The translations under genes and the position numbers were made by a program. Below the pieces are notes generated by a model. That model did no database searches and was not told where the DNA came from. It worked only from the letters and a program-made list of their open reading frames with translations. DNA of 64,000 bases from Bradyrhizobium diazoefficiens (lineage in GTDB: Bacteria > Pseudomonadota > Alphaproteobacteria > Rhizobiales > Xanthobacteraceae), in NCBI RefSeq assembly GCF_016616235.1, contig NZ_CP067100.1, positions 5,391,001-5,455,000 on the forward strand, read 5' to 3'. Each line of letters starts with the position of its first letter. Within the stretch, counting starts at the first letter, position 1. Shown piece after piece: positions 1 to 64,000 of this stretch.

Positions 1-783
1 ATCCGGACGCAGGCGCAGATCGACGCGGAACACATAGCCATCATAGGTGCGCTGTTGAAGGATGCGCGCCATGCCCTGCGTCACGCGGACGAAGAACGGC
101 TGCGGCTCGATATCGGGCGCGAGCGTTGTGGCATCAGGGTCGAAGAACACGATGAGATCGATGTCGCTGGAATAGTTCAGCTCGCCCGCGCCCATCTTGC
201 CCATCGCGAGCACGATCAGGCCGCAGCCTTCCTCGGGAGCCTCCGGATTGGGCGGCGAGAGCTTGCCACGTGCGGCTTCCTGCCGCAGCAGGTACTGGAG
301 CGCCGCCTGCACCGAGGACACCGCAACATCGGTCAGCGCCGCCGTCACCCGCATCACCGGCCAGACCCCCCCGATGTCGCACAGCGCAGTCAGCAGCGCG
401 GCCTCCGCCTTCATGCGGCGGAGCAGACGCATCACCTCGGCTTCGTCGCCCGCCGCGAGCACCGCGCCCCACGCCTCTGCGATCAGCGTGGGAAGATACG
501 CGTCCGGATCGCACTCGAGCAGGCGGATCAGACGCGGCGCGTCAGTGCGCACCAGATCGAACAGATAGGGCGAGAATTCCGCGATGCCGGCCAGGATGTT
601 CCGCGCGAAGGGATGGCTCAGCAAGCCCTCGATACGGGCCGATTGTGCCGGCTCAAGCTCGGCCAGCCAGCTCTCGATACGTCGTTCGTCAGTTGCGGAA
701 GCGGCAATATGGGGAGCTTCCGCGAAGCGCGCGGCGAGACTCGCTCCATGCTTGTCCGCGTTTCCCGGCGCGGAGTGGTTCAT
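1..783 (-). CDS. glnE: Glutamine synthetase adenylyltransferase/deadenylylase, N-terminal part (cut by window edge)
   Basis: Bifunctional enzyme that attaches AMP to, or removes it from, glutamine synthetase, coupling nitrogen status to ammonium assimilation in the cytoplasm. The visible 261 N-terminal residues start at an ATG at 783 and run off the left edge. The nucleotidyltransferase signature AMGKMGAGELNYSSDIDLIV is seen around residue 190, which is the family hallmark. The ATG shares an ATGA overlap with the stop of the upstream sensor kinase (stop 782-780), so the two are probably translationally coupled. The second catalytic half and C-terminus are outside the window. Identity is very likely; full length cannot be judged. 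Confidence 0.95.
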   Translation of the reverse strand, partial: MNHSAPGNADKHGASLAARFAEAPHIAASATDERRIESWLAELEPAQSARIEGLLSHPFARNILAGIAEFSPYLFDLVRTDAPRLIRLLECDPDAYLPTLIAEAWGAVLAAGDEAEVMRLLRRMKAEAALLTALCDIGGVWPVMRVTAALTDVAVSSVQAALQYLLRQEAARGKLSPPNPEAPEEGCGLIVLAMGKMGAGELNYSSDIDLIVFFDPDATTLAPDIEPQPFFVRVTQGMARILQQRTYDGYVFRVDLRLRPD

Positions 784-2240
784 GCCACCTTCTGTGGCAC
801 ATCCTGCATTGGAGGAGCAACCCTGTCGCCTGCACCCGCGCGCGCCGGCAGCACCAGCGTGGCGATGAGGCCGGGCTGGGCATCGCCCAGCCGCAATTCG
901 CCGCCATGAAGCGTCGCAACCGCGGCGGCGAGGCTGAGGCCGAGGCCGGACCCCGGCAGCGTGCGGCTGGCCTCGAGCCGCACGAATCGCTCGACGACGT
1001 GCTTGCGGTCGGCCTCGGGAATGCCGGGGCCGCGATCGATGACGCTGAGCAGCACTTGGTCGCCCTCTCGCTTCGCCTCGATCGTGATCTGCCGCGCGTC
1101 CATGCTGACCACGGTTCCGCCGGTCTGTGCGACCGGCTTGCCATATTTGATCGCATTCTCGACGAGGTTGGCGAGCGCCTGGCTGATCAGTTCGCGGTTG
1201 GCGTGAACGGGTGTGGGCTCGGCCCTGACCTTGAGCGTCATGCCGTCGTCCTCGGCGAGCGGCTCGTAGAGCTCGTGGATACCGCCCGCGACTTCGGCCG
1301 CGTCGAAATCATCCATGTTGCCGCGCGCCTGCCCGGACTCGGCGCGCGCGATCATCAGCAGCGCGTTGAAGGTGCGGATCAGGCCGTCGGATTCCTCGAT
1401 GGTCCGTTCCAGCGCGGCGCGGTAGTCGGCCTCGCAGCCCGATCTCGCCAGCGCCTCCTCGGCGCGGTTGCGCATACGCGTCAGCGGCGTCTTGAGGTCG
1501 TGGGCGATGTTGTCGGAGACTTCTTTCAGCCCCGCCATCAGCGCTTCGATCCGCTCCAGCATGGCGTTGAGATTTTCGGCGAGGCGATCGAGCTCGTCGC
1601 CGCTGCGCCCGACGGGCAAGCGCCCGCTGAGATCGCCGGTCATGATGCGCTGGGCGGTGCCGGTCATGGCATCGATGCGGGTAAGCACACGGCGGGCGAC
1701 GAAGACGCCGCCGCCGAGGCCGAGCACCACCACGATCAGGACCGACCATTGCGCCGCCTTGGCGACGATGCTGAACAGGCGCCGCCGCTCGGCGAGATCG
1801 CGGCCGATCAGCAGCCGGAAGCCGTTTTCGAGCTCGGTGACGCGCACCAGCGCGCGATGGTCGCGGTCGTCGGCATCCTCGATCCGCCGATAGGCCGTCT
1901 CCGACCAGCCGCGCGTCGCCATCACGCCGGGCGCGAGCGAGCCGACATTGCCGGCGATCGCCTGCCCGGTCGGTGTGGTCACGAGGTAGAGGTTGGCGCC
2001 CGGCCGCAGCGCGCGATACTCGATCGTGCGCACGAGGCCGAACATGCCGCGGCGGCCGTAGATCTCGTTGATCTCCGAGGTCTCGGAGTTCACCGTCTGC
2101 GTGATTTCCTCGGTGATCAGCCGCCGCGTGTTCCAGGCGAAATAGCCGAGCAGCGAGGCCGCGAACATCGCGAACAGCAGCAGATAGACCAGCGTCAGCC
2201 GGAACGCCGTGGTGCGGACGAGTTTACCGAATGCCGTCAC
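780..2240 (-). CDS. HAMP-containing sensor histidine kinase
   Basis: Inner-membrane sensor kinase of 486 residues, partner of the response regulator encoded just upstream. There is an N-terminal membrane segment (about residues 12-34), a periplasmic region, a second membrane segment (about 165-182), a HAMP linker, a HisKA domain with the phospho-accepting His near 247 in DNIAHDLKTPL, and an HATPase domain with N box (NLVENAIKYG), DRGPGIP and GSGLGLSL motifs. Its start overlaps the regulator by 17 bases and its stop overlaps glnE by 4, so regulator, kinase and glnE look like one transcription unit. The signal is unknown; the nearby degP suggests envelope stress, which is inference only. Confidence 0.93.
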   Translation of the reverse strand: MTAFGKLVRTTAFRLTLVYLLLFAMFAASLLGYFAWNTRRLITEEITQTVNSETSEINEIYGRRGMFGLVRTIEYRALRPGANLYLVTTPTGQAIAGNVGSLAPGVMATRGWSETAYRRIEDADDRDHRALVRVTELENGFRLLIGRDLAERRRLFSIVAKAAQWSVLIVVVLGLGGGVFVARRVLTRIDAMTGTAQRIMTGDLSGRLPVGRSGDELDRLAENLNAMLERIEALMAGLKEVSDNIAHDLKTPLTRMRNRAEEALARSGCEADYRAALERTIEESDGLIRTFNALLMIARAESGQARGNMDDFDAAEVAGGIHELYEPLAEDDGMTLKVRAEPTPVHANRELISQALANLVENAIKYGKPVAQTGGTVVSMDARQITIEAKREGDQVLLSVIDRGPGIPEADRKHVVERFVRLEASRTLPGSGLGLSLAAAVATLHGGELRLGDAQPGLIATLVLPARAGAGDRVAPPMQDVPQKVA

Positions 2241-2904
2241 GGATCATGTACCCGGCGCCGCGGATCGTGTGCAGCAGCGGCCGCTCGAAACCCTTGTCGA
2301 TCTTGGAGCGCAGCCGCGAGATGTGCACGTCGATGACGTTGGTCTGCGGATCGAAATGGTAGTCCCAGACGTTTTCCAGCAGCATGGTGCGCGTGACGAC
2401 TTGGCCGGCATGCTTCATGAGGTATTCGAGCAGGCGGAATTCACGCGGCTGCAGCGTCAGCTCGTCCTTGCCGCGGGCGACGCGATGGGAGAGCCGGTCG
2501 AGTTCGAGATCGCCGACGCGATAGATCGTGTCCTCGGCAGGTCCCCCGCGGCGGCGCGACAGCACCTCGACGCGGGCCAAGAGCTCGGCGAAGGAATAGG
2601 GTTTTGGCAGATAGTCGTCGCCGCCGGCGCGCAGGCCCTTGATGCGGTCATCGACCTGGCCGAGCGCGGAGAGAATCAGCACGGGCGTCGTGTTGTCCTT
2701 GTCGCGGAGCGCGCCGATCAGCGACAGGCCGTCGCGCTTGGGCAGCATGCGGTCGACCACCAGCACGTCATAGTCGCCGTTCTCGGCCATGGCGAGGCCT
2801 TCCTCGCCGTCGGCAGCGAGATCGGCGATGTGACCGACTTCGCGAAACGCCTTCACGAGGTAGTCGGCGGATTCGCGGTCGTCTTCAATGATGAGGAGGC
2901 GCAT
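2224..2904 (-). CDS. OmpR/PhoB-type response regulator
   Basis: Cytoplasmic DNA-binding regulator of 226 residues. The receiver domain has the acidic pocket (IIEDD at 5-9), phospho-acceptor Asp near 51 (VVDRMLPKRDG) and the conserved Lys (LPKPYSF). The C-terminal winged helix has the usual NVWDYHFDPQTNVIDVHISR segment. I chose the ATG at 2904 because MRLLIIEDD is the normal beginning of the family; a TTG ten codons upstream (2934) is also open but lies directly against its only AAGG-like sequence. It overlaps the downstream kinase by 17 bases. A strong hairpin lies between it and degP upstream, so it may have its own promoter. Confidence 0.94.
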   Translation of the reverse strand: MRLLIIEDDRESADYLVKAFREVGHIADLAADGEEGLAMAENGDYDVLVVDRMLPKRDGLSLIGALRDKDNTTPVLILSALGQVDDRIKGLRAGGDDYLPKPYSFAELLARVEVLSRRRGGPAEDTIYRVGDLELDRLSHRVARGKDELTLQPREFRLLEYLMKHAGQVVTRTMLLENVWDYHFDPQTNVIDVHISRLRSKIDKGFERPLLHTIRGAGYMIRDGIR

Positions 2905-3030
2905 CGTGCGTTCGGCGGCGGTCAAGGGAGTCAACCTTCTATGAACATGGCGCGAGCGGCAATCGCATGCAAGCCAAGCGAAAGAGACTTGGTCGAGAAC
3001 TTAAGTCGAGAACCTGGGTCGACAAAGGGC

Positions 3031-3061
3031 GGGCGGTGAAGCTGGGGGGACTTCACCGCCC
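3031..3061. terminator. Strong 11-bp-arm hairpin between degP and the response regulator
   Basis: Perfect inverted repeat GGGCGGTGAAG (3031-3041) and CTTCACCGCCC (3051-3061) around a 9-base loop. It lies 140 bases past the degP stop on the minus strand. There is no long T run on the minus side, so it is either a weak intrinsic terminator, an mRNA-stabilising structure, or an attenuator in front of the regulator gene. Confidence 0.5.
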
Positions 3062-3200
3062 TAGGCCTTCCGACGGAGGGGGGCGTAATTCCACCGGAAG
3101 GTAGACAGGGGAAGCAATCGTTGCGCTGCTCCCCCGAGGAGCGTCGGCGGCGGGGGCGACTGATGCCGGCGACACCCCTCATCTCACAGGCTCCTGGCCC

Positions 3201-4775
3201 TCAGCCTTTGGCGATGGGCACGGCTACGAAGCGCGACTGGCCGCCGCTCTTCACGCGCATCAGGACGCTGTTCTTGTTGTCGGTCCGCGCCGCATTGATG
3301 GCGTCGCGGACTTCGCCGGCGGTGGCCACGGTCTTGCCGCCGACCTCGAGGATCACGTCACCTTCCTTGAAGCCGCGTTCGGCCGCGGCGCTCTTCGGAT
3401 CGACTTCGGTGACGACGACGCCTTCCTTGCCGGCGCCAGCCACGGAGTTGGCAGGGGCAACGGTCATGCCGAGCTTCGGCACGTCGGTGCCCTTGCTTGC
3501 ACCCTTGCCGGTGTCATTGTCGGTGTCGGCCTTGGCCTCGACCGTGTTCGGGAGCTGGCCGAGGGTGAGGTTGATGACCTTGTCCTGGCCCTTGTGCAGC
3601 ACGTTGAGCTTCACCGTCGCTCCGGGCGCCATGCCGCCAATGGTGCGGGCGAGCTCGCGGGCGTCCTTGACGGATTCGCCGTTGACTGCGGTGATGACGT
3701 CGCCGGATTCGATGCCGGCCTTGGCGGCCGGACCGTTCGCCTGGGGCTCCGCCACCAGCGCGCCTTCGGCCTTCTTCATGCCGAGGCTGTCGGCGATGTC
3801 GGATGTCACCGGCTGGATCTGCACGCCGATCCAGCCGCGGCTGACCGAGCCCTTGTCCTTGAGCTGGGCCACCACGCTCTTCACGGTGTTGGCCGGAATC
3901 GAGAACGCGATGCCGACGCTGCCGCCGGAGGGCGAATAGATCGCGGTGTTGACGCCCATCACCTCGCCTTCGGTGTTGAAAGCCGGACCGCCCGAATTGC
4001 CCTTGTTCACGGGCGCGTCGATCTGGATGAAATCGTCATAGGGACCGTTGCCGATGTCGCGGCCGCTGGCCGAGACGATGCCGGCGGTCACGGTGCCGCC
4101 GAGGCCGAAGGGATTGCCGACCGCCAGCACCCAGTCGCCGATCCGCGGCTTGCCGTCGGCAAGCTTGGCGAACGGGAAATTCGAGCTGCCCTCGACCTTG
4201 ATCAAGGCAAGGTCGGTGCGCTGGTCGGTGCCGATCACCTTGGCGGTGTAGGTCTTGCCGTCGTCGGTGGTGACCTCGACCTTGTCGGCGCCGTCGACGA
4301 CGTGGTTGTTGGTCACGGCATAGCCGTCGGCCGAGATGAAGAAGCCGGAGCCCTGGCCCTGCACGACGCGGCCACGGCCGCCCTTGAGGCCCGGGAAACC
4401 ATCCGGACCACCGAAGCGGCGGAAGAAGCGCTCCATCGGCGAGCCCGGCTGGAACGGCGAGGAATCGTCGCCGTCATCGTTGCTTGCGGTCTTTTCCTTG
4501 ATGTTGACCTTCACCGAGATCACCGACGGCTTCACGCGCTCGACGATGTCGGCAAAGCCGATCGGACGCTCGACTTTCTTGACTTCGTTGTTGACCTGCG
4601 CATGCGCCGGGCTGGAGAACAGGTCGGCCGGCGAGACCGACGGGCTGAAGCCGTAGACGGCGGCCCCGAGGCCGGCGACGACCGAGGCCATCAGCGCGAT
4701 CTTGCGCGCGGAAAACACCGACCGGCGCGGCTGCCGGTTGGACGGAAGGTTCGAGAGGTCGATACGGTCGGTCAT
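3201..4775 (-). CDS. degP: Do-family periplasmic serine endopeptidase/chaperone (DegP/MucD)
   Basis: Envelope quality-control protease of 524 residues that degrades misfolded periplasmic proteins. A basic N-terminus is followed by a hydrophobic segment (about 26-45) and an SPAHAQ sequence at 55-60, consistent with export. The trypsin-like domain shows the triad His158 (VTNNHVVDG), Asp188 (RTDLALIKV) and Ser261 (GNSGGPAFN). Two PDZ domains follow at about 315-400 and 430-515. Start ATG at 4775 has GGAG eight bases upstream. It follows cycL by 227 bases and precedes the two-component pair on the same strand, the order also known from other rhizobia. Length and motifs are full; no sign of damage. 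Confidence 0.96.
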   Translation of the reverse strand: MTDRIDLSNLPSNRQPRRSVFSARKIALMASVVAGLGAAVYGFSPSVSPADLFSSPAHAQVNNEVKKVERPIGFADIVERVKPSVISVKVNIKEKTASNDDGDDSSPFQPGSPMERFFRRFGGPDGFPGLKGGRGRVVQGQGSGFFISADGYAVTNNHVVDGADKVEVTTDDGKTYTAKVIGTDQRTDLALIKVEGSSNFPFAKLADGKPRIGDWVLAVGNPFGLGGTVTAGIVSASGRDIGNGPYDDFIQIDAPVNKGNSGGPAFNTEGEVMGVNTAIYSPSGGSVGIAFSIPANTVKSVVAQLKDKGSVSRGWIGVQIQPVTSDIADSLGMKKAEGALVAEPQANGPAAKAGIESGDVITAVNGESVKDARELARTIGGMAPGATVKLNVLHKGQDKVINLTLGQLPNTVEAKADTDNDTGKGASKGTDVPKLGMTVAPANSVAGAGKEGVVVTEVDPKSAAAERGFKEGDVILEVGGKTVATAGEVRDAINAARTDNKNSVLMRVKSGGQSRFVAVPIAKG

Positions 4776-5002
4776 GCAGAGATCTCCAGGGCCTTGAAAT
4801 CCATTTGGCGCCGAATGGCAGCGCCTTACGGTCCTGAAGATGGGGACTCCCGCCTTACCGCGCGCTGGCGGCGGGGTTAAACTTTTGTAATGAAGGGGCG
4901 GGCCGGATGCGGCGGTTTAACGCAGGCCGAAAGTCGTGGTCGGACAGGAACTTAATCGAGTTCCGGCAACCGGCGTCAAAGCGCGATCGTCGCCTCGCGA
5001 AG

Positions 5003-5488
5003 CTAGCGCGAGGGGGTGGTGTCGTCGGACATCAAGGCGGCAAGCCGCGCCTGTTCCTCGGGCGTGAGCGGCGGTGCCGGCGCATCTGCACCGCTTCGCG
5101 CGCGACGGCGGATTTGCAGCCACAGCGCGAGGCCGCCGCCGGTCAGCAGCAGAGGCGCGAGCAGCCAGAGCAGCATGGTCTGGCGCTCGAAGCGCGGCTT
5201 GAGCAGCACGAACTCGCCATAGCGCGCGACGAGAAAATCGAGCACCTGCGCATTGCTGTCGCCCGCAGCGATGCGTTCGCGGACCAGCAGCCGCAAATCG
5301 CGCGCCAGCGGCGCGTCGGAATCGTCGATCGACTGGTTCTGGCAGACCATGCAGCGCAGCTCGCGCGACAAGTCGCGCGCACGGGCCTCCTTCACCGGGT
5401 CCGACATGATCTCGTCGGGCTGCACGGCATGCGCCGCCGGCGAAGCCAACAGCATCAACGCGACGAACGCGGCCATCATCCGGCGCAT
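5003..5488 (-). CDS. cycL: Cytochrome c maturation protein CycL/CcmH
   Basis: Membrane-anchored thiol oxidoreductase of 161 residues that reduces apocytochrome c heme-binding cysteines before heme ligation. It has a signal-like N-terminus (MRRMMAAFVALMLLASPAAHA), the LRCMVCQNQ motif with Cys46 and Cys49, and a C-terminal membrane segment (about 100-123). The start at 5488 is preferred over longer in-frame ones: it begins the signal sequence and sits 5 bases after the cycK stop. Last gene of cycHJKL; the 227-base gap to degP suggests the operon ends or weakens here. Confidence 0.94.
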   Translation of the reverse strand: MRRMMAAFVALMLLASPAAHAVQPDEIMSDPVKEARARDLSRELRCMVCQNQSIDDSDAPLARDLRLLVRERIAAGDSNAQVLDFLVARYGEFVLLKPRFERQTMLLWLLAPLLLTGGGLALWLQIRRRARSGADAPAPPLTPEEQARLAALMSDDTTPSR

Positions 5489-5493
5489 CAAGA

Positions 5494-7476
5494 TCACTCC
5501 GCCGGCTGGAGGCGCTGCTTGGCCCGCGCCGGCTTTGGCGCACCGACCCGCAGGCGGCGGTCGGACAGCGACAGCATGCCGCCGAACGCCATCAGCACCG
5601 GCCCCCACCAGATCAGGAGCACCAGCGGCTTGTGATAGATGCGGACGGCGATGGCACCTTCCGCGGTGGCATCGCCGAGCGAAACGTAGAGCTGACTTGC
5701 GCCGCGCGTCAGCAGCGCGGCCTCCGTGGTCGAAGAGCCACGCGTGGTAAAGCTGCGTTTCGACGGCGTCATGACGCTGATCATCCCGCCGTCGCGGCCG
5801 ACGCTGAACTCGGCGATCATCTCGCGATAGTTCGGCCCCTGGCGCGAAAACAGGCCGTCAAGCTTGAGGTCGTAGCCGGCGACATGGGCGACGTCGTTCT
5901 GCTTCATCGTCGCGATGTATTCGCTGTTCCAGGTGGTCTCGCAGACGATTCCGATCAGGGCGATGCCGAGGCCGGCATGTGCGAATGCCGCCCCCCAGGC
6001 CGAGCGCGGCAGGCCGCGGGCCCGGTGCAAGGCCGTTGCGAACGGCAGCCGCACGAGGCCGGTGCGCTCGACAATGTCCGTGACGGCGCCGGCGATGACG
6101 AAGATGCCGAGTCCGATCGCGAGCGGCGCCAGCGTACTGCCCCCGCTCGCCCAGCCCCAGGCGACGGCGACGGCGACGAGGCCGGCGACGCCCGCGGCGA
6201 GCAGGCGCTGGGTGACACCGAGCAGATCGCCGCGCTTCCACGCCAGCATTGGGCCGAACGGGACTGCGAGCAGCAGCAACGTGAACAATGGCACGAACGT
6301 CAGATTGTAGAACGGCGCGCCGACCGACATCTTGAAATCGGCCAGCACTTCCATCGCCAGCGGATAGAGCGTGCCAAACAGCACGACCGCGCAGGCCACG
6401 GTCAGCAGCAGATTGTTCAGCACCAGCGCGCCCTCGCGCGAGATCGGCGCGAACAGGCCGCCCTGCTTCAACGAGGTGGCGCGGCCCGCGAACAGCGACA
6501 GGCTGCCGCCGATGAATAGGCAAAGGATCAGCAGGATGAACACGCCGCGGGTCGGATCGGTGGCGAAAGCGTGCACCGAGGTGATGACGCCCGAGCGCAC
6601 CAGGAAGGTGCCGAGCAGCGACAGCGAGAAGGTCAGAATCGACAGCAGGATAGTCCAGACCTTCAGCGCGTTGCGCTTCTCCATCACCAGCGCCGAGTGC
6701 AGCAGCGCGGTGCCGGCGAGCCACGGCATCAGCGAGGCGTTCTCGACCGGATCCCAGAACCACCAGCCGCCCCAGCCGAGCTCGTAATAGGCCCAGTACG
6801 AGCCCATCGCGATGCCCAAGGTCAGGAAGATCCAGGCCGCCAGCGTCCAGGGCCGCACCCAGCGCGCCCAGGCCGCATCGATCCGCCCCTCGAGCAGCGC
6901 GGCGATCGCAAAGGAGAACGAGATCGAGAAGCCGACATAGCCGAGATAGAGCATCGGCGGATGCACCGCGAGGCCGATGTCCTGCAGCACCGGGTTGAGA
7001 TCGCGTCCCTCGATCGGCGGGGTCGCGATGCGCAGGAACGGATTCGAGGTCATCAGGATGAAGAGATAGAACGCGCTGGCGATCCAGGCCTGCACGGCCA
7101 GCACATGCGCGCGCAGCGACAGCGGCAAATTGTTGCCGAACGCTGCGACCAGGCCGCCGAACAATGCCAGGATCGACACCCACAGCAGCATCGAGCCTTC
7201 ATGGTTTCCCCACACGCCGGTGATCTTGTAGAGCAGCGGCTTCATCGAGTGGGAATTCTCGTAGACGTTGGCGACCGAGAAATCCGAGTTCACGTGCAAC
7301 GTCACCAGCGCGATGAACGAGGCGGCCACGAACAGCAGCTGCGCCAGCGCCGTGGAGCGCGCCACGTTCATCAGCGCGGCATCGCGCAGGCGCGCGCCGA
7401 TCAGCGGCACGATGGACTGGATCAGCGCGAGCCCAAGCGCCAGCACCAGCGCGTAATGTCCTGACTCCGCGATCAC
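5494..7476 (-). CDS. cycK: Heme lyase subunit CycK/CcmF
   Basis: Large inner-membrane protein (660 residues, many membrane spans) that takes heme from holo-CcmE and joins it covalently to apocytochrome c in the periplasm. The tryptophan-rich WWD signature [20 protein letters not shown] lies near residues 230-250, and conserved periplasmic His residues flank it. Its ATG forms a 4-base ATGA overlap with the cycJ stop (7476-7473), and its own stop is 5 bases before cycL, so the set is translated as a coupled series. Length is normal for the family. Confidence 0.97.
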
Positions 7477-7982
7477 CGCACCGCTCCCTGCGGGTTGCCC
7501 TGCGCCGTCGTGGCCGCAGGCTTGCCGCCACCAGAGGCCTGCGGACCGTAATCGTCCTTCCAGTGGCCCTGCTTCTTCAGGGCATCGGCGACGTCCTTGG
7601 GCATGTAGGTCTCGTCGTGCTTGGCGAGCACGGTGTCGGCCTTGAACACGCCGCTGGCGTCGAGCGCGCCTTCGGCAACGACGCCCTGCCCTTCGCGGAA
7701 CAGGTCGGGAAGGATGCCTTTATAGGCGACCGGAAGTTTTGCGTTGCCGTCGGCGACCTCGAAGGTCACCGCGAGATTGTCGCCGCGCTGGAGCGAGCCG
7801 GGCTGCACCAGGCCGCCGAGGCGAAACCGCTTGCCGGGCTGGACGTGCTTCTCGGCCACCATGGTCGGGGTCGAGAAGAACACGATGGAGTCGCGCAGTG
7901 CGTTGAGCACCAGCGCGGCCGCGAGCGCGAGCACGGCGAGCGAGCCGCCGATGATGGTCATGCGTCGCTGCTTGCGGGTCAT
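7473..7982 (-). CDS. cycJ: Heme chaperone CycJ/CcmE
   Basis: Periplasmic heme chaperone of 169 residues, anchored by an N-terminal membrane segment (about 9-28). It binds heme covalently through His122 in the motif KHDETYMP, followed by a flexible C-terminal tail rich in Gly/Pro/Ala. I chose ATG 7982 ([13 protein letters not shown]), which gives the canonical N-terminus; the longer in-frame extension reads through the intergenic space. It lies 37 bases after cycH and overlaps cycK by ATGA. Confidence 0.95.
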
Positions 7983-8019
7983 GGCGTGTCCGTTCTCCGT
8001 CCGTCTCGTTCCACTCTCG

Positions 8020-9150
8020 TCATCCGTCGAGCCCGAGAGTCCTGAGGCCTTCGTTGAGCTGGCGCAGCCGCTCGCCGTCATTGGCGACCGCCTGGCGGGC
8101 GTCGGTCGACGCGCCCCTCGCCTTGTCGCGATCGCCCATGACGAGATAGGCGCGCACCAGGCGGAGCCACCCCTCGACGTCCTCGCCGTTCTGCTTGAGG
8201 CGCGTAGCGAGACGTTCGACCATGCCGCGGATCATCGCGTTGCGATCACCTTCGTTCATATCCCTGGACGCTGCGATCGTCTCATCCGGCAGCGCCGGCA
8301 TCGTCGCGCCGCCGCCGCCGACCCGCGCCAGCGCGGATTGCACCAGAGGCCGCCACGGCGCATCCGCCGGCGCTTTCGCCAGCAGAGCGCGCCAGATATT
8401 GGCCGCGTCGTCCTTGCGGCCGTCCTGCTCGGCGGCAAGCCCGAGGAAATAATTCGCCTTGGGATCATCGGCGTTCAGCGCATGGGCGCGCTCGAACTCG
8501 CTCTTCGCCTCGGCGGTCACCACGCCGCTGGCGACGGCCGCGATCGCTTCACCGAGGTCCGACCGGCGCTCCGCACTCTCGCCACTATAAGTGATCGCGT
8601 TGCGATAGGCGCGCACGGCATCATCGAAGCGGCCGAGCCGCTCCAGCACCGGGGCGAGCACATTCCAGCCGCGGCCGTCGGTCGGATTCTTTTCCAGATG
8701 TTGCTCCACCTGCACGACCAGATTCTCGAGCGACTGCGCCATGCCGGAGCCTGCCCCGCGCTCCCGCTGTGCCAGCGGAAAGTCGCGCAACAGCGGCGAG
8801 CCAAGCGGCATGTAGATGCCGACCGCAACCAGCGGCAGCCCGACCAGCGCCAGCACGGCCGCCGCACGACGCCATTTCAGGCTCGATTTCGGCTCCAATG
8901 CCGGCTCGCTGGCAGCAGCGGTGAGGAGCCTGCGGCTGATCTCGACGCGCGCGGCTTCCGCTTCGGGCGCTACGATCAGCCCTGCGGCGAGATCACGCTC
9001 GATCTCGGTCAACTGGTCCTTGTAGACCGCGACCTCACTGCCCTGATTTTGGCTGTCCTGATCTTGCGCACGCGCGCCGCGGCCGAGCGGCCAGAGCACG
9101 GCGAAAATCGCCGCGACCGTCATCAGCGCGAACACGAACCACAACGTCAT
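8020..9150 (-). CDS. cycH: Cytochrome c maturation protein CycH/CcmI (TPR)
   Basis: Membrane-anchored apocytochrome chaperone of 376 residues. Two N-terminal membrane segments (about 2-20 and 95-115) bracket a cytoplasmic loop; the periplasmic C-terminal part contains TPR-like helices (for example [20 protein letters not shown] and [19 protein letters not shown]). Start ATG 9150 ([12 protein letters not shown]) has GGAAG eight bases upstream and matches the usual N-terminus, so the 26-codon upstream extension is rejected. First gene of cycHJKL; mutants in this operon in Rhizobium leguminosarum lack c-type cytochromes and are impaired in iron uptake (established knowledge). Confidence 0.94.
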
Positions 9151-9280
9151 CTGGCAAGCTTCCGGAAGCGCGCGAGCCGCGCCCATAGCTGGCTTTACAC
9201 CACGGCCGGACGATGCGGCAATTGACAATTGTCAATTCGGCGCGACCGCGCGCAGTCCGTAACGGTGGAAATCCAACGGC

Positions 9281-9616
9281 TTAGCCGATCTCGAAGTCCG
9301 CGCTCTGGGCGGCGTGCTCGCCATGCCCATTGAAGGCCTTCAGGAAGTATGTTCCGGGCTCGATGGCGTCGGGCAATCTGATGCGGAGCGCGCCGACGGG
9401 AACCGGAGATGCAACCTTGGTGACGGTCTCCGGCAATTGGCGACCGCTTGCCTTCTCGACCAGCACGATCTTCGCGCCGACCATCAGCCTTTGATATTTG
9501 GCAACTACGACGCGGTTCTCAATTTCGATGGAGCTGATAACGGGTTTCATGCGCCCACAGATGGAAATTTCAAAAACTTGCACGGTGACCGTAGGGCTCG
9601 TCACCGGTATCGTCAA
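9281..9616 (-). CDS. Hypothetical protein, possible single beta-sandwich domain
   Basis: A 111-residue protein that I do not recognise. It is rich in Val/Ile and short strand-like stretches and ends SADFEIG, the kind of ending seen in small Ig-like or IPT-like beta domains. There is no clear signal peptide or membrane segment. Base composition is less GC-rich than its neighbours. It lies between cycH and a conserved hypothetical on the same strand, separated by 130 bases from cycH. An opposite-strand frame (9314-9622) overlaps but reads like a shadow. Coding is likely; function unknown. Confidence 0.6.
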   Translation of the reverse strand: MTIPVTSPTVTVQVFEISICGRMKPVISSIEIENRVVVAKYQRLMVGAKIVLVEKASGRQLPETVTKVASPVPVGALRIRLPDAIEPGTYFLKAFNGHGEHAAQSADFEIG

Positions 9617-9650
9617 CTATAAATTGTACTTACGAAAATGTGCGCTTGGA

Positions 9651-11051
9651 TCAGCTGGCGCGCGAGGATTTGCGCTCGCCCGTGAGCGCGTTTTCCGCGG
9701 CGCGGCTCATCAGCGAGGCGTAATCGTCGCCGAACAGCACCTGGCAGAAGCGGATCGCCGCCTGCACCTGCTGCTGCCGGTAGGTACGGACCTTGTGATC
9801 GGCGGCACGCAGCGACTGCACCAGCTGCTCGGTCGAGCGCTCGACATATTGCTGAAGGTCGGAATAGGTGCGCAGCGTCACCTCGTTGATCGCAAGCTCG
9901 CTGGCATAGTTGCGGCAGGTCGCGACGAAATCGATCAGCGCGACGGTCTCCTCGACCTCGGTGCTGTCGATCCGTGCCCCCGGCGGGATGTCCTTCTCGG
10001 GCCGCTGGCGCAGGATGCGGCGGACGCGGCCGGGAACGCTGTCGATCTCGGATTGCAGCGCATTGGAGATGTCGGCCCGGATCGAGGTCAGCTGCTTGCC
10101 CCAGGCGGAATCGTTGCGCAGGTCGAGCTCGGTGCGCAGACCGCGCACGCCGTCGTGCAGCGCCTTGAGGTTGTCGGCGACATTGTCGAAGTAGCCGCGC
10201 TTGATGTCCGTGCGCAGGATCGCGGCCACGCAGGACAGGTCGTGCAGGGCCATCGTGACCGCGACACCATAGGGCGTCGCCGCGACGCGGATCTCGTCGT
10301 CGGACGCGGCCATCTTGATGGCGAGGCGGATGATCTGCCAGGGCGCCGTCATCCGCTGCGCCACCATCGACAGCGCGAAGGGCAGCATCTGCGGTGTCTG
10401 GAGCACGGGAATGTTGAGCGCGGACGTCACCGAGGCGATCTGGGAATCGCCGAAGGCGCGCAGGAAACGCGGCAGCTTCTCGTTCAGCGTGGCGATGGCT
10501 TCCCGGACCTGGAGCACCGCGCCGACCGCATAAAGGTCCTCGATGACGTTGGGCGGGCCGACGCGGGCGAGCGCGCGCGACTTGTCGCCGCCGCCCGGCC
10601 CCGTCAGCTCGAAGATGGCATCGGCCGCCGCGGCCTGGAGCTTCTGCGCCAGCGCCTCGACCTGCCCTCCGGCGTCCGCCGGCATGCGCGCCAGCGCCGC
10701 CTCGAATTCGTTGACTTTGTCCGGCGCGCCGTCGCGGCCGAGCCATTGCCAGATCGGATGCAGCGAGGAGCGGCGGATCTGGCCGACCCGGATCGGGGCG
10801 CCCGCCTCGACCAGAAATGGCTCCAGCACCTGGAACAGCAGCCGCGACAGGTCGTCGGTGCGCGGCGGCGGAACTTCGTCGGCTTCGCTCTTGCGGACGA
10901 TCTTGCGCAGCTGCTCGAGCACGAGGGTTGCCACCGCCGTGTCCTGGCCGCGCTCGAGGGCGCGCTCGAACTCCCGCATCAGCAGCGCCTGCGACTGCGG
11001 CGGGAGCTGCGCGAGATATTCCCTCAGCCGCTCGATCGATGTCTGGCTCAT
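9651..11051 (-). CDS. Conserved hypothetical cytoplasmic protein (466 aa)
   Basis: A 466-residue, mainly helical, soluble protein with no signal or membrane segment. It begins MSQTSIERLREYLAQLPPQS at ATG 11051, preferred over an upstream in-frame start because this gives a natural N-terminus. It contains charged helices such as EFERALERGQDTAVATLVLEQL and a conserved-looking segment MTAPWQIIRLAIKMAASDDE. It sits between feuPQ and the cyc operon on the same strand. I recall similar proteins annotated only as hypothetical in Bradyrhizobium; no function can be assigned from sequence alone. Confidence 0.82.
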   Translation of the reverse strand: MSQTSIERLREYLAQLPPQSQALLMREFERALERGQDTAVATLVLEQLRKIVRKSEADEVPPPRTDDLSRLLFQVLEPFLVEAGAPIRVGQIRRSSLHPIWQWLGRDGAPDKVNEFEAALARMPADAGGQVEALAQKLQAAAADAIFELTGPGGGDKSRALARVGPPNVIEDLYAVGAVLQVREAIATLNEKLPRFLRAFGDSQIASVTSALNIPVLQTPQMLPFALSMVAQRMTAPWQIIRLAIKMAASDDEIRVAATPYGVAVTMALHDLSCVAAILRTDIKRGYFDNVADNLKALHDGVRGLRTELDLRNDSAWGKQLTSIRADISNALQSEIDSVPGRVRRILRQRPEKDIPPGARIDSTEVEETVALIDFVATCRNYASELAINEVTLRTYSDLQQYVERSTEQLVQSLRAADHKVRTYRQQQVQAAIRFCQVLFGDDYASLMSRAAENALTGERKSSRAS

Positions 11052-11211
11052 GCGCCCGGTAATGCACGGTAAAATGGCGGACATGGGATGCGTCCGAGCG
11101 CGATCATAGGAGGCTGCGCCTTAAGAAGCCGTTGAGGACGTTGGCTCGAATGCCCCCGCTTGCTTGCGGACCGGCCGCCACTGGACCAAAAAATCCCATG
11201 AGAACAATGGA

Positions 11212-12588
11212 TTATATTCCGGGAAGCACCAGCTCGGCCCGCAGGCCACCGATCGGGGCCCCGCTCAGGGAGAGGCTGCCGCCATAGAGCGCGGCAAGGT
11301 CGGTCACGATCGACAGGCCGAGGCCCGAGCCGGGCTTGGACTCATCTAACCGCTGACCCCGCCGGGCGACCTGGGCGCGCTCGGCCTCCGAGAGGCCGCG
11401 GCCGTCGTCATCGACCAGGATCCGCAAGCGGGGGCCCGCGCCCGCCTGGTTCGGCGTCTCGACCAGAACTTCGATGAAGACCCGCGAGGCCGCCCATTTG
11501 CAGGCATTGTCGACGAGGTTGCCGACCATCTCCTCCAGATCCTGCCGCTCGCCGCGAAACTTCGCCGACGGGTCGGCCTTGGCCTCGACCATGATGCCCC
11601 GGTCGCGGTGGATCTTCTCCATGGTCCGCCGCAGCGCCTCGATGACGGGCGCAACCTCCGTCACGGTCGCAACGATCGAGACCCGCGCCGCAATGCGGGC
11701 GCGCTCCAGATGATGGGCGACCTGGTCGCGCATCACGTCGGCCTGCTCCCTCACCTTGGCCGCGAACGGATCGGCGGCGTGGCTGCCTGCCTCGTTGAGA
11801 ATGACCGAGAGCGGCGTCTTGATCGCATGGGCGAGATTGCCGACATGGGTGCGCGCGCGCTCGACGATTTCGCGATTGGCTTCGATCAGCGCGTTGGTCT
11901 CGCGCGCCAGAGGGGCGATCTCGACCGGGAATTCGCCCTCGAGCCGCTCCGCCCGCCCGGAGCGGATGTCGGCGATCGATTCCGAGATACGCTTGAGCGG
12001 CGCAAGGCCGAAGCGGACCTGGAACACGGTGGTCAGCAGCAGCACGATGCCGAGCGCGGTGAAGGTGCCGCCGAGATAGTAGTCGAAGCTCCGCGTCTCG
12101 TCGAAAATCTCGGTGTCGTCGCCGGCGACGCTGACCAGGAATTTGCCGTCGGCGCCGAGATCGACCGGCCGCTCCACCATGCGCAAATTCTGCCCCTCGG
12201 GCCCGTCGACATAGGCGAGGCGAATGCCGGCGGCAGTGAGCTCGGCACCCTGCTCCTCCAGCTTCGGCAGCTTCTTGTCCCAGAGCGAGCGCGAGGAGCG
12301 CACCTCCGGCTTCTCGGTGTCGGTGCGCGTGATCTGCCAGTACCAGCCGGACAGCGGCAGCTCAAACAGCGGCTCGCCGAGCGACTGGAACTGGCGGTCC
12401 GGCGGCTCGTCGGGGGTTGCGACCTCGGCGATGAGGGTGCGCAGGTATAGATTGAGCCGGCGGTCGAAGGCACGCTCGGTGGCGTTTTTGTAGACCGACG
12501 ACAGCACCACGCCGGTGATGGCCAGGATCACGACAAGCCACGCCGTTGCCGACAGGAACAGGCGGTTGGCAAGTGAGCTAGCGGGCAT
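11212..12588 (-). CDS. feuQ: FeuQ-like sensor histidine kinase
   Basis: Inner-membrane PhoQ-type kinase of 458 residues paired with the regulator upstream. Membrane segments at about 10-32 and 172-192 flank a periplasmic sensor of roughly 140 residues; then a HAMP linker, the HisKA His254 (NLAHAIKTPL) and an HATPase domain (MVGNLVDNACKW, DDDGRGL, GSGLGLSI). In Rhizobium leguminosarum feuPQ lies near cycHJKL and affects iron uptake; in Sinorhizobium FeuP controls cyclic glucan export (established knowledge). The gene name rests on that neighbourhood and on the strongly FeuP-like partner, not on an alignment. It starts 94 bases after feuP ends. Confidence 0.85.
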   Translation of the reverse strand: MPASSLANRLFLSATAWLVVILAITGVVLSSVYKNATERAFDRRLNLYLRTLIAEVATPDEPPDRQFQSLGEPLFELPLSGWYWQITRTDTEKPEVRSSRSLWDKKLPKLEEQGAELTAAGIRLAYVDGPEGQNLRMVERPVDLGADGKFLVSVAGDDTEIFDETRSFDYYLGGTFTALGIVLLLTTVFQVRFGLAPLKRISESIADIRSGRAERLEGEFPVEIAPLARETNALIEANREIVERARTHVGNLAHAIKTPLSVILNEAGSHAADPFAAKVREQADVMRDQVAHHLERARIAARVSIVATVTEVAPVIEALRRTMEKIHRDRGIMVEAKADPSAKFRGERQDLEEMVGNLVDNACKWAASRVFIEVLVETPNQAGAGPRLRILVDDDGRGLSEAERAQVARRGQRLDESKPGSGLGLSIVTDLAALYGGSLSLSGAPIGGLRAELVLPGI

Positions 12589-12682
12589 CGAGCCGATCCC
12601 GGGAGACGCAGGATGTCAGGTGGTCGGACGTCATAACCGGACCAAGGCCGCTGTTCGGCCTCCCGTCAAGCCTGAGAAGCCA

Positions 12683-13357
12683 TCAAGCGCCCGGCGCGGG
12701 CGGCGGGGTCAGGAGATAGCCGAGGCCGCGGACGGTTTGGATGATGTCGACGTCGAGCTTCTTGCGGATACGGCCGACGAAGACCTCGATCGTGTTGGAG
12801 TCGCGGTCGAAATCCTGGTCGTAGAGATGCTCGACCAGCTCGGTGCGCGAGACCACGCGGCCGGAATGGTGCATCAAATAGGCCAGAAGCCGATATTCGT
12901 GCGAGGTCATCTTGATGGGATTGCCGGAGACGCTGACCCGCCCGGTGCGGGTGTCGAGCGTGACGGGGCCGCAAGACAGCTCGCTCTGGGCATGACCGGT
13001 GGAGCGGCGCAGCAGGGCGCGGATGCGCGCCAGCACCTCCTCCAGATGGAACGGCTTGGCGACATAGTCATCCGCGCCGGCATCGAAACCCTGCACCTTG
13101 TCGCTCCAGCGGTCGCGTGCGGTCAGGATGAGCACCGGCATGGTGCGGCCATTGCGGCGCCAGGCCTCCAGCACCGAGATGCCGTCCTTCTTCGGCAGGC
13201 CGATGTCGAGCACGACGGCATCGTAGGGCTCGTTGTCGCCGAGATAATGCCCCTCCTCACCGTCGAAGGCTCGGTCGACGACGTAGCCGGCGTCGGTCAG
13301 CGCCTTGGTGAGCTGGCGATTGAGATCGGGGTCGTCCTCGACAACGAGCAGGCGCAC
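12683..13357 (-). CDS. feuP: FeuP-like OmpR-family response regulator
   Basis: DNA-binding regulator of 224 residues. The receiver has VVEDD at 5-9, Asp51 (VVLDIGLPKKDG) and KPFHLEEV; the winged helix carries SHEYRLLAYLMHHSGRVV and LYDQDFDRDSNTIEVFVGRI, phrases I associate with FeuP of rhizobia. Ends with TVRGLGYLL. Partner kinase follows on the same strand. A perfect 14-base palindrome lies about 100 bases upstream and may be an operator. No feuN-like small periplasmic gene is evident directly upstream. Confidence 0.88.
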   Translation of the reverse strand: MRLLVVEDDPDLNRQLTKALTDAGYVVDRAFDGEEGHYLGDNEPYDAVVLDIGLPKKDGISVLEAWRRNGRTMPVLILTARDRWSDKVQGFDAGADDYVAKPFHLEEVLARIRALLRRSTGHAQSELSCGPVTLDTRTGRVSVSGNPIKMTSHEYRLLAYLMHHSGRVVSRTELVEHLYDQDFDRDSNTIEVFVGRIRKKLDVDIIQTVRGLGYLLTPPPAPGA

Positions 13358-13454
13358 TCTTCTCTCCAGACATAGGCCGCATCAACTGCGCCAGAGATGA
13401 GCAATTCCGGCGTGAACTGAATATGAACGCGGGGAACTGCCTGCGTTACTTTTT

Positions 13455-13468
13455 AGTCATATATGACT
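13455..13468. promoter_or_regulatory. 14-base perfect palindrome upstream of feuP
   Basis: AGTCATATATGACT reads the same on both strands and lies in AT-rich sequence about 98 bases upstream of the feuP start; a further TCATA follows shortly after. It resembles a regulator binding site. Which gene it serves (feuP, or the small membrane gene 131 bases away) is not known. Confidence 0.4.
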
Positions 13469-13598
13469 TGGTCATAGACGCCGCCCATTGATGCGACTGC
13501 GCCCGCCGCGCCACCGGACCGGCCGGCGACATGGCGGGCGCAGTGTGGCGCTTTCCGCGGTGAGTCGAAAGGTGCGAGCCGTCTCCTCGATCGACCCG

Positions 13599-13754
13599 TC
13601 AGGTCCGGAAGAACACGAACCAGATGACGGCGAGGATCAGGATCGCAAGCCCGGTCGAGATGGCGAGCAGCGCCGCCACCGAAGGCCCCGGCTCGCCCTG
13701 GCGCGCCTCGGTCGGAGTTTCGACGATCCGGTTCTGCTCTCGCGTGGATGCCAT
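13599..13754 (-). CDS. Small single-span membrane protein (51 aa)
   Basis: A 51-codon gene. It starts at ATG 13754 with GAGG about five bases upstream and ends at TGA 13599. The N-terminal half is polar (MASTREQNRIVETPTEARQG), and the C-terminal half is one membrane helix (about 26-49, VAALLAISTGLAILILAVIW) ending FFRT. This is a tail-anchored layout. It is divergent from ku. No family recognised; the ribosome binding site and sharply bounded helix support it being real. Confidence 0.65.
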   Translation of the reverse strand: MASTREQNRIVETPTEARQGEPGPSVAALLAISTGLAILILAVIWFVFFRT

Positions 13755-13991
13755 GATGTCCTCAATCTCTGGATGTCGCCTCCGATGGGCGGCGACCATG
13801 TCGCGGCCCTGTATGCGGAGCCAACGCCCGATCCGAATTGATGTTCCGGATTTTCCCCTCGACCAACGCAGCAACCGCACAACTGGCGGCCGGTTAACGC
13901 AGTTGCAAGATTCCGAGTCGCGCCTTGCTATGATTCGGTGTTCCCCGATGGTATTCTCATAAGTCTGTCCCCGTTGCGTTTGGAGTAGCCC

Positions 13992-14996
13992 ATGGCCCCC
14001 CGCGCCAATTGGAAGGGTTTTCTGCGTCTGTCGCTCGTGACCTGCCCGGTCGCGCTGTATCCGGCCACTTCGGATACGGAGAAGGTCTCGTTCAACCAGA
14101 TCAATCGCAAGACCGGACATCGGATCAAGTACCTCAAGGTCGACGCCGAGACCGGTGACGAGGTGACCTCCGAGGACATCGTCAAGGGCTACAAGGTCGA
14201 CACCGACACCTATGTCGAGGTCACCAAGGACGAGCTCGAGGAGATCGCGCTCGACTCCACCCACACGATCGAGATCGACGAGTTCGTGCCGAAGGCCGAC
14301 ATCGACAACCGCTATCTGATCCGCCCCTATTATCTCGTGCCGGACGGCAAGGTCGGGCATGACGCCTATGCGGTGATCCGCGAAACCATCCGCAGCATGG
14401 ACAAGGTCGCGATCGGCCGCGTGGTGCTGACCAACCGCGAACACATCATCGCGCTGGAACCGCTCGAGAGCGGCCTGATGGGCACGCTGCTGCGCTACCC
14501 CTACGAGGTCCGCAGCGAGACCGAATATTTCGACGACATTCAGGATGTGAAGCTGACCAAGGACATGCTCGACCTTGCCAAGCATATTGTCGAGAAGAAG
14601 TCCGGCGCGTTCGAGCCCGAGCTGTTCGAGGACCATTACGAGACCGCGCTGATCGACCTCATCAACAAGAAGCGCAGCGGCATGCCGATCGCCGCGAAAA
14701 CGACGCCCAAGACCGGCGGCAACGTCATCAACCTGATGGACGCGCTGAAGAAGAGCATCGCGAACGAGAAGGATGTGGCGCCCGCCGCGAAGGTCGCCAA
14801 GGAAACTGTCAAAGAAACCGTGAAGGAAGCCGTCAAGGGCAAGAAGCCGAAGAAGCGCGTCGAGGGCCAGCGCGAGATGCTGCTGCCGATCTCAGGCAAG
14901 AGCGGCAAGGACACCGCTGCGAAGACGGCGAAGGAGCCTGCGAAGAAGGCCGACAAGCCGGTGCGCGCGCCGGCCCGCGCGAAGAAGGCCGGCTAG
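13992..14996 (+). CDS. ku: Non-homologous end joining protein Ku
   Basis: DNA double-strand-break end-binding protein of 334 residues that forms a homodimeric ring and recruits LigD. The Ku core is recognisable from MAPRANWKGFLRLSLVTCPV through NQINRKTGHRIKY to about residue 255. The last 80 residues are a Lys/Ala-rich tail (for example KGKKPKKRVEGQ), the extended C-terminus seen in several bacterial Ku proteins and thought to bind DNA. The start ATG 13992 matches the usual N-terminus. No ligD is seen in the window; rhizobia often have several ku/ligD copies elsewhere (established knowledge). Confidence 0.96.
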   Translation: MAPRANWKGFLRLSLVTCPVALYPATSDTEKVSFNQINRKTGHRIKYLKVDAETGDEVTSEDIVKGYKVDTDTYVEVTKDELEEIALDSTHTIEIDEFVPKADIDNRYLIRPYYLVPDGKVGHDAYAVIRETIRSMDKVAIGRVVLTNREHIIALEPLESGLMGTLLRYPYEVRSETEYFDDIQDVKLTKDMLDLAKHIVEKKSGAFEPELFEDHYETALIDLINKKRSGMPIAAKTTPKTGGNVINLMDALKKSIANEKDVAPAAKVAKETVKETVKEAVKGKKPKKRVEGQREMLLPISGKSGKDTAAKTAKEPAKKADKPVRAPARAKKAG

Positions 14997-15055
14997 CGGC
15001 AGCACACCGTCTCATCGCGCCGTGATGTCCCCCCTCGCCGATCGGCCGGCCTGAC

Positions 15056-15292
15056 ATGCCCTGGTCGGCGGCGTTCGACGATCCCATTACCTTGCGCGGC
15101 GGACGCAAGCTGCGGACGCTGCAAGAGGCGGCCGATCACGTCATGCACCTGCCCGAGGACACGCAGCACGGGCCGCACTGGCAGACCGCGATCGAGACCC
15201 TGATCCATGCGGCCGAGACCGGCGGCGGCTGGATGATGTTCGCCCGCATCGCGATGTTGCGGGCGCTGAACGCGGACACCGGTCGCAATTAG
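15056..15292 (+). CDS. Small conserved hypothetical protein downstream of ku
   Basis: A 78-residue soluble protein, MPWSAAFDDPITLRGGRKLR..., 60 bases after ku on the same strand. It is helical with a central AADHVMHLPEDTQHGPHWQTA segment. I recall similar small proteins of unknown function in rhizobia. No membrane segment or metal motif. The opposite-strand frame spanning 14993-15691 is low-complexity Arg-rich and looks like a shadow. Confidence 0.7.
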   Translation: MPWSAAFDDPITLRGGRKLRTLQEAADHVMHLPEDTQHGPHWQTAIETLIHAAETGGGWMMFARIAMLRALNADTGRN

Positions 15293-15433
15293 CCTCAACG
15301 ATCCGTTAAGCCGCACCATCGTTTTCCGCGCCAGTCGGGCGACACGTAATCCTACGGAAGACAAAATTAACGTTCGATTCCCGTTACGCACGGCATGGTC
15401 GCGCCGTCGGTCGAACCCGGGGGGTTGCACGCC

Positions 15434-15613
15434 GTGCAGCAGGACGCCAGAAAGAACTACATCGGTCTCGTGAACGACACGGCCGAGGAAGAGCGCCTCG
15501 GCGGCAGCTCCGCGCGGCCGCAGCCGCAGGTCATGAGCTATCTGGTCGGGCGCCTTGCAGCGGTGCTGAAACGCGCCGACAAGGCTCAATCGGGGCGCTC
15601 GATCACGTCCTGA
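15434..15613 (+). CDS. Small hypothetical protein (59 aa), uncertain
   Basis: Open frame with GTG start at 15434 giving MQQDARKNYIGLVNDTAEEE..., ending SGRSITS. A G-rich stretch about nine bases upstream could serve as a ribosome binding site. The C-terminal half (QVMSYLVGRLAAVLKRADKA) could be an amphipathic helix. Amino-acid composition is credible for a real protein, but I do not recognise a family and the start is not certain (ATG 15395 is also in frame). Confidence 0.42.
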   Translation: MQQDARKNYIGLVNDTAEEERLGGSSARPQPQVMSYLVGRLAAVLKRADKAQSGRSITS

Positions 15614-15816
15614 ACGGCGCGAGACCGTCAAATCCACCGGAACCCGGTGACGAAACCTTAAATCAACGAATGGCATCATATAAGGCCGCAAGTCGGACCA
15701 TCCCGCCTGCGTACTTTGCTTTGGCGCGCACAGCGCCCCGGTCGAAAAGTTAGTGAATCAATTTACCGTTTCGAAGACGGCGCCAGCTTACGTTGGACGG
15801 AGAACAGGAGTTGACG

Positions 15817-15981
15817 ATGGCTTTGCTCAGGTCATTTCTTGCCGATGAAAATGGTGCCACCGCGATCGAATATTGTCTGATCGCCGCCGGCATTGCGCTC
15901 GCGATCGTCACCGTCGTCAACAACACCGGCAGCGCGCTTCTGAACAACAAATTCAACTCTGTCAGCTCGGCAATGAAGTAA
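15817..15981 (+). CDS. Flp/Fap-type pilin
   Basis: A 54-residue type IVb pilin, the subunit of Tad pili, processed at the inner membrane. It begins MALLRSFLADENGATAIEYCLIAAGIALAIVTVV: the DENGATAIEY stretch carries the prepilin peptidase site and conserved Glu, followed by the hydrophobic helix. Start ATG 15817 has AGGAG about seven bases upstream; the frame is open 8 codons further back, but without that signal. No other tad/cpa genes are in the window, so this is an orphan copy here. Confidence 0.92.
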   Translation: MALLRSFLADENGATAIEYCLIAAGIALAIVTVVNNTGSALLNNKFNSVSSAMK

Positions 15982-16164
15982 CGGCCGTATCGGCCTGACA
16001 CGACGCACTGCACGCGCTCCATCCGCGGCCGCGAACGCATAGAGCGAAGCCGGCTCCCCATTTCCGTCAAATTTGACCGCCATTGGGTGCTGATATTCTT
16101 GAGCACGGCGCGGCGCGAACGGTCATGCCGTCAATTGTTGAACCAAAGTTGTTTGAGGATGCGG

Positions 16165-16582
16165 ATGAGACGCACGATCGTCCTGGCTTTCAGCCTCATG
16201 CTGGTCGGCGTCTGCTCGCAGGACAGCGCGCGGGGACAGACCGCGCCACCGGTTTCGCTTGCTCCGCCGCAAGCTTCCCTGCCCCAGGCCTCGCCGCCAC
16301 CAGCGAGCGCTAAGAATTCCCGGGCCAAGCGCGATCCGTCCCCAGTGACGGTGCCCAGCAGCGAGGCTTCGACGCCTGCGATCGGCAGCTTGCCACCGTC
16401 GCCGAATCCCGCCGCCGACTACGATGGTTTCAGTGTGGGCACCGAATACGACGGCATCTCAGCTCAGGTGGCGTCGCCCGCGCGGCCGCGCGCAGCGAGG
16501 AACAAGAGCGAGACAGGAATGGCTCGATGAGGACGATGAGGCGCTGAAACGAAAGCTGACGATTTGCAAGAACTGCAAATAG
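16165..16582 (+). pseudogene. Secreted Pro-rich protein with apparent +1 frameshift near its 3' end
   Basis: Frame 1 starts at ATG 16165 (GAGG six bases upstream) with a signal peptide MRRTIVLAFSLMLVGVCSQ, then a Pro/Ser-rich region and a YDGFSVGTEYDGIS motif, and stops at 16530. From 16499 the +1 frame reads GTRARQEWLDEDDEALKRKL then TICKNCK and stops at 16582. That tail is charged and well formed and looks like the true C-terminus. I infer a one-base indel near 16500, either a real mutation or an assembly error. If there is no frameshift, the gene is simply 16165-16530 (121 residues). Function unknown. Confidence 0.55.
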
Positions 16583-16902
16583 GGAAGCTTGTGTAACCCC
16601 ATCCCGTAGCCCGGATCGAACGCTACGGCACGCAATCCACCGAACGCCTCATTCCCGACAGGGCTGTCCCGCCGCGCCCGACAAGGCCATGTCCTTGACG
16701 TGATCCTTGCGCGACACTTCGATCAACATCGAGACGGCACTTGCGACCGCAGATGAGCGATGACGAGGACATTCCCTCGCGCACGCCCTGCATGGCTGAC
16801 CTACCTGCGGGCGCGACCAACTGCGCTTTACGCCTCTGCGATTTCCTGATCCTCTCTCCTCAATCGGCCGGATCAACCGGCCTCCGCAGGGAGAGAGACG
16901 CC
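16583..16902. other. Intergenic region, no gene seen
   Basis: About 320 bases before the ThDP enzyme. An open frame continues upstream of the chosen ATG 16903 but its residues look non-coding. No hairpin with a T run, RNA gene or clear promoter was noticed. Confidence 0.5.
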
Positions 16903-18537
16903 ATGAAGCTCGGCACCGCGATCGCGGAAATCATGAAGCGCGAGGGCATCGAGATCCTCTGCGGCTATCCCGTCAACCATTTGATCGAGCATGCCGCGAA
17001 GGCCGAGATCCGCCCGGTGATGGTGCGGCAGGAGCGCGTCGGCATCCACATGGCGGACGCGATCTCGCGGGTGACGTCGGGCCGAAGCATCGGCGCGTTC
17101 TGCATGCAGCATGGCCCCGGCGCGGAGAATGCGATGGGCGGCGTCGCGCAGTGTTTTGGCGAATCCGTGCCCGTGCTGGTGCTGCCGATGGGCTATCAGC
17201 GCCGGCTGTCGCATATCGAGCCGAACTTCAATTCCAGCGAGGCGATGAAGCCGTTCGCGAAATCCTCCGAGCCGATCATCCTCGCGGCCGAGGTCGCCAA
17301 CATCTTCCGCCGCGCATTTACAAAACTGAAGAACGGCCGCGGCGGCCCTGTGATCGTCGAAATCCCCTCGGACATGTGGAACGAGGAGGTGCCGGAGCCG
17401 CTGAACTACACGCCGGTGCTGCGCACCCGCTACGGCGCCGATCCCGTGCATGTGAAAGAGGCAGCCGCCCTGCTAGTCAACGCCAAGCGGCCGGTGATCT
17501 ACGCCGGCCAGGGCGTGCATTACGCCCAGGCCTGGCCGCAGTTGAAGCGGCTCGCCGAGCGGCTCGCGATTCCCGTCACCACCAGTCTCGGCGGCAAATC
17601 CTCATTCCCGGAAACACACCCGCTCTCGCTTGGATCGGGTGGCCTCGCCGTCCCCCGCGCAGTGCCGAAATTCCTGGCCGAAGCCGACGTGATCTTCGGC
17701 ATCGGCTGCTCCTTTACCGAGACCAGTTTCGGCATCGCGATGCCGAAGGGAAAGACCATCATCCATTCGACGCTCGATCCCAATCATCTCAACAAGGACG
17801 TGGAAGCCAGGATCGGCCTCGTCGGCGATGCCGGGCTGGTACTCGACGCGCTGCTCGAGGAGATCGGCAAGACCGTCACCGCGGATCGCGATGCATCCAC
17901 TGTCGCGGCCGAGATCGCGGCCTCGCACAAGGAGTGGCTGGCGAAATGGATGCCGAAGCTCACCAGCAATGACGCGCCGCTCAGCCCTTATCGCGTGCTG
18001 TGGGACCTGCAGCACACCGTCGACATCAACAACACCATCATCACGCATGATGCCGGCAGCCCGCGCGACCAGCTCTCGCCGTTCTGGAAATCGGTCGAAC
18101 CGCTCACCTATCTCGGCTGGGGCAAGACAACCCAGCTCGGCTACGGCCTTGGGCTGGCGATGGGCGCCAAGCTGGCCAAGCCCGACAAGCTCTGCATCAA
18201 CGTCTGGGGCGATGCAGCCATTGGCTTTACGGGCATGGATTTCGAGACCGCGGTGCGCGAGCGCATCCCGATCATGTCGATCCTGCTCAACAATTTCTCG
18301 ATGGCGATCGAGCTGAAGGTGATGCCGGTCTCGACCGAGAAATATCGTTCGACCGACATCTCCGGCGACTATGCCGCAATGGCGCGCGCCTTCGGCGGCT
18401 ACGGCGAGCGGGTGACGAGGCCCGAGGACATCGTGCCGGCGATCAGGCGCGGCATCCAGAAGACCCAGGAAGGCACCCCGGTGCTGCTGGAGTTCATCAC
18501 GGCCAAGGAAACCGAGGTGTCGCGGCCGGCGACGTGA
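16903..18537 (+). CDS. Thiamine diphosphate-dependent enzyme, acetolactate synthase-like
   Basis: Cytoplasmic ThDP enzyme of 544 residues with the three-domain layout of acetohydroxyacid synthase/oxalyl-CoA decarboxylase relatives. The pyrimidine-binding domain comes first (GYPVNHLIEH; catalytic Glu in VRQERVGIHMADA), then a central domain (YAGQGVHYA), then the pyrophosphate domain with the GDAAIGF...NNF motif. ATG 16903 is preceded by GGGAGAGAG and gives the normal N-terminus; the track of open codons upstream is not used. The substrate is not predictable: no IlvN-type small subunit is adjacent, so branched-chain synthesis is unlikely. It stands alone, 98 bases before a large kinase gene. 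Confidence 0.88.
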   Translation: MKLGTAIAEIMKREGIEILCGYPVNHLIEHAAKAEIRPVMVRQERVGIHMADAISRVTSGRSIGAFCMQHGPGAENAMGGVAQCFGESVPVLVLPMGYQRRLSHIEPNFNSSEAMKPFAKSSEPIILAAEVANIFRRAFTKLKNGRGGPVIVEIPSDMWNEEVPEPLNYTPVLRTRYGADPVHVKEAAALLVNAKRPVIYAGQGVHYAQAWPQLKRLAERLAIPVTTSLGGKSSFPETHPLSLGSGGLAVPRAVPKFLAEADVIFGIGCSFTETSFGIAMPKGKTIIHSTLDPNHLNKDVEARIGLVGDAGLVLDALLEEIGKTVTADRDASTVAAEIAASHKEWLAKWMPKLTSNDAPLSPYRVLWDLQHTVDINNTIITHDAGSPRDQLSPFWKSVEPLTYLGWGKTTQLGYGLGLAMGAKLAKPDKLCINVWGDAAIGFTGMDFETAVRERIPIMSILLNNFSMAIELKVMPVSTEKYRSTDISGDYAAMARAFGGYGERVTRPEDIVPAIRRGIQKTQEGTPVLLEFITAKETEVSRPAT

Positions 18538-18635
18538 GCAAGGGCCGGATCTCGCTGCGGCGCTGGCTCCGGCCGCAGGAGATGTGATAATCCGCCCTGG
18601 TGCCGCGCCCGCCGCGGCATCAGTCCGGATTGCGA

Positions 18636-21600
18636 ATGACCAACCCTTCCAACGATGTCGCCGATGACCTCGCAGCCGAGAACGCATGGCTGCGCAGCGA
18701 GCTTGCGACGGCGCGTGACCGCCAGAGCGCCAGCGCCGAGATCCTGCGCATCATCGCGGCCTCCCCTTCCGATGCACGGCCGGTGTTCGCGGCGATCGCG
18801 TCCAGCTCAAAACGCCTGCTCGGCGGCTTCTCCGCCACCGTGCTCCAGTTCATCGGCGACGAGCTGCATCTCGTCGCCTGTACGCCGACGAGCCCGGAGG
18901 CGGACGCCGGACTGAGGGCCTCGTTCCCGCGGAAGATCACGGAGTTTCCGACCTTCGAGCTGGTGCGCGGCGGCGAGACGATTCAGTTTCCCGACAGCGA
19001 AGCCGCCGACGTCCCGCAGCTGAATCGCGATCTCGCGCGGCTGCGCGGCTTCCGCAGCGTGCTGTTCATGCCGCTGATGAGCCGCGGCACGGCAGTCGGC
19101 ATGATTAGCGTGACGCGCGCCGAGACCGGCGCGTTCGCGCCCGACCTTGTACAGCTGCTCCAGACTTTTGCCGACCAGGCCGTGATCGCGATCGAGAATG
19201 CGCGGCTGTTCAACGAGACGCAGCAGGCGCTGGAACGTCAGACCGCCACGGCCGACATTCTGAAAGTGATGGCCGCTTCGCCCTCCGACGTGCAGCCGGT
19301 GTTCGACGCCATCGCCGCCAATGCCAACCGCCTGATCGGCGGCTTCTCCACCGCCGTGCTGCGCTATATCGATGGCGCGGCGCATCTTGCGGCATTCACC
19401 CCGGCCGACCCGGCCGGCGACCGCCTCCTCCAGGCGTCATTCCCTGTGCCATTCGCGCAGTTTCCGCCCTACCGGCTCGTGGCTCACGGTGCCGCCGCAC
19501 AACTCCCCGACACCGAGCTCGAACCGGCCGCACGCGACATCGCGCGTGCCCGCGGCTATCGCAGTATGCTGTTCACGCCCTTGATGAGCGAGGGCGAAGC
19601 CAAAGGCGTCATCATCGCCACGCGGCGGACGACCGGCGCGTTTGCCGAGCATCACGTGCGGCTGCTGCAAACTTTCGCCGACCAGGCCGTGATTGCGGTC
19701 AAGAATGTCAGCCTGTTCAACGCCACGCGGGAAGCGCTGGAACGGCAGACCGCGACTGCCGACATCCTCAAGGTCATTGCGGCCTCACCGGCCGACGTCA
19801 CACCGGTGTTCCAGGCCATCTCCGATAGCGCCAAGGCGCTGATCGGCGGGCATTCGTCCACCGTCACCCGCGTCATCGATGGCATGCTGCACCTGGCAGC
19901 CTTCACCACCGATAATGAGGCCGGCAACGCCGAGCTGCTTAGCACCTTCCCGGCGCCGCTTGCGGCATCGGGCATTCACAGCCGGGTGGCGACCAGCGGC
20001 GAATATGCGTTCCGCAGCGACATGCAGAACGAGCCCGACCTCACCGAAGCCATGAAGGAGCTGGCGCGCACGCGAGGCTATCGCAGCATCCTCGTGATCC
20101 CGATGTTGCGCGACGGCGTTGCGATCGGCACCATCGGCGTGACGCGCCCCGAAGCCGGTCCTTTTCCGGAGAAAGCAATCAACCTGCTCAAGACCTTTGC
20201 CGACCAGGCCGTGATCGCGATCGAGAATACGCGCCTGTTCAACGAGGTGCAGGCGCGGACGCACGAGCTTGCAGAGTCACTCGAGCAGCAGACTGCGACG
20301 TCGGAGGTGCTCGGCGTCATCAGCCGATCGGCCGGCGATCTCGCGCCGGTGTTCGAGGCGATGCTCAGCAAGGCAATGCAGCTCTGCGGCGCCAGTTTCG
20401 GCGTGCTCAATACCTATGACGGCACGCAGTTCCGCACAGCCGCCACTTACGGCCTGCCCCCCGCCTATGATGAATTCCGGCGCAAGGCGCCCCTCAACTA
20501 TGGTCCGGCCACCGCGCCCGCGCGTCTTTTGAAGGGCGAACCGTTCGTCGAGATTGTCGACCTGCTGGAGTCGGACGTCTATCGCAGCGGCGAGCCGAAC
20601 CGTCGGGCCCTGGTCGATCTCGGCGGCGCCCGCTGTCTGCTCGCGGTGCCGTTGCTCCAGGACGAGCGCGTGGTCGGCAACGTCATGATCTTCAGGCAGG
20701 AGAACCGCTCCTTTTCGGAGAAGCAGATCACCTTGCTGAACCAGTTCGCGGCGCAAGCCGTGATCGCGATCGAGAACGCGCGCCTGCTCAGCGAATTGCG
20801 TCAGCGCACCGAAAATTTGACCGAGTCGCTGCAACAACAGACGGCGACTGCCGACGTGCTCAAAGTGATCAGCCGCTCGGCATTCGACTTGCAGGCCGTG
20901 CTCGATACGCTCGTCGAATCGGCGGCGCGACTATGCGAAGCTGATATGGCGGCGATTACCCGCAAATCCGGCAGCACCTATTTCCGGGCGGGCTCATACG
21001 GCTTTCCAGCCGAATTCGTCGACTATGTAAGGGACCTTCCAGTCCGGCCAGATAGGCGCACCATCACCGGCAGGACTTTGCTCGGCGACAAGGTGGTCCA
21101 TGTCACCGATGTGCTCGAAGACCCCGATTACTTCTTTGAAGGCCAGGAATTGAGCGGCAATCCGCGCAGCTTCCTGGGTGTGCCCCTGCTGCGCGAAGGC
21201 GCCACCGTTGGCGCTATTGTTCTCGCGCGCCGCGCGATCCGGCCGTTTAGCGAAAAGCAGATCGAACTCGTTACCAGTTTCGCCGACCAAGCCGTCATCG
21301 CGATCGAGAATGTACGTCTCTTCGACGAAGTGCAGGACCGCACGCGCGAGCTCGCCAAATCGCTCGACGACTTGCGCGCCGCGCAGGACCGGCTGGTCCA
21401 GACCGAGAAGCTCGCCTCGCTCGGCCAGCTCACCGCCGGCATCGCGCACGAGATCAAGAACCCGCTCAACTTCGTCAACAATTTTGCTTCGCTCTCTGCC
21501 GAGTTGACCGACGAGCTCAACGAGGTGCTGGCGCCGGTCCCGCTCGCCGACGATGTCCGCAACGAGATCGACGAACTGACGGGACTCTTGAAGGACAATC

Positions 21601-22202
21601 TCAAAAAGGTCGTGCAGCACGGACGACGCGCCGATTCCATCGTCAAGAACATGCTGCTGCATTCGCGCGAGGGCGGCGGCGAGCATCGCGAAAGCGACAT
21701 CAACGCGCTGGTCGAGGAGAGTCTCGATCTCGCCTATCACGGCGCGCGCGCCGAGAAGCCGCAGTTCGATGTGACACTGAAGCGCGAGCTCGATCCGGCG
21801 GCAGGCTCCGCCGAGGTGTTTCCGCAGGAGATCACACGGGTGCTGCTGAACCTGATCTCGAATGGTTTTTACGCCGTGACGCGGCGCAAGGCGGACAACG
21901 GCGCCGCCGGCTACGAGCCGGTGGTGATCGCCACCACCCGCGACCGCGGCGATCGCATCGAGATCCGCATCCGCGACAACGGCGTCGGCATTCCGGACGA
22001 GGTGAAGGCAAAAATGTTCAATCCGTTCTTCACCACCAAGCCTGCCGGCGAAGGCACCGGCCTCGGATTGTCGATGAGCCACGACATCGTGGTGAAGCAG
22101 CATGGCGGCACGATCGAGGTCGCGACGGAGCCGGGCCAGTTCACGGAATTCACGATCCTGCTGCCGCGCAAGAGCAGCTTCCCGGACGCGAACAGAGGGT
22201 AG
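18636..22202 (+). CDS. Large sensor histidine kinase with five tandem GAF domains
   Basis: Soluble kinase of 1188 residues. Five GAF-type sensor domains follow each other (about 40-190, 215-365, 390-540, 575-730, 755-905). Each ends in a variant of [20 protein letters not shown] and is joined by coiled-coil linkers containing [12 protein letters not shown]. Then come a HisKA-like domain ([20 protein letters not shown], His near 950) and an HATPase with DNGVGIP and GTGLGLSM. No membrane segment is seen. The start [12 protein letters not shown] at 18636 is preferred to an open extension. No response regulator is adjacent, so it is an orphan kinase. Ligands are unknown. Such GAF-array kinases are common in Bradyrhizobium as far as I recall. 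Confidence 0.93.
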
Positions 22203-22223
22203 CGGCGATCGGAAGGGGCTTTC

Positions 22224-23930
22224 ATGAATCCGGCGCGGCTCATTCGGCGACAATGGCACTCGCTGTCCGGCGTCGGTCTCATGCTGGGTGCGTTGTTCTT
22301 CGCGGCCGCACTGACGCCGACCTTGGTGCCGCGCAGCTATCTCACTCAAGGCGCCCTCGCCGGCGGCTGCTTTGCGATCGGCTACCTCGCCGGCAATCTC
22401 TGGCGCCGGCTGTGGCACTATCTCGAGCTGCCCGGGCCCTCGGCGCGCCTGCGATCGCGTGCCAATGCACTGGTGGCGGCCGGCTGCCTGATCGTCGTGA
22501 TCATCTACCTGTGGCGAGCCGCCGAATGGCAGAACTCGATCCGCGCCGCGATGAAGATGGCGCCGGTCGAGACCGCGCATCCGTTCAAGGTCTGCGCCGT
22601 CGCCCTGATCACGTTCGTCGTGCTCCTGGCGCTGGCCCGGCTGTTCGTTCTCGTCTCGCGATTCCTTGCCACGCGCACGAGGCGCTTCATTCCGCGAAAG
22701 GTCGCCAATGTCATCGGCGTGGCGATTGCAGTGCTGCTGTTCTGGTCGATCGCCAGCAATGTCCTGATCCGCACCGCGTTCAACGCGCTCGATTCCTCGT
22801 TCCGCGAGCTCGACGTTCTGCTCGAGCCCGAGCGGCCGCAGCCGGCTGATCCTGATCGAACAGGCGGTGCGGCATCGCTGGTGAAGTGGAAAGAGCTAGG
22901 ACGCATGGGGCGCCGCTTCATCGCCTCGGGTCCGCGGGCTGCCGAGATCAGCGCCATCACGGGAGAGGCTGCGCAGCAGCCTGTGCGGGTCTATGTCGGC
23001 CTCGGCGGCGCCGATACGGCGCAAGCGCGCGCCCGGCTTGCGCTCGACGAGCTCAAGCGGCAGCACGGATTTGACCGCGCCATTCTCGTCATCATCACGC
23101 CGACCGGGACCGGCTGGATCGATCCGGCGGCGATGGACACGGTCGAATATCTGCACCATGGCAATGTCGCCAGCGTCGCTATGCAATATTCCTATCTCAA
23201 CAGTCCGCTATCGCTGCTGTTTCAGCCCGAATATGGCGCGGAGGCTGCGCGCGCCTTGTTCTCCGAGATCTACGGTTACTGGACGACGCTGCCGAAGGAG
23301 CGGCGGCCGAAGCTTTACCTGCACGGGCTCAGCCTCGGTGCCATGAACTCGGAGAAATCCGCGGAGCTGTTCGAGACGGTCGGCGATCCTATCGCCGGCG
23401 CGCTGTGGAGCGGAGCGCCGTTCGAGAGCCGCATCTGGCGTTCGATCACCGCGAACCGCAACGACGGCTCGCCGGAGTGGCTGCCGGAATTCCGCGACGG
23501 CCGCTTCGTGCGCTTCATGAACCAGAACGGACCGACGGTGCCGCCGGATACGCCGTGGGGTCCGATGCGCGTCGTCTACCTGCAATATGCCAGCGACGCG
23601 ATCACGTTCTTCGCCTATCGCGACGCCTATCAGGCGCCGGCCTGGATGACGGACCCGCGCGGGCCGGACGTCTCATCGGAGCTGCGATGGTATCCGGTCG
23701 TGACGATGCTACAGCTTGCCCTCGACATGGCGGTCGCGACCAATACGCCGATGGGCTTTGGCCATGTCTATGCGCCCGAGCATTACGTCGACGCCTGGGT
23801 CGCGGTCACCGATGTCCATGATTGGTCCGCCGAGGCGCTGGCACGGCTCAAGAGCCATCTTGCGACAACAGCACGGCGGGCCGCGGCAGGTAGTGCAGGC
23901 GAAGACCCCTATGCCGATCGCGGCGGCTAG
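22224..23930 (+). CDS. Membrane alpha/beta-hydrolase (Abhydrolase_9 / DUF2319-type)
   Basis: A 568-residue protein with four to five N-terminal membrane helices (about 15-35, 45-65, 85-105, 125-148, 165-185) and a large catalytic domain. The nucleophile elbow is GLSLG within LYLHGLSLGAMNSE (near 375), consistent with a serine hydrolase, and a conserved TGTGWIDP sequence precedes it. The layout fits the membrane alpha/beta-hydrolase family also found in mycobacteria. It is 21 bases after the GAF kinase stop and may be cotranscribed. Substrate unknown. Confidence 0.85.
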   Translation: MNPARLIRRQWHSLSGVGLMLGALFFAAALTPTLVPRSYLTQGALAGGCFAIGYLAGNLWRRLWHYLELPGPSARLRSRANALVAAGCLIVVIIYLWRAAEWQNSIRAAMKMAPVETAHPFKVCAVALITFVVLLALARLFVLVSRFLATRTRRFIPRKVANVIGVAIAVLLFWSIASNVLIRTAFNALDSSFRELDVLLEPERPQPADPDRTGGAASLVKWKELGRMGRRFIASGPRAAEISAITGEAAQQPVRVYVGLGGADTAQARARLALDELKRQHGFDRAILVIITPTGTGWIDPAAMDTVEYLHHGNVASVAMQYSYLNSPLSLLFQPEYGAEAARALFSEIYGYWTTLPKERRPKLYLHGLSLGAMNSEKSAELFETVGDPIAGALWSGAPFESRIWRSITANRNDGSPEWLPEFRDGRFVRFMNQNGPTVPPDTPWGPMRVVYLQYASDAITFFAYRDAYQAPAWMTDPRGPDVSSELRWYPVVTMLQLALDMAVATNTPMGFGHVYAPEHYVDAWVAVTDVHDWSAEALARLKSHLATTARRAAAGSAGEDPYADRGG

Positions 23931-23960
23931 CTCCCTACTCCGCCATCTCCACATGCTTGG

Positions 23961-25517
23961 TCACGCTGGACCGGCGAGCGGCCGCTCCTCCATCATGATC
24001 AGGCAGAGCGCAGCGCCGGCCATCAACGCGGTCGCGGCGCCAAAGACGTAGCGGAACGCGTGCCGCATGTCCTCAGAGGGGATCACAACGCTGCCGGCGG
24101 CGTGGTGCTCGCCGGCGAGCGGAACGTCGGCGCCGAGCGCGATCAGCAGGATGGCGGCGAAGGCGGCGACGGTGAACGAGGACATCAGCGAGCGGAAGAA
24201 GTTCAGCGCGCCGGTGATGGTGCCGACTTGCGGACGCGCCACAGAATTCTGGAGCGAGACCACGCAGACCGGGAAGGTCGTGCCGAGGCCGAGCGCGAAC
24301 GCGGCCATCAGCGTCAGCAGGGCCCATAGCGGCAAGGTCGTGAAGGTGAGGCCGAGGCCGCACAGCGCGGCCCAGGAGGTGCCGATGATGGCGACGCGCT
24401 TGTAATGCTTGGCGCGCGCCATGGTGCGGCCGGCGATCGCGGCGCCGCAGGTCGAGACCGCCGCGAGCGGGATCAGCGCGAGGCCCGCCTCGCTGGCGCT
24501 GAGGTGATAGACGGACTCGTAATAGAGCGGAAGCTGGACCGTGAGGCCGGTGATCGCGCCGAGCGCGCAGCCGCCGGCCGTCAGGCCGTAAGGCGCGACC
24601 TTTCCGCCGAGCAGCGGCAGCGGCAGGAACGGCTCGTCCGCCCGCCGCGCGTGCCATACGAAGGTGACGACGAGCGCGACGGCGCCGCCCACCATCGCCA
24701 GCACGGTCGGCGAGAGCCACGGATAGCGGGTGCCGCCCCAGGTCAAGACCAGCATGAAGACGACGGCGGAGGCCATCAGCAGCACGCCGCCGAGCCAGTC
24801 GACGTTGCGCTTGCGGTGGAACACCGGGATCTTCTTCATCTTCGGCAACAGCAGCGCGAGGGCCGCCGCCGTCAGCGGCAGATTGATCCAGAAGATCATC
24901 GACCAGTGCAGATGCTCGGCGAACACGCCGCCGATCACCGGGCCCAAAATGCCGCCGACCATCCAGACGCTGGAGAAATAGGCCTGGTATTGGCCGCGCT
25001 CGCGCGGGCTCACGACGTCGGAGATCACCGTCTGCACCACCGGCATGATGCCACCGCCACCGAGCCCCTGCAGGCCGCGCGCCAGGATCAGCATCGGCAT
25101 GTTCGGCGCGATCGCGCACAGGATCGAGCCGGCGACGAACAGGCTCAGCGAGGTGATGATCATGGCCCTGCGGCCGTAGATGTCGCTGAGCGTGCCGAAC
25201 ACCGGCGCGACCGCGGTCGAGGCGAGCAGATAGGCGGTGATAACCCAGGACAGGTTCGAAACGTCCTGGAACTGGCGCCCGATCGTCGGCAGCGCGGTCG
25301 CGACGATGGTCTGGTCGAGCGCGGCCAGGAACATCGTCAGCATCAGGCTGATGACGATGGTGCGGACCTCGTCCGAGGTCAGCGCCGCGGGCGGCGAGAT
25401 CGGAGGCGCGTCATCGACGCTGATGACCTCGCTCGGAAGGCGGGACAGCTCTTCGGCGATATCGTCGGGCAACGCCTGGATGTCGGCAGAACTGCTCTGC
25501 CGGTCGAACTTGTTCAT
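23961..25517 (-). CDS. MFS drug exporter, DHA2 (EmrB/QacA) family
   Basis: Inner-membrane drug:proton antiporter-type protein of 518 residues with about 14 membrane helices. The DHA2 motif LDQTIVATALPTIGRQF lies in helix 1 and the motif A sequence GTLSDIYGRRAMI follows helix 2; a long polar N-terminus of about 55 residues precedes. ATG 25517 (MNKFDRQSSS) is chosen; further upstream the frame reads as non-coding. It is convergent with the hydrolase gene. No EmrA-type partner is adjacent. Confidence 0.92.
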   Translation of the reverse strand: MNKFDRQSSSADIQALPDDIAEELSRLPSEVISVDDAPPISPPAALTSDEVRTIVISLMLTMFLAALDQTIVATALPTIGRQFQDVSNLSWVITAYLLASTAVAPVFGTLSDIYGRRAMIITSLSLFVAGSILCAIAPNMPMLILARGLQGLGGGGIMPVVQTVISDVVSPRERGQYQAYFSSVWMVGGILGPVIGGVFAEHLHWSMIFWINLPLTAAALALLLPKMKKIPVFHRKRNVDWLGGVLLMASAVVFMLVLTWGGTRYPWLSPTVLAMVGGAVALVVTFVWHARRADEPFLPLPLLGGKVAPYGLTAGGCALGAITGLTVQLPLYYESVYHLSASEAGLALIPLAAVSTCGAAIAGRTMARAKHYKRVAIIGTSWAALCGLGLTFTTLPLWALLTLMAAFALGLGTTFPVCVVSLQNSVARPQVGTITGALNFFRSLMSSFTVAAFAAILLIALGADVPLAGEHHAAGSVVIPSEDMRHAFRYVFGAATALMAGAALCLIMMEERPLAGPA

Positions 25518-25700
25518 CTCGATCGGACGTGGTGTGGCGGCGCAACGCCGCGAAGGATTCGTTCTATGCGGCCAATGTAGAGAGCAAAATCCTTCCCAGG
25601 CAGGCACCGCGGCGCATGGGTGCATCCCGCGCGGGGGCCATCCCGAAGACGTGATCGCTCGCCTTCCGGGAAAGCACGGGCAATTCTTCAGATGCCGCTT

Positions 25701-26216
25701 TCAATCCTTCGGGCGTCGCTTCAGGCGCGCGCGTTTCGGCAGCACGGCGGGCCATTGCACGATGTGGTCCTCGAGCTCCTCGTCCGGGATGTCCTCCTCA
25801 CTGCTCTCGACCCGGCCGCGCACGGAGACGCCGGCCTCATGCACGGTGTTGGGATCGCCGGAGACCAGCGGATGCCACCAATAGAGGTCGCGCCCCTCGG
25901 CGACGAGCTTGTAGCCGCAGCTCGGCGGCAGCCAGTTCAGGGTGCGGACGTTGGCGGGCGTCAGGCGGACGCAGTCGGGAACCTTGTCGGACCGATTCGG
26001 GTAGTCCTTGCAGGCGCAGGTTCCGGCATCGAGCAGTTTGCAGCCGACATGGGTGAAATAGATCTGGCCGGTGTCCTCGTCCTCGAGCTTGTTCAGGCAG
26101 CAACGGCCGCAGCCGTCGCACAGGCTCTCCCATTCGGCCTCCGACATCTCTTCCAAAGTCTTGGTTTTCCAGAAGAATCCCTCCTGGCCGGAAGGTCGTT
26201 TGGGAGCTGCGGTCAT
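25701..26216 (-). CDS. YcgN-type cysteine-cluster protein (UPF0260)
   Basis: A 171-residue cytoplasmic protein with the cysteine array [14 protein letters not shown], then [18 protein letters not shown] and SCGYK, characteristic of the YcgN/YkgJ zinc- or iron-chelating domain. It contains the WWHPLVSGD motif of the UPF0260 group. Function is not established in the literature as far as I know. ATG 26216 is used; a TTG three codons upstream is open too. It stands alone, divergent from the PBP gene. Confidence 0.93.
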
Positions 26217-26510
26217 GCGCCTCAACTAACGTTCGAAAGAGCTACGGCTGATGCCATCTAGGGCGTGCGGCAGTGAAGCTGCAAGCAATGCCCGCTTAAG
26301 GCCCGTAATGAACCGGGGTCAATTAGGCTCGTTGTTCAAAATAGCGAGCCTGACCATTGGTTTATAGGCCATGCTCGGCTAGAAGGAACATCAAGTCCCC
26401 TCGGACGCTTGCCGGGCGCCTTGGGTTTGCCGCAACACTCCCGCAAGACGTCTCGGTGCCGCCCCGGCCGGGTGCTTGAACGCTTTCGAACCGAGCCTCG
26501 AGGGTTCTAG

Positions 26511-28799
26511 GTGGTCCAGAACACACCATCCAATTGGAAGAGCCGAGTCCGGAATTTCTTTCTGGACCTCGACGCGCGCATCGACTCCTCGCTGTTCTCC
26601 TCGGCCAAGGGCATTCGCGAGCTCTATGAGCGCTACTCGACCTTCATGGACCGCTTCTATGTCGGGCGGTGGAAGCGCTGGGTCTTCATCGAGCCGCTGT
26701 CGGAGGCCGCGACGCTCGGGCTCGGCGGCCTCGTGCTGCTGCTCATGCTCGCCATCCCCGCCTTCCGCGAGACTGCGGACGAGGACTGGCTGAAGAAGTC
26801 CGACCTCGCGGTGACGTTCCTCGACCGCTACGGCAACCCGATCGGCAGCCGCGGCATCAAGCACAACGATTCGATCCCGCTGGAAGATTTTCCTGACGTG
26901 CTGATCAAGGCGACGCTCGCGACCGAAGACCGCCGTTTCTACGACCATTTCGGCATCGACATCGCCGGCACCGCCCGCGCGCTCGTCACCAACGCGCAGG
27001 CCGGCGGCGTCCGCCAGGGCGGCTCCTCGATCACCCAGCAGCTCGCGAAAAACCTGTTCCTGAGCAACGAGCGCACCATCGAGCGCAAGATCAACGAGGC
27101 CTTCCTCGCGATCTGGCTGGAATGGCGCCTGACCAAGAACGAGATCCTCAAGCTGTATCTGGACCGCGCCTATATGGGCGGCGGCACTTTTGGCGTGGAC
27201 GGCGCAGCCCACTTCTACTTCAACAAGTCGGCGCGCGACGTGACGCTGGCGGAAGCCGCCATGCTCGCCGGCCTGTTCAAGGCGCCGACGAAGTACGCGC
27301 CGCATATCAACCTGCCCGCCGCGCGTGCCCGCGCCAACGTCGTGCTCGACAACCTCGTCGATGCCGGCTTCATGACCGAGGGCCAGGTGTTCGGCGCCCG
27401 CCGCAACCCGGCCTTCGCCGTCGACCGGCGCGACGAGGCCTCGCCGAACTACTATCTCGACTACGCCTTCGACGAGATGCGCAAGCTGGTCGACACCTTC
27501 CCGAAATCCTACACCGAGCGCGTGTTCGTCGTTCGGCTCGCGATCGATACCAACGTTCAGAAGGCCGCCGAAGACGCGATCGAGAACCAGCTGCGCCAGT
27601 TCGGCCGCGACTATCACGCGACGCAGGCCGCGACCGTCGTCGCCGATCTCGACGGCGGCATCCGCGCCATGGTCGGCGGCCGCGACTACGGCGCCAGCCA
27701 GTTCAACCGCGCCACCGATGCCTATCGCCAGCCCGGCTCGTCGTTCAAGCCTTACGTCTACACCACCGCGCTGCTGAACGGCTTCACGCCGAACTCGGTC
27801 GTGGTCGACGGACCGGTCTGCATCGGCAATTGGTGCCCGCAGAACTATGGCCATTCCTATTCAGGTTCGGTGACGCTGACCCAGGCGATCACGCGCTCGA
27901 TCAACGTCGTGCCGGTGAAGCTGTCGATCGAGATCGGCCGCCGGGAGCAGCCGAAGGCGCCGAACCCGGCCAAGATCGGCCGCGCCAAGATCGTCGAGGT
28001 CGCGCGCCGCTTCGGCCTCAAGGCGCCCCTGCCCGACACGCCGTCGCTGCCGATCGGCTCGGACGAAGTCACCGTGCTCGAGCATGCGGTGGCGTATGCG
28101 ACTTTCCCGAACCGCGGCAAGGCGGTGACGCCGCACGCGGTGCTGGAGGTGCGCACCGGCGCCGGTGATCTGGTCTGGCGCTGGGACCGCGACGGTCCGA
28201 AACCGAAACAGGCGATTCCGCCGAACATCGCCGCCGACATGGCGGGCATGATGAGCCACGTCGTCAGCGAAGGCACGGCGCGCCGCGCCGCGCTCGACGG
28301 CATTCCGACCGCGGGCAAGACCGGCACCACCAATGCGTATCGCGACGCCTGGTTCGTCGGCTATACCGGCAACTTCACCTGCGCGGTCTGGTACGGCAAT
28401 GACGACTACTCGCCGACCAACCGCATGACCGGCGGCTCGCTGCCGGCGCAGACCTGGCACGACATCATGGTGGCGGCGCATCAGGGCGTCGAGGTGCGCG
28501 AAATTCCCGGCGTCGGCATGGGCCAGAAGCTGCCGCGCGAGCAGGTCGCCAACGCGCAGGCCAATGCGGCACCGAAGGTGCTGGAGACCAGGCCCGGTCC
28601 GCCGCCGGTGCTGACCAAGCGCGGTGCCGACATCCTGGTGCGCGTCGAGAAGCTGCTCGACGAGGCCGCCAAGACCGCGAACAAATCGGCCGCCGACGAC
28701 AGCAAGCCGGCCACGCCGTCCTCGTCGACGAGCGCGCTCGCCTTCCCGCAGAATTATGCGGAAGAGAACGCAAATGCCTCCGCCCCGCGCAAGAACTGA
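26511..28799 (+). CDS. Class A penicillin-binding protein, PBP1A family
   Basis: Bifunctional peptidoglycan synthase of 762 residues, anchored by one membrane helix (about 67-84). The glycosyltransferase GT51 domain shows Glu139 (ATEDRRFYDHFGID) and QGGSSITQQLAKN (169-181). The transpeptidase domain shows S410-x-x-K413 (PGSSFKPY), SIN at 463-465 and KTGTT at 603-607. The C-terminus is Ala/Ser-rich. Start is GTG 26511; the next in-frame ATG would remove the N-terminal cytoplasmic part. It is followed after 9 bases by a DUF1214 gene. All active-site residues are present. Confidence 0.95.
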   Translation: MVQNTPSNWKSRVRNFFLDLDARIDSSLFSSAKGIRELYERYSTFMDRFYVGRWKRWVFIEPLSEAATLGLGGLVLLLMLAIPAFRETADEDWLKKSDLAVTFLDRYGNPIGSRGIKHNDSIPLEDFPDVLIKATLATEDRRFYDHFGIDIAGTARALVTNAQAGGVRQGGSSITQQLAKNLFLSNERTIERKINEAFLAIWLEWRLTKNEILKLYLDRAYMGGGTFGVDGAAHFYFNKSARDVTLAEAAMLAGLFKAPTKYAPHINLPAARARANVVLDNLVDAGFMTEGQVFGARRNPAFAVDRRDEASPNYYLDYAFDEMRKLVDTFPKSYTERVFVVRLAIDTNVQKAAEDAIENQLRQFGRDYHATQAATVVADLDGGIRAMVGGRDYGASQFNRATDAYRQPGSSFKPYVYTTALLNGFTPNSVVVDGPVCIGNWCPQNYGHSYSGSVTLTQAITRSINVVPVKLSIEIGRREQPKAPNPAKIGRAKIVEVARRFGLKAPLPDTPSLPIGSDEVTVLEHAVAYATFPNRGKAVTPHAVLEVRTGAGDLVWRWDRDGPKPKQAIPPNIAADMAGMMSHVVSEGTARRAALDGIPTAGKTGTTNAYRDAWFVGYTGNFTCAVWYGNDDYSPTNRMTGGSLPAQTWHDIMVAAHQGVEVREIPGVGMGQKLPREQVANAQANAAPKVLETRPGPPPVLTKRGADILVRVEKLLDEAAKTANKSAADDSKPATPSSSTSALAFPQNYAEENANASAPRKN

Positions 28800-28808
28800 C
28801 ATAGTCCC

Positions 28809-29387
28809 GTGCGGCTGATCCTGACCACATTGACGGCGCTCCTTCTCGCGACAGTGGTCGGCGTCGGCGCGACCTGGATGACGACGACGCGCGGCACCGA
28901 GATCGGCGCGCTGACCATCGGCCCGTGGACCGCGCGCCCGCGCACCGGCACCGCCGACGTCGATCCCTATTCGCGCGCCACCATCGTGCGCAACGGCGAG
29001 CTGCCGATCGGTACCGGTGACGGCGTCGCCTTCACCGCGACCGCCGATGACAAGAAGAAGGCGCTCGACGGCCGCTGCGACGTCGTGGTCTCCGGCGTGA
29101 CGCCGCCGGCGCGGTTCTGGACGCTGACGCTGTACGACCGCAAGGGCCACCTCGTCGCCAATTCGCTGCAGCGCTACGGCTTCACCAGCCAGGAGATCGT
29201 GCGCGCCTCCGACGGCTCGTTCGAGATCCATATCGCCTCGCGCTCGCGCGCCGGCAACTGGCTGCCGACCGGCGGCATCGAGCGCTACGCCCTGATGCTG
29301 CGCCTCTACGACACCCCGGTCGGGGTCGCCACCCGCACCCAGCGCGATGCGCCGATGCCCACAATCAGGACGGTGGGCTGCTCATGA
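28809..29387 (+). CDS. DUF1214 domain membrane-anchored protein
   Basis: A 192-residue protein starting at GTG 28809 with an N-terminal membrane helix or signal anchor (about 3-22) and a DUF1214 domain, including VVSGVTPPARFWTLTLYD and NSLQRYGF. It ends in a Cys-Ser. It lies 9 bases after the PBP1A gene, and its stop overlaps the ATG of the DUF1254 gene by 4 bases. DUF1214 and DUF1254 usually form one protein or an adjacent pair. The molecular function is unknown; placement beside a cell-wall synthase is suggestive only. Confidence 0.88.
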   Translation: MRLILTTLTALLLATVVGVGATWMTTTRGTEIGALTIGPWTARPRTGTADVDPYSRATIVRNGELPIGTGDGVAFTATADDKKKALDGRCDVVVSGVTPPARFWTLTLYDRKGHLVANSLQRYGFTSQEIVRASDGSFEIHIASRSRAGNWLPTGGIERYALMLRLYDTPVGVATRTQRDAPMPTIRTVGCS

Positions 29388-29968
29388 TCCGCCTCTTGTT
29401 CACCATCGTCGCGGGCGTGGTGCTGGGCCTCGTGGTTCATCTCGTCAGCGTGCTGGCGCTGCCGCGGATCGCGACGCAGGACGCCTATTCGCGGCTGACA
29501 CCGATGACCAAGCTCAACGGCGTCACCCAGCTTCCCCTCGCCGATCCGCAGACCTCGCCGATGCCGTTCATGGACCCGGCCTTCGCGATCGCGATCTGCC
29601 GCTACGACCTGTCGAATGGTCCAATCAAGCTGACCGTGCCGGTGAGCCAGGCCTACACCTCGGTGTCGTTCTACACCCGCAACGAGATCGCCTATTACGC
29701 CATCAACGACCGCTCGGCCGGCAAGAAGGTGATCGAGCTCGACCTGATGACCGAGCCGCAGCACAACGAGCTGCCCGAGGACGAAGAGATCACCGCCGCC
29801 GACCGCCTGATCATCGATTCCCCAACGACGACGGGCCTGATCGTGATGAAGGCGCTCGCCGCCGAGCCCGGCCTGATGCCGCAGGCGCAGGCGACGCTTG
29901 CGGCTGCGAGTTGTGGACCGCAGACCGAGCCGCCGGCCAAGGCGGAAGCGCCGCGCGGCCGGCGCTGA
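29384..29968 (+). CDS. DUF1254 domain membrane-anchored protein
   Basis: A 194-residue partner of the preceding gene: N-terminal membrane helix (about 4-25), then a DUF1254 region with PFMDPAFAIAICRYDL and VSQAYTSVSFYTRNEIAYYA. ATG 29384 overlaps the DUF1214 stop (ATGA), so translation is coupled. The C-terminus is basic, PRGRR. The last 31 bases of the gene (29939-29969) recur imperfectly at 32200-32230 at the edge of the accessory block. Confidence 0.87.
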   Translation: MIRLLFTIVAGVVLGLVVHLVSVLALPRIATQDAYSRLTPMTKLNGVTQLPLADPQTSPMPFMDPAFAIAICRYDLSNGPIKLTVPVSQAYTSVSFYTRNEIAYYAINDRSAGKKVIELDLMTEPQHNELPEDEEITAADRLIIDSPTTTGLIVMKALAAEPGLMPQAQATLAAASCGPQTEPPAKAEAPRGRR

Positions 29969-29969
29969 A
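29939..29969 (+). repeat. 3' end of DUF1254 gene, repeated at 32200-32230
   Basis: The 31 bases at the gene end match 32200-32230 at 27 of 31 positions, with the last 18 identical (CGCGCGGCCGGCGCTGAA). The two copies bracket the methyltransferase/ATPase/transposase fragments. Confidence 0.6.
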
Positions 29970-30109
29970 CGCGTGAGGCCGAACAAGATTCCTGAAAAAC
30001 AACCCCATGCACAGTAGAGGGGGCATTAAAATCATTGGCGATTTGAGGCTGCGCCAAGCAGCGCCTCCCGGCCCGAGGCCTCCGTGCTAGAGCGCCGCGC
30101 TGTATAGCT

Positions 30110-30194
30110 TTGACACGTCGGGCAAAACACTGGCATAGTGGCATTATCGAAAAGTTCGTAACGCCCGCGCGGAGCAGTCCGCCGCGGGTTTTTT
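30110..30194 (+). ncRNA. Possible short transcript: promoter-like boxes plus intrinsic terminator (copy A)
   Basis: TTGACA at 30110-30115 and CATAGT at 30134-30139 (18-base spacer) are followed by a GC-rich hairpin CCCGCGCGGA/TCCG-C-CGCGGG (30164-30188) and six T (30189-30194). The terminator is convincing. A small RNA of about 50 nt starting near 30146 is possible but unproven. The hairpin and its flanks recur at 38323-38371. Confidence 0.45.
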
Positions 30195-30671
30195 CATTCG
30201 GAGCAGGGGTTTCGATGGATCAAAGCATCAAGATCGTCTTCGTCGATGACGAAGGCCGCCGATCTAGCCGTACCGGAATTGGATTTGGATCGTTGGCGGG
30301 GCTGAATTTGCGATGCACTCGCCGCCCCGGGGATCGAATCGTCAACATCCCGAAGCGCCGAGGTCGAGCCCATGTGGACCGCCCCCGCAAGAGCGATGCA
30401 AAACGGCGGCAGCGGCTCACATCGCTCTGAAACAGAGCGGCATTTCTAAAAGGACAAAATTGCGATCTTGGTTAACGCAGCAGTCGGGCTTCAGCACCCT
30501 CTTCGCGCCTTACCATATGCGATTTCCGCGCAATAACTGCGCCACCCAAGAACAGAAACTGAACACGGTTGTGAATATCCTCTCATCCCCGCAATCCTTT
30601 GAGCTGTCGAATGAGCGCCTTGCACGCCCTATTGCTCATATCCGACCGTCGTAAAGGAATACTTCGGTGGA
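30195..30671 (+). other. Gene-poor stretch at the left end of the accessory block
   Basis: GC content drops here. An open frame from ATG 30215 (MDQSIKIVFVDDEGRR...) turns into Arg-rich sequence and does not resemble a family; it may be another gene remnant. No convincing intact gene is seen before the methyltransferase fragment. Confidence 0.4.
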
Positions 30672-30914
30672 ATGAAACGACATTTGATGAATATCGCGCC
30701 GGTGATCGCACGCGGAGGCCACTACGCAATGGTCGTAGGTGACCAAGCCTCCTATTTGGGCGCACATGTATCGACCGCCCATCTGCTTGGAAAGATTGCA
30801 AGCGAGGTCGGCTTTTCGGTGGAAGAGATTTTCGTTTGGCGCAAGCGTCGCCCTTCTACTAAATCGAAGATGATTGAAGAACACGCGCTTATCTTGCAGC
30901 GGACAAAGCGATAG
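30672..30914 (+). pseudogene. C-terminal fragment of a DNA methyltransferase
   Basis: The 80 residues MKRHLMNIAPVIARGGHYAM...VVGDQASYLG...FSVEEIFVWRKRRPSTKSKM read like the end of an adenine/cytosine-N4 DNA methyltransferase. They contain the PGG-like strand turn, a GDQ loop and the terminal WRKRR region; the catalytic motif (DPPY type) and SAM-binding motif are missing. The frame is open back to 30615 with methylase-like EYFGG just before the ATG, then closed by a stop. I therefore call it 5'-truncated. Its stop TAG shares one base with the GTG of the ATPase gene (TAGTG), so the two were a coupled pair. Lower GC than the rest of the window suggests transfer. Confidence 0.6.
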
Positions 30915-32072
30915 TGCCAAAGATCAAAGTTCATGAGCGCGCCCTTGCGCATCTCAGTCGCGGCCTGTACCGGTCTCCCGCGAGTGCATTGCGTGAACTT
31001 GTCAGCAACGCGTGGGACGCCAATGCGACCACCGTCGAAATCAACACAAACTATCCAAACTTCTTTCAATTGTCTGTTCGAGACAATGGCGACGGATTTA
31101 GTCGCGAAGAATTCGAACGGATGATGAAGGGAGGTATTGGCAACAGCACCAAGCGCATCGATCACCGGCATCTTAAATTTGATCGCCCACTGATTGGTAG
31201 GCTGGGCATCGGCATGCTCGGCATAGCGCAAATCTGTGGCTCGTTCGAAGTTCGAAGCCAACCAAAAACGGGCACCGGCTTTCGCGCGAAGGTGCATCTT
31301 TACGATGGTGCGAAGTCTAAATGGGATGATGCGAACTCTGGCCTCCTGCATGACGCAACTTCGGAGGTGGAAGGCGGCGAAAGTGTGCCCGACAAGATAA
31401 TCGATATCGGCACGTACGACGTTTGGGATCTGGACGAAACCATGTCCCAGGGCACTCGCATCTTGACTAGCGACGTCACGCCCACCTTCACGCAAGCATT
31501 CCAAATTTCGCTCAAACTACCTAATTACAAGAACGTACCACTGGATTGGAAACGCGCGGTAACCAAGGTCCTCAACTCGGCCGCGTCGCTCCAATTGCTC
31601 GGAGATTATTGGCGCCTGCTCTGGGAGTTGGCGGCTTCCTGTCCGGTCCCCTACCTAGCCGAGGATGCGCTGCCGCGTGGCTTGGTCCGGGAGAAAAATG
31701 AAGAACTCACCAAACATAACTTCTCCCTCATCGTTGACGGCCGCAATCTGTTCAAGCCGGTTTTCCTAAAACAGAACCCGGGTGGCTACACAGTTCATCG
31801 TTTCGAACGAAGCACTCTGCGCGTATATGCTTCACATGGTGATGACGTTGAGGCGCCAAAATCCATCTTTCGACAAACGAGCTCCGGGCGCGCAGCTTCC
31901 TGCCGCCGTTGTCGGAGAGCGCCTGAATGCGCTGAAAGTACTTTTCGAAAGCGACGTTATAAGAGTTGAGGAGAAAGTTCACGGAGCAGCGGAGGACGCC
32001 TTAAAAATTGACTTGGAAGATTTGCTGAAGCACCGGCAGAAATACTATCCGGACATTGTCGCCGGAGCGTAG
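30914..32072 (+). pseudogene. GHKL (MORC/Hsp90-like) ATPase with disrupted C-terminus
   Basis: From GTG 30914 an ATP-binding domain is intact: N box ELVSNAWDANAT (about 28-39), DNGDGF (near 58), GRLGIGMLG (near 96). The frame ends at 31969 after 351 residues, but beyond about residue 300 the sequence turns into Arg/Cys-rich nonsense. The frame shifted by one (to 32072) instead reads sensible protein, including VVGERLNALKVLFESDVIRV and LEDLLKHRQKYYPDIV. I infer a frameshift or internal deletion near 31830-31870. Stand-alone ATPases of this class beside a DNA methyltransferase are often phage-defence or restriction components (inference). AT-rich relative to neighbours. Confidence 0.55.
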
Positions 32073-32073
32073 C

Positions 32074-32172
32074 GCGCTTGCCGAGAAGCTGACAAAGAAG
32101 GAGGAGTTTGCTGTCCTCTAGAAGCAAATGCTTACTTCACCCGAGCATCAGATCTCCCTACCCGATCCCGAC
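32074..32172 (+). mobile_element. Transposase remnant (IS1182-like)
   Basis: About 33 codons in one frame read ALAEKLTKKEEFAVL, a TAG stop, then KQMLTSPEHQISLPDPDS. The LTSP-x-x-QISL-x-DPDS phrase resembles the linker before the catalytic core of IS1182-type DDE transposases. The stop and abrupt loss of similarity show it is a scrap; no terminal repeats were found. Confidence 0.45.
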
Positions 32173-32199
32173 AGCAGCGCCGCGGACGCAAGCGCCCGT

Positions 32200-32230
32200 A
32201 GGGCCGAGGCGTCGCGCGGCCGGCGCTGAA
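32200..32230 (+). repeat. Second copy of the DUF1254 gene 3' end
   Basis: 27 of 31 bases match 29939-29969, including the stop codon. It encodes ...SRGRR-stop in the same register as the gene end ...PRGRR-stop. Probably a leftover of a diverged second copy, or a recombination junction. Confidence 0.55.
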
Positions 32231-32278
32231 GCGGGGGCGCTTCAACGAACTGCGAATACGAAAGCGTGAAACAACAGC

Positions 32279-32634
32279 TTTGGTTATGTGAAGACGCAGA
32301 CAAGCTCCGGCGGAGCCTATGGTCCCGACGACTACTTCATCACGGCTTCGGCGCAGCGCGAGGATGGCTATCGCGAGCACAGCAGAACCGAGACGGAACG
32401 GCTCAACGCGAATTTCGGTTATCAGTTTTCGCCGGATGCGGAGACACGTTTCTACATCAACGCGGGCCGGTGGCGCGCGGAGATACCCGGCGAAGTCACC
32501 AAAAGAGCAACTCTCACCAATCCACAGGCTGCTAACCCGACGTTTGTGCTGCAAAACCAGCAACGCAACATCGACACGATTCGACTGGCGAACAAAGACG
32601 AGCCTGCGTTTCGACGAGACCACCGTGGAGCTGG
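32279..32634 (+). pseudogene. TonB-dependent receptor fragment
   Basis: About 105 codons from FGYVKTQTSSGGAYGPDDYF through FGYQFSPDAETRFYINAGRW to QQRNIDTIRLANK resemble beta-barrel strands of a TonB-dependent outer-membrane receptor. Near 32595 the frame shifts by one and continues TSLRFDETTVELD. There is no signal peptide, plug domain or C-terminal strand. It is joined at about 32635 to a piece of a copper-uptake protein gene. Confidence 0.6.
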
Positions 32635-32816
32635 ACACAAGACGACATGGGCGGTCGCGCGTTCCTGCGGCGCAAGGGCGGCGAATGGGCCGTCGTGCTC
32701 TGTAGCGGCGACGCCCTGAAAGCGGCTGACGCTTTGACGAGAGCCGCCGTTCCGCTAGCGACGGCGAGCGAACTCGAGAAGGCGCTCGCCAGCGCCGAAG
32801 CCAGGCTCGACCGGAA
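32632..32816 (+). pseudogene. Fragment of copper uptake system-associated protein
   Basis: In the frame of ATG 32647 the sequence reads WTQDDMGGRAFLRRKGGEWA then VVLCSGDALKAADALTRAAV. This is the C-terminal half of the small protein annotated as copper uptake system-associated in many alphaproteobacteria. The N-terminal half is missing and the end runs into the next fragment. It is transcribed in the same direction as both neighbouring fragments. Confidence 0.55.
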
Positions 32817-32966
32817 GATCCGGTGCCGAGCGCGATGCTCTATTTCCCGGTGGTGCAGGAGTGCGAAAGCAGCGTGAACCGCTGGATCGAGATTCCCGAG
32901 GGAGGAAAGTCGTCGGCCGACTACAAGGAGCCGGCGCCGGGCGTGAAGCTGCTGCCGAAGCAATAG
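32814..32966 (+). pseudogene. C-terminal fragment of YcnI-like (DUF1775) copper protein
   Basis: Fifty codons, EDPVPSAMLYFPVVQECESS followed by VNRWIEIPEGGKS and KEPAPGVKLLPKQ, match the end of the YcnI/DUF1775 family, whose members are secreted copper-binding proteins. No start codon, signal peptide or N-terminal His is present. The fragment overlaps the preceding one at their junction. Confidence 0.6.
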
Positions 32967-32988
32967 GTCTCTAGCCGCGGAGCAGCAC

Positions 32989-34209
32989 TCAGTTTGAAAT
33001 TATGCTGGATCGCCGCTTTCCGGGCTGGGCCATCCGGGACCAGAGCAGCGCGAGCGGTCCCACCGCAATTCCGGCCGCGAGGACGATGAATGCGAGCAGC
33101 CAGCCCGTCGCACTCTGCGGACCGCCGGCCATGTCGAGCGCGGCGCCGGTCCCCCACGCGCCGAGTGCTGACAGACCAAAGCCCACCGTGGAGTGCAGAG
33201 CAAGCGTCGCGCCGCGATGTTCGGAGGTTGCGGCCGCCGACATGCCCGCTGTCAGCGCGCCTGAATCCGCCGGCACCGTCAGGCCATAGACGAGCAGCAG
33301 CAGCGCGAGCATCCACCCGGGTGCCGTGGAGTTGAGCCCGATGACGAGCGCAACGCAGGCCGATGCGATCATCACAACCGTGATCGCGCGATGCCGGCCG
33401 AATTTCAGCGCGGCTTCGTTGCCGAGGATGCTTGCGGGCATCGAGATCACCGCGAAGCAGAAACTCAGCGCAACGGGGCTCAACCATGAGGGCGCACCTT
33501 GATGAGCGACGACGAACGTCCAGAACCCCACCAGCCAGGTGCGGATGCCGTAGAGCTCGAAGCAGTGGGCGCCGTAGCCGAGGATGTAGCCGAGCGCTTC
33601 ACGATTCGCGAAAACTGGCGTGAAGTTCAACAATCGTCCCGCCTTCGGAGCAGGCTGCTGCCCTTTCATCAAGAGACACGCGACCACCATCGCCACGGGA
33701 CCAAAGCCTGTGACGAGAAAAGCAGCCCGCCACCCCCAGCGGTCTGCGACAATCTGGGCCACCAGGAACGAGACGCCGACACCGAGCGAGAAGCTCGACG
33801 TGTAGAGAGTGACGGCCCGCGATGTGTCGCCGGCGGGAAGCCGGTCGGTCAGCGCCTTCAGGCCGGGCATGTAGGCGCCGGCGAATCCAACTCCTGCAAG
33901 CGACCAGATCGCGGTGCCCGACCAGAACCCTTGGGCGAAGATGCCGAACGCTGCGGTCGCCAGCCCACTGACGATCGAGCCCCAGAGCAGGACAAGCCGG
34001 GCATCGATCCGGTCGGTCAACGTCGTCAGCACGGGCACTGCCAGCATGTAGCCGAACGCATAACCACTTGCCATCAGGCCGCCTTCAGCCGCGGAAAGTC
34101 CCCAGGCCGGCATCAGGTGCTGCGCCAGATTTGCAGACAGCGTCACATGCGGCAGCAGGTTGCCAATCTGCCCGATGCACATCGCCGCAATGAGCGACCG
34201 ATTGTTCAA
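32989..34209 (-). CDS. MFS transporter (DHA1-like), last gene of the arsenic-side operon
   Basis: Inner-membrane transporter of about 406 residues with 12 predicted helices. Motif A-like TLTDRIDARLVL follows helix 2, and LKALTDRLP lies in the first half. No ATG gives the full first helix: TTG 34209 (MNNRSLIAAMCIG), with AAGG eight bases upstream, is the best start, directly after the stop (34211) of a broken MFS gene. It is on the same strand as the FAD oxidoreductase gene, so it may be cotranscribed with the arsenic genes. Substrate unknown; an organoarsenical or arsenite role is only a guess from context. Confidence 0.82.
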   Translation of the reverse strand: MNNRSLIAAMCIGQIGNLLPHVTLSANLAQHLMPAWGLSAAEGGLMASGYAFGYMLAVPVLTTLTDRIDARLVLLWGSIVSGLATAAFGIFAQGFWSGTAIWSLAGVGFAGAYMPGLKALTDRLPAGDTSRAVTLYTSSFSLGVGVSFLVAQIVADRWGWRAAFLVTGFGPVAMVVACLLMKGQQPAPKAGRLLNFTPVFANREALGYILGYGAHCFELYGIRTWLVGFWTFVVAHQGAPSWLSPVALSFCFAVISMPASILGNEAALKFGRHRAITVVMIASACVALVIGLNSTAPGWMLALLLLVYGLTVPADSGALTAGMSAAATSEHRGATLALHSTVGFGLSALGAWGTGAALDMAGGPQSATGWLLAFIVLAAGIAVGPLALLWSRMAQPGKRRSSIISN

Positions 34210-34210
34210 G

Positions 34211-34785
34211 TTACGAACCTTGTCCTCCCATCTGGACAGGTGCTGGTGATGGCGAACCCGCATGAAGCAGAAGGAGTGCGAAGAAAGCGGAGATCGAAGC
34301 GAGCGCGCTGATCCAGAGCGCTCCACGCCTGATGTGCTCTACCATCAGCCCCGGCAGTAGCGGCGCGGCTGCACCCGTCAGCCGCGACGGCAGTGAAATC
34401 ATGCCCACGCGTTGGCCGAAACCCACCGGCCCGAACAATGCCAGTGGCAGCGTGCCACGCGCGATCGTGATGATGCCATTGCCGGCTCCGTAGAGGACCG
34501 CGAAAACCGGCGCAAAGAATGAACCTCCTGCGATCAAGATAACAACGCCGATCGGATTCATGAGCATGGCGAGCCTTGCCGACAACAACGGGTGGAACTG
34601 GTTCGAGCAGACGCGCGCCGACCTGGGCCGGGCCGACGAGTGTTCCTGCGAGCAAGGCCTGAGCTGGCGTCGCTCCAAACGCGACCAGCATCGAAGGCAG
34701 AATGGCCGAGACGCCGGAGCTGACGAAGCTTGCCGCCGCAAACATGTAGGCCAGCCAGTCGCCCGGCCCTGAGGAGCCTGGTTCA
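34211..34785 (-). pseudogene. Frameshifted, 5'-truncated MFS transporter gene
   Basis: One frame gives GDWLAYMFAAASFVSSGVSA and LVAFGATPAQALLAGTLVGP down to about 34600. The next frame continues MLMNPIGVVILIAGGSFFAP, YGAGNGIITIARGTLPLALF and the final helices, to a stop at 34211. Together these are the C-terminal half of an MFS transporter split by one frameshift. The N-terminal half is absent because the upstream gene occupies that DNA. Confidence 0.65.
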
Positions 34786-36156
34786 TGAACAACCGCACCC
34801 CGAAGCGTCGGCCTTCTTGGCTGGTTCATCGGCGGCGCAGCAAGCCGAAGCCTCTTGTTTCGCCGGCCCGCCGCAACATCCCGATACAGGCCCGGCGGAC
34901 TCGACACCACCACGCGTGCAAACGCCAGTCTCCGGCAGCACAAGTTCGACTCTCGCTGCGGCCTTCTTGTCGCCGGCGATGTCGGCTGCGATCGAGCGGA
35001 CCTGTTCATAGCCCGTCATCATCAGGAAGGTCGGCGCGCGGCCGTACGACTTCATACCGGCCAAGTAGAAGCCCGGCTCGTCGTGCGACAGCTCGCGTGC
35101 GCCATGCGGGCGCACGGTGCCGCAGCTGTGCTCGTTGGGATCGATGAGCGGCGCCAGCACGACCGGCGCCTCGATGGCTGGGTCTAGCCGCAGGCGCAGC
35201 TCGGACAGGAACGAAAAGTCGGGACGGAAGCCCGTCGACACAATCAGTTCGTCCACGACCACGCTTCGGACACCGCAGCAGGCGCCGGCCGAAACCTTCA
35301 GACGGCCTTCGAACTCGGAGAGATGCGTGACGCCAAATTCGGTCTCAACCCTGATCCTCCCGGAGGTCACGAGCGCCGCGAAGGCACTCCCAAGCTCGCC
35401 GCGTGCAGCAAGCTTGTCGTTGCGCCCCCCGCCGAAAGCTTTTGCCGGATCAGCGCCGCGCAACAGCCAGACGGCCTGCGTTCCCGCCACCTCATCGCCA
35501 AGGCTTGCGAGATCGATCAACGTGCCAACCGCGGAATGGCCGGCGCCGAGCACAGCAACAGTCTTTCCTGCATATCTGAAACGATCAGCCCTCCGCACGT
35601 CGGGCATGCCATAGGCGACGCGGTCAGCGCGCTCCGCTTCGCCGATCGCCGGCAGGCCGTTGCTGCCGGCCGGATTGGGAGAGAACCACGTGCCTGACGT
35701 ATCGATCACGGCATCAGCGCGCAGGACCTCAGGCCCCCTGCCGTTCTGGTAGCGGATTTCAAAAGGCGCCTGCTCTCTGCCCTTGGTCTTAGCCTTGTCG
35801 AAGCCGACCCGGCTGATCGCCGAGACGCGGCTGGAGGTCCGGATCGCATCGCGCAGCAGCGTTCTGGTTGCAAGAGGCGTCAGATACCGGTCGAGCAGTT
35901 CCCCGCCGGTCGGATAGGCCTGAGGGTCCGGTGAATTCCAACCCGTTGGCGCGAGCAGTCGCGCCGCTGCCTTATCGATATTGTACTCCCATGGCGAGAA
36001 GAGCTGAACGTGCTGCCACTGCCGGACGGCATGGCCTGCTTCGGGACCGGCCTCCAGCACCAGAGGGGACATCCCGCGTTCAAGCACATGTGCGGCCGCA
36101 GCGAGGCCGACGGGCCCTGCACCGACGATGGCAACCACCTTCTTTTCACCGCCCAC
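34783..36156 (-). CDS. FAD-dependent oxidoreductase with cysteine-rich tail (ArsO-like)
   Basis: A 457-residue flavoprotein monooxygenase-like enzyme with two Rossmann motifs: VGAGPVGLAAA (about 11-21) for FAD and VLGAGHSAVG (near 203) for NAD(P)H. The body contains STGFRPDFSFL. The last 35 residues hold paired cysteines (GCCGGPA, ACCAADEPA) and end GCGCS. That tail looks like a soft-metal or As(III) binding extension (inference). The gene is near two arsR genes and on the same strand as one of them, 50 bases downstream. Flavin oxidoreductases of this kind occur in ars operons, where ArsO-type names are used; the substrate is not proven. Confidence 0.8.
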   Translation of the reverse strand: MGGEKKVVAIVGAGPVGLAAAAHVLERGMSPLVLEAGPEAGHAVRQWQHVQLFSPWEYNIDKAAARLLAPTGWNSPDPQAYPTGGELLDRYLTPLATRTLLRDAIRTSSRVSAISRVGFDKAKTKGREQAPFEIRYQNGRGPEVLRADAVIDTSGTWFSPNPAGSNGLPAIGEAERADRVAYGMPDVRRADRFRYAGKTVAVLGAGHSAVGTLIDLASLGDEVAGTQAVWLLRGADPAKAFGGGRNDKLAARGELGSAFAALVTSGRIRVETEFGVTHLSEFEGRLKVSAGACCGVRSVVVDELIVSTGFRPDFSFLSELRLRLDPAIEAPVVLAPLIDPNEHSCGTVRPHGARELSHDEPGFYLAGMKSYGRAPTFLMMTGYEQVRSIAADIAGDKKAAARVELVLPETGVCTRGGVESAGPVSGCCGGPAKQEASACCAADEPAKKADASGCGCS

Positions 36157-36206
36157 CGGGCTTCTCCTATGTTTCTAGAACCACCGAATAAATCGCCACA
36201 AAAAAG

Positions 36207-36524
36207 TCAAGCCGCCGTCTTGGCGCCGTTGCACCCGACTTCGTCCGCGCAGCACTCCGCCGCGAGGAAATCAACGAGGCCCCGCATCGTGTCGTAATTG
36301 GCGTGACAGACGAGCGTCGTGGATTCGCGGACCTGACTGACGAGCCCGACCGAAACCAGAGACTTGATGTGATGGGACAGCGTCGATGCGGGTATTTTCA
36401 GCTTTTCCTGCAAGCGGCCGACTGCCATGCCCGGCCGTCCGGCCCGGACCAGGGCGCGATAGATTTTCAACCGGGTGGGATTGCCCAGCGCTTCGAGGCG
36501 TGCTGCTGCGTCGTCGATCTTCAT
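36207..36524 (-). CDS. arsR: ArsR-family repressor (first copy)
   Basis: Winged-helix metalloregulator of 105 residues. The recognition helix region IPASTLSHHIKSLVSVGLV and a wing follow an N-terminal helix LEALGNPTRLKIYRAL. The C-terminus carries AECCADEVGC, a vicinal Cys pair plus a further Cys, plausible As(III) ligands; there is no ELCVCDL-type site in helix 3. It is divergent from the second arsR over a 132-base region with two inverted repeats and heads the FAD oxidoreductase genes. Confidence 0.9.
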   Translation of the reverse strand: MKIDDAAARLEALGNPTRLKIYRALVRAGRPGMAVGRLQEKLKIPASTLSHHIKSLVSVGLVSQVRESTTLVCHANYDTMRGLVDFLAAECCADEVGCNGAKTAA

Positions 36525-36564
36525 GGGGGATGGTTATCGTCCAGGTCGCGGCTGCAGTCAACGA

Positions 36565-36586
36565 TATTTCTGGAATGTTCGAAATA
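36565..36586. promoter_or_regulatory. Candidate ArsR operator for the leftward genes
   Basis: Inverted repeat TATTTC (36565-36570) and GAAATA (36581-36586) with a 10-base centre, 41 bases upstream of the leftward arsR start. AT-rich against a GC-rich background. Position fits autorepression. Confidence 0.4.
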
Positions 36587-36638
36587 ACGGAGGCCAACCT
36601 GCCGCCTGGCGAATCTCCGATTGACGCGCTCCCAATAA

Positions 36639-36662
36639 TTCCATAAATCTGGATATATGGAA
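36639..36662. promoter_or_regulatory. Candidate ArsR operator overlapping the start of the rightward arsR
   Basis: Inverted repeat TTCCATA (36639-36645) and TATGGAA (36656-36662) spans the ATG at 36657. A TTGACG box at 36621-36626 lies 17 bases before TAAATC (36644-36649), which would place transcription start at or next to the ATG. No ribosome binding site is seen, so the mRNA may be leaderless. Confidence 0.4.
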
Positions 36663-37019
36663 ACTGAAGAAGCCGTCCTCGCGCTCGCCGCCCTGTCCCA
36701 ATCGACCCGCCTGGAAGCGTTCCGGGCGCTGGTGAGGCACGAGCCGCGCGGCCTTGCGGCCGGCGATCTCGCGCGTCAGTTGGAGGTCCCGCCGAACACG
36801 CTCTCGGCCCATCTGTCGATCCTGACGCGCGCGCGCCTCGTGACCTCCGAACGGCGCAGCCGTTCGGTCGTCTACCGCGCCAACCTCGCCGAATTCCGCG
36901 ACATTGCGGTTTTCCTGCTGCGCGATTGCTGTGGTGGAAGACCCGAAGTCTGCGAACCTGTCGTGGAGAGCCTCCAGGCCTGTTGCTCTCCAAAACGAAG
37001 GGAGCGAAGCCGTGCCTGA
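36657..37019 (+). CDS. arsR: ArsR-family repressor (second copy)
   Basis: Winged-helix regulator of 120 residues: ALSQSTRLEAFRALV, then VPPNTLSAHLSILTRARLV as the DNA-reading region. The C-terminal part has LLRDCCGGRPEVC and LQACCSPK, two CC pairs that could bind arsenite. It starts the rightward set arsR, arsC remnant, aquaglyceroporin, arsC. Its stop lies inside the arsC remnant (8-base overlap). The start ATG 36657 lies inside an inverted repeat. Confidence 0.9.
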   Translation: METEEAVLALAALSQSTRLEAFRALVRHEPRGLAAGDLARQLEVPPNTLSAHLSILTRARLVTSERRSRSVVYRANLAEFRDIAVFLLRDCCGGRPEVCEPVVESLQACCSPKRRERSRA

Positions 37020-37164
37020 CCAGATTTACAATGTCCTGTTTCTCTGCACCGGCAATTCGGCGCGCTCGATCCTCGCCGAGTCGATCCTCCGCAAGGACGG
37101 CGCCAGGCTGCGCGAGATCGGTCGCCTTCTGCGAGCGACCGCCTCAGCGCCGAAGGCAAGCTGA
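37012..37164 (+). pseudogene. arsC: Thioredoxin-type arsenate reductase with internal deletion (arsC remnant)
   Basis: From GTG 37012 the first 32 codons are a normal low-molecular-weight-phosphatase-type arsenate reductase start, including the P-loop LCTGNSARS. They run straight in frame into RLREIGRLLRATASAPKAS, which resembles the extreme C-terminus of the same family. About 110-120 residues are missing, including the two resolving cysteines, so reductase activity is not expected. The stop TGA shares one base with the ATG of the aquaglyceroporin (TGATG), so the small frame may survive to keep translational coupling (inference). Confidence 0.7.
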
Positions 37165-37865
37165 TGGACGCGTTCGATCTCTCACGCCGCGCCGTAGCCG
37201 AGGCACTCGGCACAGCCGTCCTCGTCGCGACGGTCGTCGGTTCCGGCATCATGGCCGAGACGCTGACCAAGGATGTCGCACTCGCGCTCCTCTGCAACAC
37301 CCTGCCGACCGGCGCCATTCTGGTGGTCCTGATCACGGTACTCGGTCCGATCTCCGGCGCGCATTTCAATCCGGCGGTGACGCTGGTCTTCACCGGCAAG
37401 CGCGAGTTGCCGGCGAATGAGGCCGCGCTTTACATCGCCGCGCAGATCGCCGGCGGCGTCATCGGAACGATGGCGGCGCATCTGATGTTCGCGCATCCCT
37501 TGATAGACCTGTCAATCAAGGTTCGGACCGGCGGAGCGCAATGGTTTGCGGAAGCGGTAGCCGCTTTCGGACTGGTCGCCACGATTCTTGCCGGCATCCG
37601 CTTCCAGCGCGCAGCCGTTCCCTGGCTGGTCGGTCTTTACATCACAGCGGCTTATTGGTTCACCGCATCGACGTCGTTTGCAAATCCGGCCGTCGCCATC
37701 GCGCGGTCGCTGACGAATACTTTTTCCGGCATTCGGCCGCTCGACCTTCCGGGGTTCATTCTCGCGGAGCTTTGCGGAGCCGTCGCCGGCATGCTGTTGA
37801 TGAACTGGCTGCTGGGACGCGCCGATGTGCGCGGCCCCGTCGCCATCGCGGAGGCTAAATCATGA
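37164..37865 (+). CDS. Aquaglyceroporin of the arsenic operon (AqpS-like)
   Basis: MIP-family channel of 233 residues with six membrane helices and the two half-helix motifs FNPAV (near 72) and NPAVAIARS (near 176). In Sinorhizobium meliloti AqpS replaces a pump: it lets arsenite formed by ArsC leave the cell (established knowledge). Context here is the same: arsR before it and arsC after it, with 1-base and 4-base overlaps. Confidence 0.92.
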   Translation: MDAFDLSRRAVAEALGTAVLVATVVGSGIMAETLTKDVALALLCNTLPTGAILVVLITVLGPISGAHFNPAVTLVFTGKRELPANEAALYIAAQIAGGVIGTMAAHLMFAHPLIDLSIKVRTGGAQWFAEAVAAFGLVATILAGIRFQRAAVPWLVGLYITAAYWFTASTSFANPAVAIARSLTNTFSGIRPLDLPGFILAELCGAVAGMLLMNWLLGRADVRGPVAIAEAKS

Positions 37866-38263
37866 GTGTCACGATCTATCACAATCCGGATTGCGGAACT
37901 TCACGCAACACGCTTGCGATGATCCGCCAAAGTGGCGTCGAGCCTGTCGTCATCGAGTATCTCAAGATGCCGCCTTCTCGCGAGACGCTCAAGCAGCTGA
38001 TCGCAGCGATGGAAATATCGGTCCGCGCGTTGCTGCGCGAGAAGGGAACGCCATACAAGGAGCTCGGGCTAGACGACCCCAAATGGACCGACGATGAGCT
38101 GCTCGACTTCATGATGGCGCATCCGATTCTCATCAACCGCCCGATCGTCGTGACCCCGAAGGGCACCCGCTTGTGCCGGCCCTCCGAAGCCGTCGTCGAT
38201 CTCCTGGACAATCCCGTCGGCCGGTTCGTGAAGGAGGACGGCGAAGTGGTCGAGGCCCGGTAG
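37862..38263 (+). CDS. arsC: Glutaredoxin-dependent arsenate reductase ArsC
   Basis: A 133-residue ArsC/Spx-fold enzyme that reduces arsenate to arsenite with glutathione and glutaredoxin. It has Cys11 in HNPDCGTSRNT and the substrate-binding arginines, in particular the one in ILINRPIVVTPKGTRLCRPS. ATG 37862 overlaps the aquaglyceroporin stop by ATGA. It can supply the activity that the truncated thioredoxin-type arsC has lost. Followed by a strong terminator. Confidence 0.95.
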   Translation: MSVTIYHNPDCGTSRNTLAMIRQSGVEPVVIEYLKMPPSRETLKQLIAAMEISVRALLREKGTPYKELGLDDPKWTDDELLDFMMAHPILINRPIVVTPKGTRLCRPSEAVVDLLDNPVGRFVKEDGEVVEAR

Positions 38264-38334
38264 CAACGCCCCTCTTGTGCCGAGTGAGCTTTGCGCGATC
38301 GCTCTGCGGCGCAGAATGTCCCATCGAAAGTTCG

Positions 38335-38365
38335 CCCGCGCGGAGCAATCCGTCGCGGGTTTTTT
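38335..38365 (+). terminator. Intrinsic terminator of the arsenic operon (copy B of the repeated element)
   Basis: Hairpin CCCGCG-CGGA / TCCG-T-CGCGGG (38335-38359) followed by six T (38360-38365). The hairpin differs from the one at 30164-30194 at only two positions, and flanking ATCGAAA and TTCAT-CGG are shared. Confidence 0.85.
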
Positions 38366-38431
38366 CATGCGGGATCCTCGCCTTGAAGCCAGGCCCCTTC
38401 GCCCCATCGAAAAATTTGCGCTCGGCAACAA

Positions 38432-38479
38432 TTGACACGATAATTAGTATCTACTAATCATAAGCTATGACTAATTATC
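38432..38479. promoter_or_regulatory. Promoter-operator region of the ArsR/SRPBCC pair
   Basis: TTGACA at 38432-38437 is followed at once by GATAATTAGT (38439-38448), which is the exact inverse of ACTAATTATC (38470-38479), 21 bases apart. The AT-rich symmetrical element lies over the expected -10 area, 60 bases before the regulator gene, as expected for an ArsR-type autorepressor. Confidence 0.55.
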
Positions 38480-38539
38480 TTATCCATTGGGTGCTCGATG
38501 GCAATCGCCGCAGGCATGACCTGAAACGGGCGGGTCGCG

Positions 38540-38857
38540 ATGGCTAAGGACAGCGCGCAACTCGCCGCTCTGGGCGATCCGACTCGCAGGCAGATCTTCG
38601 AGCTGGTGGGCGCACGGCCTCGCACGGTCGTCGAGATCACGCGAGAACTCACCGTCTCCCAATCGGCGGTCTCACAGCATCTCAAGGTGCTGCGCGAATC
38701 CCACCTGGTTCGTGCCGAGCCGAAGGGGGCCAGCAACGTTTATCACATCGATCCGGCAGGGCTCGGCCAGATGCGCGCGTGGCTCGACCGGTTCTGGAGC
38801 CGCACGCTGGCAGCCTACAAGGAAGCCGTCGAAAAACCATCGGAGGACGAGCAATGA
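38540..38857 (+). CDS. ArsR-type winged-helix regulator paired with SRPBCC protein
   Basis: A 105-residue regulator: LAALGDPTRRQIFELV, then TVSQSAVSQHLKVLRESHLV as the DNA-reading region, and a wing YHIDPAGL. There are no cysteines, so it does not sense metals in the classical way. Its stop overlaps the next gene by ATGA. ArsR regulators paired with AHSA1/SRPBCC genes are a common bacterial arrangement of mostly unknown signal. Confidence 0.9.
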   Translation: MAKDSAQLAALGDPTRRQIFELVGARPRTVVEITRELTVSQSAVSQHLKVLRESHLVRAEPKGASNVYHIDPAGLGQMRAWLDRFWSRTLAAYKEAVEKPSEDEQ

Positions 38858-39339
38858 ACGCACGCATATCGGCTGCGCCGATCAAACAGTCTATCGTTGT
38901 CGAGGCGCCTATCGAGCGTGCGTTCAAGGTCTTCACCGAAGACTTCGGCAGCTTCAAGCCGCGCGAGCACAATCTGCTCGCCGTTCCCATCGTAGAGACC
39001 GTGTTCGAGCCTCGGGTGGGCGGACACGTCTATGATCGAGGGATCGATGGCAGCGAATGCCGCTGGGCGCGTGTGCTGGCGTTTGAACCGCCCCATCGCG
39101 TGCTTCTCAGCTGGGACATCAGCCCGCGCTGGCAGATCGAGACCGATCCCGACAAGACCAGCGAGTGGGAGGTGCGGTTCATCGCCGAGACGCCGGGCCG
39201 GACCAGACTGGAGCTGGAACACCGCTACCTCGAACGGCATGGCGAAGGCTGGGAAGGCGAGCACGCAGCCGTTGAGAGCGATCAGGGCTGGCCGCTCTAT
39301 CTGCGGCGGTTTGCCGAGCGCATGGCCCGCGAGGCCTGA
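38854..39339 (+). CDS. SRPBCC (AHSA1-like) domain protein
   Basis: A 161-residue protein of the START/AHSA1 fold: QSIVVEAPIERAFKVFTEDF at the N-terminus, then VFEPRVGGHVYDRG, WARVLAFEPPHRVLLSWDI, and a C-terminal long helix. It forms a hydrophobic ligand cavity in known relatives. ATG 38854 overlaps the regulator stop, so the 25-codon upstream extension is not used. Ligand unknown. Confidence 0.9.
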   Translation: MNARISAAPIKQSIVVEAPIERAFKVFTEDFGSFKPREHNLLAVPIVETVFEPRVGGHVYDRGIDGSECRWARVLAFEPPHRVLLSWDISPRWQIETDPDKTSEWEVRFIAETPGRTRLELEHRYLERHGEGWEGEHAAVESDQGWPLYLRRFAERMAREA

Positions 39340-39384
39340 CGCTCGCTTGTCCACGCGACGTGATCGTCAATGACGGAGGTCCGT

Positions 39385-39798
39385 ATGGCCGCCTACGCGT
39401 TCAGCATTGCAGGAGTGCTCCTCCTTTGCCTGATGTCCATCGTGCTTGCGGTGTATTCAGGCTCGTCCAAAGGCCGGGCGGGCGCGCTCTCCGGACCTGT
39501 GCTGCCGGGGGATGACGACAACCCGCTTTACCGGATCGATCGCGTCCACATGAACATGGTCGAGGCGTTGACGCCGTTCGTCGTCCCCGCTGTGCTGGCG
39601 ATGATGGTGGGCGTAAGGCCTGCCGTGCTTGCAGCGCTCCTATGGGTCTATACCGCGATCCGCCTGACCCACGTTGCGGTGTATTTGCGTGGCGGCAACG
39701 CCGCCAAAGGCGGCAGCATCAGAACCATCCTCTACGTTGCGGGAGCGCTCATGACGATCGCTCTCATCGTCACGACCATGGTGGCGGCCATCTCCTAA
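39385..39798 (+). CDS. MAPEG-family membrane protein
   Basis: A 137-residue protein with four membrane helices (about 4-22, 57-77, 80-98, 113-135) and the MAPEG-type loop RIDRVHMNMVEALTPFV. Relatives include glutathione transferases of membranes, but bacterial substrates are mostly unknown. ATG 39385 has GGAGG five bases upstream and is preferred to ATG 39370. Its stop lies inside a repeat hairpin. Confidence 0.85.
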   Translation: MAAYAFSIAGVLLLCLMSIVLAVYSGSSKGRAGALSGPVLPGDDDNPLYRIDRVHMNMVEALTPFVVPAVLAMMVGVRPAVLAALLWVYTAIRLTHVAVYLRGGNAAKGGSIRTILYVAGALMTIALIVTTMVAAIS

Positions 39799-39900
39799 AG
39801 CGCGATGAGATTGGGACGAATCGCCATCGCGCTTTAGGTTGTCGTTTGAGCATGATCTTTTCGGAAACCCGCTTCACACTTTTCCGGATCATGCTTTAGG
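39795..39900. repeat. Intergenic palindromic repeat of rhizobial type (two hairpins)
   Basis: First hairpin: CTAAAGCGCGATG (39795-39807) and CATCGCGCTTTAG (39825-39837), perfect 13-base arms. Second: AGCATGATC (39849-39857) and GATCATGCT (39887-39895) with an inner CGGAAA/TTTCCG. This two-hairpin unit is a dispersed repeat I recall from Bradyrhizobium and relatives. It overlaps the MAPEG stop codon. Confidence 0.75.
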
Positions 39901-39918
39901 ATTCCTGCAACTTGCGTC

Positions 39919-40344
39919 CTATCGCTCTTCGGTCGGATGCACCCATTTGTACGGCGTGATGCTCTGCATTTCGGTCAGCCTGATCATGTGGACCGGCGGC
40001 GCGGACCGCCCGTTCCGGCACGACCGGCACTTCAGCGACGCCTCCAGCTTCCAGATCGGCGTGTCGCGCGGCCGCCGGATCGCATCGAGCGGCAGGCTCG
40101 CGCGCGTCTTGCACCGGTTGCACTCGACCTCGACCCAGGCCAAGCCGCCGTTGAGACATTGCGCGATGGTTGGCGACGGCTGCGAAGGGCCGCCATAACC
40201 TTCCATGCGGACCGACCACGCTTCGGCTTCAGCCCGATCAGCTTCGCGAACCGCCTTCCGGGCTTCCTCGCGGGCATGCCTGGCGGAAATCTCCGCGCCC
40301 ATGATCCGGCCGCCCCAGATGACCTGTCGTGATTTGGTGCTCAT
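39919..40344 (-). CDS. Hypothetical protein with zinc-ribbon-like cysteines
   Basis: A 141-residue soluble protein. A charged N-terminal helix (AREEARKAVREADRAEAEAW) is followed by CNRCKTRASLPLDAIRRPRD and CRSCRNGR, a C-x2-C...C-x2-C arrangement that could hold zinc. Ends ITPYKWVHPTEER. I recall related proteins of unknown function, often in several copies, in Bradyrhizobium. No neighbour gives a functional clue. Confidence 0.72.
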   Translation of the reverse strand: MSTKSRQVIWGGRIMGAEISARHAREEARKAVREADRAEAEAWSVRMEGYGGPSQPSPTIAQCLNGGLAWVEVECNRCKTRASLPLDAIRRPRDTPIWKLEASLKCRSCRNGRSAPPVHMIRLTEMQSITPYKWVHPTEER

Positions 40345-40530
40345 GCCGCCACCAAAGCGGCGCGGAAACGCGTTGGCAAATTATCGAGGGCTAGTGGGTC
40401 GGATCCGCAGTTCGATACTGCGTGTCGTGGGTGTGGACAACTGACGGCGCAGATTCTCGCGCGCGGCGATCACGTCAGACGTGGAACAGTCTGCATGCCT
40501 GCGAAGTTTGTCCGGCTGGAGGAAACACCG

Positions 40531-40779
40531 ATGAAAACCGCAACCCTTACTTTAGCGATCCTGCTCGCCTGCTCGACCGGCTATGCCTCGGCTCACAGCG
40601 CCAGGCGCCACCACCATCACGGCTGGTTCCATTCGATGAACATGATGCACGGTCCCGGCCGGACTGCGGCCAGGACCGACCCGAACGGGACTGCGAGCGG
40701 TCCGACCAGCGTCAGCGGCACCGGCTCGTCGAAGTTCGGCGGACAAATCCCGGGACCCAGTGGCGCGGCCCGGCAGTAA
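40531..40779 (+). CDS. Small secreted His-rich protein
   Basis: 82 residues: signal peptide MKTATLTLAILLACSTGYAS, then HSARRHHHHGWFHSMNMMHG and a Gly/Ser/Thr-rich tail. GGAGG lies eight bases before ATG 40531, which decides this start over an upstream ATG. The His/Met cluster could bind a metal (inference). No family recognised. Confidence 0.65.
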   Translation: MKTATLTLAILLACSTGYASAHSARRHHHHGWFHSMNMMHGPGRTAARTDPNGTASGPTSVSGTGSSKFGGQIPGPSGAARQ

Positions 40780-40825
40780 GTCCGCACATCTGATGCCTTA
40801 AAACTGAAAGGGCGCGACCGACAGA

Positions 40826-40861
40826 GAGTTTGCCGTCCTTCGGCCTTTGCACGGCAAACTC
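40826..40861. terminator. Perfect 11-base-arm hairpin between convergent genes
   Basis: GAGTTTGCCGT (40826-40836) and ACGGCAAACTC (40851-40861) with a 14-base loop, between the small secreted protein gene and the convergent DUF1259 gene. No strong T run on either side; a bidirectional terminator or mRNA-end structure is likely. Confidence 0.5.
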
Positions 40862-40938
40862 GATTTACTTGGACGCCTTACGTCTCCGCAGCTTGTCGCC
40901 GAAGGGGCGCACGCCCTTGAAGCCCAACCAGTCTTGGC

Positions 40939-41826
40939 TCAGCCCTTCGTGCTTGCGGTCTTGTCGAGCGCGGCACGCAAGCCCTCGGCCAGCTTGACGG
41001 CGTCATCGTTGGCCCAGAAATGCATGAAGAAGAGCCGCGGCTGCTCGTCCAGCATGTGGCTGTGCAATGCGGTCACCTCGATGCCGTGCGTTCGCAGCGC
41101 CAGAATGACGGGGTTCACTTCGTCTCCTGTCAGCACGAAGTCGCCCGTGATGGCGGCCTTCCCTCCTCCAGTCGGTTGGAAGTTGATGCCGATCGCAACG
41201 CCCATCGGAGCGACCGGCGTCAGCGGCATGCCCTCTTGCGTGATCGGATCGCGACGCTTCACGTTGAACTGGTAGACGCCGCCGCTGGCCTGCCCCTTGG
41301 CCCCGATGATCTGATCGAGCTTTGCGGTATCAAGATCGACGGCGGGCGGCGGGCTCGCCGGCGCCGCGACGGTCAGCGGCGTCTTGCTTTCGGCGAGACC
41401 ATCGTGGATTGCCGAGGCCAGCTTGACGGGGTCGCCGTGGCCGGCGACATGCATGTAGAACGTCGCCGGGCTCGCCCGCAGCAGATGATTGTGCACGGCA
41501 GTGATCTCGAGACCGCTTGCGATCATCTTCGCCATCACCGGATTGATCTCGGTCTCGAGCAGCACGAGGTCGCCCATCACCATGGCGCCGCCATGTACGG
41601 GTTTGAATGCAACCCAGCCGCCCAGCGCCAGCGCCGGCTTGATCGCCACCCCATCCAGGGTCACCGAGAGATCGGTGCGCGGGAAGCCGTAGCGATGGAC
41701 ATCGTCCGCGACAGCGGGCTTGCGACCCAGCGTCTCGTCGACCTTCTGCCAGTCGACATCCTGCGCATGAGCGGTCGTGATGAAGCAGGCGCCGATGCCG
41801 ATCAGCGCCGAGATTGTCTTTCGCAT
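40939..41826 (-). CDS. Secreted DUF1259 (LppY/LpqO-like) protein
   Basis: A 295-residue exported protein with signal peptide MRKTISALIGIGACFITTAHA. Two halves repeat the same domain: each has a GDFVL/GDLVL strand, an E-x-NPV segment, and a histidine pair (TAVHNHLL and TALHSHML) followed by FYMH or FFMH. This double repeat is typical of DUF1259. The conserved His residues suggest metal binding (inference). A PepSY-like gene follows upstream on the same strand 39 bases away. Confidence 0.88.
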   Translation of the reverse strand: MRKTISALIGIGACFITTAHAQDVDWQKVDETLGRKPAVADDVHRYGFPRTDLSVTLDGVAIKPALALGGWVAFKPVHGGAMVMGDLVLLETEINPVMAKMIASGLEITAVHNHLLRASPATFYMHVAGHGDPVKLASAIHDGLAESKTPLTVAAPASPPPAVDLDTAKLDQIIGAKGQASGGVYQFNVKRRDPITQEGMPLTPVAPMGVAIGINFQPTGGGKAAITGDFVLTGDEVNPVILALRTHGIEVTALHSHMLDEQPRLFFMHFWANDDAVKLAEGLRAALDKTASTKG

Positions 41827-41865
41827 TGATCTGCTCCTCGAACGTGAATTTCAGCCCTCAAGGTC

Positions 41866-42099
41866 TCACTTCTGCTCTTTGATCTGGCCGCCGCTGTCGA
41901 CGACGAGCCGAACCTGCTTGCCGTTCTTCACGGCCCTTGCGGTCGTGCCCTCGGCGGTCGACTTGATGTCGCTGACCTCTGTGTAGCCGGCAGCCTGGAT
42001 TCTGGCGATGAGTTCGTCTTGCGTCAGCGCGCGTGCGTCCGACAGTCCACCCGCGAGCGTCAGAAGCAGGACCGTGTGGAGAATTGGCAGTGTACGCAT
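41866..42099 (-). CDS. Small secreted PepSY-like protein
   Basis: 77 residues: signal peptide MRTLPILHTVLLLTLAGGLS, then LTQDELIARIQAAGYTEVSD and an ending VRLVVDSGGQIKEQK, the pattern of a single PepSY domain, a small periplasmic inhibitor-like fold. ATG 42099 is preceded by CCAGGAG. The long open extension upstream is Arg/Pro-rich and not used. It is first in a two-gene unit with DUF1259. Confidence 0.75.
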   Translation of the reverse strand: MRTLPILHTVLLLTLAGGLSDARALTQDELIARIQAAGYTEVSDIKSTAEGTTARAVKNGKQVRLVVDSGGQIKEQK

Positions 42100-42679
42100 G
42101 ATCGTTCTCCTGGTCGTCTCCCCGCCCCAGGTGAAGTCTTGTGACAAGTGAAGCCTTCGCCGCCTCCGGACAAAAGGCGCGCTGCAACGAGGCAGCCTGC
42201 GCTCAGGCCACGGCGGCACCGGCGGCGTAGCGAGAGGTCGGGATGATTGTGGGATGATCTTTGCGGCGGAAAAAGACATGCTGCGCCCTTGGTGATCAGG
42301 ACGCGATTCTTGGGCATGTCGCCTCACGGGGAGATCGCATGTCCCCGTGGCACCAAATAGAAATCGGACCGGACGAGCTGTCAACCCGCGCGCGGCCACC
42401 ACGCCTCACAAAGAGTTCACTTTTGGAATGCGCGGCATCCGTCTGGAGCGGACGCTCGCCGGCGGCGCCAGCCACTGCAATTTCCGCTTCTCGCGGCTGC
42501 GCCGTGACGTTGACTTGGCGCCGCCGCGCAACGCTGGCGTAAGCGCGACGCGCCTTCCCGCTGCCGATGCAGTTCGGCAACAGTGAAGTTAAAGCTTCAA
42601 CCTCAAGGTGAGGCAGACTGTCGCAGCCTGATGATCCGTGGCAGAAAGCCGCGATGTCAACTAGCTCAAGGAGCGAATC
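42100..42679. other. Divergent intergenic region, no gene supported
   Basis: 580 bases between the leftward PepSY-like gene and the rightward secreted repeat protein. A 79-codon frame (42347-42586) has Arg/Ala-rich composition and no ribosome binding site, so it is not called. No RNA gene or intrinsic terminator was recognised. Confidence 0.5.
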
Positions 42680-43891
42680 GTGAAGCTCGCTCCGAACCGC
42701 CTTTGGACGATCGCACTGTTTGCGTGCTGGTTCAGCTCTGGATCGACGGCGTGGGCCGACTGGGCGAGCTGTCAGACCAAGCCCACACAGGACTGCCTGC
42801 TCGAAGAAGCATTTCACGCTGACAATGGACCGCTGACGGGCAAGGACCGGATCGACGTGCTGATCGCGGGCGGCGCGCTGGCGCATCCCGACTGGGCTAC
42901 TGCCGCCGACATCGCCGAGGCGGAACGCCTGGCGAAAGCAACGACCGAGCTGACCGGCATCTATTACACGATGCTCGCAATCCACGGACTGGTCGCCGCC
43001 AACCAGAAGCAGCAAGCGATCGATCTCGTCGCCTCGCTTCCCAGCGCGCGGCAAACAATCCCGATCAATGAGCTGGTACGGCAGCTCGTCAAGGCCGGTG
43101 ACCCCGAGGCGGCGCTGGGGCTGCCTGATCGCATGCAGCCACCCCTCGATCCGAAAGTGGTGGTGCGGACTCGCAACGACATCACCGTCGCGACCATCAG
43201 GGCGCTTGCCGAGAACGGCAAGACCGACCGCGCGCTGACGATGATCGCCGACCAGAAATATCTCACCGAGGCGACCACCGCCGACCTGCAAGCTGCCGTC
43301 GGTCAGGCATTTGCCAAGCGAGACGAGGCCAAGCTGGCTGAAGGCGCATTCGATCAGGCCGACAAGAATTTGGAGGCTGCGCGCCGCTATTCCGTCCGCC
43401 CCGCAGCCGACATGCAATTTCGTCTCGCCTCGGTCAGGGTGCTGGCGCTGCGCGGCAAGGTCGATGCGGTCAACGCCGCCTTACAGGAGATGAAACCGTC
43501 GCTCGACGCGGCGGCATCCGACGCGAGCGTCAGCTATGAACGCAGCCAGGGCTATCAACGCGTGGTCGCGGCCCTGCTCGACGCCAAGCAGCCCGAGGCA
43601 GCTCTTACCCTTGCAAAATCCCTGACGCCCGATGCGACGAAGGATGCAGCGATGGCGGCCGTCGGGGTCTGGTATGCCTCGAACGACCGTCTCGGCGACG
43701 CACGCGCCGTGCTTTCGTCGATGAGCAGCACGCCGGAGACGTCCGCGCGCGTTGCCGTGCTTCGCAATGTCGCGATCTATTCCGCGAAGGGCGGCGGCGT
43801 TGGATCTGCACTGAAACTCGTCGGCCAAATCCAAAATTCTCAAAACCGCCGAGGCACGCTGTTCGCGATCGCGCATATGCTGCCGCACTAG
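42680..43891 (+). CDS. Secreted helical-repeat (TPR-like) hypothetical protein
   Basis: A 403-residue exported protein. Signal peptide MKLAPNRLWTIALFACWFSS ends near AWA; a mature N-terminus with two Cys (SCQTKPTQDCLLEEA) follows. The rest is alpha-helical with repeated units of about 35 residues (for example AIRALAENGKTDRALTMIAD and RVVAALLDAKQPEAALTLAK), like TPR or SEL1-like solenoids. Presumably a periplasmic scaffold; partner unknown. AAGGAG is present upstream of the start. Confidence 0.78.
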   Translation: MKLAPNRLWTIALFACWFSSGSTAWADWASCQTKPTQDCLLEEAFHADNGPLTGKDRIDVLIAGGALAHPDWATAADIAEAERLAKATTELTGIYYTMLAIHGLVAANQKQQAIDLVASLPSARQTIPINELVRQLVKAGDPEAALGLPDRMQPPLDPKVVVRTRNDITVATIRALAENGKTDRALTMIADQKYLTEATTADLQAAVGQAFAKRDEAKLAEGAFDQADKNLEAARRYSVRPAADMQFRLASVRVLALRGKVDAVNAALQEMKPSLDAAASDASVSYERSQGYQRVVAALLDAKQPEAALTLAKSLTPDATKDAAMAAVGVWYASNDRLGDARAVLSSMSSTPETSARVAVLRNVAIYSAKGGGVGSALKLVGQIQNSQNRRGTLFAIAHMLPH

Positions 43892-43925
43892 CCGGATGTC
43901 GTCGCGGGCGCGTGGCGATCCGCGC

Positions 43926-44687
43926 TCAGCCCTTCGAAATCACCGCGCGGCCGTAGGGCGGCTGCGCCTGGACCGGCGGGTTGGCGGTCTGGGCGGCGAG
44001 TTCGCCGATCAGGCGGTCGGCGTCTGCGGCCATGGGGTCGGGCGCCTGGATCACCAGGCGCTCCAGCGCCCAGCGATAGGAGGAGACGCGCTGCTCCAGG
44101 CACTGCTGCACCCACTGGATGATCAGCGAGTTCTCCTGCATGCGCGCGACCGCATCCTCCCTCTCCCTCGGCGAGAGCTCGGAGACACGCGCCATGCTGG
44201 CATCGCGCTTCTTGTCGAGATCGATGACGCGGATCGCGGAGGCGAAGAACGGCTCGAAGCGGGTGATGTCGTTGCGCACGTCCTCGATCAGCTGCGCATA
44301 GCGCGAGGAATGCGAACGGTGCGGCTCGTCGATCAGCGTGCGCCCGTACATGGTGCGGTCGAACACGATCTTCTGGTGCCAGGGCGAGGGTATCGTCTTG
44401 TAGTCGCCGAACACGCTCTTCCATGCGGGACGCGACAATGGCGGCTCGATCATGGGATAGGCGAGGTCGCGCAGCTGGCGCTCTTCGTCAGTGAGCTGGA
44501 ACTGCGAGGCCTTCAGGCCGAGGCTGCCGGTGGCCTCGACGCCGAGCCAGCGATGCATGTCGTCGCTGCGCATGTCGGCGCGGGTGCGGCCGAAATCGCC
44601 GCCGCTGCAGGCGGCGAGGCTTGCGCCTGCGGCTGCGAGCAGAATGGCGGAGAGGACGGTGCGGATCTGGCGGATGGTGTCCGGCAT
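43926..44687 (-). CDS. Conserved hypothetical lipoprotein
   Basis: 253 residues with a lipoprotein signal sequence: hydrophobic segment, then LAAC lipobox with Cys near 27, followed by SGGDFGRTRAD. The mature part is helical and charged (ERQLRDLAYPMIEPPLSRPA; EQRVSSYRWALERLVIQAPD) and ends in a Pro/Gln-rich tail. No domain recognised. It lies 14 bases after a small hypothetical gene on the same strand, so they are probably cotranscribed. Confidence 0.78.
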   Translation of the reverse strand: MPDTIRQIRTVLSAILLAAAGASLAACSGGDFGRTRADMRSDDMHRWLGVEATGSLGLKASQFQLTDEERQLRDLAYPMIEPPLSRPAWKSVFGDYKTIPSPWHQKIVFDRTMYGRTLIDEPHRSHSSRYAQLIEDVRNDITRFEPFFASAIRVIDLDKKRDASMARVSELSPREREDAVARMQENSLIIQWVQQCLEQRVSSYRWALERLVIQAPDPMAADADRLIGELAAQTANPPVQAQPPYGRAVISKG

Positions 44688-44701
44688 TGCAAAGGCCGGA
44701 C

Positions 44702-44890
44702 CTAGCGACGGCGACGACGGCGCCCCGGCGCTGTGCCCTGCTCCGGCCCGCGATCGCCGGCGGTTTCGTCACCCTCGCGCTCGATGCGGATCACGGGGAG
44801 AATCACAATCGTTCCCGTGTCCGTGCGCGGTGCGGCGTCCCCCGACGAGCCTACCCGGCGACCGGCCGGAAATTCGATGATGGTCCCCAT
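44702..44890 (-). CDS. Small conserved hypothetical protein (62 aa)
   Basis: MGTIIEFPAGRRVGSSGDAA..., a short polar protein ending in six arginines. The MGTIIEFPA start is a phrase I have seen in small rhizobial proteins. It precedes the lipoprotein gene by 14 bases. The basic tail could bind nucleic acid; that is speculation. Confidence 0.6.
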   Translation of the reverse strand: MGTIIEFPAGRRVGSSGDAAPRTDTGTIVILPVIRIEREGDETAGDRGPEQGTAPGRRRRRR

Positions 44891-45145
44891 GTCAGCTCTC
44901 TATCAATTGCCACGCGACCGAATGCGCCCCTGCAACGTGCATTCATTAAGATCAGTTCATGGTTAACGGGATGTAAACATGGTCTTTGGACCGTAACCGC
45001 ACGGACGGGGGCGCGACGTCCCGTTGCGGCACGACAACAGCCTAAATGACAGGAGAAACTTCACGGCTCGTTTTCCTTAACGAGGCTTTAAAGGAAGCTG
45101 CGATAGGCTGGCGGCGAGTATCTTTTCCAGGTCGCGTATCTCTCC

Positions 45146-46120
45146 ATGACCAAATCGCTGTTTCCCGGATTCGACGGGCTGATGTCGCTGTCCCGTCGCG
45201 AAGGCGTCGATGTCCGCCCGACGCTGCTGCGCGTGCTGACCGACCTCTATGTCCAGACCCGCGTCCACAGCGAGGACGAGCAGCGGCAATTCGTCGAGCT
45301 TGCGACGCGATTGATCGACCAGGTCGACGATACGACGCGCGCCGCCGTCAAGGCGCGGCTGGCGGTCTATCCCGCAACGCCGGTGCCGATCCTCCAGAAG
45401 CTCGGGCTGGTCGCCGCGCACGAAGGCCGCCGGATTCCGCTCGCGCGCGAAATCCCGGCTCCGCCGCCAGCCCCTTCCCCGGCACGCGCGCCGACCGAGG
45501 CCGAGCAGCGCATGACCGCGAACATGGCGATGCAGCCGAAGGACGCGGCCGAGATCCACGACATGTTCTTCCGCGCCGGCGCCTCCGAGCGCGCGCTGAT
45601 CCTGCACAATCTGGCGCAGACGCCGCTGAAGGCCGCGCCGCGGATCCCGACCGTGCGCGCCAAGCGCGCGATCCAGATCCTGGAGATGGCAGCGATCGCG
45701 GGCGATGTCGAGAACTTTACCTATGAGCTCGGCGACAGCCTGATCCTGCCCTCGCGCGTCGCCGCGCAAATCGTCGACGATGCCGGCGGCGAAGCGCTCG
45801 CGGTCGCCGCGCGCGCGCTCGACATGCCGAGCCCGAACTTCCAGCGCATCCTGCTGTTCTTCAAGCCGGAGATCGGCACCTCCGTCGACATGGTCTACCG
45901 GCTGTCGCGGCTCTACGACCGGCTCAGTGACCGTGCCGCGCTGGTGATGCTGGCGGCCTGGCGCGGCTCGACGCTCGCCGTCACCCGCGCAAAGTACCAG
46001 CCGGCGCTGCACGACAGCGAGCGCCAGCGTGCGCGCACCGGCGCGAGCCAGACGCGGCCCGGCGTGCAGCCCGGCTCCGCGCCTGCGGTGCGGACGGGCT
46101 CCGGCGGATCGGAGCGCTGA
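45146..46120 (+). CDS. DUF2336 domain protein
   Basis: A 324-residue soluble protein. The DUF2336-like helical repeat begins near residue 23 (VRPTLLRVLTDLYVQT) and continues as HEAT-like helices (RLIDQVDDTTRAAVKARLAV). A Pro/Ala-rich linker lies near 103-120, and a C-terminal helical part (SFASSIDRVYRLS-like region) ends in a basic, Gly-rich tail. Alphaproteobacterial family with no settled function. Stands alone. Confidence 0.78.
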   Translation: MTKSLFPGFDGLMSLSRREGVDVRPTLLRVLTDLYVQTRVHSEDEQRQFVELATRLIDQVDDTTRAAVKARLAVYPATPVPILQKLGLVAAHEGRRIPLAREIPAPPPAPSPARAPTEAEQRMTANMAMQPKDAAEIHDMFFRAGASERALILHNLAQTPLKAAPRIPTVRAKRAIQILEMAAIAGDVENFTYELGDSLILPSRVAAQIVDDAGGEALAVAARALDMPSPNFQRILLFFKPEIGTSVDMVYRLSRLYDRLSDRAALVMLAAWRGSTLAVTRAKYQPALHDSERQRARTGASQTRPGVQPGSAPAVRTGSGGSER

Positions 46121-46136
46121 AGCTTCTACATCGCCG

Positions 46137-46212
46137 TTGCGAGCGCAGCGAAGCAATCCAGAGTCCCTCCGCGGAAAGATTCTGGATTGCTTCGTCGCTT
46201 CGCTCCTCGCAA
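46137..46212. repeat. Palindromic intergenic repeat
   Basis: AAGCAATCCAGA (46151-46162) and TCTGGATTGCTT (46181-46192) form a perfect 12-base stem; outer TTGCGAG (46137-46143) and CTCGCAA extend it. This is another dispersed rhizobial repeat type that I recall; it lies between convergent genes and may also terminate transcription. Confidence 0.7.
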
Positions 46213-46230
46213 GGTCGGTCGTAACAGCAG

Positions 46231-46575
46231 CTACGTCTTCGCCAATTCCAGAAAATGCCGCCCGGCGCGGTCTTCGGTCTCGACGATCCAGGCATCGGGA
46301 TCGAAGCGGATTTCCTTGGTCAGCCGTTCCTCGACGGTGTGCTCCGGCAGCGGCTGCGGCGCCACCGGCACGAAGAAGCGATCGACCGGGCGGCCATCCT
46401 CGTAAGAGGTCTGCGGCGCCGGCACGTAGAGCATTGCGTTGCCGTCGAGCAGCGACACCTTGACGAACACGGCGCCTGCCTCCTCGGCACCGCGACGGCG
46501 CACCGCGCCGAACACGCCCTCGGTCTGGCAGCGGCGCAGATAGGCGGAGACCCAGATGTTGGATTTCAGGCGCAT
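46231..46575 (-). CDS. DUF1491 family protein
   Basis: A 114-residue soluble protein: MRLKSNIWVSAYLRRCQTEG, FGAVRRRGAEEAGAVFVKVS and a C-terminal RFDPDAWIVETEDRAGRHFL. These are typical phrases of DUF1491, a small alphaproteobacterial family of unknown role. It lies directly downstream of the brnTA pair with 3 bases between stop and start. Confidence 0.88.
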   Translation of the reverse strand: MRLKSNIWVSAYLRRCQTEGVFGAVRRRGAEEAGAVFVKVSLLDGNAMLYVPAPQTSYEDGRPVDRFFVPVAPQPLPEHTVEERLTKEIRFDPDAWIVETEDRAGRHFLELAKT

Positions 46576-46578
46576 GAG

Positions 46579-46872
46579 CTAACCTGAGCCGGAAATGCGC
46601 TTGCGCTTCACCACCTTGATCAATTCTTCATCGATCCTGCTTTGCCAACCCGGACCTTCCGCCTTGAAATGGTCGACCACGACAGGGCTCAGACGCAAGG
46701 TCACCTGTCGCTTTGTCGGAGCTTTATTGGGACCGCGTCCCTTCCGCATGCCTGGGAAAACCTCATCGAAAGTCTTGGCCCTCGCGAAGTCATGTTTGGT
46801 CCATTCCGGATTGTCGCTCACCGCACGCATGTCCCGCGCGGTGTAACCCTTCTTAGCGACGGTTTTCCTCAT
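46579..46872 (-). CDS. brnA: BrnA-type antitoxin
   Basis: A 97-residue antitoxin of the BrnT/BrnA system. The N-terminal part contains DNPEWTKHDFARAKTFDEVF, the toxin-contacting region. The C-terminal part, KRQVTLRLSPVVVDHFKAEG followed by GWQSRIDEELIK, is the ribbon-helix-helix DNA-binding segment. It follows brnT with a 20-base overlap, toxin first, as usual for this family. Confidence 0.9.
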   Translation of the reverse strand: MRKTVAKKGYTARDMRAVSDNPEWTKHDFARAKTFDEVFPGMRKGRGPNKAPTKRQVTLRLSPVVVDHFKAEGPGWQSRIDEELIKVVKRKRISGSG

Positions 46873-47113
46873 AGAGCCTCCTTTCCTTCTTGCTGGCAGG
46901 GCGCATACTGACGATGCTTACGCCCTCAACTCCGCGGGCCGCAAAGATGACTGAGATGACGCCGCGAATATTGATGCCGATCGCACGCCAGCGGTTGCCA
47001 TAGGCAGCCAAAACCAAGGCATTGTCGAAGAAAGTCTCGTTGAGATCGGCGAAATCCATCCCGTGCTTTTCGAGATTGGCTCGGCGCTTTGGCTCATCCA
47101 AAACGATCTTCAC
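46853..47113 (-). CDS. brnT: BrnT-type ribonuclease toxin
   Basis: An 86-residue toxin starting at GTG 47113: DEPKRRANLEKHGMDFADLN, then a strand-rich core (RAIGINIRGVISVIFAARG) and the C-terminal SMRPASKKERRLYEE. BrnT is an RNase with a RelE-like fold that inhibits translation (established knowledge). The promoter region has a perfect palindrome 4 bases upstream. Confidence 0.92.
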   Translation of the reverse strand: MKIVLDEPKRRANLEKHGMDFADLNETFFDNALVLAAYGNRWRAIGINIRGVISVIFAARGVEGVSIVSMRPASKKERRLYEENRR

Positions 47114-47117
47114 AAGA

Positions 47118-47139
47118 TTATTTTGTAACTACAAAATAA
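47118..47139. promoter_or_regulatory. brnTA operator palindrome
   Basis: TTATTTTGTA (47118-47127) and TACAAAATAA (47130-47139): perfect 10-base arms with a 2-base centre, directly upstream of the brnT start. BrnA with BrnT is known to bind and repress its own promoter; this is the obvious candidate site. Confidence 0.7.
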
Positions 47140-47220
47140 CCTGAAGTCAATTGCGATGGCTCCCCCGCTGCGAGGGGTGGGGAGGACAGCCGGAGATTGT
47201 TGATGCGCGAGCCTGACGGA

Positions 47221-47946
47221 CTATTCGACCGGATGGCCAATCGCAGCGGCGAGCTCGCGCAACAGACGGTCTGAGACCTGGCCCGTCACCTGCATCTTGT
47301 GCTCGCGCTCGAACTTCTGGATCGCGGACTGGGTCTCGCCGCTCATCGCGCCCGTGATCTTCAAATTGCCATAGCCGTATTCGGAGAGCGCGCGCTGCAC
47401 GCCGGCGATGCGCCGTGCGGCCGGGCTCTGCACCGGGATCGGCGCCGGCGGACGCGCGATGGCGACGGAGGGCGGCGTCGACGCCGTCGCCTTGACCAGA
47501 TTGGTTAGGGGATCGCTGCCCGCGCGCGGCGTCGATGCGGTCGCTTCGACCGGCTTTTCAGGCGCAGCGGCCCGCTCCGCAGCTCTCTCGGCAGGTTTGG
47601 GCTCGACGCGGAACTCCGTCGCCCTCGGCTCGAGCGGCGAGGTATCGGCGCCGACGGGGCGCGGACGCGGCAATGGGTTCGACAGCGGCACCGGCGCAGG
47701 AAGATTGATCACGGTGCCGAACATCGGCGCCGGGTGCCGGCCGGTCTGGAGGAACAGCGCATTGGCGACGATCGCGCCGATCGCAGCGACGGCGACGAGA
47801 CCGGCCAGGGTATCCTTCGGGCTGTGCAGCAGCACGCGCATCACGAGGTTGCGCTCGGTCTCGACATCGACAACCGCGGCCTTGGCCCCACTTTTGGCGC
47901 CACGGCGGCGTGGAGCGGCTTCGTCGTTGACAGACTTCTTAGGCAC
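47221..47946 (-). CDS. Membrane-anchored peptidoglycan-binding domain protein
   Basis: A 241-residue protein: basic cytoplasmic N-terminus (about 1-42), one membrane helix (about 45-66), a long Pro/Ala-rich periplasmic linker that contains a near-duplicate VEATASTP/VKATASTP, and a C-terminal PG_binding_1 domain (VQRALSEYGYGNLKITGAMS, then SAIQKFEREHKMQVTGQVS). It overlaps the sensor kinase gene by 8 bases, so it is made together with it. A structural or sensing link between cell wall and kinase is inferred. Confidence 0.85.
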   Translation of the reverse strand: MPKKSVNDEAAPRRRGAKSGAKAAVVDVETERNLVMRVLLHSPKDTLAGLVAVAAIGAIVANALFLQTGRHPAPMFGTVINLPAPVPLSNPLPRPRPVGADTSPLEPRATEFRVEPKPAERAAERAAAPEKPVEATASTPRAGSDPLTNLVKATASTPPSVAIARPPAPIPVQSPAARRIAGVQRALSEYGYGNLKITGAMSGETQSAIQKFEREHKMQVTGQVSDRLLRELAAAIGHPVE

Positions 47947-49828
47947 TTTTCTTCACCAGAGCGGGTTGGTCGTGAAGTTGTTCCGGGGTTTCCTGGCGCA
48001 GCACGGGCGTCAGCGTCGCGATCTTGTTCTCAGCTGGCATTCTGTCGGCAGGGTTGGCTTGCGGCGGCGTGTAGACGAGCGGCAGCTTGACGGTGACGGC
48101 GGTGCCCTCGCCCAACCTGCTTTGTACCGTCAAATCACCAAGATGCAACGCCACGAGGCTCTTGACGATCGACAGTCCGAGACCGGTGCCTTCATGGCGG
48201 CGCTGATAGGTCTTGCCAGCCTGGAAGAACGGCGCGCCGATGCGCTTGAGATCGTCAGGCGCAATCCCGACGCCGGTGTCGCTGATGCGCAGCGTGAGCT
48301 GCGATCCGGTCACCGTGGCGGAAACGGAGACCTGCCCGCCGCGCTCGGTGAACTTGATGGCGTTGGCGACGAGGTTGAGCACGATCTGCTTGAAGGCACG
48401 CGGATCGCCCGTCATGACAGGCAGGTCCTGTGGCGCATCGGTGATGAGGTCGATGCCGTTCTCCCGCGCCTTCAGCGCCAGCAAATTGCAGCAATGCATC
48501 AGTGAGGCGCGCGGCGCGAACGGCTCGGACGCGATCTCGAAATTGCCCGATTCCATCTTGGACATGTCGAGAATGCCGTTGACGACCGACAGCAGATGCT
48601 GGCCGGACGCGTTGATGAGCTCTGCGTATTCCTTGCGCTGGGCGGCGCCGAGCATCAGGGTCTGCTCCTGCGCGATCATCTCGGAGAAGCCGATGATGGC
48701 GTTGAGCGGGGTGCGCAGCTCGTGGCTCATGGTGGCGAGGAAGCGCGTCTTGGCGGCATCGGCCGCCTCGGCGGCGCTGCGGGCCTGATCGAGCGCCTGC
48801 TCGGACAGCTTGCGATCGGTGACGTCGCGCATCACGCCGACGACTTCGGCCTCGCGCATGACGTCGTGGTTCATATCCTGATCGAGCGGCCGGCAGCGCA
48901 TCTCGACCCAGATGAAATCGACCTGATAATTTCCTTGGTCGCGCGCGCAGCCATCGGGCTCGCGCCGCAGCCGGAACTCGACGCTGCGCACGTCGCCGCG
49001 CGCGGCGTCCGACAAGGCAGTGAGGTAGGCCGGACGATCGGCAACATGGACGCGGTCGAACAGGCCGTGACCGAGCAGCTGCGCGACTGATATGCCGAGC
49101 ATGGCTTCCACCGCCGGCGAGATGAACTGCACCGCGCCGTTGCGCTGATGCCGCGAGATCACGTCGCTCATGTTGCGCGCGAGCAGACGGTAACGCTCCT
49201 CCTCGCGCGACAGCAGCGTAACGGTGGTGCGCGCGAGCGACTCGGCGCCAAACGCAAGACCCGCGGCATAGAGCGTCGCGGAGGCAACGCCGAACGCCAT
49301 CAGCACGCCGCGTTCGGCGGCGCTGATGTCAGCGGACGGCAGCCAGCCGAGCTGGCTGACGAGGATCAGGAGGCCCGCGCAGGACAGCGCAAGCAGGCAA
49401 GCAAAAGCCGCGACCCGGCGCGAGGCCGACAGTGCGGCCTCCAGGGGAACCACGACCAGCCAGATCGCGGCGAAGGATTCGATGCCGCCGGTGGTGAGCG
49501 CGATCGCCATGATCAGGCCGGCGAGCGCCAGCGAGGACAATATATGCGCGCCCTCGTAGCGGCCGGTGCGCGACAGGAACCAGGACAGCAGGATCGGCGC
49601 GATCAGCCAGGCGAAGGCGGCGACTTCGATCGCGCCCGGCGCGCCGCGCAGGACGAGATAAACCGGAAATGCGGCGAAGGCGGCCAGGCTGCCGAGGAGC
49701 CGCGGCGCCATGAAGGCACGATGGCGCGCACGCGTCAGCGCATCGTAACGCGCGGAGGGATGCAGCAGCGCATCGAGACAATCGCGGATGATACTCAAAA
49801 CTGTCACGGGTCTCGCGCTTCGGCTCAC
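47939..49828 (-). CDS. PAS sensor histidine kinase, DivJ/PleC-like
   Basis: Polytopic membrane kinase of up to 629 residues. Six membrane helices lie in the first 200 residues, then a PAS domain (about 220-345), a HisKA with FLATMSHELRTPLNAIIGFS (His near 372) and an HATPase (NLVANAIKFTERGG, DTGVGI, GTGLGLSI). Topology and the HisKA sequence resemble the cell-cycle kinase DivJ, which phosphorylates DivK; that is inference from layout only. Start GTG 49828 or GTG 49807 both fit. Its end overlaps the peptidoglycan-binding gene. Confidence 0.85.
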   Translation of the reverse strand: MSRSARPVTVLSIIRDCLDALLHPSARYDALTRARHRAFMAPRLLGSLAAFAAFPVYLVLRGAPGAIEVAAFAWLIAPILLSWFLSRTGRYEGAHILSSLALAGLIMAIALTTGGIESFAAIWLVVVPLEAALSASRRVAAFACLLALSCAGLLILVSQLGWLPSADISAAERGVLMAFGVASATLYAAGLAFGAESLARTTVTLLSREEERYRLLARNMSDVISRHQRNGAVQFISPAVEAMLGISVAQLLGHGLFDRVHVADRPAYLTALSDAARGDVRSVEFRLRREPDGCARDQGNYQVDFIWVEMRCRPLDQDMNHDVMREAEVVGVMRDVTDRKLSEQALDQARSAAEAADAAKTRFLATMSHELRTPLNAIIGFSEMIAQEQTLMLGAAQRKEYAELINASGQHLLSVVNGILDMSKMESGNFEIASEPFAPRASLMHCCNLLALKARENGIDLITDAPQDLPVMTGDPRAFKQIVLNLVANAIKFTERGGQVSVSATVTGSQLTLRISDTGVGIAPDDLKRIGAPFFQAGKTYQRRHEGTGLGLSIVKSLVALHLGDLTVQSRLGEGTAVTVKLPLVYTPPQANPADRMPAENKIATLTPVLRQETPEQLHDQPALVKKSA

Positions 49829-50206
49829 TCGTCAAAAGACGCGCCGGAACGCCTCCTTGTCGTTGAGCCACCGTGTCAGAGCGACCTTAAACGAGTGCTA
49901 AGGCAGCGCCGCGCACGGCCGGGCACCGTGTCAACGCGGAGCTTTTTAGACGATTTGACGACGTCTTCAGCGGGAATGGTGAACACAGGGTTTCATCTTC
50001 CCGCTCATGGTTTCGAAATGGTGGATGAGGGTCACGGCGGGCCGGCATTCCATCGAAAATTGACGAGACCGGGCCTTGCGAAGATTTTTGCGTAAATTTT
50101 CCGCGAATTAAGCTCGAAGCAATCACTTGCGATTTATCGAGAGTTGCTAGGTCCGAACGCTTTCTGCGGGGATGCCGCGGCGGGATCTAACGGACAGGTC
50201 GACAAG
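49829..50206. other. Divergent intergenic region, nothing specific seen
   Basis: 378 bases between the leftward PAS kinase and the rightward DUF5330 gene. Short open frames here have no ribosome binding site or recognisable residues. No RNA gene or strong hairpin was noticed; both promoters must lie here. Confidence 0.45.
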
Positions 50207-50647
50207 ATGCGCTTTCTTCTCCGCATCACATTCTGGCTCGGGCTGGTGCTGGTGCTGCTGCCGCGGGACAAGACGCCCGAATCGGAGAAGCTGCCGCAGA
50301 TCGGCGCCGCCGATGCGGTGCAGGCTGCGACCGCGGCCGTCTCCGATATGACCCAGTTCTGCAAGCGCCAGCCGGCGGCCTGCGAGGTCGGCGGCCAGGC
50401 CGCGACCATTATCGGCCAGCGCGCGCAGGACGGCGCAAAGAAGATCTACCAGATCATCAACGACAAGAAAGAGCAGCTCGAGAAGACCGACAAGAACGAC
50501 GCCAAGAGCGACAAGAAGGCGCCCGACCACACCGGCTCGATCGCGCTTGCCGGCGAAGGCGATGCTGCGACGAGCGAGGCGCCGCGCGACACCCTGACCC
50601 AGGACGACCTCGCGCTGGAGTGGCGCGGGCCACAAGCGGCGAATTAG
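50207..50647 (+). CDS. DUF5330 domain protein
   Basis: 146 residues: N-terminal signal or anchor (MRFLLRITFWLGLVLVLLP), then TPESEKLPQIGAADAVQAAT and DMTQFCKRQPAACEVGGQAA, the two-Cys core of DUF5330, and a Lys-rich tail. ATG 50207 is preferred over an upstream ATG because it begins the hydrophobic helix. Rhizobial family without known function. Confidence 0.82.
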   Translation: MRFLLRITFWLGLVLVLLPRDKTPESEKLPQIGAADAVQAATAAVSDMTQFCKRQPAACEVGGQAATIIGQRAQDGAKKIYQIINDKKEQLEKTDKNDAKSDKKAPDHTGSIALAGEGDAATSEAPRDTLTQDDLALEWRGPQAAN

Positions 50648-50797
50648 GCCGTGCAATCATAAGCCGGGATGACACGCAGAAGTCCACTTCGCCTCCAAGG
50701 CGACGCGGCGCTGGCGCAACAGAAAAATCACGGGGTCGCCAGGATCGGACCGCGAAGTCGGCCCTAAAACGCTTGCGCGAACAGCAGCCTTTGCCGG

Positions 50798-51646
50798 TCA
50801 GGGTCGGGTTTTGTGCAGAGCAGTTTCAATCTCCGCAGCCGCAGCTTGAAGCTCCGACAAGTAGCGCGCGGCGAATGCGTCGACCGTAGACGCCGTACGG
50901 AGCCAGAGCATATTGATTGCGCCGACCACCCGCCGGCCATCGCGCAACGGAACCGCAATTGAGAGCAGGCCATCCGCATGCGGCGGGCCACCATAATAGC
51001 CGCCGACATGCGCGGCGTCCCGCGTCGCATAGCCCCGTGCTCGCACCTCGGCCAGGATCGCGTTCAGACGCTCGGGCTCGCGTGCCAGTCGATCCTCCGG
51101 CTTGGTCGACCGAACCAGAAGCTCAATGATGCGCTGACGCTCGCTGACCGGACAGTATGCCAGATAAGCTCTTCCCACCGCTGACCGTAGCCAGTTGATC
51201 GGCAGACCTATCCGTTCCTGCTGCAGCAGGATTGGACTCCGCGTCCGGTTGGTTTCCCTGATTTCCATGTGATCGCCCGCGGGCACCATCAGATCGGATG
51301 GCCACGATACCCGCGCACATAGCCGCTCCAGCACCGGCGCGGCGGCCTCGGCGATGCGATCTCCGTGCTGCCGGCGGGAGGGCGCGTGCGAAAGTGTAGC
51401 ACCGATCCTGTAGCATCCATCGCCGAGCCGCCTTGTCACGAGACCCGCGCGCGTAAGCGTATGAAGAATTCGCAGCAAGCTCGGCTTCGAAATGGCCGTC
51501 AGCACATGCAATTCGTGCAGCGAAGAGTCCGGCTGCATCTGCAGCGCCTGAAGCACCCGCAGCCCGCGCTCCAGCCCCTTGATGATCTGCGCACGTGCCA
51601 AATCAGCTCGCCCCAGCGTTCCGCATTCCGGAACGTAGCATTCCAC
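50798..51646 (-). CDS. IclR-family transcriptional regulator
   Basis: Up to 282 residues. The N-terminal winged helix (LERGLRVLQALQ, ISKPSLLRILHTLTRAGLV) is followed by the IclR effector domain (APVLERLCARVSWPSDL; SAVGRAYLAY; YYGGPPHADGLLSIAVPL). Start uncertain: GTG 51646 is the longest, but TTG 51601 would place two palindromes upstream rather than inside the gene. It is divergent from a solute-binding protein and a metallo-hydrolase, which it probably controls in response to a small catabolite. Confidence 0.9.
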   Translation of the reverse strand: MECYVPECGTLGRADLARAQIIKGLERGLRVLQALQMQPDSSLHELHVLTAISKPSLLRILHTLTRAGLVTRRLGDGCYRIGATLSHAPSRRQHGDRIAEAAAPVLERLCARVSWPSDLMVPAGDHMEIRETNRTRSPILLQQERIGLPINWLRSAVGRAYLAYCPVSERQRIIELLVRSTKPEDRLAREPERLNAILAEVRARGYATRDAAHVGGYYGGPPHADGLLSIAVPLRDGRRVVGAINMLWLRTASTVDAFAARYLSELQAAAAEIETALHKTRP

Positions 51647-51658
51647 AATGCGGAATGC
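51617..51658. promoter_or_regulatory. Two adjacent palindromes, candidate IclR operator
   Basis: CGTTCCG (51617-51623)/CGGAACG (51629-51635) and GCATTCC (51638-51644)/GGAATGC (51652-51658) lie end to end between the IclR gene and the divergent transport gene. Both share the TTCCG/ATTCC core, as expected for a dimer pair binding tandem half-sites. Confidence 0.5.
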
Positions 51659-51758
51659 ACGTCGATTGTTCTGGCGGATGCAACGATTGAGCCGGATGAT
51701 GATCGCACATCAGCCGTGTCTTTGAAGATGAGTGTCTCGGATTTCATGGAGAACTTTC

Positions 51759-52745
51759 ATGTATCGGCAGAATATTGGCCAGATAGGCCGCCAACTTGGC
51801 TTGATAATCGCGTTGACGACTTCCGCATTCTCCGCCCACGCACAGGCCGTTTTCCCCACCGGCACAATCCGCTTCGTCGCTCCCAACACTGGAGGCACGC
51901 CGCCCGACATCATCAGCCGGATCATTGCGAAGGAGCTATCCGAGAGCGAGCAATGGCGCACGATCGTGGAGAACCGGCCTGGCGGAATCACGACGATTGC
52001 CGCCAACGACGTGCTCACGCATCCAGCCGACGGGCACAACTTGCTCAGCATGTCGGTCCCCGCCGTTGCCGCGCCCGCACTGGTCCCGGCGATTTCCTAC
52101 GATTTTGAAAGCGATTTCGAACCGGTCATCAAGGCGACGGTTTCCTACAATGTGCTGGTGGTCAATCCATCGGTGCCCGCCGCCTCGGTCGCTGAACTTG
52201 TGGCGCTTCTCAAAAGTCAGCCGGACAAGCTGACCTTTTCATCCGGCGGGTTCGGCACGCCCGCCCACCTGATTGGCGAGCAGTTCAAATTGCAGACGGG
52301 CACGCGGGCGCAACACGTTCCTTATGCGCAATTCCCGCAGGCTATCGGCGATCTTCTCAATGGCACGAACGCATTCATGTTCGTGACGATGTTGCCGGTC
52401 GTCGATCTGATCAAGACGGGCAAGCTGCGTGCACTTGCCGTCACCGGTCCGAAGCGTGTAGCGGCGCTTCCAGATGTTCCGACGATCGTCGAGGCCGGCT
52501 TTCCGTCGCTTGTGGTGGAGGACTGGGTGGGTTTCGCAGTCCGGCGCGGCACAGCGAAGGACACCGTCGCGCAGCTCAACGAGGCCATCAACAGAGCGCT
52601 GCAGAAACCGGCCGTGCGCGAGGCTTTTGCCAAACTTGGTGCTGAGCCGGTCGGCGGCTCGCCGGAGGCGTTCGGCGAATTGGTCAAATCACAGGTTCAG
52701 CATTGGAAGACGGTCGTCGCCGACGCCGGGATCAAGGCGCAATGA
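51759..52745 (+). CDS. Bug-family (TctC-like) periplasmic solute-binding protein
   Basis: A 328-residue exported binding protein with signal sequence (IIALTTSAFSAHAQA) and the Bug/TctC fold: FPTGTIRFVAPNTGGTPPDI at the N-terminus, LLSMSVPAVAAPALVP, and GFGTPAHLIGEQFK. ATG 51759 with GGAG upstream is preferred to ATG 51732. Such proteins bind carboxylates for tripartite tricarboxylate transporters, but no TctA/TctB genes are adjacent, so it may be an orphan or serve signalling. It overlaps the next gene by ATGA. Confidence 0.9.
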   Translation: MYRQNIGQIGRQLGLIIALTTSAFSAHAQAVFPTGTIRFVAPNTGGTPPDIISRIIAKELSESEQWRTIVENRPGGITTIAANDVLTHPADGHNLLSMSVPAVAAPALVPAISYDFESDFEPVIKATVSYNVLVVNPSVPAASVAELVALLKSQPDKLTFSSGGFGTPAHLIGEQFKLQTGTRAQHVPYAQFPQAIGDLLNGTNAFMFVTMLPVVDLIKTGKLRALAVTGPKRVAALPDVPTIVEAGFPSLVVEDWVGFAVRRGTAKDTVAQLNEAINRALQKPAVREAFAKLGAEPVGGSPEAFGELVKSQVQHWKTVVADAGIKAQ

Positions 52746-53653
52746 TGACCTCGCCTTTCCGCGTCACGTTGCTCGGGACCGGGGTTCCAATCCCCCGACC
52801 CGAGCGCTTCGGCCCCAGCACGCTGATCGAAGCGGGCGAACAAGCGATCCTCATTGATGCCGGCCGTGGCGCGACAATTCGATTGTTCCAGCTCGGCGTT
52901 CCCATGGGTCGCATCGACGCCCTGCTGCTGACCCACTTCCATTCCGACCATACGGTCGGAATTCCCGACCTCTGGTTGACCGGCTGGCTCGGCTCGTATT
53001 TTGCAGCTCGCAAGCGGCCCTTCCACGTCATTGGTCCGATTGGCACCCAAGCCCTCATGCGGCATCTCGAAGCCGCCTATGCGCGCGATATCGAGATTCG
53101 GATCGAAGACGAGAAGCTCGCCAGAGAACACGCGGCGATCACGGTGGAGGAATTTGCTGTTGATGGTCCGATCTACCAAAGCGGCGACCTTCGCATCATT
53201 GCGTTTACAGTGGATCACGGCGATGCCATCAAACCCGCCTACGGCTACCGGATTGAATATCAGGGCCGGGTGGCCGTCGTCTCCGGCGACACCCGATACA
53301 ACGAGAACGTGGTTCGCTACGGCACGGGGGCCGATCTGCTAGTTCATGAAGTGGCGATGGCACGACCGGAGCTGCTCAAGGATCTCCACATCCGGCGGAT
53401 CGTGGACCATCATACTTCGCCGCAACAAGCCGGCCAGGTATTCGCCCGTACAAGGCCGAAGCTGGCAGCCTTCACGCATCTCGTCATGTTGGCGAGCGAA
53501 ACCGTCGGGCCGCCGTCGATCGAAGAGCTGATCGCGGCGACCAGAGAGACCTATGCCGGGCCGCTGGAGGTCGGTGAAGACCTGATGAGTTTCGAAATTG
53601 GGGACGACATTGTCGTGCGCTGCCAAGTGAAGCAGGCGACCCGTTTCACATAA
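52742..53653 (+). CDS. MBL-fold metallo-hydrolase (RNase Z/arylsulfatase-like)
   Basis: A 303-residue enzyme with the dinuclear zinc motif LTHFHSDHTVGIPDLW (HxHxDH near residues 64-69), FTVDHGDAIKPAYGY, VSGDTRYN and a downstream IVDHHTSPQQAG. The layout fits the RNase Z-like subgroup of small-molecule hydrolases. ATG 52742 overlaps the binding-protein stop, so both are made together under the IclR-type regulator; a role in uptake and hydrolysis of an ester or lactone is inferred. Confidence 0.88.
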   Translation: MMTSPFRVTLLGTGVPIPRPERFGPSTLIEAGEQAILIDAGRGATIRLFQLGVPMGRIDALLLTHFHSDHTVGIPDLWLTGWLGSYFAARKRPFHVIGPIGTQALMRHLEAAYARDIEIRIEDEKLAREHAAITVEEFAVDGPIYQSGDLRIIAFTVDHGDAIKPAYGYRIEYQGRVAVVSGDTRYNENVVRYGTGADLLVHEVAMARPELLKDLHIRRIVDHHTSPQQAGQVFARTRPKLAAFTHLVMLASETVGPPSIEELIAATRETYAGPLEVGEDLMSFEIGDDIVVRCQVKQATRFT

Positions 53654-53734
53654 TCCAATGTCAATTGGCCTCGATCCTATCGATTTCGCGGCTTTACGTC
53701 CCTATATTGGCCTGAACAGGAACTGTGGGCCAGC

Positions 53735-54163
53735 ATGACGACGATCGACGAAATCAGGGACAATTTCGAGCTTCTGGACGAGTGGGACGACCGCTATCGG
53801 TACGTCATCGAGCTCGGCCGCACCCTGGAACCGATGCCGGAGGCGGAGCACTCCGCTGAGAACAAGGTACAGGGCTGCGTCAGCCAGGTCTGGCTCCAGA
53901 AGCTGGTCGATCGCAGCAAGGGCGCGCCGGTCCTGAAATATCGGGGCGACAGCGACGCACATATCGTGCGCGGCCTGGTTGCGATCGTGCTCGCGCTCTA
54001 TTCGGGCCGCACGCCGCAGGAGATCCTTGCGACCGACGCGATCGCCGTGTTCAACGAGTTCGGCTTTCGCGACCATCTGACGCCGCAGCGCTCCAATGGC
54101 TTGCGCTCGATGGTCGAGCGGATCAAGCGCGATGCGAAAGAGGCGCTCGCGGAAGCGTCCTGA
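53735..54163 (+). CDS. sufE: SufE-family cysteine desulfurase activator
   Basis: A 142-residue protein that accepts persulfide sulfur from SufS for Fe-S cluster building. Catalytic Cys48 lies in NKVQGCVSQVW; the rest (DEWDDRYRYVIELGRTLEPM at the N-terminus, GLVAIVLALYSGRTPQEIL in the middle) is standard. No suf operon is adjacent; stand-alone sufE genes are usual in rhizobia. Confidence 0.95.
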   Translation: MTTIDEIRDNFELLDEWDDRYRYVIELGRTLEPMPEAEHSAENKVQGCVSQVWLQKLVDRSKGAPVLKYRGDSDAHIVRGLVAIVLALYSGRTPQEILATDAIAVFNEFGFRDHLTPQRSNGLRSMVERIKRDAKEALAEAS

Positions 54164-54196
54164 GAAGCTCTCGGGTGAGCAAAGGCGCCCCTGCGC

Positions 54197-54237
54197 CGTG
54201 CCCACCAGCTTTCTTCAATCGCGTTTAGGTGGGCACG
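54197..54237. repeat. Hairpin/repeat between convergent sufE and mucR
   Basis: CGTGCCCACC (54197-54206) and GGTGGGCACG (54228-54237), perfect 10-base arms, with further pairing AGCAAAGGCGC/GCGCTTTGC outside. GC-rich, part of the GTGGGCA-type repeat common in Bradyrhizobium intergenic regions; probably also a bidirectional transcription end. Confidence 0.65.
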
Positions 54238-54274
54238 CTGCGCTTTGCCCACTCTACGAGATCCGAGGCCCTGA

Positions 54275-54691
54275 TTACTTTCGCTTCCGCTGCTGCTGTC
54301 CGAGGCCCATCTGCTTGGCCAGTTGCGAGCGCGCCACCGCGTAGTTCGGGGCGACCATGGGATAGTCGGCCGGCAGCCCCCATTTCTCGCGGTACTGCTC
54401 CGGGGTCATATTGTACTGCGTGCGCAGATGCCGCTTCAGCGACTTGAAGCGCTTGCCGTCTTCGAGGCACACCAGATAATCCGGCGCGATCGACTTCTTC
54501 AGCGACACCGCAGGCTTCGCGGGCTCGAGCGGCACAGCTTCAGCCCGGCCTGACGACACCCGCACCAGGGCGCCGTGCACCTGGCTGATCAAGTTCGGAA
54601 TCTCGGCAGCCGGCGTCGGATTGTTGCCGACATAGGCCGACACGATGCTCGCGGTCAGCTCGATGAAATTCTTGGCCCCGGCATCCGACAT
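54275..54691 (-). CDS. mucR: MucR/Ros-family zinc-finger transcriptional regulator
   Basis: A 138-residue regulator. The C-terminal Ros/MucR zinc finger is clear: DYLVCLEDGKRFKSLKRHLR followed by QYNMTPEQYREKWGLPADYP. The first metal ligand is Cys near 75 with histidine downstream; the second Cys of classical Ros is absent, as in several rhizobial MucR proteins. The N-terminus MSDAGAKNFIELTASIVSAY matches. MucR proteins repress exopolysaccharide, motility and symbiosis genes by binding AT-rich DNA. Confidence 0.95.
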   Translation of the reverse strand: MSDAGAKNFIELTASIVSAYVGNNPTPAAEIPNLISQVHGALVRVSSGRAEAVPLEPAKPAVSLKKSIAPDYLVCLEDGKRFKSLKRHLRTQYNMTPEQYREKWGLPADYPMVAPNYAVARSQLAKQMGLGQQQRKRK

Positions 54692-54862
54692 GGGCTCGCC
54701 CTTCCCCTAAATCTCGCGTCAATCTTGCATCTATTGGCAGAGACGCCACCAAAGTATTCCGTGTCAACAATACATTCGGGTCAAATGAGATGACTGGCGA
54801 ACATGGGCTGATTACTGACGACGTGGCGAGAATGGCGCGGCTTTACTTGGATGCGGCGGAGT

Positions 54863-55720
54863 TCAGCCCCGCTGGTCGAGGTGCGCGCGCAGCTCGTCGA
54901 TCGAGGCAAAGCGCATCATGCCCTCCGGCATCTGCGCTTCGATCGAGCCGTCCGAATAGAGCGAATAGGCCATGCCGTCGACGACGCCGGATTTGAGCAC
55001 CGTCACGGGCGCCGGCTCGGCCGGCGGCTCCGGCTCCGGTGCAGGCGGGGGCGGAGCAGCCTCGGCGAAGGTCGACGGCGAACGCGGCGGCGGGCGGCGC
55101 GGGGCGGCCGGCGGCTCGCCTGGCCGTGCCCGGTCCGGCTTCGGCCACGCGTCGTCGAAGCTCGCGGGCGGTGTCTCTTGCGCCTCGGGGGGCATGCCAA
55201 GCGGCAGCGATGGGGAGCCCTCGGTGGCCTTCGCCTCCGCGCGCTCGCGCTCCTTGCGCGAGGTCGAGGCGAACAGCAGGTTGCGCCGGCGCGGCACTTC
55301 GGGAGCTGCGGGCGGCGCTTCCGGTTCCGGCGGCGATGGCTCGACTCGCGGACGCTCGCGCGCGGCGGCTTCGCTCTGCCAGGGCGGCGGACTTGCTGCC
55401 GGCGGCGCTGGCTCGCTCCTTGCTGCGGGAGCAAGTGCCGGCTCGGGCGCAGGCGCGCCCGGCATCGCAAGACCCGGCAGCACCGGCCTGACCCGAACTT
55501 CGGACGGCACAGTGGATCCGGCCAGCCGGCGGGCGATGCCCTTCAGCTCGAGCAGCACGACATGCAGGCCGACCAGTAACAGTCCGGAGCAGACGCCAAT
55601 GGTGCCGGAGATTATGAGGGTGCTGCCGAGGCTGAACTCCCTGACGGTGAAGCCAAAAGCGACCGCTAGGAGGCCCGCCACGACGGCGACGATGCCCGCG
55701 ATCAACAATGCCAAGGTCAT
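54863..55720 (-). CDS. Membrane protein with long Pro-rich cytoplasmic tail
   Basis: 285 residues. Two membrane helices (about 1-24 and 30-55) are followed by an extended Pro/Ala/Glu-rich region and a short C-terminal domain VVDGMAYSLYSDGSIEAQMP that ends in a helix (FASIDELRAHLDQRG). ATG 55720 (MTLALLIAGIVAVVAG) begins the first helix and is preferred to the longer start. I recall similar proteins in Bradyrhizobium of unknown function. Confidence 0.78.
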   Translation of the reverse strand: MTLALLIAGIVAVVAGLLAVAFGFTVREFSLGSTLIISGTIGVCSGLLLVGLHVVLLELKGIARRLAGSTVPSEVRVRPVLPGLAMPGAPAPEPALAPAARSEPAPPAASPPPWQSEAAARERPRVEPSPPEPEAPPAAPEVPRRRNLLFASTSRKERERAEAKATEGSPSLPLGMPPEAQETPPASFDDAWPKPDRARPGEPPAAPRRPPPRSPSTFAEAAPPPPAPEPEPPAEPAPVTVLKSGVVDGMAYSLYSDGSIEAQMPEGMMRFASIDELRAHLDQRG

Positions 55721-56038
55721 CGAACCCACCCCAAGCCGCGCATCCACACGCGGCATCCTCTAACTCTACGCCACGATACCGTCATACGATGTTCCACGCC
55801 AACGGCGAATTGTGGGCCACGTTCCTAAAGGGAAGGAAATCAGGGACTTATTCACATTCCCTTCAGCTAGCATTCGCTACAGCTGGACTGCTTCCAAGTT
55901 CCCGGTTTTGCTGCATCGCATCAGGAATTTAGCCATAATGCCCAATTACTTGGTAATGGAACTGCGCTATAGGGAGTCCGGGGATGAGGCCCGTGCGCAC
56001 CGGCAGGGCCGAGAGGGGATTCCAGGTCACCTATAGCC
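55721..56038. other. Divergent intergenic region, nothing specific seen
   Basis: About 318 bases between the leftward Pro-rich membrane gene and the rightward GT-C gene. Rather AT-rich in the middle (55830-55960). Short frames present are not supported by ribosome binding sites or recognisable sequence. Confidence 0.45.
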
Positions 56039-57688
56039 ATGACATCCATCACGACTTCGGCGATCGACACGCCTCTGCGGCGCTCGGTCGAACGGACTTG
56101 CGACGATCTCGCCATGCTGGTGCTGGCCGCGGTCGCCGTCATTGCAGGCTTGACCTTCCGCGACTACGGGCTCGGCTGGGACGACTACACCCACGCTGAA
56201 TATGCCGATCTGCTGCTGCGCATGTACGGTTCCGGTTTCCGGGACACCGCGGCACTCTCCTTTGCCAACCTCTACATGTATGGCGGCGGCTTCGACATGG
56301 TCGCAGCCCTGCTGCACAAGGTCATTCCGCTCGAGCTGTTCGAGACGCGACGCTTGGTCGGCGCGGTCGTCGGCGTGATCGGACTTGCGGTGACGTGGCG
56401 GCTCGGCCGCCGCGTCGGCGGGCCCCTTGCCGGTCTTGCCGCGCTGCTGCTGCTCGCGCTGTGCCCGATCTTCTACGGCCACATGTTCATGAACCCGAAG
56501 GATGCGCCCTTCGCGGTGGCCATGATCATCCTGATGCTCGGCCTCGTCCGCCTCGCCGAGGAATATCCGAATCCCTCGCCGCGCACGATCCTGATCGTCG
56601 GCTTAGGTGCAGGCCTCTCGCTCGGCTGTCGCGTCCTCGGCGGACTTGCGCTACTCTATGCCTTGCTGGGCTTCCTGCCGCTGCTGCTCGAGGAACTGCG
56701 CACTGAAGGCCTGCGCGAGGCGGTCCGCCGCTTCGCTCATGTCGTCTATGTGCTGCTGCCCGGCCTCGTGTTCGGCTATCTCGTGATGGGCCTGATCTGG
56801 CCGTGGTCGATCATGGAGCCCGGCAATCCCTTCGAGGCGCTGACCTATTTCTCGCATTTCTTCGAGAAGCCCTGGAAAGAGATGTTCGACGGCGCGATCG
56901 TCTCCGTGCCCGACATGCCCTGGTCCTATCTGCCGACGCTGTTCGCGCTCCAGCTGCCCGAGGTGATGCTGGTGCTGATGATCGGCGCCGTGGTCGGCAC
57001 CTTCGCGCTGCTGCCGCGCCGCGGGGTTCCGGCACGCCGCAAGACCATCCTGTTGATGCTCACGCTCGCAGCGACGCTGCCGCTCGCGATCGCGATGGTG
57101 AAGCGGCCGGCGCTGTACAACGGCATCCGCCATTTCGTGTTCGTGATCCCGCCGATGGCCGTGCTGGGCGGCATCGCCCTCGCCTGGACCATGGAGCGCC
57201 TGCGCGCTGCTCATCGCACCTGGCAGCCGGTCGTGCTCGCGACCTTCTGCTTCGGCCTCGCGCTCTCGCTCGCCGAGATGATCCGGCTGCATCCCTATCA
57301 ATACACCCACTTCAACCACATCGCCGGCACCGTGCGCGGCGCCGACGACCGCTTCATGCTGGACTATTGGGGCCTCGCGCTGAAGCAGGCCTCCGACGGG
57401 CTGCGCGAGCAACTGGTCGAGCGCCAGGAAGTGCCGCCGGCGGGCCGCAAATGGAAGGTCGCGGTGTGCGGCCCGCAGCGCCCGGCGCAGGTCGCGCTCG
57501 GCCCTGATTTCACCATCGGCTGGGACTCCAACGCGGCCGATTTCGCCATGACGCTCGGCGAGTTCTATTGCAAGGGCCTCACCGCGCCCGTGATGGTCGA
57601 GATCAAGCGCGACGACGTCGTGTTCGCCCGCGTCTACGACATCCGCGGCCGCAGCATTTCCAGCCTGCTCTCGATCCCGGCGCCGTAG
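56039..57688 (+). CDS. Polytopic GT-C-type glycosyltransferase-like membrane protein
   Basis: A 549-residue protein with about ten to twelve membrane helices. The first periplasmic loop has FRDYGLGWDDYTHAEYADLL, with the acidic DD pair expected for a GT-C (PMT/ArnT-like) active site. Later it has GHMFMNPKDAPFAVAM and the loop RLHPYQYTHFNHIAGTVRGA, ending in a periplasmic C-terminal domain. The polyprenyl-linked sugar donor and acceptor are not predictable. ATG 56039 has no strong ribosome binding site; an upstream GTG/ATG is not excluded. Confidence 0.82.
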   Translation: MTSITTSAIDTPLRRSVERTCDDLAMLVLAAVAVIAGLTFRDYGLGWDDYTHAEYADLLLRMYGSGFRDTAALSFANLYMYGGGFDMVAALLHKVIPLELFETRRLVGAVVGVIGLAVTWRLGRRVGGPLAGLAALLLLALCPIFYGHMFMNPKDAPFAVAMIILMLGLVRLAEEYPNPSPRTILIVGLGAGLSLGCRVLGGLALLYALLGFLPLLLEELRTEGLREAVRRFAHVVYVLLPGLVFGYLVMGLIWPWSIMEPGNPFEALTYFSHFFEKPWKEMFDGAIVSVPDMPWSYLPTLFALQLPEVMLVLMIGAVVGTFALLPRRGVPARRKTILLMLTLAATLPLAIAMVKRPALYNGIRHFVFVIPPMAVLGGIALAWTMERLRAAHRTWQPVVLATFCFGLALSLAEMIRLHPYQYTHFNHIAGTVRGADDRFMLDYWGLALKQASDGLREQLVERQEVPPAGRKWKVAVCGPQRPAQVALGPDFTIGWDSNAADFAMTLGEFYCKGLTAPVMVEIKRDDVVFARVYDIRGRSISSLLSIPAP

Positions 57689-57712
57689 TAGTTTCTCCGC
57701 ACCCCCTCCCGG

Positions 57713-57768
57713 ATGGAGCGGAGCGAAATCCGGGGCCACACGACTCCCCGCATTCCGCTCCGCTCCAT
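57713..57768. repeat. Palindromic intergenic repeat
   Basis: ATGGAGCGGAGCG (57713-57725) and CGCTCCGCTCCAT (57756-57768): perfect 13-base arms, with CCGGGG/CCCCG pairing within. Same style as the other dispersed repeats in this window; it lies just past the GT-C gene. Confidence 0.7.
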
Positions 57769-57865
57769 GCAGGCTACGCTTAACAGCCGCGCTTGGCCCG
57801 CCTTGCGGCCGATCTCTGCCGCGACTACCCTCCTCCCCGCAACAACGAGGTTCGGAGAGATCGCC

Positions 57866-58645
57866 ATGTCGCCAGCGGAAGCGCGCCTGAAGGAACTGCC
57901 GTCGAACATGACGGAGGCGGAGTGGCAGCAACGAGTCAATCTCGCCGCCTGCTATCGCCTCGTCGCGCTCTACGGCTGGGACGATCTGGTCGACACCCAC
58001 ATCTCCGCCCGCGTGCCCGGCCCCGACCATCACTTCCTGATCAATCCCTATGGGCTGATGTTCGACGAGATCACGGCCTCGAGCCTCGTCAAGGTCGACC
58101 TGCACGGCAACCAGCTCTCCGAGAGCGAGTACAGCATCAACCCGGCGGGCTTCACCATCCATTCGGCGATCCACGAAGTGCGCGAGGACGCGATCTGCGT
58201 GCTGCATCTCCACACCCTCGACGGCACCGCGGTGTCGAGCAGCGCCGAAGGTCTCTTGCCGCTGAACCAGACCGCGCAGCTCGTCACCCACGACCTCGCC
58301 TATCACGACTATGAGGGCATCGCGCTCGATCACGACGAGCGGCCGCGGCTCCAGAAGGACCTCGGCGACCACAACCACATGCTGCTGCGCAACCACGGCA
58401 CCTTGACCGTCGGCCGCTCGGTCGCCTCGGCCTTCGAGCGCATGTACCACCTCGAGCGCGCCTGCTCGATGCAGGTGCGCACCCGCGCGCTGGGCACGCC
58501 GGTTTATCCGGTCGAGGAGATCGCGATCGAGAAGAACACCGAGCTGCTCGCCAACCGCGACCGCGCCGAATTGCGCGCGACCAACCTCGTGTGGCCGCCG
58601 CTGCTGCGCAAGCTCGACCGCGAGCTTCCGGGGTATCGCTCTTGA
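57866..58645 (+). CDS. Class II aldolase/adducin family protein
   Basis: A 259-residue enzyme-like protein. The zinc-binding histidines are seen in VLHLHTLDG (near 113-115) and the later LLRNHGTLTVGRS. The N-terminal NLAACYRLVALYGWDDLVDT and PGPDHHFLINPYGLMFDEIT are typical of the adducin-head type. ATG 57866 has GGAGAG before it; the upstream open extension crosses a repeat and is not used. Substrate unknown. A strong terminator follows. Confidence 0.9.
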   Translation: MSPAEARLKELPSNMTEAEWQQRVNLAACYRLVALYGWDDLVDTHISARVPGPDHHFLINPYGLMFDEITASSLVKVDLHGNQLSESEYSINPAGFTIHSAIHEVREDAICVLHLHTLDGTAVSSSAEGLLPLNQTAQLVTHDLAYHDYEGIALDHDERPRLQKDLGDHNHMLLRNHGTLTVGRSVASAFERMYHLERACSMQVRTRALGTPVYPVEEIAIEKNTELLANRDRAELRATNLVWPPLLRKLDRELPGYRS

Positions 58646-58700
58646 AATTTTGCCGATTTCGTGTAGAGTAAACCTCAACATCCTCTGCACGTTTGGAATG

Positions 58701-58728
58701 AACGCCGCCCAATTCCGGGCGGCGTTTT
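58701..58728 (+). terminator. Intrinsic terminator after the aldolase-family gene
   Basis: AACGCCGCCC (58701-58710) and GGGCGGCGTT (58717-58726), perfect 10-base arms with a 6-base loop, running into TTTT. It isolates the following stressosome operon from upstream transcription. Confidence 0.85.
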
Positions 58729-58794
58729 AGTATGTCTCGTTTTACTTTGCCTTAAGTCTCATCTCTGCGATCGAGCTGCACGGGCGAAGCTACA

Positions 58795-58835
58795 TTGACA
58801 CGGTTTTGCCACCGGTGCGATAGTACGAATCGTAC
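58795..58835 (+). promoter_or_regulatory. Candidate promoter/operator of the stressosome operon
   Basis: TTGACA (58795-58800), 18-base spacer, GATAGT (58819-58824), then the palindrome GTACGA-A-TCGTAC (58823-58835) overlapping the -10 box. It lies about 140 bases upstream of rsbR, and no other gene fits between. The palindrome could be a repressor site. Box quality is moderate. Confidence 0.45.
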
Positions 58836-58970
58836 CGGCCAGCAACGAGTTGAGCTTCAGTTCCGCCGGATCGACGCGACCGGCATGTATGGCGTTCGCT
58901 ACAATTCCATCAAAACATAGCCGACCAGCTTCGACTGAGCCGGAACAGTATATTTGTGGCAGGAGGACGG

Positions 58971-59924
58971 ATGTCGGACCAACAATCCAGGCTGCAATCA
59001 TCTTCCATCCCGCTCAACGAGGCCGAGGTCGATCGCCGCAAGAGAATCGTCGACCTGTCGGGCGAGGACATCTCACGTATCGTCACGCTGCGGAACATGG
59101 TCGCGGAACACACCAGCCGCTACGTCGACGCCTTCTTCCGCCATCTCGATGATCTCGGCGAGGCACCAGCCCTGTTCGGCAAGCGCGAAGTCCTGGAAGA
59201 GGCCAAGCGCCGCAAACGCGAGCATCTCGCGGCAATGACCGCCGCTCAATATGATCGCAACTATGTCGAGCAGCGGGTCGCGCTGGCCCTGCTTTACAGC
59301 CGGCACGGCGTATCGACACCCGTGTTTCTCGGCGCGTTCCACCACTTGCTGCGGGCGCTCGGAAACGACATCATGAAAAGCGTGAAGGATCCGAACGACG
59401 CCTTCCAGCGCTTCATATCGCTGAAGAAGGTGGCATTCTTCGACATTGGCATCATGACGGATGTGCTGATCAGTGAACGCGAGCGCACCATCAACCTTCA
59501 GCAGGACGCGATCCGCGAGCTATCCACGCCCGTTCTCCAGATCCGCGAAGGGCTGCTGATTCTCCCGATCATCGGCATGATCGACTCCCAGCGCGCGAAA
59601 CAACTGACGGATGGACTTTTGCGAAGCATTCGCGCGAACCGGGCCAGAATGGTGGTGATGGACATCACCGGCGTCGCTGCGGTCGATTCCAAGGTCGCCA
59701 ATCACCTGATTCAGACGATCGCCGCGGCTCGGCTGATGGGCAGCACCGTGATCGTTACCGGCCTGTCCGCCGACGTTGCGCAGGCGCTGGTCGCGCTCGG
59801 CGTCGACCTCGGCAAGATCAGCACGACCGGAGATCTTCAGAGTGGACTGGAGGAAGCAGAGCGGATGCTCGGCTACCGGGTCGTTCGGACGAACGAGACG
59901 ACGGGGCCACGCCTTTCGGCATAG
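58971..59924 (+). CDS. rsbR: Stressosome scaffold RsbR, globin-like sensor plus STAS domain
   Basis: A 317-residue protein. Residues about 15-165 form a globin-coupled-sensor type helical domain; YSRHGVSTPVFLGAF (His112) lies where the proximal heme His of HemAT-like sensors sits, so heme binding is plausible (inference). A helix linker (about 165-190) leads to a STAS domain. The two sites corresponding to the threonines phosphorylated by RsbT in Bacillus RsbRA are serines here (Ser206 in GMIDSQRAKQ, Ser240 in VDSKVANH). ATG 58971 has AGGAGG four bases upstream. First gene of the operon; RsbR and RsbS build the stressosome core. Confidence 0.9.
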   Translation: MSDQQSRLQSSSIPLNEAEVDRRKRIVDLSGEDISRIVTLRNMVAEHTSRYVDAFFRHLDDLGEAPALFGKREVLEEAKRRKREHLAAMTAAQYDRNYVEQRVALALLYSRHGVSTPVFLGAFHHLLRALGNDIMKSVKDPNDAFQRFISLKKVAFFDIGIMTDVLISERERTINLQQDAIRELSTPVLQIREGLLILPIIGMIDSQRAKQLTDGLLRSIRANRARMVVMDITGVAAVDSKVANHLIQTIAAARLMGSTVIVTGLSADVAQALVALGVDLGKISTTGDLQSGLEEAERMLGYRVVRTNETTGPRLSA

Positions 59925-59934
59925 AGGACGCGCC

Positions 59935-60309
59935 ATGGCGATCCCCATCCTGAAGCAAGGCGATGTCCTGATCGCAAGCCTTCAGGCCGCTCCGACCGAT
60001 CAGGATCTGATCCAGCTCAAGGACGAGCTGGCCGAGAGGATCGGTCACTTCCGTTCGCGCATCGTCGCGATCGACGTCAGTGCGCTTGACGTGATGGATT
60101 CCTTCGCGACACGAACGTTGAGGAGCATCGCTCACGCGACCAAGCTGCGCGGCGCCAATACGGTGATCGTAGGCATCCAGCCCGACGTCGCATTTGCGAT
60201 GGTCCAGCTCGGGCTCACCCTTGACGGCATCGAAACCGCGCTCGATCTCGATGAAGGCCTGGCGCTGATGCGCGCGCAGCCGGACGGAGGAGCATCCGGT
60301 GACCGCTGA
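59935..60309 (+). CDS. rsbS: Stressosome scaffold RsbS (STAS only)
   Basis: A 124-residue single STAS-domain protein that together with RsbR forms the shell holding RsbT. The phosphorylatable Ser lies in DVMDSFATRTLRSIA (near 59), matching the known RsbS site in VDSF. It contains GIQPDVAFAMVQLGL, the standard STAS helix. ATG 59935 is 10 bases after rsbR; the stop overlaps rsbT by 11 bases. Confidence 0.93.
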   Translation: MAIPILKQGDVLIASLQAAPTDQDLIQLKDELAERIGHFRSRIVAIDVSALDVMDSFATRTLRSIAHATKLRGANTVIVGIQPDVAFAMVQLGLTLDGIETALDLDEGLALMRAQPDGGASGDR

Positions 60310-60703
60310 CGCCACCCGCGTTGCCATCAGACATGACGGCGACATCGTGGAGGCGCGGCAGAAGGGGCGTGAGCTGGCGCAGCAGATCGGATTTACGGGC
60401 AGCGACCTGACGCTCATCGCGACGGCGATCTCGGAAATTGCGCGAAACATCGTGGTATATGCCGGCCATGGGAACATCGATCTCAGCATCACCGAGAAGA
60501 ATGGCAAGCGTGGCCTGCTCGTCGTTGCCCGGGACGAGGGACCGGGCATCCCCGACATCGAACGCGCCATGCGCGACGGCTACTCCACCGGCAACAGCCT
60601 CGGCCTCGGTCTGCCGGGCTCCAGGCGGCTGATGGACGATTTCGAGATCGACTCGGCGGTCGGACGAGGAACGACCGTGATCATGCGGAAATGGAAGGCA
60701 TGA
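60299..60703 (+). CDS. rsbT: Serine/threonine switch kinase RsbT
   Basis: A 134-residue GHKL kinase that phosphorylates RsbS and RsbR on stress and is then released to act on an RsbU-type partner. The N box AISEIARNIVVYA (about 43-55), DEGPGIPD (near 80) and NSLGLGLPGSRRLMD (near 100) are intact. GTG 60299 start; it overlaps rsbS at one end and the phosphatase at the other. Confidence 0.93.
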   Translation: MTADATRVAIRHDGDIVEARQKGRELAQQIGFTGSDLTLIATAISEIARNIVVYAGHGNIDLSITEKNGKRGLLVVARDEGPGIPDIERAMRDGYSTGNSLGLGLPGSRRLMDDFEIDSAVGRGTTVIMRKWKA

Positions 60704-61326
60704 CCGGGGCACACGATCCCAACGCACGCGCGGGCCCCGTCGAATGGGGCGTGGCGTCCCGCGCGTTGCGCGGCCAACCGGAATCGGGCGACCTGCATTT
60801 CGTCGAAGCATTTTCGGGAGGCGTGCTGATCGCCGCGATCGACGGCCTCGGGCACGGCCCGGAGGCGGCGCTCGCATCGCGCATGGCCGCGGCGACCCTG
60901 CATGACCATCTCGGCGAACCCGTCACGACCTTGATGGAGCGATGCCACGCCGCGCTGCAGAAGAGTCGCGGCGTCGTGCTGAGCGTCGCGATCATCGAGG
61001 CGCGGGGTCGGGAGCTGACCTGGCTGGGCGTCGGAAATGTCGACGGCACGTTGTATCGCGCCAACGCAGTCCCGCCGCGCGAGTCGCTGCCGCACCGGGG
61101 CGGCGTCGTCGGCTATCAAATTCCGTCGCTTCGTCAGGCGACGCTTCCGCTCGCTGCCGGCGATACGCTTGTCTTCGCGACAGACGGCATCGACAGCGCC
61201 TTCAGCATGGAGTCTCCGATCGGTTGGCGCCCGCAAGGGGCCGCCGACCACATCCTGCGAAGCTACGGCAAGGACACCGATGACGCTCTCGTCCTTGTCG
61301 CCCGCGTGATCGGGGATGTTCCATGA
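60700..61326 (+). CDS. rsbX: Stressosome phosphatase RsbX-like (PP2C/SpoIIE fold)
   Basis: A 208-residue PP2C-type phosphatase expected to remove phosphate from RsbS/RsbR and reset the stressosome. Metal-binding aspartates appear in AAIDGLGHGPEAALAS (near 48) and FATDGIDSAFS (near 170). ATG 60700 forms an ATGA overlap with rsbT; ATG 60691 is three codons earlier and also possible. No sensor domain, unlike RsbU, so the RsbX role is the better match. Its stop overlaps the next kinase gene. Confidence 0.88.
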   Translation: MTGAHDPNARAGPVEWGVASRALRGQPESGDLHFVEAFSGGVLIAAIDGLGHGPEAALASRMAAATLHDHLGEPVTTLMERCHAALQKSRGVVLSVAIIEARGRELTWLGVGNVDGTLYRANAVPPRESLPHRGGVVGYQIPSLRQATLPLAAGDTLVFATDGIDSAFSMESPIGWRPQGAADHILRSYGKDTDDALVLVARVIGDVP

Positions 61327-62330
61327 CCCCGACGCGAGAGGAGATTCGCAGGGAATATGCCGGAAGTCTCGGCGGCTATCTGGTCGAGGCCGGCGAAGCC
61401 GCCCGATTGCACGCCCACGAACTCGGACGCAAGGCGCTTGCGGGCGGTGTCAGCGTGCTCGACATCGTCGCGCTTCATCATGAGGCACTTGCGGTATTGG
61501 CGCGCTCCGGATCGCTGCGGCTCGACCGGGCCGCGGAATTCCTGGCCGAGAGCCTTTCGCCCTTTGAAATGTCCATGCGCGGCTATCGCGAGGCCAATCG
61601 GCTGCTTTCCGTCGCGAACGCGGACCTGCTTCAGGCCAAGGCCGCAACCGACGCGGCCAATCGCGAGCTCGAAGCGTTCAGCTATTCGGTGGCGCACGAT
61701 CTGCGTGCGCCGTTGCGCAGCATCGACGGCTTCAGCCAAGCGGTGCTGGAGGATTGCGCCGAAGCGCTCGATGAGGCCGGGAAACGCCATCTGGGTTACG
61801 TGCGCGAAGCGGCGCAGGACATGGCCGCCCTGATCGACGGCTTGCTCAGCCTGTCGCGCGTGACGCGGAGCGAACTGCGCCGCGAGGCGATCGACCTTGC
61901 GGGGCTCGCGCGCGGCGTCCTTGCGCAACTCCAGCGAACGGCCCCCGGCCGCGTCGTGGAGACGGTGATCGCCGACGACCTGACCGCGCACGGCGATGCG
62001 CGGCTGCTGCAGAGTCTGCTGGAGAACCTGCTCGGAAACGCCTGGAAGTTCACGCGCGACCGCGCGGCCGCGAGGATCGAAGTAGGCTGCCTGACGCACA
62101 ACGGCCAATACATCTACTTTGTGCGCGACAACGGCGCCGGCTTCGATATGGCTTATGCCGACAAGCTGTTCCGCGCGTTCCAGCGGCTGCATTCAGCAGC
62201 CGAATTCGAAGGGACCGGCATCGGTCTGGCGACGGTGCAGCGGATCGTGAAGCGCCATGGCGGACGAATCTGGGCCGAGAGCGAAGTCGGACGCGGCGCA
62301 ACTTTCTTCTTTACACTTTGGAGCACCTGA
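61323..62330 (+). CDS. Histidine kinase with RsbU-type N-terminal domain
   Basis: A 335-residue soluble kinase. Residues about 8-80 (EYAGSLGGYLVEAGEAARLH, then VLDIVALHHEALAVL) look like the N-terminal domain by which RsbU is bound and activated by RsbT. A HisKA follows with FSYSVAHDLRAPLRSIDGFS (His125), then an HATPase (ENLLGNAWKFT, DNGAGFD, GTGIGLATV). So RsbT could switch on a histidine kinase instead of a PP2C phosphatase (inference from domain order). ATGA overlap with rsbX. Confidence 0.85.
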   Translation: MTPTREEIRREYAGSLGGYLVEAGEAARLHAHELGRKALAGGVSVLDIVALHHEALAVLARSGSLRLDRAAEFLAESLSPFEMSMRGYREANRLLSVANADLLQAKAATDAANRELEAFSYSVAHDLRAPLRSIDGFSQAVLEDCAEALDEAGKRHLGYVREAAQDMAALIDGLLSLSRVTRSELRREAIDLAGLARGVLAQLQRTAPGRVVETVIADDLTAHGDARLLQSLLENLLGNAWKFTRDRAAARIEVGCLTHNGQYIYFVRDNGAGFDMAYADKLFRAFQRLHSAAEFEGTGIGLATVQRIVKRHGGRIWAESEVGRGATFFFTLWST

Positions 62331-62331
62331 G

Positions 62332-62793
62332 ATGGCGGCTGAGGCAGCGATGTTCCATGACAAGCGCATCCTGCTGGTCGAGGACAACCCCAAGGATGAG
62401 GCCCTGACCCGGCGTGCCCTCCAGAAGCACAACTTCCAGGCCGCCGTCGTGGTGGCGCGTGACGGGGCCGAGGCGCTCGACTATCTGCTCGGATCGGACG
62501 GCACCCCCGCAGGGGCTTTGCCGCAATTGGTGCTGCTCGACCTCAAGCTTCCCAAAATCGACGGACTGGAAGTGCTGCGCCGCATACGCGCCAACGAGAC
62601 CACGCGGCTCTTGCCCGTCGTGATCCTGACCTCTTCCACGGAAGAGCGGGACATCCTGGAAGGATATCGGCTCGGCACCAACAGCTATGTGCGCAAGCCC
62701 GTCGATTTCGTCGCGTTCACCGAAGCCGTGCGGCAGCTCGGGCTGTACTGGCTTCTTCTCAACACCATGCCGCCGCTGCGCGGAACATCCTGA
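62332..62793 (+). CDS. Single-domain response regulator (CheY/Rcp1-like)
   Basis: A 153-residue receiver with no output domain: LLVEDNPKDEALTRRAL, phospho-acceptor Asp70 in VLLDLKLPKIDG, ILTSSTEERD and VRKPVDFVAF. It begins at ATG 62332 one base after the kinase stop (an ATG at 62350 is an alternative). As a receiver next to a bacteriophytochrome-style kinase, it probably takes phosphate from His125 of that kinase and passes it on. Confidence 0.9.
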   Translation: MAAEAAMFHDKRILLVEDNPKDEALTRRALQKHNFQAAVVVARDGAEALDYLLGSDGTPAGALPQLVLLDLKLPKIDGLEVLRRIRANETTRLLPVVILTSSTEERDILEGYRLGTNSYVRKPVDFVAFTEAVRQLGLYWLLLNTMPPLRGTS

Positions 62794-62808
62794 GCGCGGG
62801 AACTTCCG

Positions 62809-64000
62809 GTGACAAAGCTGCTCAAGGCATTGATCGTCGAAGACAATGAGCGCGACGCCATATTGTTGCTGCGCGAGCTCAATCGCGGCGGATATGAACT
62901 CAATTCGGAGCGGGTCGAGACGGCGGAGGCCCTGAATGCCGCGCTCGACCGCGAGGACTGGGACATTGTGCTCTCCGACTATTCAATGCCGCGGTTCAGC
63001 GCGCCGGCCGCATTGGCGCTGGTGCGCCAGCGCGGCTTCGACCTTCCCTTCATCATCGTTTCGGGAACGGTCGGCGAAGAGACCGCAGTCGAGGCCATGC
63101 GCGCCGGCGCCAATGATTTCATGCCCAAAGGCGCGATGGCGCGCCTGTTGCCGGCGATCGATCGCGAATTGCGCGAGGCTGCTGTGCGCGCCGAGCGCAA
63201 GAAGATGCGCGAGCAGCTGCTGATTTCCGAACGCATGGCTTCGGTCGGCATGCTCTCGGCGAGCGTTGCGCACGAAATCAACAACCCGCTGGCGGTCGTC
63301 CTGGCCAATCTCGAGATTGTCCTGCAACACCTGGAAGCGCCGGCCGCCCCGCCCCTCGATGTGCTGATCGGACCGTTGCGCGATGCGCACGAGGCAGCCG
63401 AACGGGTCAGCCATATCGCCCGCGATCTCAAGATCTTCTCGCGTTCATCCAACGAGGAGCAGCGCGGACCGGTCGATATCGAGCGCGTGCTGGAATCGGC
63501 CCTGCGAATGGCCTCCAACGAGATCCGACATCGCGCGAGTGTCGTCAGACAATACGACAAGCTCCCTCCGGTCCATGGAAACGAGGCGCGGCTCGGCCAG
63601 GTCTTCCTCAATCTGCTCGTCAACGCGGCCCAGGCCATCCCCGAGGGCCGCGCCAGCGAGAACAGGATCACGCTGTCGATACGCGGCGGCGAGAACAATC
63701 GGGCGGTGGTCGAGATCAGCGATACCGGCACGGGCATGCCGCCGGAGGTTGCCTCCCGCGTCTTCGATCCGTTCTTCACCACCAAGGCCGAGGGCGTCGG
63801 CACCGGCCTCGGCCTGGCCATCTGCCACCGTATCGTCTCGAGTCTCGGCGGCGACATCTCCGTCGAGAGCCGCCCCGGACACGGCACGGCATTCAGCGTG
63901 TCGCTGCCGCATGCCGGGACGCCGCTGCCCAAGGCCGAAGCTCCCGTGGCGGCGCAGAGCGCCAAACGCAGGGGCCGGGTTCTCGTCGTCGACGACGAAC
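62809..64000 (+). CDS. Hybrid receiver-histidine kinase-receiver protein (cut by right edge)
   Basis: GTG 62809 opens a frame to the window end (at least 397 residues). An N-terminal receiver (LIVEDNERDA, Asp57 in VLSDYSMPRF, then VSGTVGEE) is followed by a HisKA with LSASVAHEINNPLAVVLANL (His155), an HATPase (LLVNAAQAIPEG, DTGTGMP, GVGTGLGLAI) and the beginning of a second receiver (RVLVVDDE). It lies 15 bases after the single-domain regulator, so it belongs to the same operon and is likely the output or relay stage. The end is not seen. Confidence 0.88.
   Translation, partial: MTKLLKALIVEDNERDAILLLRELNRGGYELNSERVETAEALNAALDREDWDIVLSDYSMPRFSAPAALALVRQRGFDLPFIIVSGTVGEETAVEAMRAGANDFMPKGAMARLLPAIDRELREAAVRAERKKMREQLLISERMASVGMLSASVAHEINNPLAVVLANLEIVLQHLEAPAAPPLDVLIGPLRDAHEAAERVSHIARDLKIFSRSSNEEQRGPVDIERVLESALRMASNEIRHRASVVRQYDKLPPVHGNEARLGQVFLNLLVNAAQAIPEGRASENRITLSIRGGENNRAVVEISDTGTGMPPEVASRVFDPFFTTKAEGVGTGLGLAICHRIVSSLGGDISVESRPGHGTAFSVSLPHAGTPLPKAEAPVAAQSAKRRGRVLVVDDE

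Follow-up and report, generated by a model that had tools for sequence, protein, structure and literature searches.

Through which route could a stressosome pass on its signal at a locus that encodes no sigma-B? Bradyrhizobium is a genus of soil and root-nodule bacteria, and the DNA analysed here (the window, 64,000 nucleotides) belongs to a complete Bradyrhizobium-type chromosome of 7.67 Mb. ORF reading and domain searches place seven genes on the same strand in one operon, from window position 58971 to slightly beyond the right edge. We propose, with a probability of roughly three in four, that this is a stressosome-to-phosphorelay operon, in which RsbT freed from the stressosome cage docks on the RsbU_N domain of a histidine kinase, alters its kinase activity and thereby feeds a phosphorelay.

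Gene set and layout of the operon

The features are as follows.
58795..58824, + strand: candidate sigma-70 promoter, TTGACA-N18-GATAGT (10/12 consensus matches; TG precedes the second hexamer)
58971..59924, + strand: RsbR, protoglobin sensor domain plus STAS domain (PF11563 1.6e-20; PF01740 1.9e-12)
59935..60309, + strand: RsbS, stand-alone STAS domain, ATG start (PF01740 3.4e-11; Listeria RsbS 6qcm 2.6e-22)
60299..60703, + strand: RsbT, GHKL switch kinase, GTG start (PF13581 2.8e-13; SpoIIAB 1th8 5.1e-10)
60691..61326, + strand: RsbX, single-domain PP2C feedback phosphatase, ATG start (PF07228 1.2e-12; 3zt9 9.8e-17; RsbX 3w40 5.5e-10)
61323..62330, + strand: histidine kinase of RsbU_N (residues 11-83), linker, HisKA with His125 and HATPase_c, ATG start (PF08673 8.6e-9; PF00512 6.1e-10; PF02518 7e-23)
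62332..62793, + strand: single-domain receiver (PF00072 4.7e-21)
62809..64000, + strand, continuing for 332 bases beyond the right edge as far as L009:7332: hybrid kinase, 507 aa, GTG start, domain order REC-HisKA-HATPase_c-REC (PF00072 in two stretches, PF00512 and PF02518 on the full protein)

Starts and junctions are likely ones taken from the window's ORFs; the domain searches used frames read from 58956 for RsbR, 59926 for RsbS and 62341 for the receiver. All seven genes named in the original prediction were recovered, and its tight junctions hold. RsbR, whose ATG (58971) has GGAGG immediately 5' of it, and RsbS lie 10 bases apart; RsbS-RsbT, RsbT-RsbX and RsbX-kinase overlap by 11, 13 and 4 bases; the receiver follows the kinase after 1 base if it starts at ATG 62332 (19 bases with ATG 62350), and the hybrid kinase (GTG 62809) follows the receiver after 15. 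Sequence comparison supports the gene set as a complete stressosome module, RsbRST plus RsbX, forming a single operon together with a two-component relay. Both STAS proteins have Ser or Thr at the phosphosite positions: Ser56 of RsbS (numbered from 59935) is the kept Ser of the D-S-F motif, and Ser206 and Ser240 of RsbR take the place of two Thr residues of Listeria RsbR. We take these three residues to be the phosphosites. Loss of the RsbT catalytic residues, which the original prediction had named as evidence that would count against it, is not seen, as alignment with SpoIIAB shows the N-box S-E and N and the DEGxGIPDIE box to be kept; these ATP-site motifs are the same across 38 aligned RsbT-like rows, the window's RsbT counted. 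In RsbX, the metal-binding Asp motifs GD, DGLG and TDG are kept relative to 3w40.

A SigB-type output does not fit this locus. The gene 3' of the hybrid kinase encodes an M20 peptidase (convergent, 9 bases off), followed by a GT87 gene and a HerA gene, and no rsbV, rsbW, full rsbU or sigB was found among the proteins scanned right of the operon. A sigma-B/RsbV/RsbW set directly past the right edge, the other finding named in advance as contrary, is thus absent there. Genome-wide, the SigB/F/G model TIGR02980 gave nine matches with none over the cut-off (best 137 vs 234 bits). The locus lacks the components of a SigB partner-switching operon. STAS matches number six genome-wide, two of them being RsbR and RsbS of the operon; one further match elsewhere in the genome is a frame of 136 residues. 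The earlier statement that rsbU phosphatase, rsbV, rsbW and sigma-B are missing therefore stands for the locus, but the N-terminal domain of RsbU is present, on the kinase.

The whole operon is flanked by the same two neighbours in three genomes, with proteins 87.5-96% identical to those of the window. A looser scan upstream of rsbR found two sigma-70-like sites against 0.3 expected, and the block around the candidate promoter is kept across four aligned Bradyrhizobium operons; a stricter sigma-70 pattern had no match before rsbR in four Bradyrhizobium operons. An EcfG-type promoter was also considered and set aside, the EcfG-like pattern used having matched none of the four. Base composition gives no proof of transfer either: overall GC is the same in the operon as in its flanks (64.6% vs 64.3% and 63.8%), and GC at third codon positions, though lower in the six genes before the hybrid kinase (77-81%) than in two upstream neighbours (88-90%), is a weak indication. 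A plasmid search with RsbR returned 186 records, six of them with at least 80% query coverage and all six below 60% identity; no close relative was among them.

A globin sensor with exchanged heme residues

The best solved relative of RsbR is V. vulnificus RsbR (7o0i, 3.7e-37), and its modelled globin domain has the globin fold (HemAT globin 1or4_B: TMt 0.84, rmsd 1.8). An N-terminal globin domain on RsbR is shared with V. vulnificus and V. brasiliensis (PMC9237108, PMC4976288, available text). According to the available text of PMC4976288, the proximal His and distal Tyr are kept throughout the V. brasiliensis-type globin-RsbR clade, which is linked to oxygen sensing, and V. vulnificus RsbR, aligned here, retains both. 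The window's RsbR, unlike these haem-bound sensors, has Tyr109 at the proximal position, aligned with HemAT His123 with no gaps nearby, and Phe56 at the distal one. Proximal Tyr occurs in all 120 listed set-1 proteins (our RsbR counted) and distal Phe in 119 of the 120, whereas a Methylomicrobium-like set keeps Tyr/His in 120/120. With both heme positions changed (H to Y and Y to F), this RsbR globin is unlikely to detect oxygen in the established manner of its Vibrio counterparts. Could it nevertheless bind heme and sense oxygen, with another residue replacing the proximal His? By model comparison it folds like HemAT and other globin-coupled sensors, and His85, aligned with a His of HemAT, is present in every one of the 120 set-1 proteins; set against the ungapped Tyr109 alignment and the near-uniform loss of the distal Tyr, this reading appears unlikely.

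A single origin of the exchanged residues was also considered and set aside. In a globin tree each heme-residue group forms one side of a branch (one change, local support 91), but a tree of the STAS domains alone requires four changes, two of them forced by well supported branches; both are unrefined FastTree trees with few columns and long branches. Sensor-domain swapping or more than one switch is therefore possible. Among the matches listed in a search of open-licence literature, no title described a globin sensor with such a Tyr/His exchange.

A histidine kinase carrying the RsbT-docking domain of RsbU

The original prediction correctly described a stressosome set with a relay, but it missed the RsbU_N domain on the kinase as well as the protoglobin sensor and its altered heme residues. 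RsbU_N and a kinase core occur here in one protein, and this is the single RsbU_N match found genome-wide. A profile of such kinase N-domains retrieves B. subtilis RsbU (2j70, 2j6z, 1w53 and 2j6y). Glu24 of B. subtilis RsbU, which contacts RsbT according to the available text of PMC12143880, is aligned with Glu25 of the kinase, and this residue is present in 18/18 rows of one alignment (A1) and in at least 90% of the 61 rows of another (A2). Leu29 of the kinase, however, is aligned with RsbU Tyr28, a residue on which RsbT binding depends in B. subtilis, and this counts against docking. A Foldseek search with the whole kinase model returned kinase structures, with RsbU absent among the best 50 of 597 rows, so the docking-domain assignment rests on sequence profiles. 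The predicted model (mean pLDDT 85.5; 73-83 per ten residues in 101-130) contains one helix of 82 residues, 67-148, which links the docking domain to the phospho-histidine. Since in this model the last RsbU_N helix is continuous through the linker into the helix of His125, docking could alter the kinase. Fusion of RsbU's RsbT-docking domain to a histidine kinase is thus a likely physical link between stressosome and relay.

The mechanism proposed above rests on the domains and order of the genes, on their conserved catalytic motifs, on one docking residue that is conserved, on RsbU_N matching once in the genome and on a helix predicted to be continuous; from the RsbT-RsbU pair of B. subtilis we infer how the cage would assemble and release RsbT, and how RsbT would then dock and activate the kinase. 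RsbR, with its globin and STAS domains, and RsbS would form a cage that holds RsbT. A signal at the globin domain would lead RsbT to phosphorylate the STAS proteins and to exit the cage, which RsbX would reset. Freed RsbT would dock on the histidine kinase at its RsbU_N domain, and docking may stiffen or re-register a dimeric rod and so change kinase activity. Phosphate would then pass to the single-domain receiver, to the hybrid kinase at its REC domains, or to both, and the relay would continue to a partner encoded elsewhere. Domain searches found no output domain in the receiver or the hybrid kinase, nor a DNA-binding regulator among the seven genes, and no target was found, which agrees with the caution of the original prediction on the target process.

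Wiring of a stressosome to a kinase via RsbU_N is a known kind, already in print (PMC9237108, PMC12143880). Heinz et al. 2022 (PMC9237108) describe RSTX modules followed by HisKA/REC phosphorelays, alphaproteobacteria among them. As here, R-S-T-X is closely followed by HisKA and REC proteins, sigB is absent, and RsbU_N is found on some of the downstream proteins of alpha-, beta- and gammaproteobacteria; unlike here, that paper treats the globin as a sensor that binds heme. Its available text on these modules names neither Bradyrhizobium nor the present exact gene order. An activation mechanism for RsbU_N kinases has been proposed (PMC12143880, eLife 2025), in which, according to its available text, the modular-linker idea rests on models for kinases; the modelled kinase likewise has a helical linker joining RsbU_N to the kinase, but it is NreB-like, whereas ours has a HisKA core whose best solved relative by sequence is 8f71, the kinase domain of a bacteriophytochrome. 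The original prediction had noted that RsbRST modules on other outputs are known, and the wiring is less new than it implied. B. subtilis RsbRSTUVW-SigB shares RsbR, S, T and X and the N-terminal docking domain of RsbU, but there this domain sits on a PP2C phosphatase, and RsbV, RsbW and SigB complete the system.

V. vulnificus shares the RSTX order with two-component genes downstream (PMC9237108), but its D1 has no detected RsbU_N, and an RsbT-D1 interaction could not be shown, which counts against docking (available text of the same paper). For such downstream kinases that paper proposes enzymatic RsbT action. RsbT might by analogy phosphorylate the histidine kinase or receiver at Ser/Thr, independently of RsbU_N, and its catalytic motifs are intact; given that the window's kinase does carry RsbU_N, and that RsbU of B. 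subtilis is activated through RsbT binding (PMC12143880, available text), we judge this quite improbable.

RsbU_N loci in other bacteria

A search with an RsbU_N alignment, its query built from kinase N-domains, retrieved 42 loci from many phyla. RsbR, S, T and X are all present in 35 of them and RsbT in 37; of the five with no RsbT match, L079 and L084 are cut at a contig start and L062 is rearranged, the others being L071 and L076. A scan of 36 RsbU_N-region proteins gave 33 histidine kinases (13 HisKA, 20 HisKA_3) and three PP2C; in two of the kinases that the profile had retrieved, L066 and L078, the RsbU_N match did not reach 1e-4. At 18 of the 20 HisKA_3 loci the next frame, of 209-238 aa, has a receiver-like match, and the one such frame scanned (L074) is REC plus a LuxR-type HTH. 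A Chloroflexi operon (L050) has the same kinase-receiver-hybrid trio with a different RsbR sensor and an OmpR-type regulator at its end; its receiver is 64% identical to ours. An alternative in which the three two-component genes simply lie beside the stressosome, the kinase senses independently and the stressosome controls another target, e.g. PhyR-EcfG, is very improbable: receiver and hybrid kinase do lack an output domain, but the operon junctions overlap, the entire operon is kept between the same neighbours, RSTX adjoins RsbU_N genes in most loci, and RsbU_N is a known dock for RsbT.

A second type of stressosome occurs in 12 other Bradyrhizobium genomes. Eleven of these have an RsbT-like domain and a histidine kinase fused in one protein, which points independently to the same RsbT-to-kinase wiring. 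Judged by title and abstract start, no paper on a Bradyrhizobium stressosome was found in the open-licence literature. On balance, we lean slightly towards a clade of globins with fixed proximal His-to-Tyr and distal Tyr-to-Phe exchanges (Bradyrhizobium, other alpha- and betaproteobacteria, Nitrospira, Myxococcales and other deltaproteobacteria). These would be either ferric-heme sensors with Tyr as ligand, which would read redox state, heme or NO instead of O2, or globins that carry no heme and read another ligand; in the loci seen they would be connected to HisKA kinases with an RsbU_N domain, and the second Bradyrhizobium stressosome would have reached the same wiring via gene fusion.

The heme-residue exchange divides the globin-type RsbR proteins seen into two groups, and the rule that a globin RsbR means an oxygen sensor does not carry over to the exchanged-residue group. 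The operon itself offers a compact system, since phosphorylation of its histidine kinase could serve as a direct readout of what the stressosome puts out.

An operon intact by sequence, with a putative RsbT-docking domain on its kinase

The window represents bases 5391001-5455000 of a 7,668,734-base genome (single contig, 100% complete). Judged from its sequence, the operon is real and intact. Its seven genes, all on one strand, encode RsbR (protoglobin + STAS), RsbS, RsbT and RsbX, then a histidine kinase, a receiver with a single domain and a hybrid of REC-HisKA-HATPase-REC layout, bearing out the original observation of RsbR/S/T/X followed by a two-component relay. Their junctions comprise three overlaps and three gaps (10, 1 and 15 bases, the gap of 1 widening to 19 with a receiver start at 62350). 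A TTGACA-N18-GATAGT block 5' of the operon is kept in all four operons aligned, and the hybrid kinase ends 332 bases beyond the window, with a convergent M20 peptidase gene 9 bases further. Near relatives of RsbR are named as Bradyrhizobium proteins, including one from B. diazoefficiens (P0127), and a Bradyrhizobium MAG (locus L044) has an identical gene order. Two genes need coordinates:

61323-62330 (window): histidine kinase; 220 bits against NCBIfam LvrA (Leptospira), far under the cut-off of 1200
L009:5809-7332 (extension to the right): hybrid kinase; 200 bits against NCBIfam LvrB (Leptospira), far under the cut-off of 500

These scores suggest that the two kinases are related to the LvrA/LvrB pair.

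RsbU had been described as absent, which needs qualifying: kinase residues 11-83 match RsbU_N (PF08673, 8.6e-9), a domain overlooked at first and the only RsbU_N match in the genome. RsbU_N is the RsbT-binding part of RsbU. Among 14 control genomes B. subtilis alone had a match (one), and among 397 genomes evenly drawn from the order only the window genome did, in a search whose family model may overlook diverged copies. A protein search with kinase residues 1-116 returned 118 proteins, 105 with HisKA (PF00512) and 12 with HisKA_3 according to precomputed domains, and a profile of 18 kinase N-domains matched the RsbU structures 2j70, 2j6z, 1w53 and 2j6y at 7.7e-7 to 1.4e-5. Glu25 is the aligned counterpart of RsbU Glu24 and is invariant in all 18 rows; Leu29 stands opposite RsbU Tyr28, so that the Tyr28 contact would be lost. 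On the partner side, A, R, G and R of the RsbT motif ARx.GR each reach at least 90% in 38 aligned rows, and we take the two arginines to be candidate equivalents of B. subtilis RsbT Arg19 and Arg23. PMC12143880 gives these two as RsbU-contacting positions. An AlphaFold2 model of the kinase (61 sequences, monomer; mean pLDDT 85.5, pTM 0.58) predicts residues 67-148 as one helix, running from the last RsbU_N helix through a linker into the helix bearing His125, with lower confidence (73-83) across residues 101-130. This continuous helix, predicted for a monomer, is the geometry proposed for RsbU_N proteins in the same eLife 2025 paper (PMC12143880).

Output and comparable loci in other phyla

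The expected lack of a sigma-B output held at the right edge and beyond. No rsbV, rsbW or sigB was found 3' of the hybrid kinase in the proteins scanned right of the operon, and none of nine genome-wide matches to the SigB/F/G model exceeded the cut-off (best 137 bits vs 234); the best lies in a 712-residue frame that is, by its length, RpoD. The six STAS matches in the genome are RsbR, RsbS, frames of 572, 628 and 785 residues, which their length marks as putative transporters, and a 136-residue frame elsewhere (G000:C1:6301047-6301295).

Scanning genome contigs with the RsbU_N alignment yielded 42 loci from many phyla, of which 35 contain RsbR, S, T and X together and 37 contain RsbT. A domain scan of the RsbU_N-region proteins at 36 of these (L074, L077, L080, L083 and L084 lay outside it) gave 13 HisKA proteins, 20 HisKA_3 kinases and 3 PP2C phosphatases, a kinase share biased upward because kinase N-domains supplied the query. 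By BLAST, the L044 protein is a HisKA kinase. RsbU_N did not reach the 1e-4 threshold in the scanned kinases of L066 and L078, and the HisKA protein of L076 ends before its ATPase domain. Several HisKA_3 kinases carry PAS domains. Directly after the kinase, 18 of the 20 HisKA_3 loci have a frame of 209-238 aa that gives a receiver-like match (exceptions: L052, at a contig end, and L081).

At the Chloroflexi locus L050, RSTX is followed by a kinase whose core is 60% identical to the window's, a 64% identical receiver, and a hybrid kinase. The locus differs in its RsbR and in ending with an OmpR-type DNA-binding regulator, a gene missing from the Bradyrhizobium operon. Stressosome-to-kinase wiring is already known in kind. 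Three loci are arranged unusually:

L076:9746-11464 (Ignavibacteriales): RsbU_N-PAS-HisKA protein; no RsbR/S/T/X detected in 9.7 kb upstream
L078:2797-13180 (Myxococcales): two RsbR-like genes in one operon with a fused RsbX-RsbT, an RsbU_N-kind kinase and two large hybrid proteins
L062:7201-8082 (Methylococcales MAG): RsbR globin frame continuing into an RsbX-like end

At L062 no RsbS or RsbT was found ahead of the RsbU_N-PP2C gene; we propose either a deletion or an assembly error.

Exchanged heme residues in the RsbR globin

The N-domain of RsbR is a protoglobin. Its model (60 sequences, pLDDT 86.0) matches HemAT 1or4_B (TMt 0.84, rmsd 1.8) as well as other globin-coupled sensors. RsbR Tyr109 aligns with HemAT His123 and Phe56 with HemAT Tyr70 (HemAT numbers counted on the printed chain), which we take to be the proximal and distal heme residues, respectively. 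These roles are set out for V. brasiliensis RsbR in PMC4976288. Searching with the window domain returned 348 proteins, and the 120 listed, including the window's own, all have proximal Tyr, with distal Phe in 119 and Leu in P0188. A Methylomicrobium RsbR returned 732, and the 120 listed all have Tyr + His. Eighteen positions are more than 85% conserved within each set yet differ between them, 17 of these in the first 166 residues (among the 18 are 56, 85, 86, 109, 119, 122, 123 and 126); each set was chosen by likeness to its own query and contains near-copies, so intermediates may be unseen. With both heme columns removed, a single branch of the globin-domain tree separates the two groups (local support 91); the STAS-only tree requires four changes, two of them forced.

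The window-type group departs from the statement in PMC4976288 that all RsbR globins of its Vibrio clade keep His + Tyr. A search, by title, of the literature on globin sensors with tyrosine or without proximal histidine found no paper on the exchange. In hemoglobins M Iwate and Hyde Park, a proximal Tyr keeps the iron ferric and blocks O2 binding. By this analogy, the RsbR globin would be either a Tyr-ligated ferric-heme sensor or a heme-free domain.

Among the RsbU_N loci with a globin match, distal Phe with proximal Tyr recurs at six (L044, L045, L047, L048, L051, L078); at L085, where the distal column is absent, the proximal residue is Tyr. HisKA kinases are present at all of these seven loci. 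Distal Tyr with proximal His occurs at L053, L062 and L077, the first two with PP2C (L077 lay outside the domain scan). In G514, a Bradyrhizobium genome with proximal His, the RsbU_N frame has PAS but no kinase core. Since the globin tree has about one switch, the pairing of exchanged residues with HisKA kinases amounts almost to a single event and carries little weight.

Distribution and a second stressosome type in Bradyrhizobium

RsbR matches at 1e-10 occur in 17 of 265 Bradyrhizobium genomes: full-length in four (G000, the window's, G425, G426 and G561), over residues 63-309 at 50% identity in G514, and limited to the STAS part in 12. The operon lies between araD and M20 in G000, G425 and G426 and has different neighbours in G561. 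An M20-protein search over 31 genomes led to 12 loci being read, those of the window genome, G426 (operon present) and ten others; in seven of the ten, araD and M20 are adjacent and the 127-371 bases that separate them lack the operon, and in three (L102, L104, L105) araD was not found within reach of M20. Either gain in a single lineage or repeated loss would account for this. The G514 locus (L031:2017-5764) is a fifth globin-type stressosome of the genus; the proximal residue is the ordinary His, and its RsbU_N protein bears PAS domains. At 88 and 110 aa, its RsbS and RsbT frames appear short, which may point to a broken or misassembled region.

A second stressosome type is found in 12 of the 265 genomes (L032-L043; for example L034:5974-12445). 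By BLAST, an RsbT-RsbX fusion is present in all 12 loci, and 11 of them have a protein of 588-609 residues in which an RsbT-like domain precedes a histidine kinase, the twelfth (L042) being too short at its end to contain it. These operons also have a REC-HK-REC hybrid, and separate RsbS and RsbT were seen in most loci (overlapping frames were dropped from the output). Pfam domains, checked for L034, are RsbRD_N + STAS; STAS; ATPase; ATPase + SpoIIE; ATPase + HisKA + HATPase + REC; REC-HK-REC; and REC, placing three RsbT-like domains within one operon. The fused RsbT-like domain retains SELARN and DxGPGI in the six genomes aligned. Taken together, the RsbT-like domain fused to a kinase in the second type and the putative RsbT dock on the kinase of the window type point to RsbT-to-kinase signalling in both Bradyrhizobium stressosome types. 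The fresh parts of the finding are the sensor variant and this parallel fusion system.
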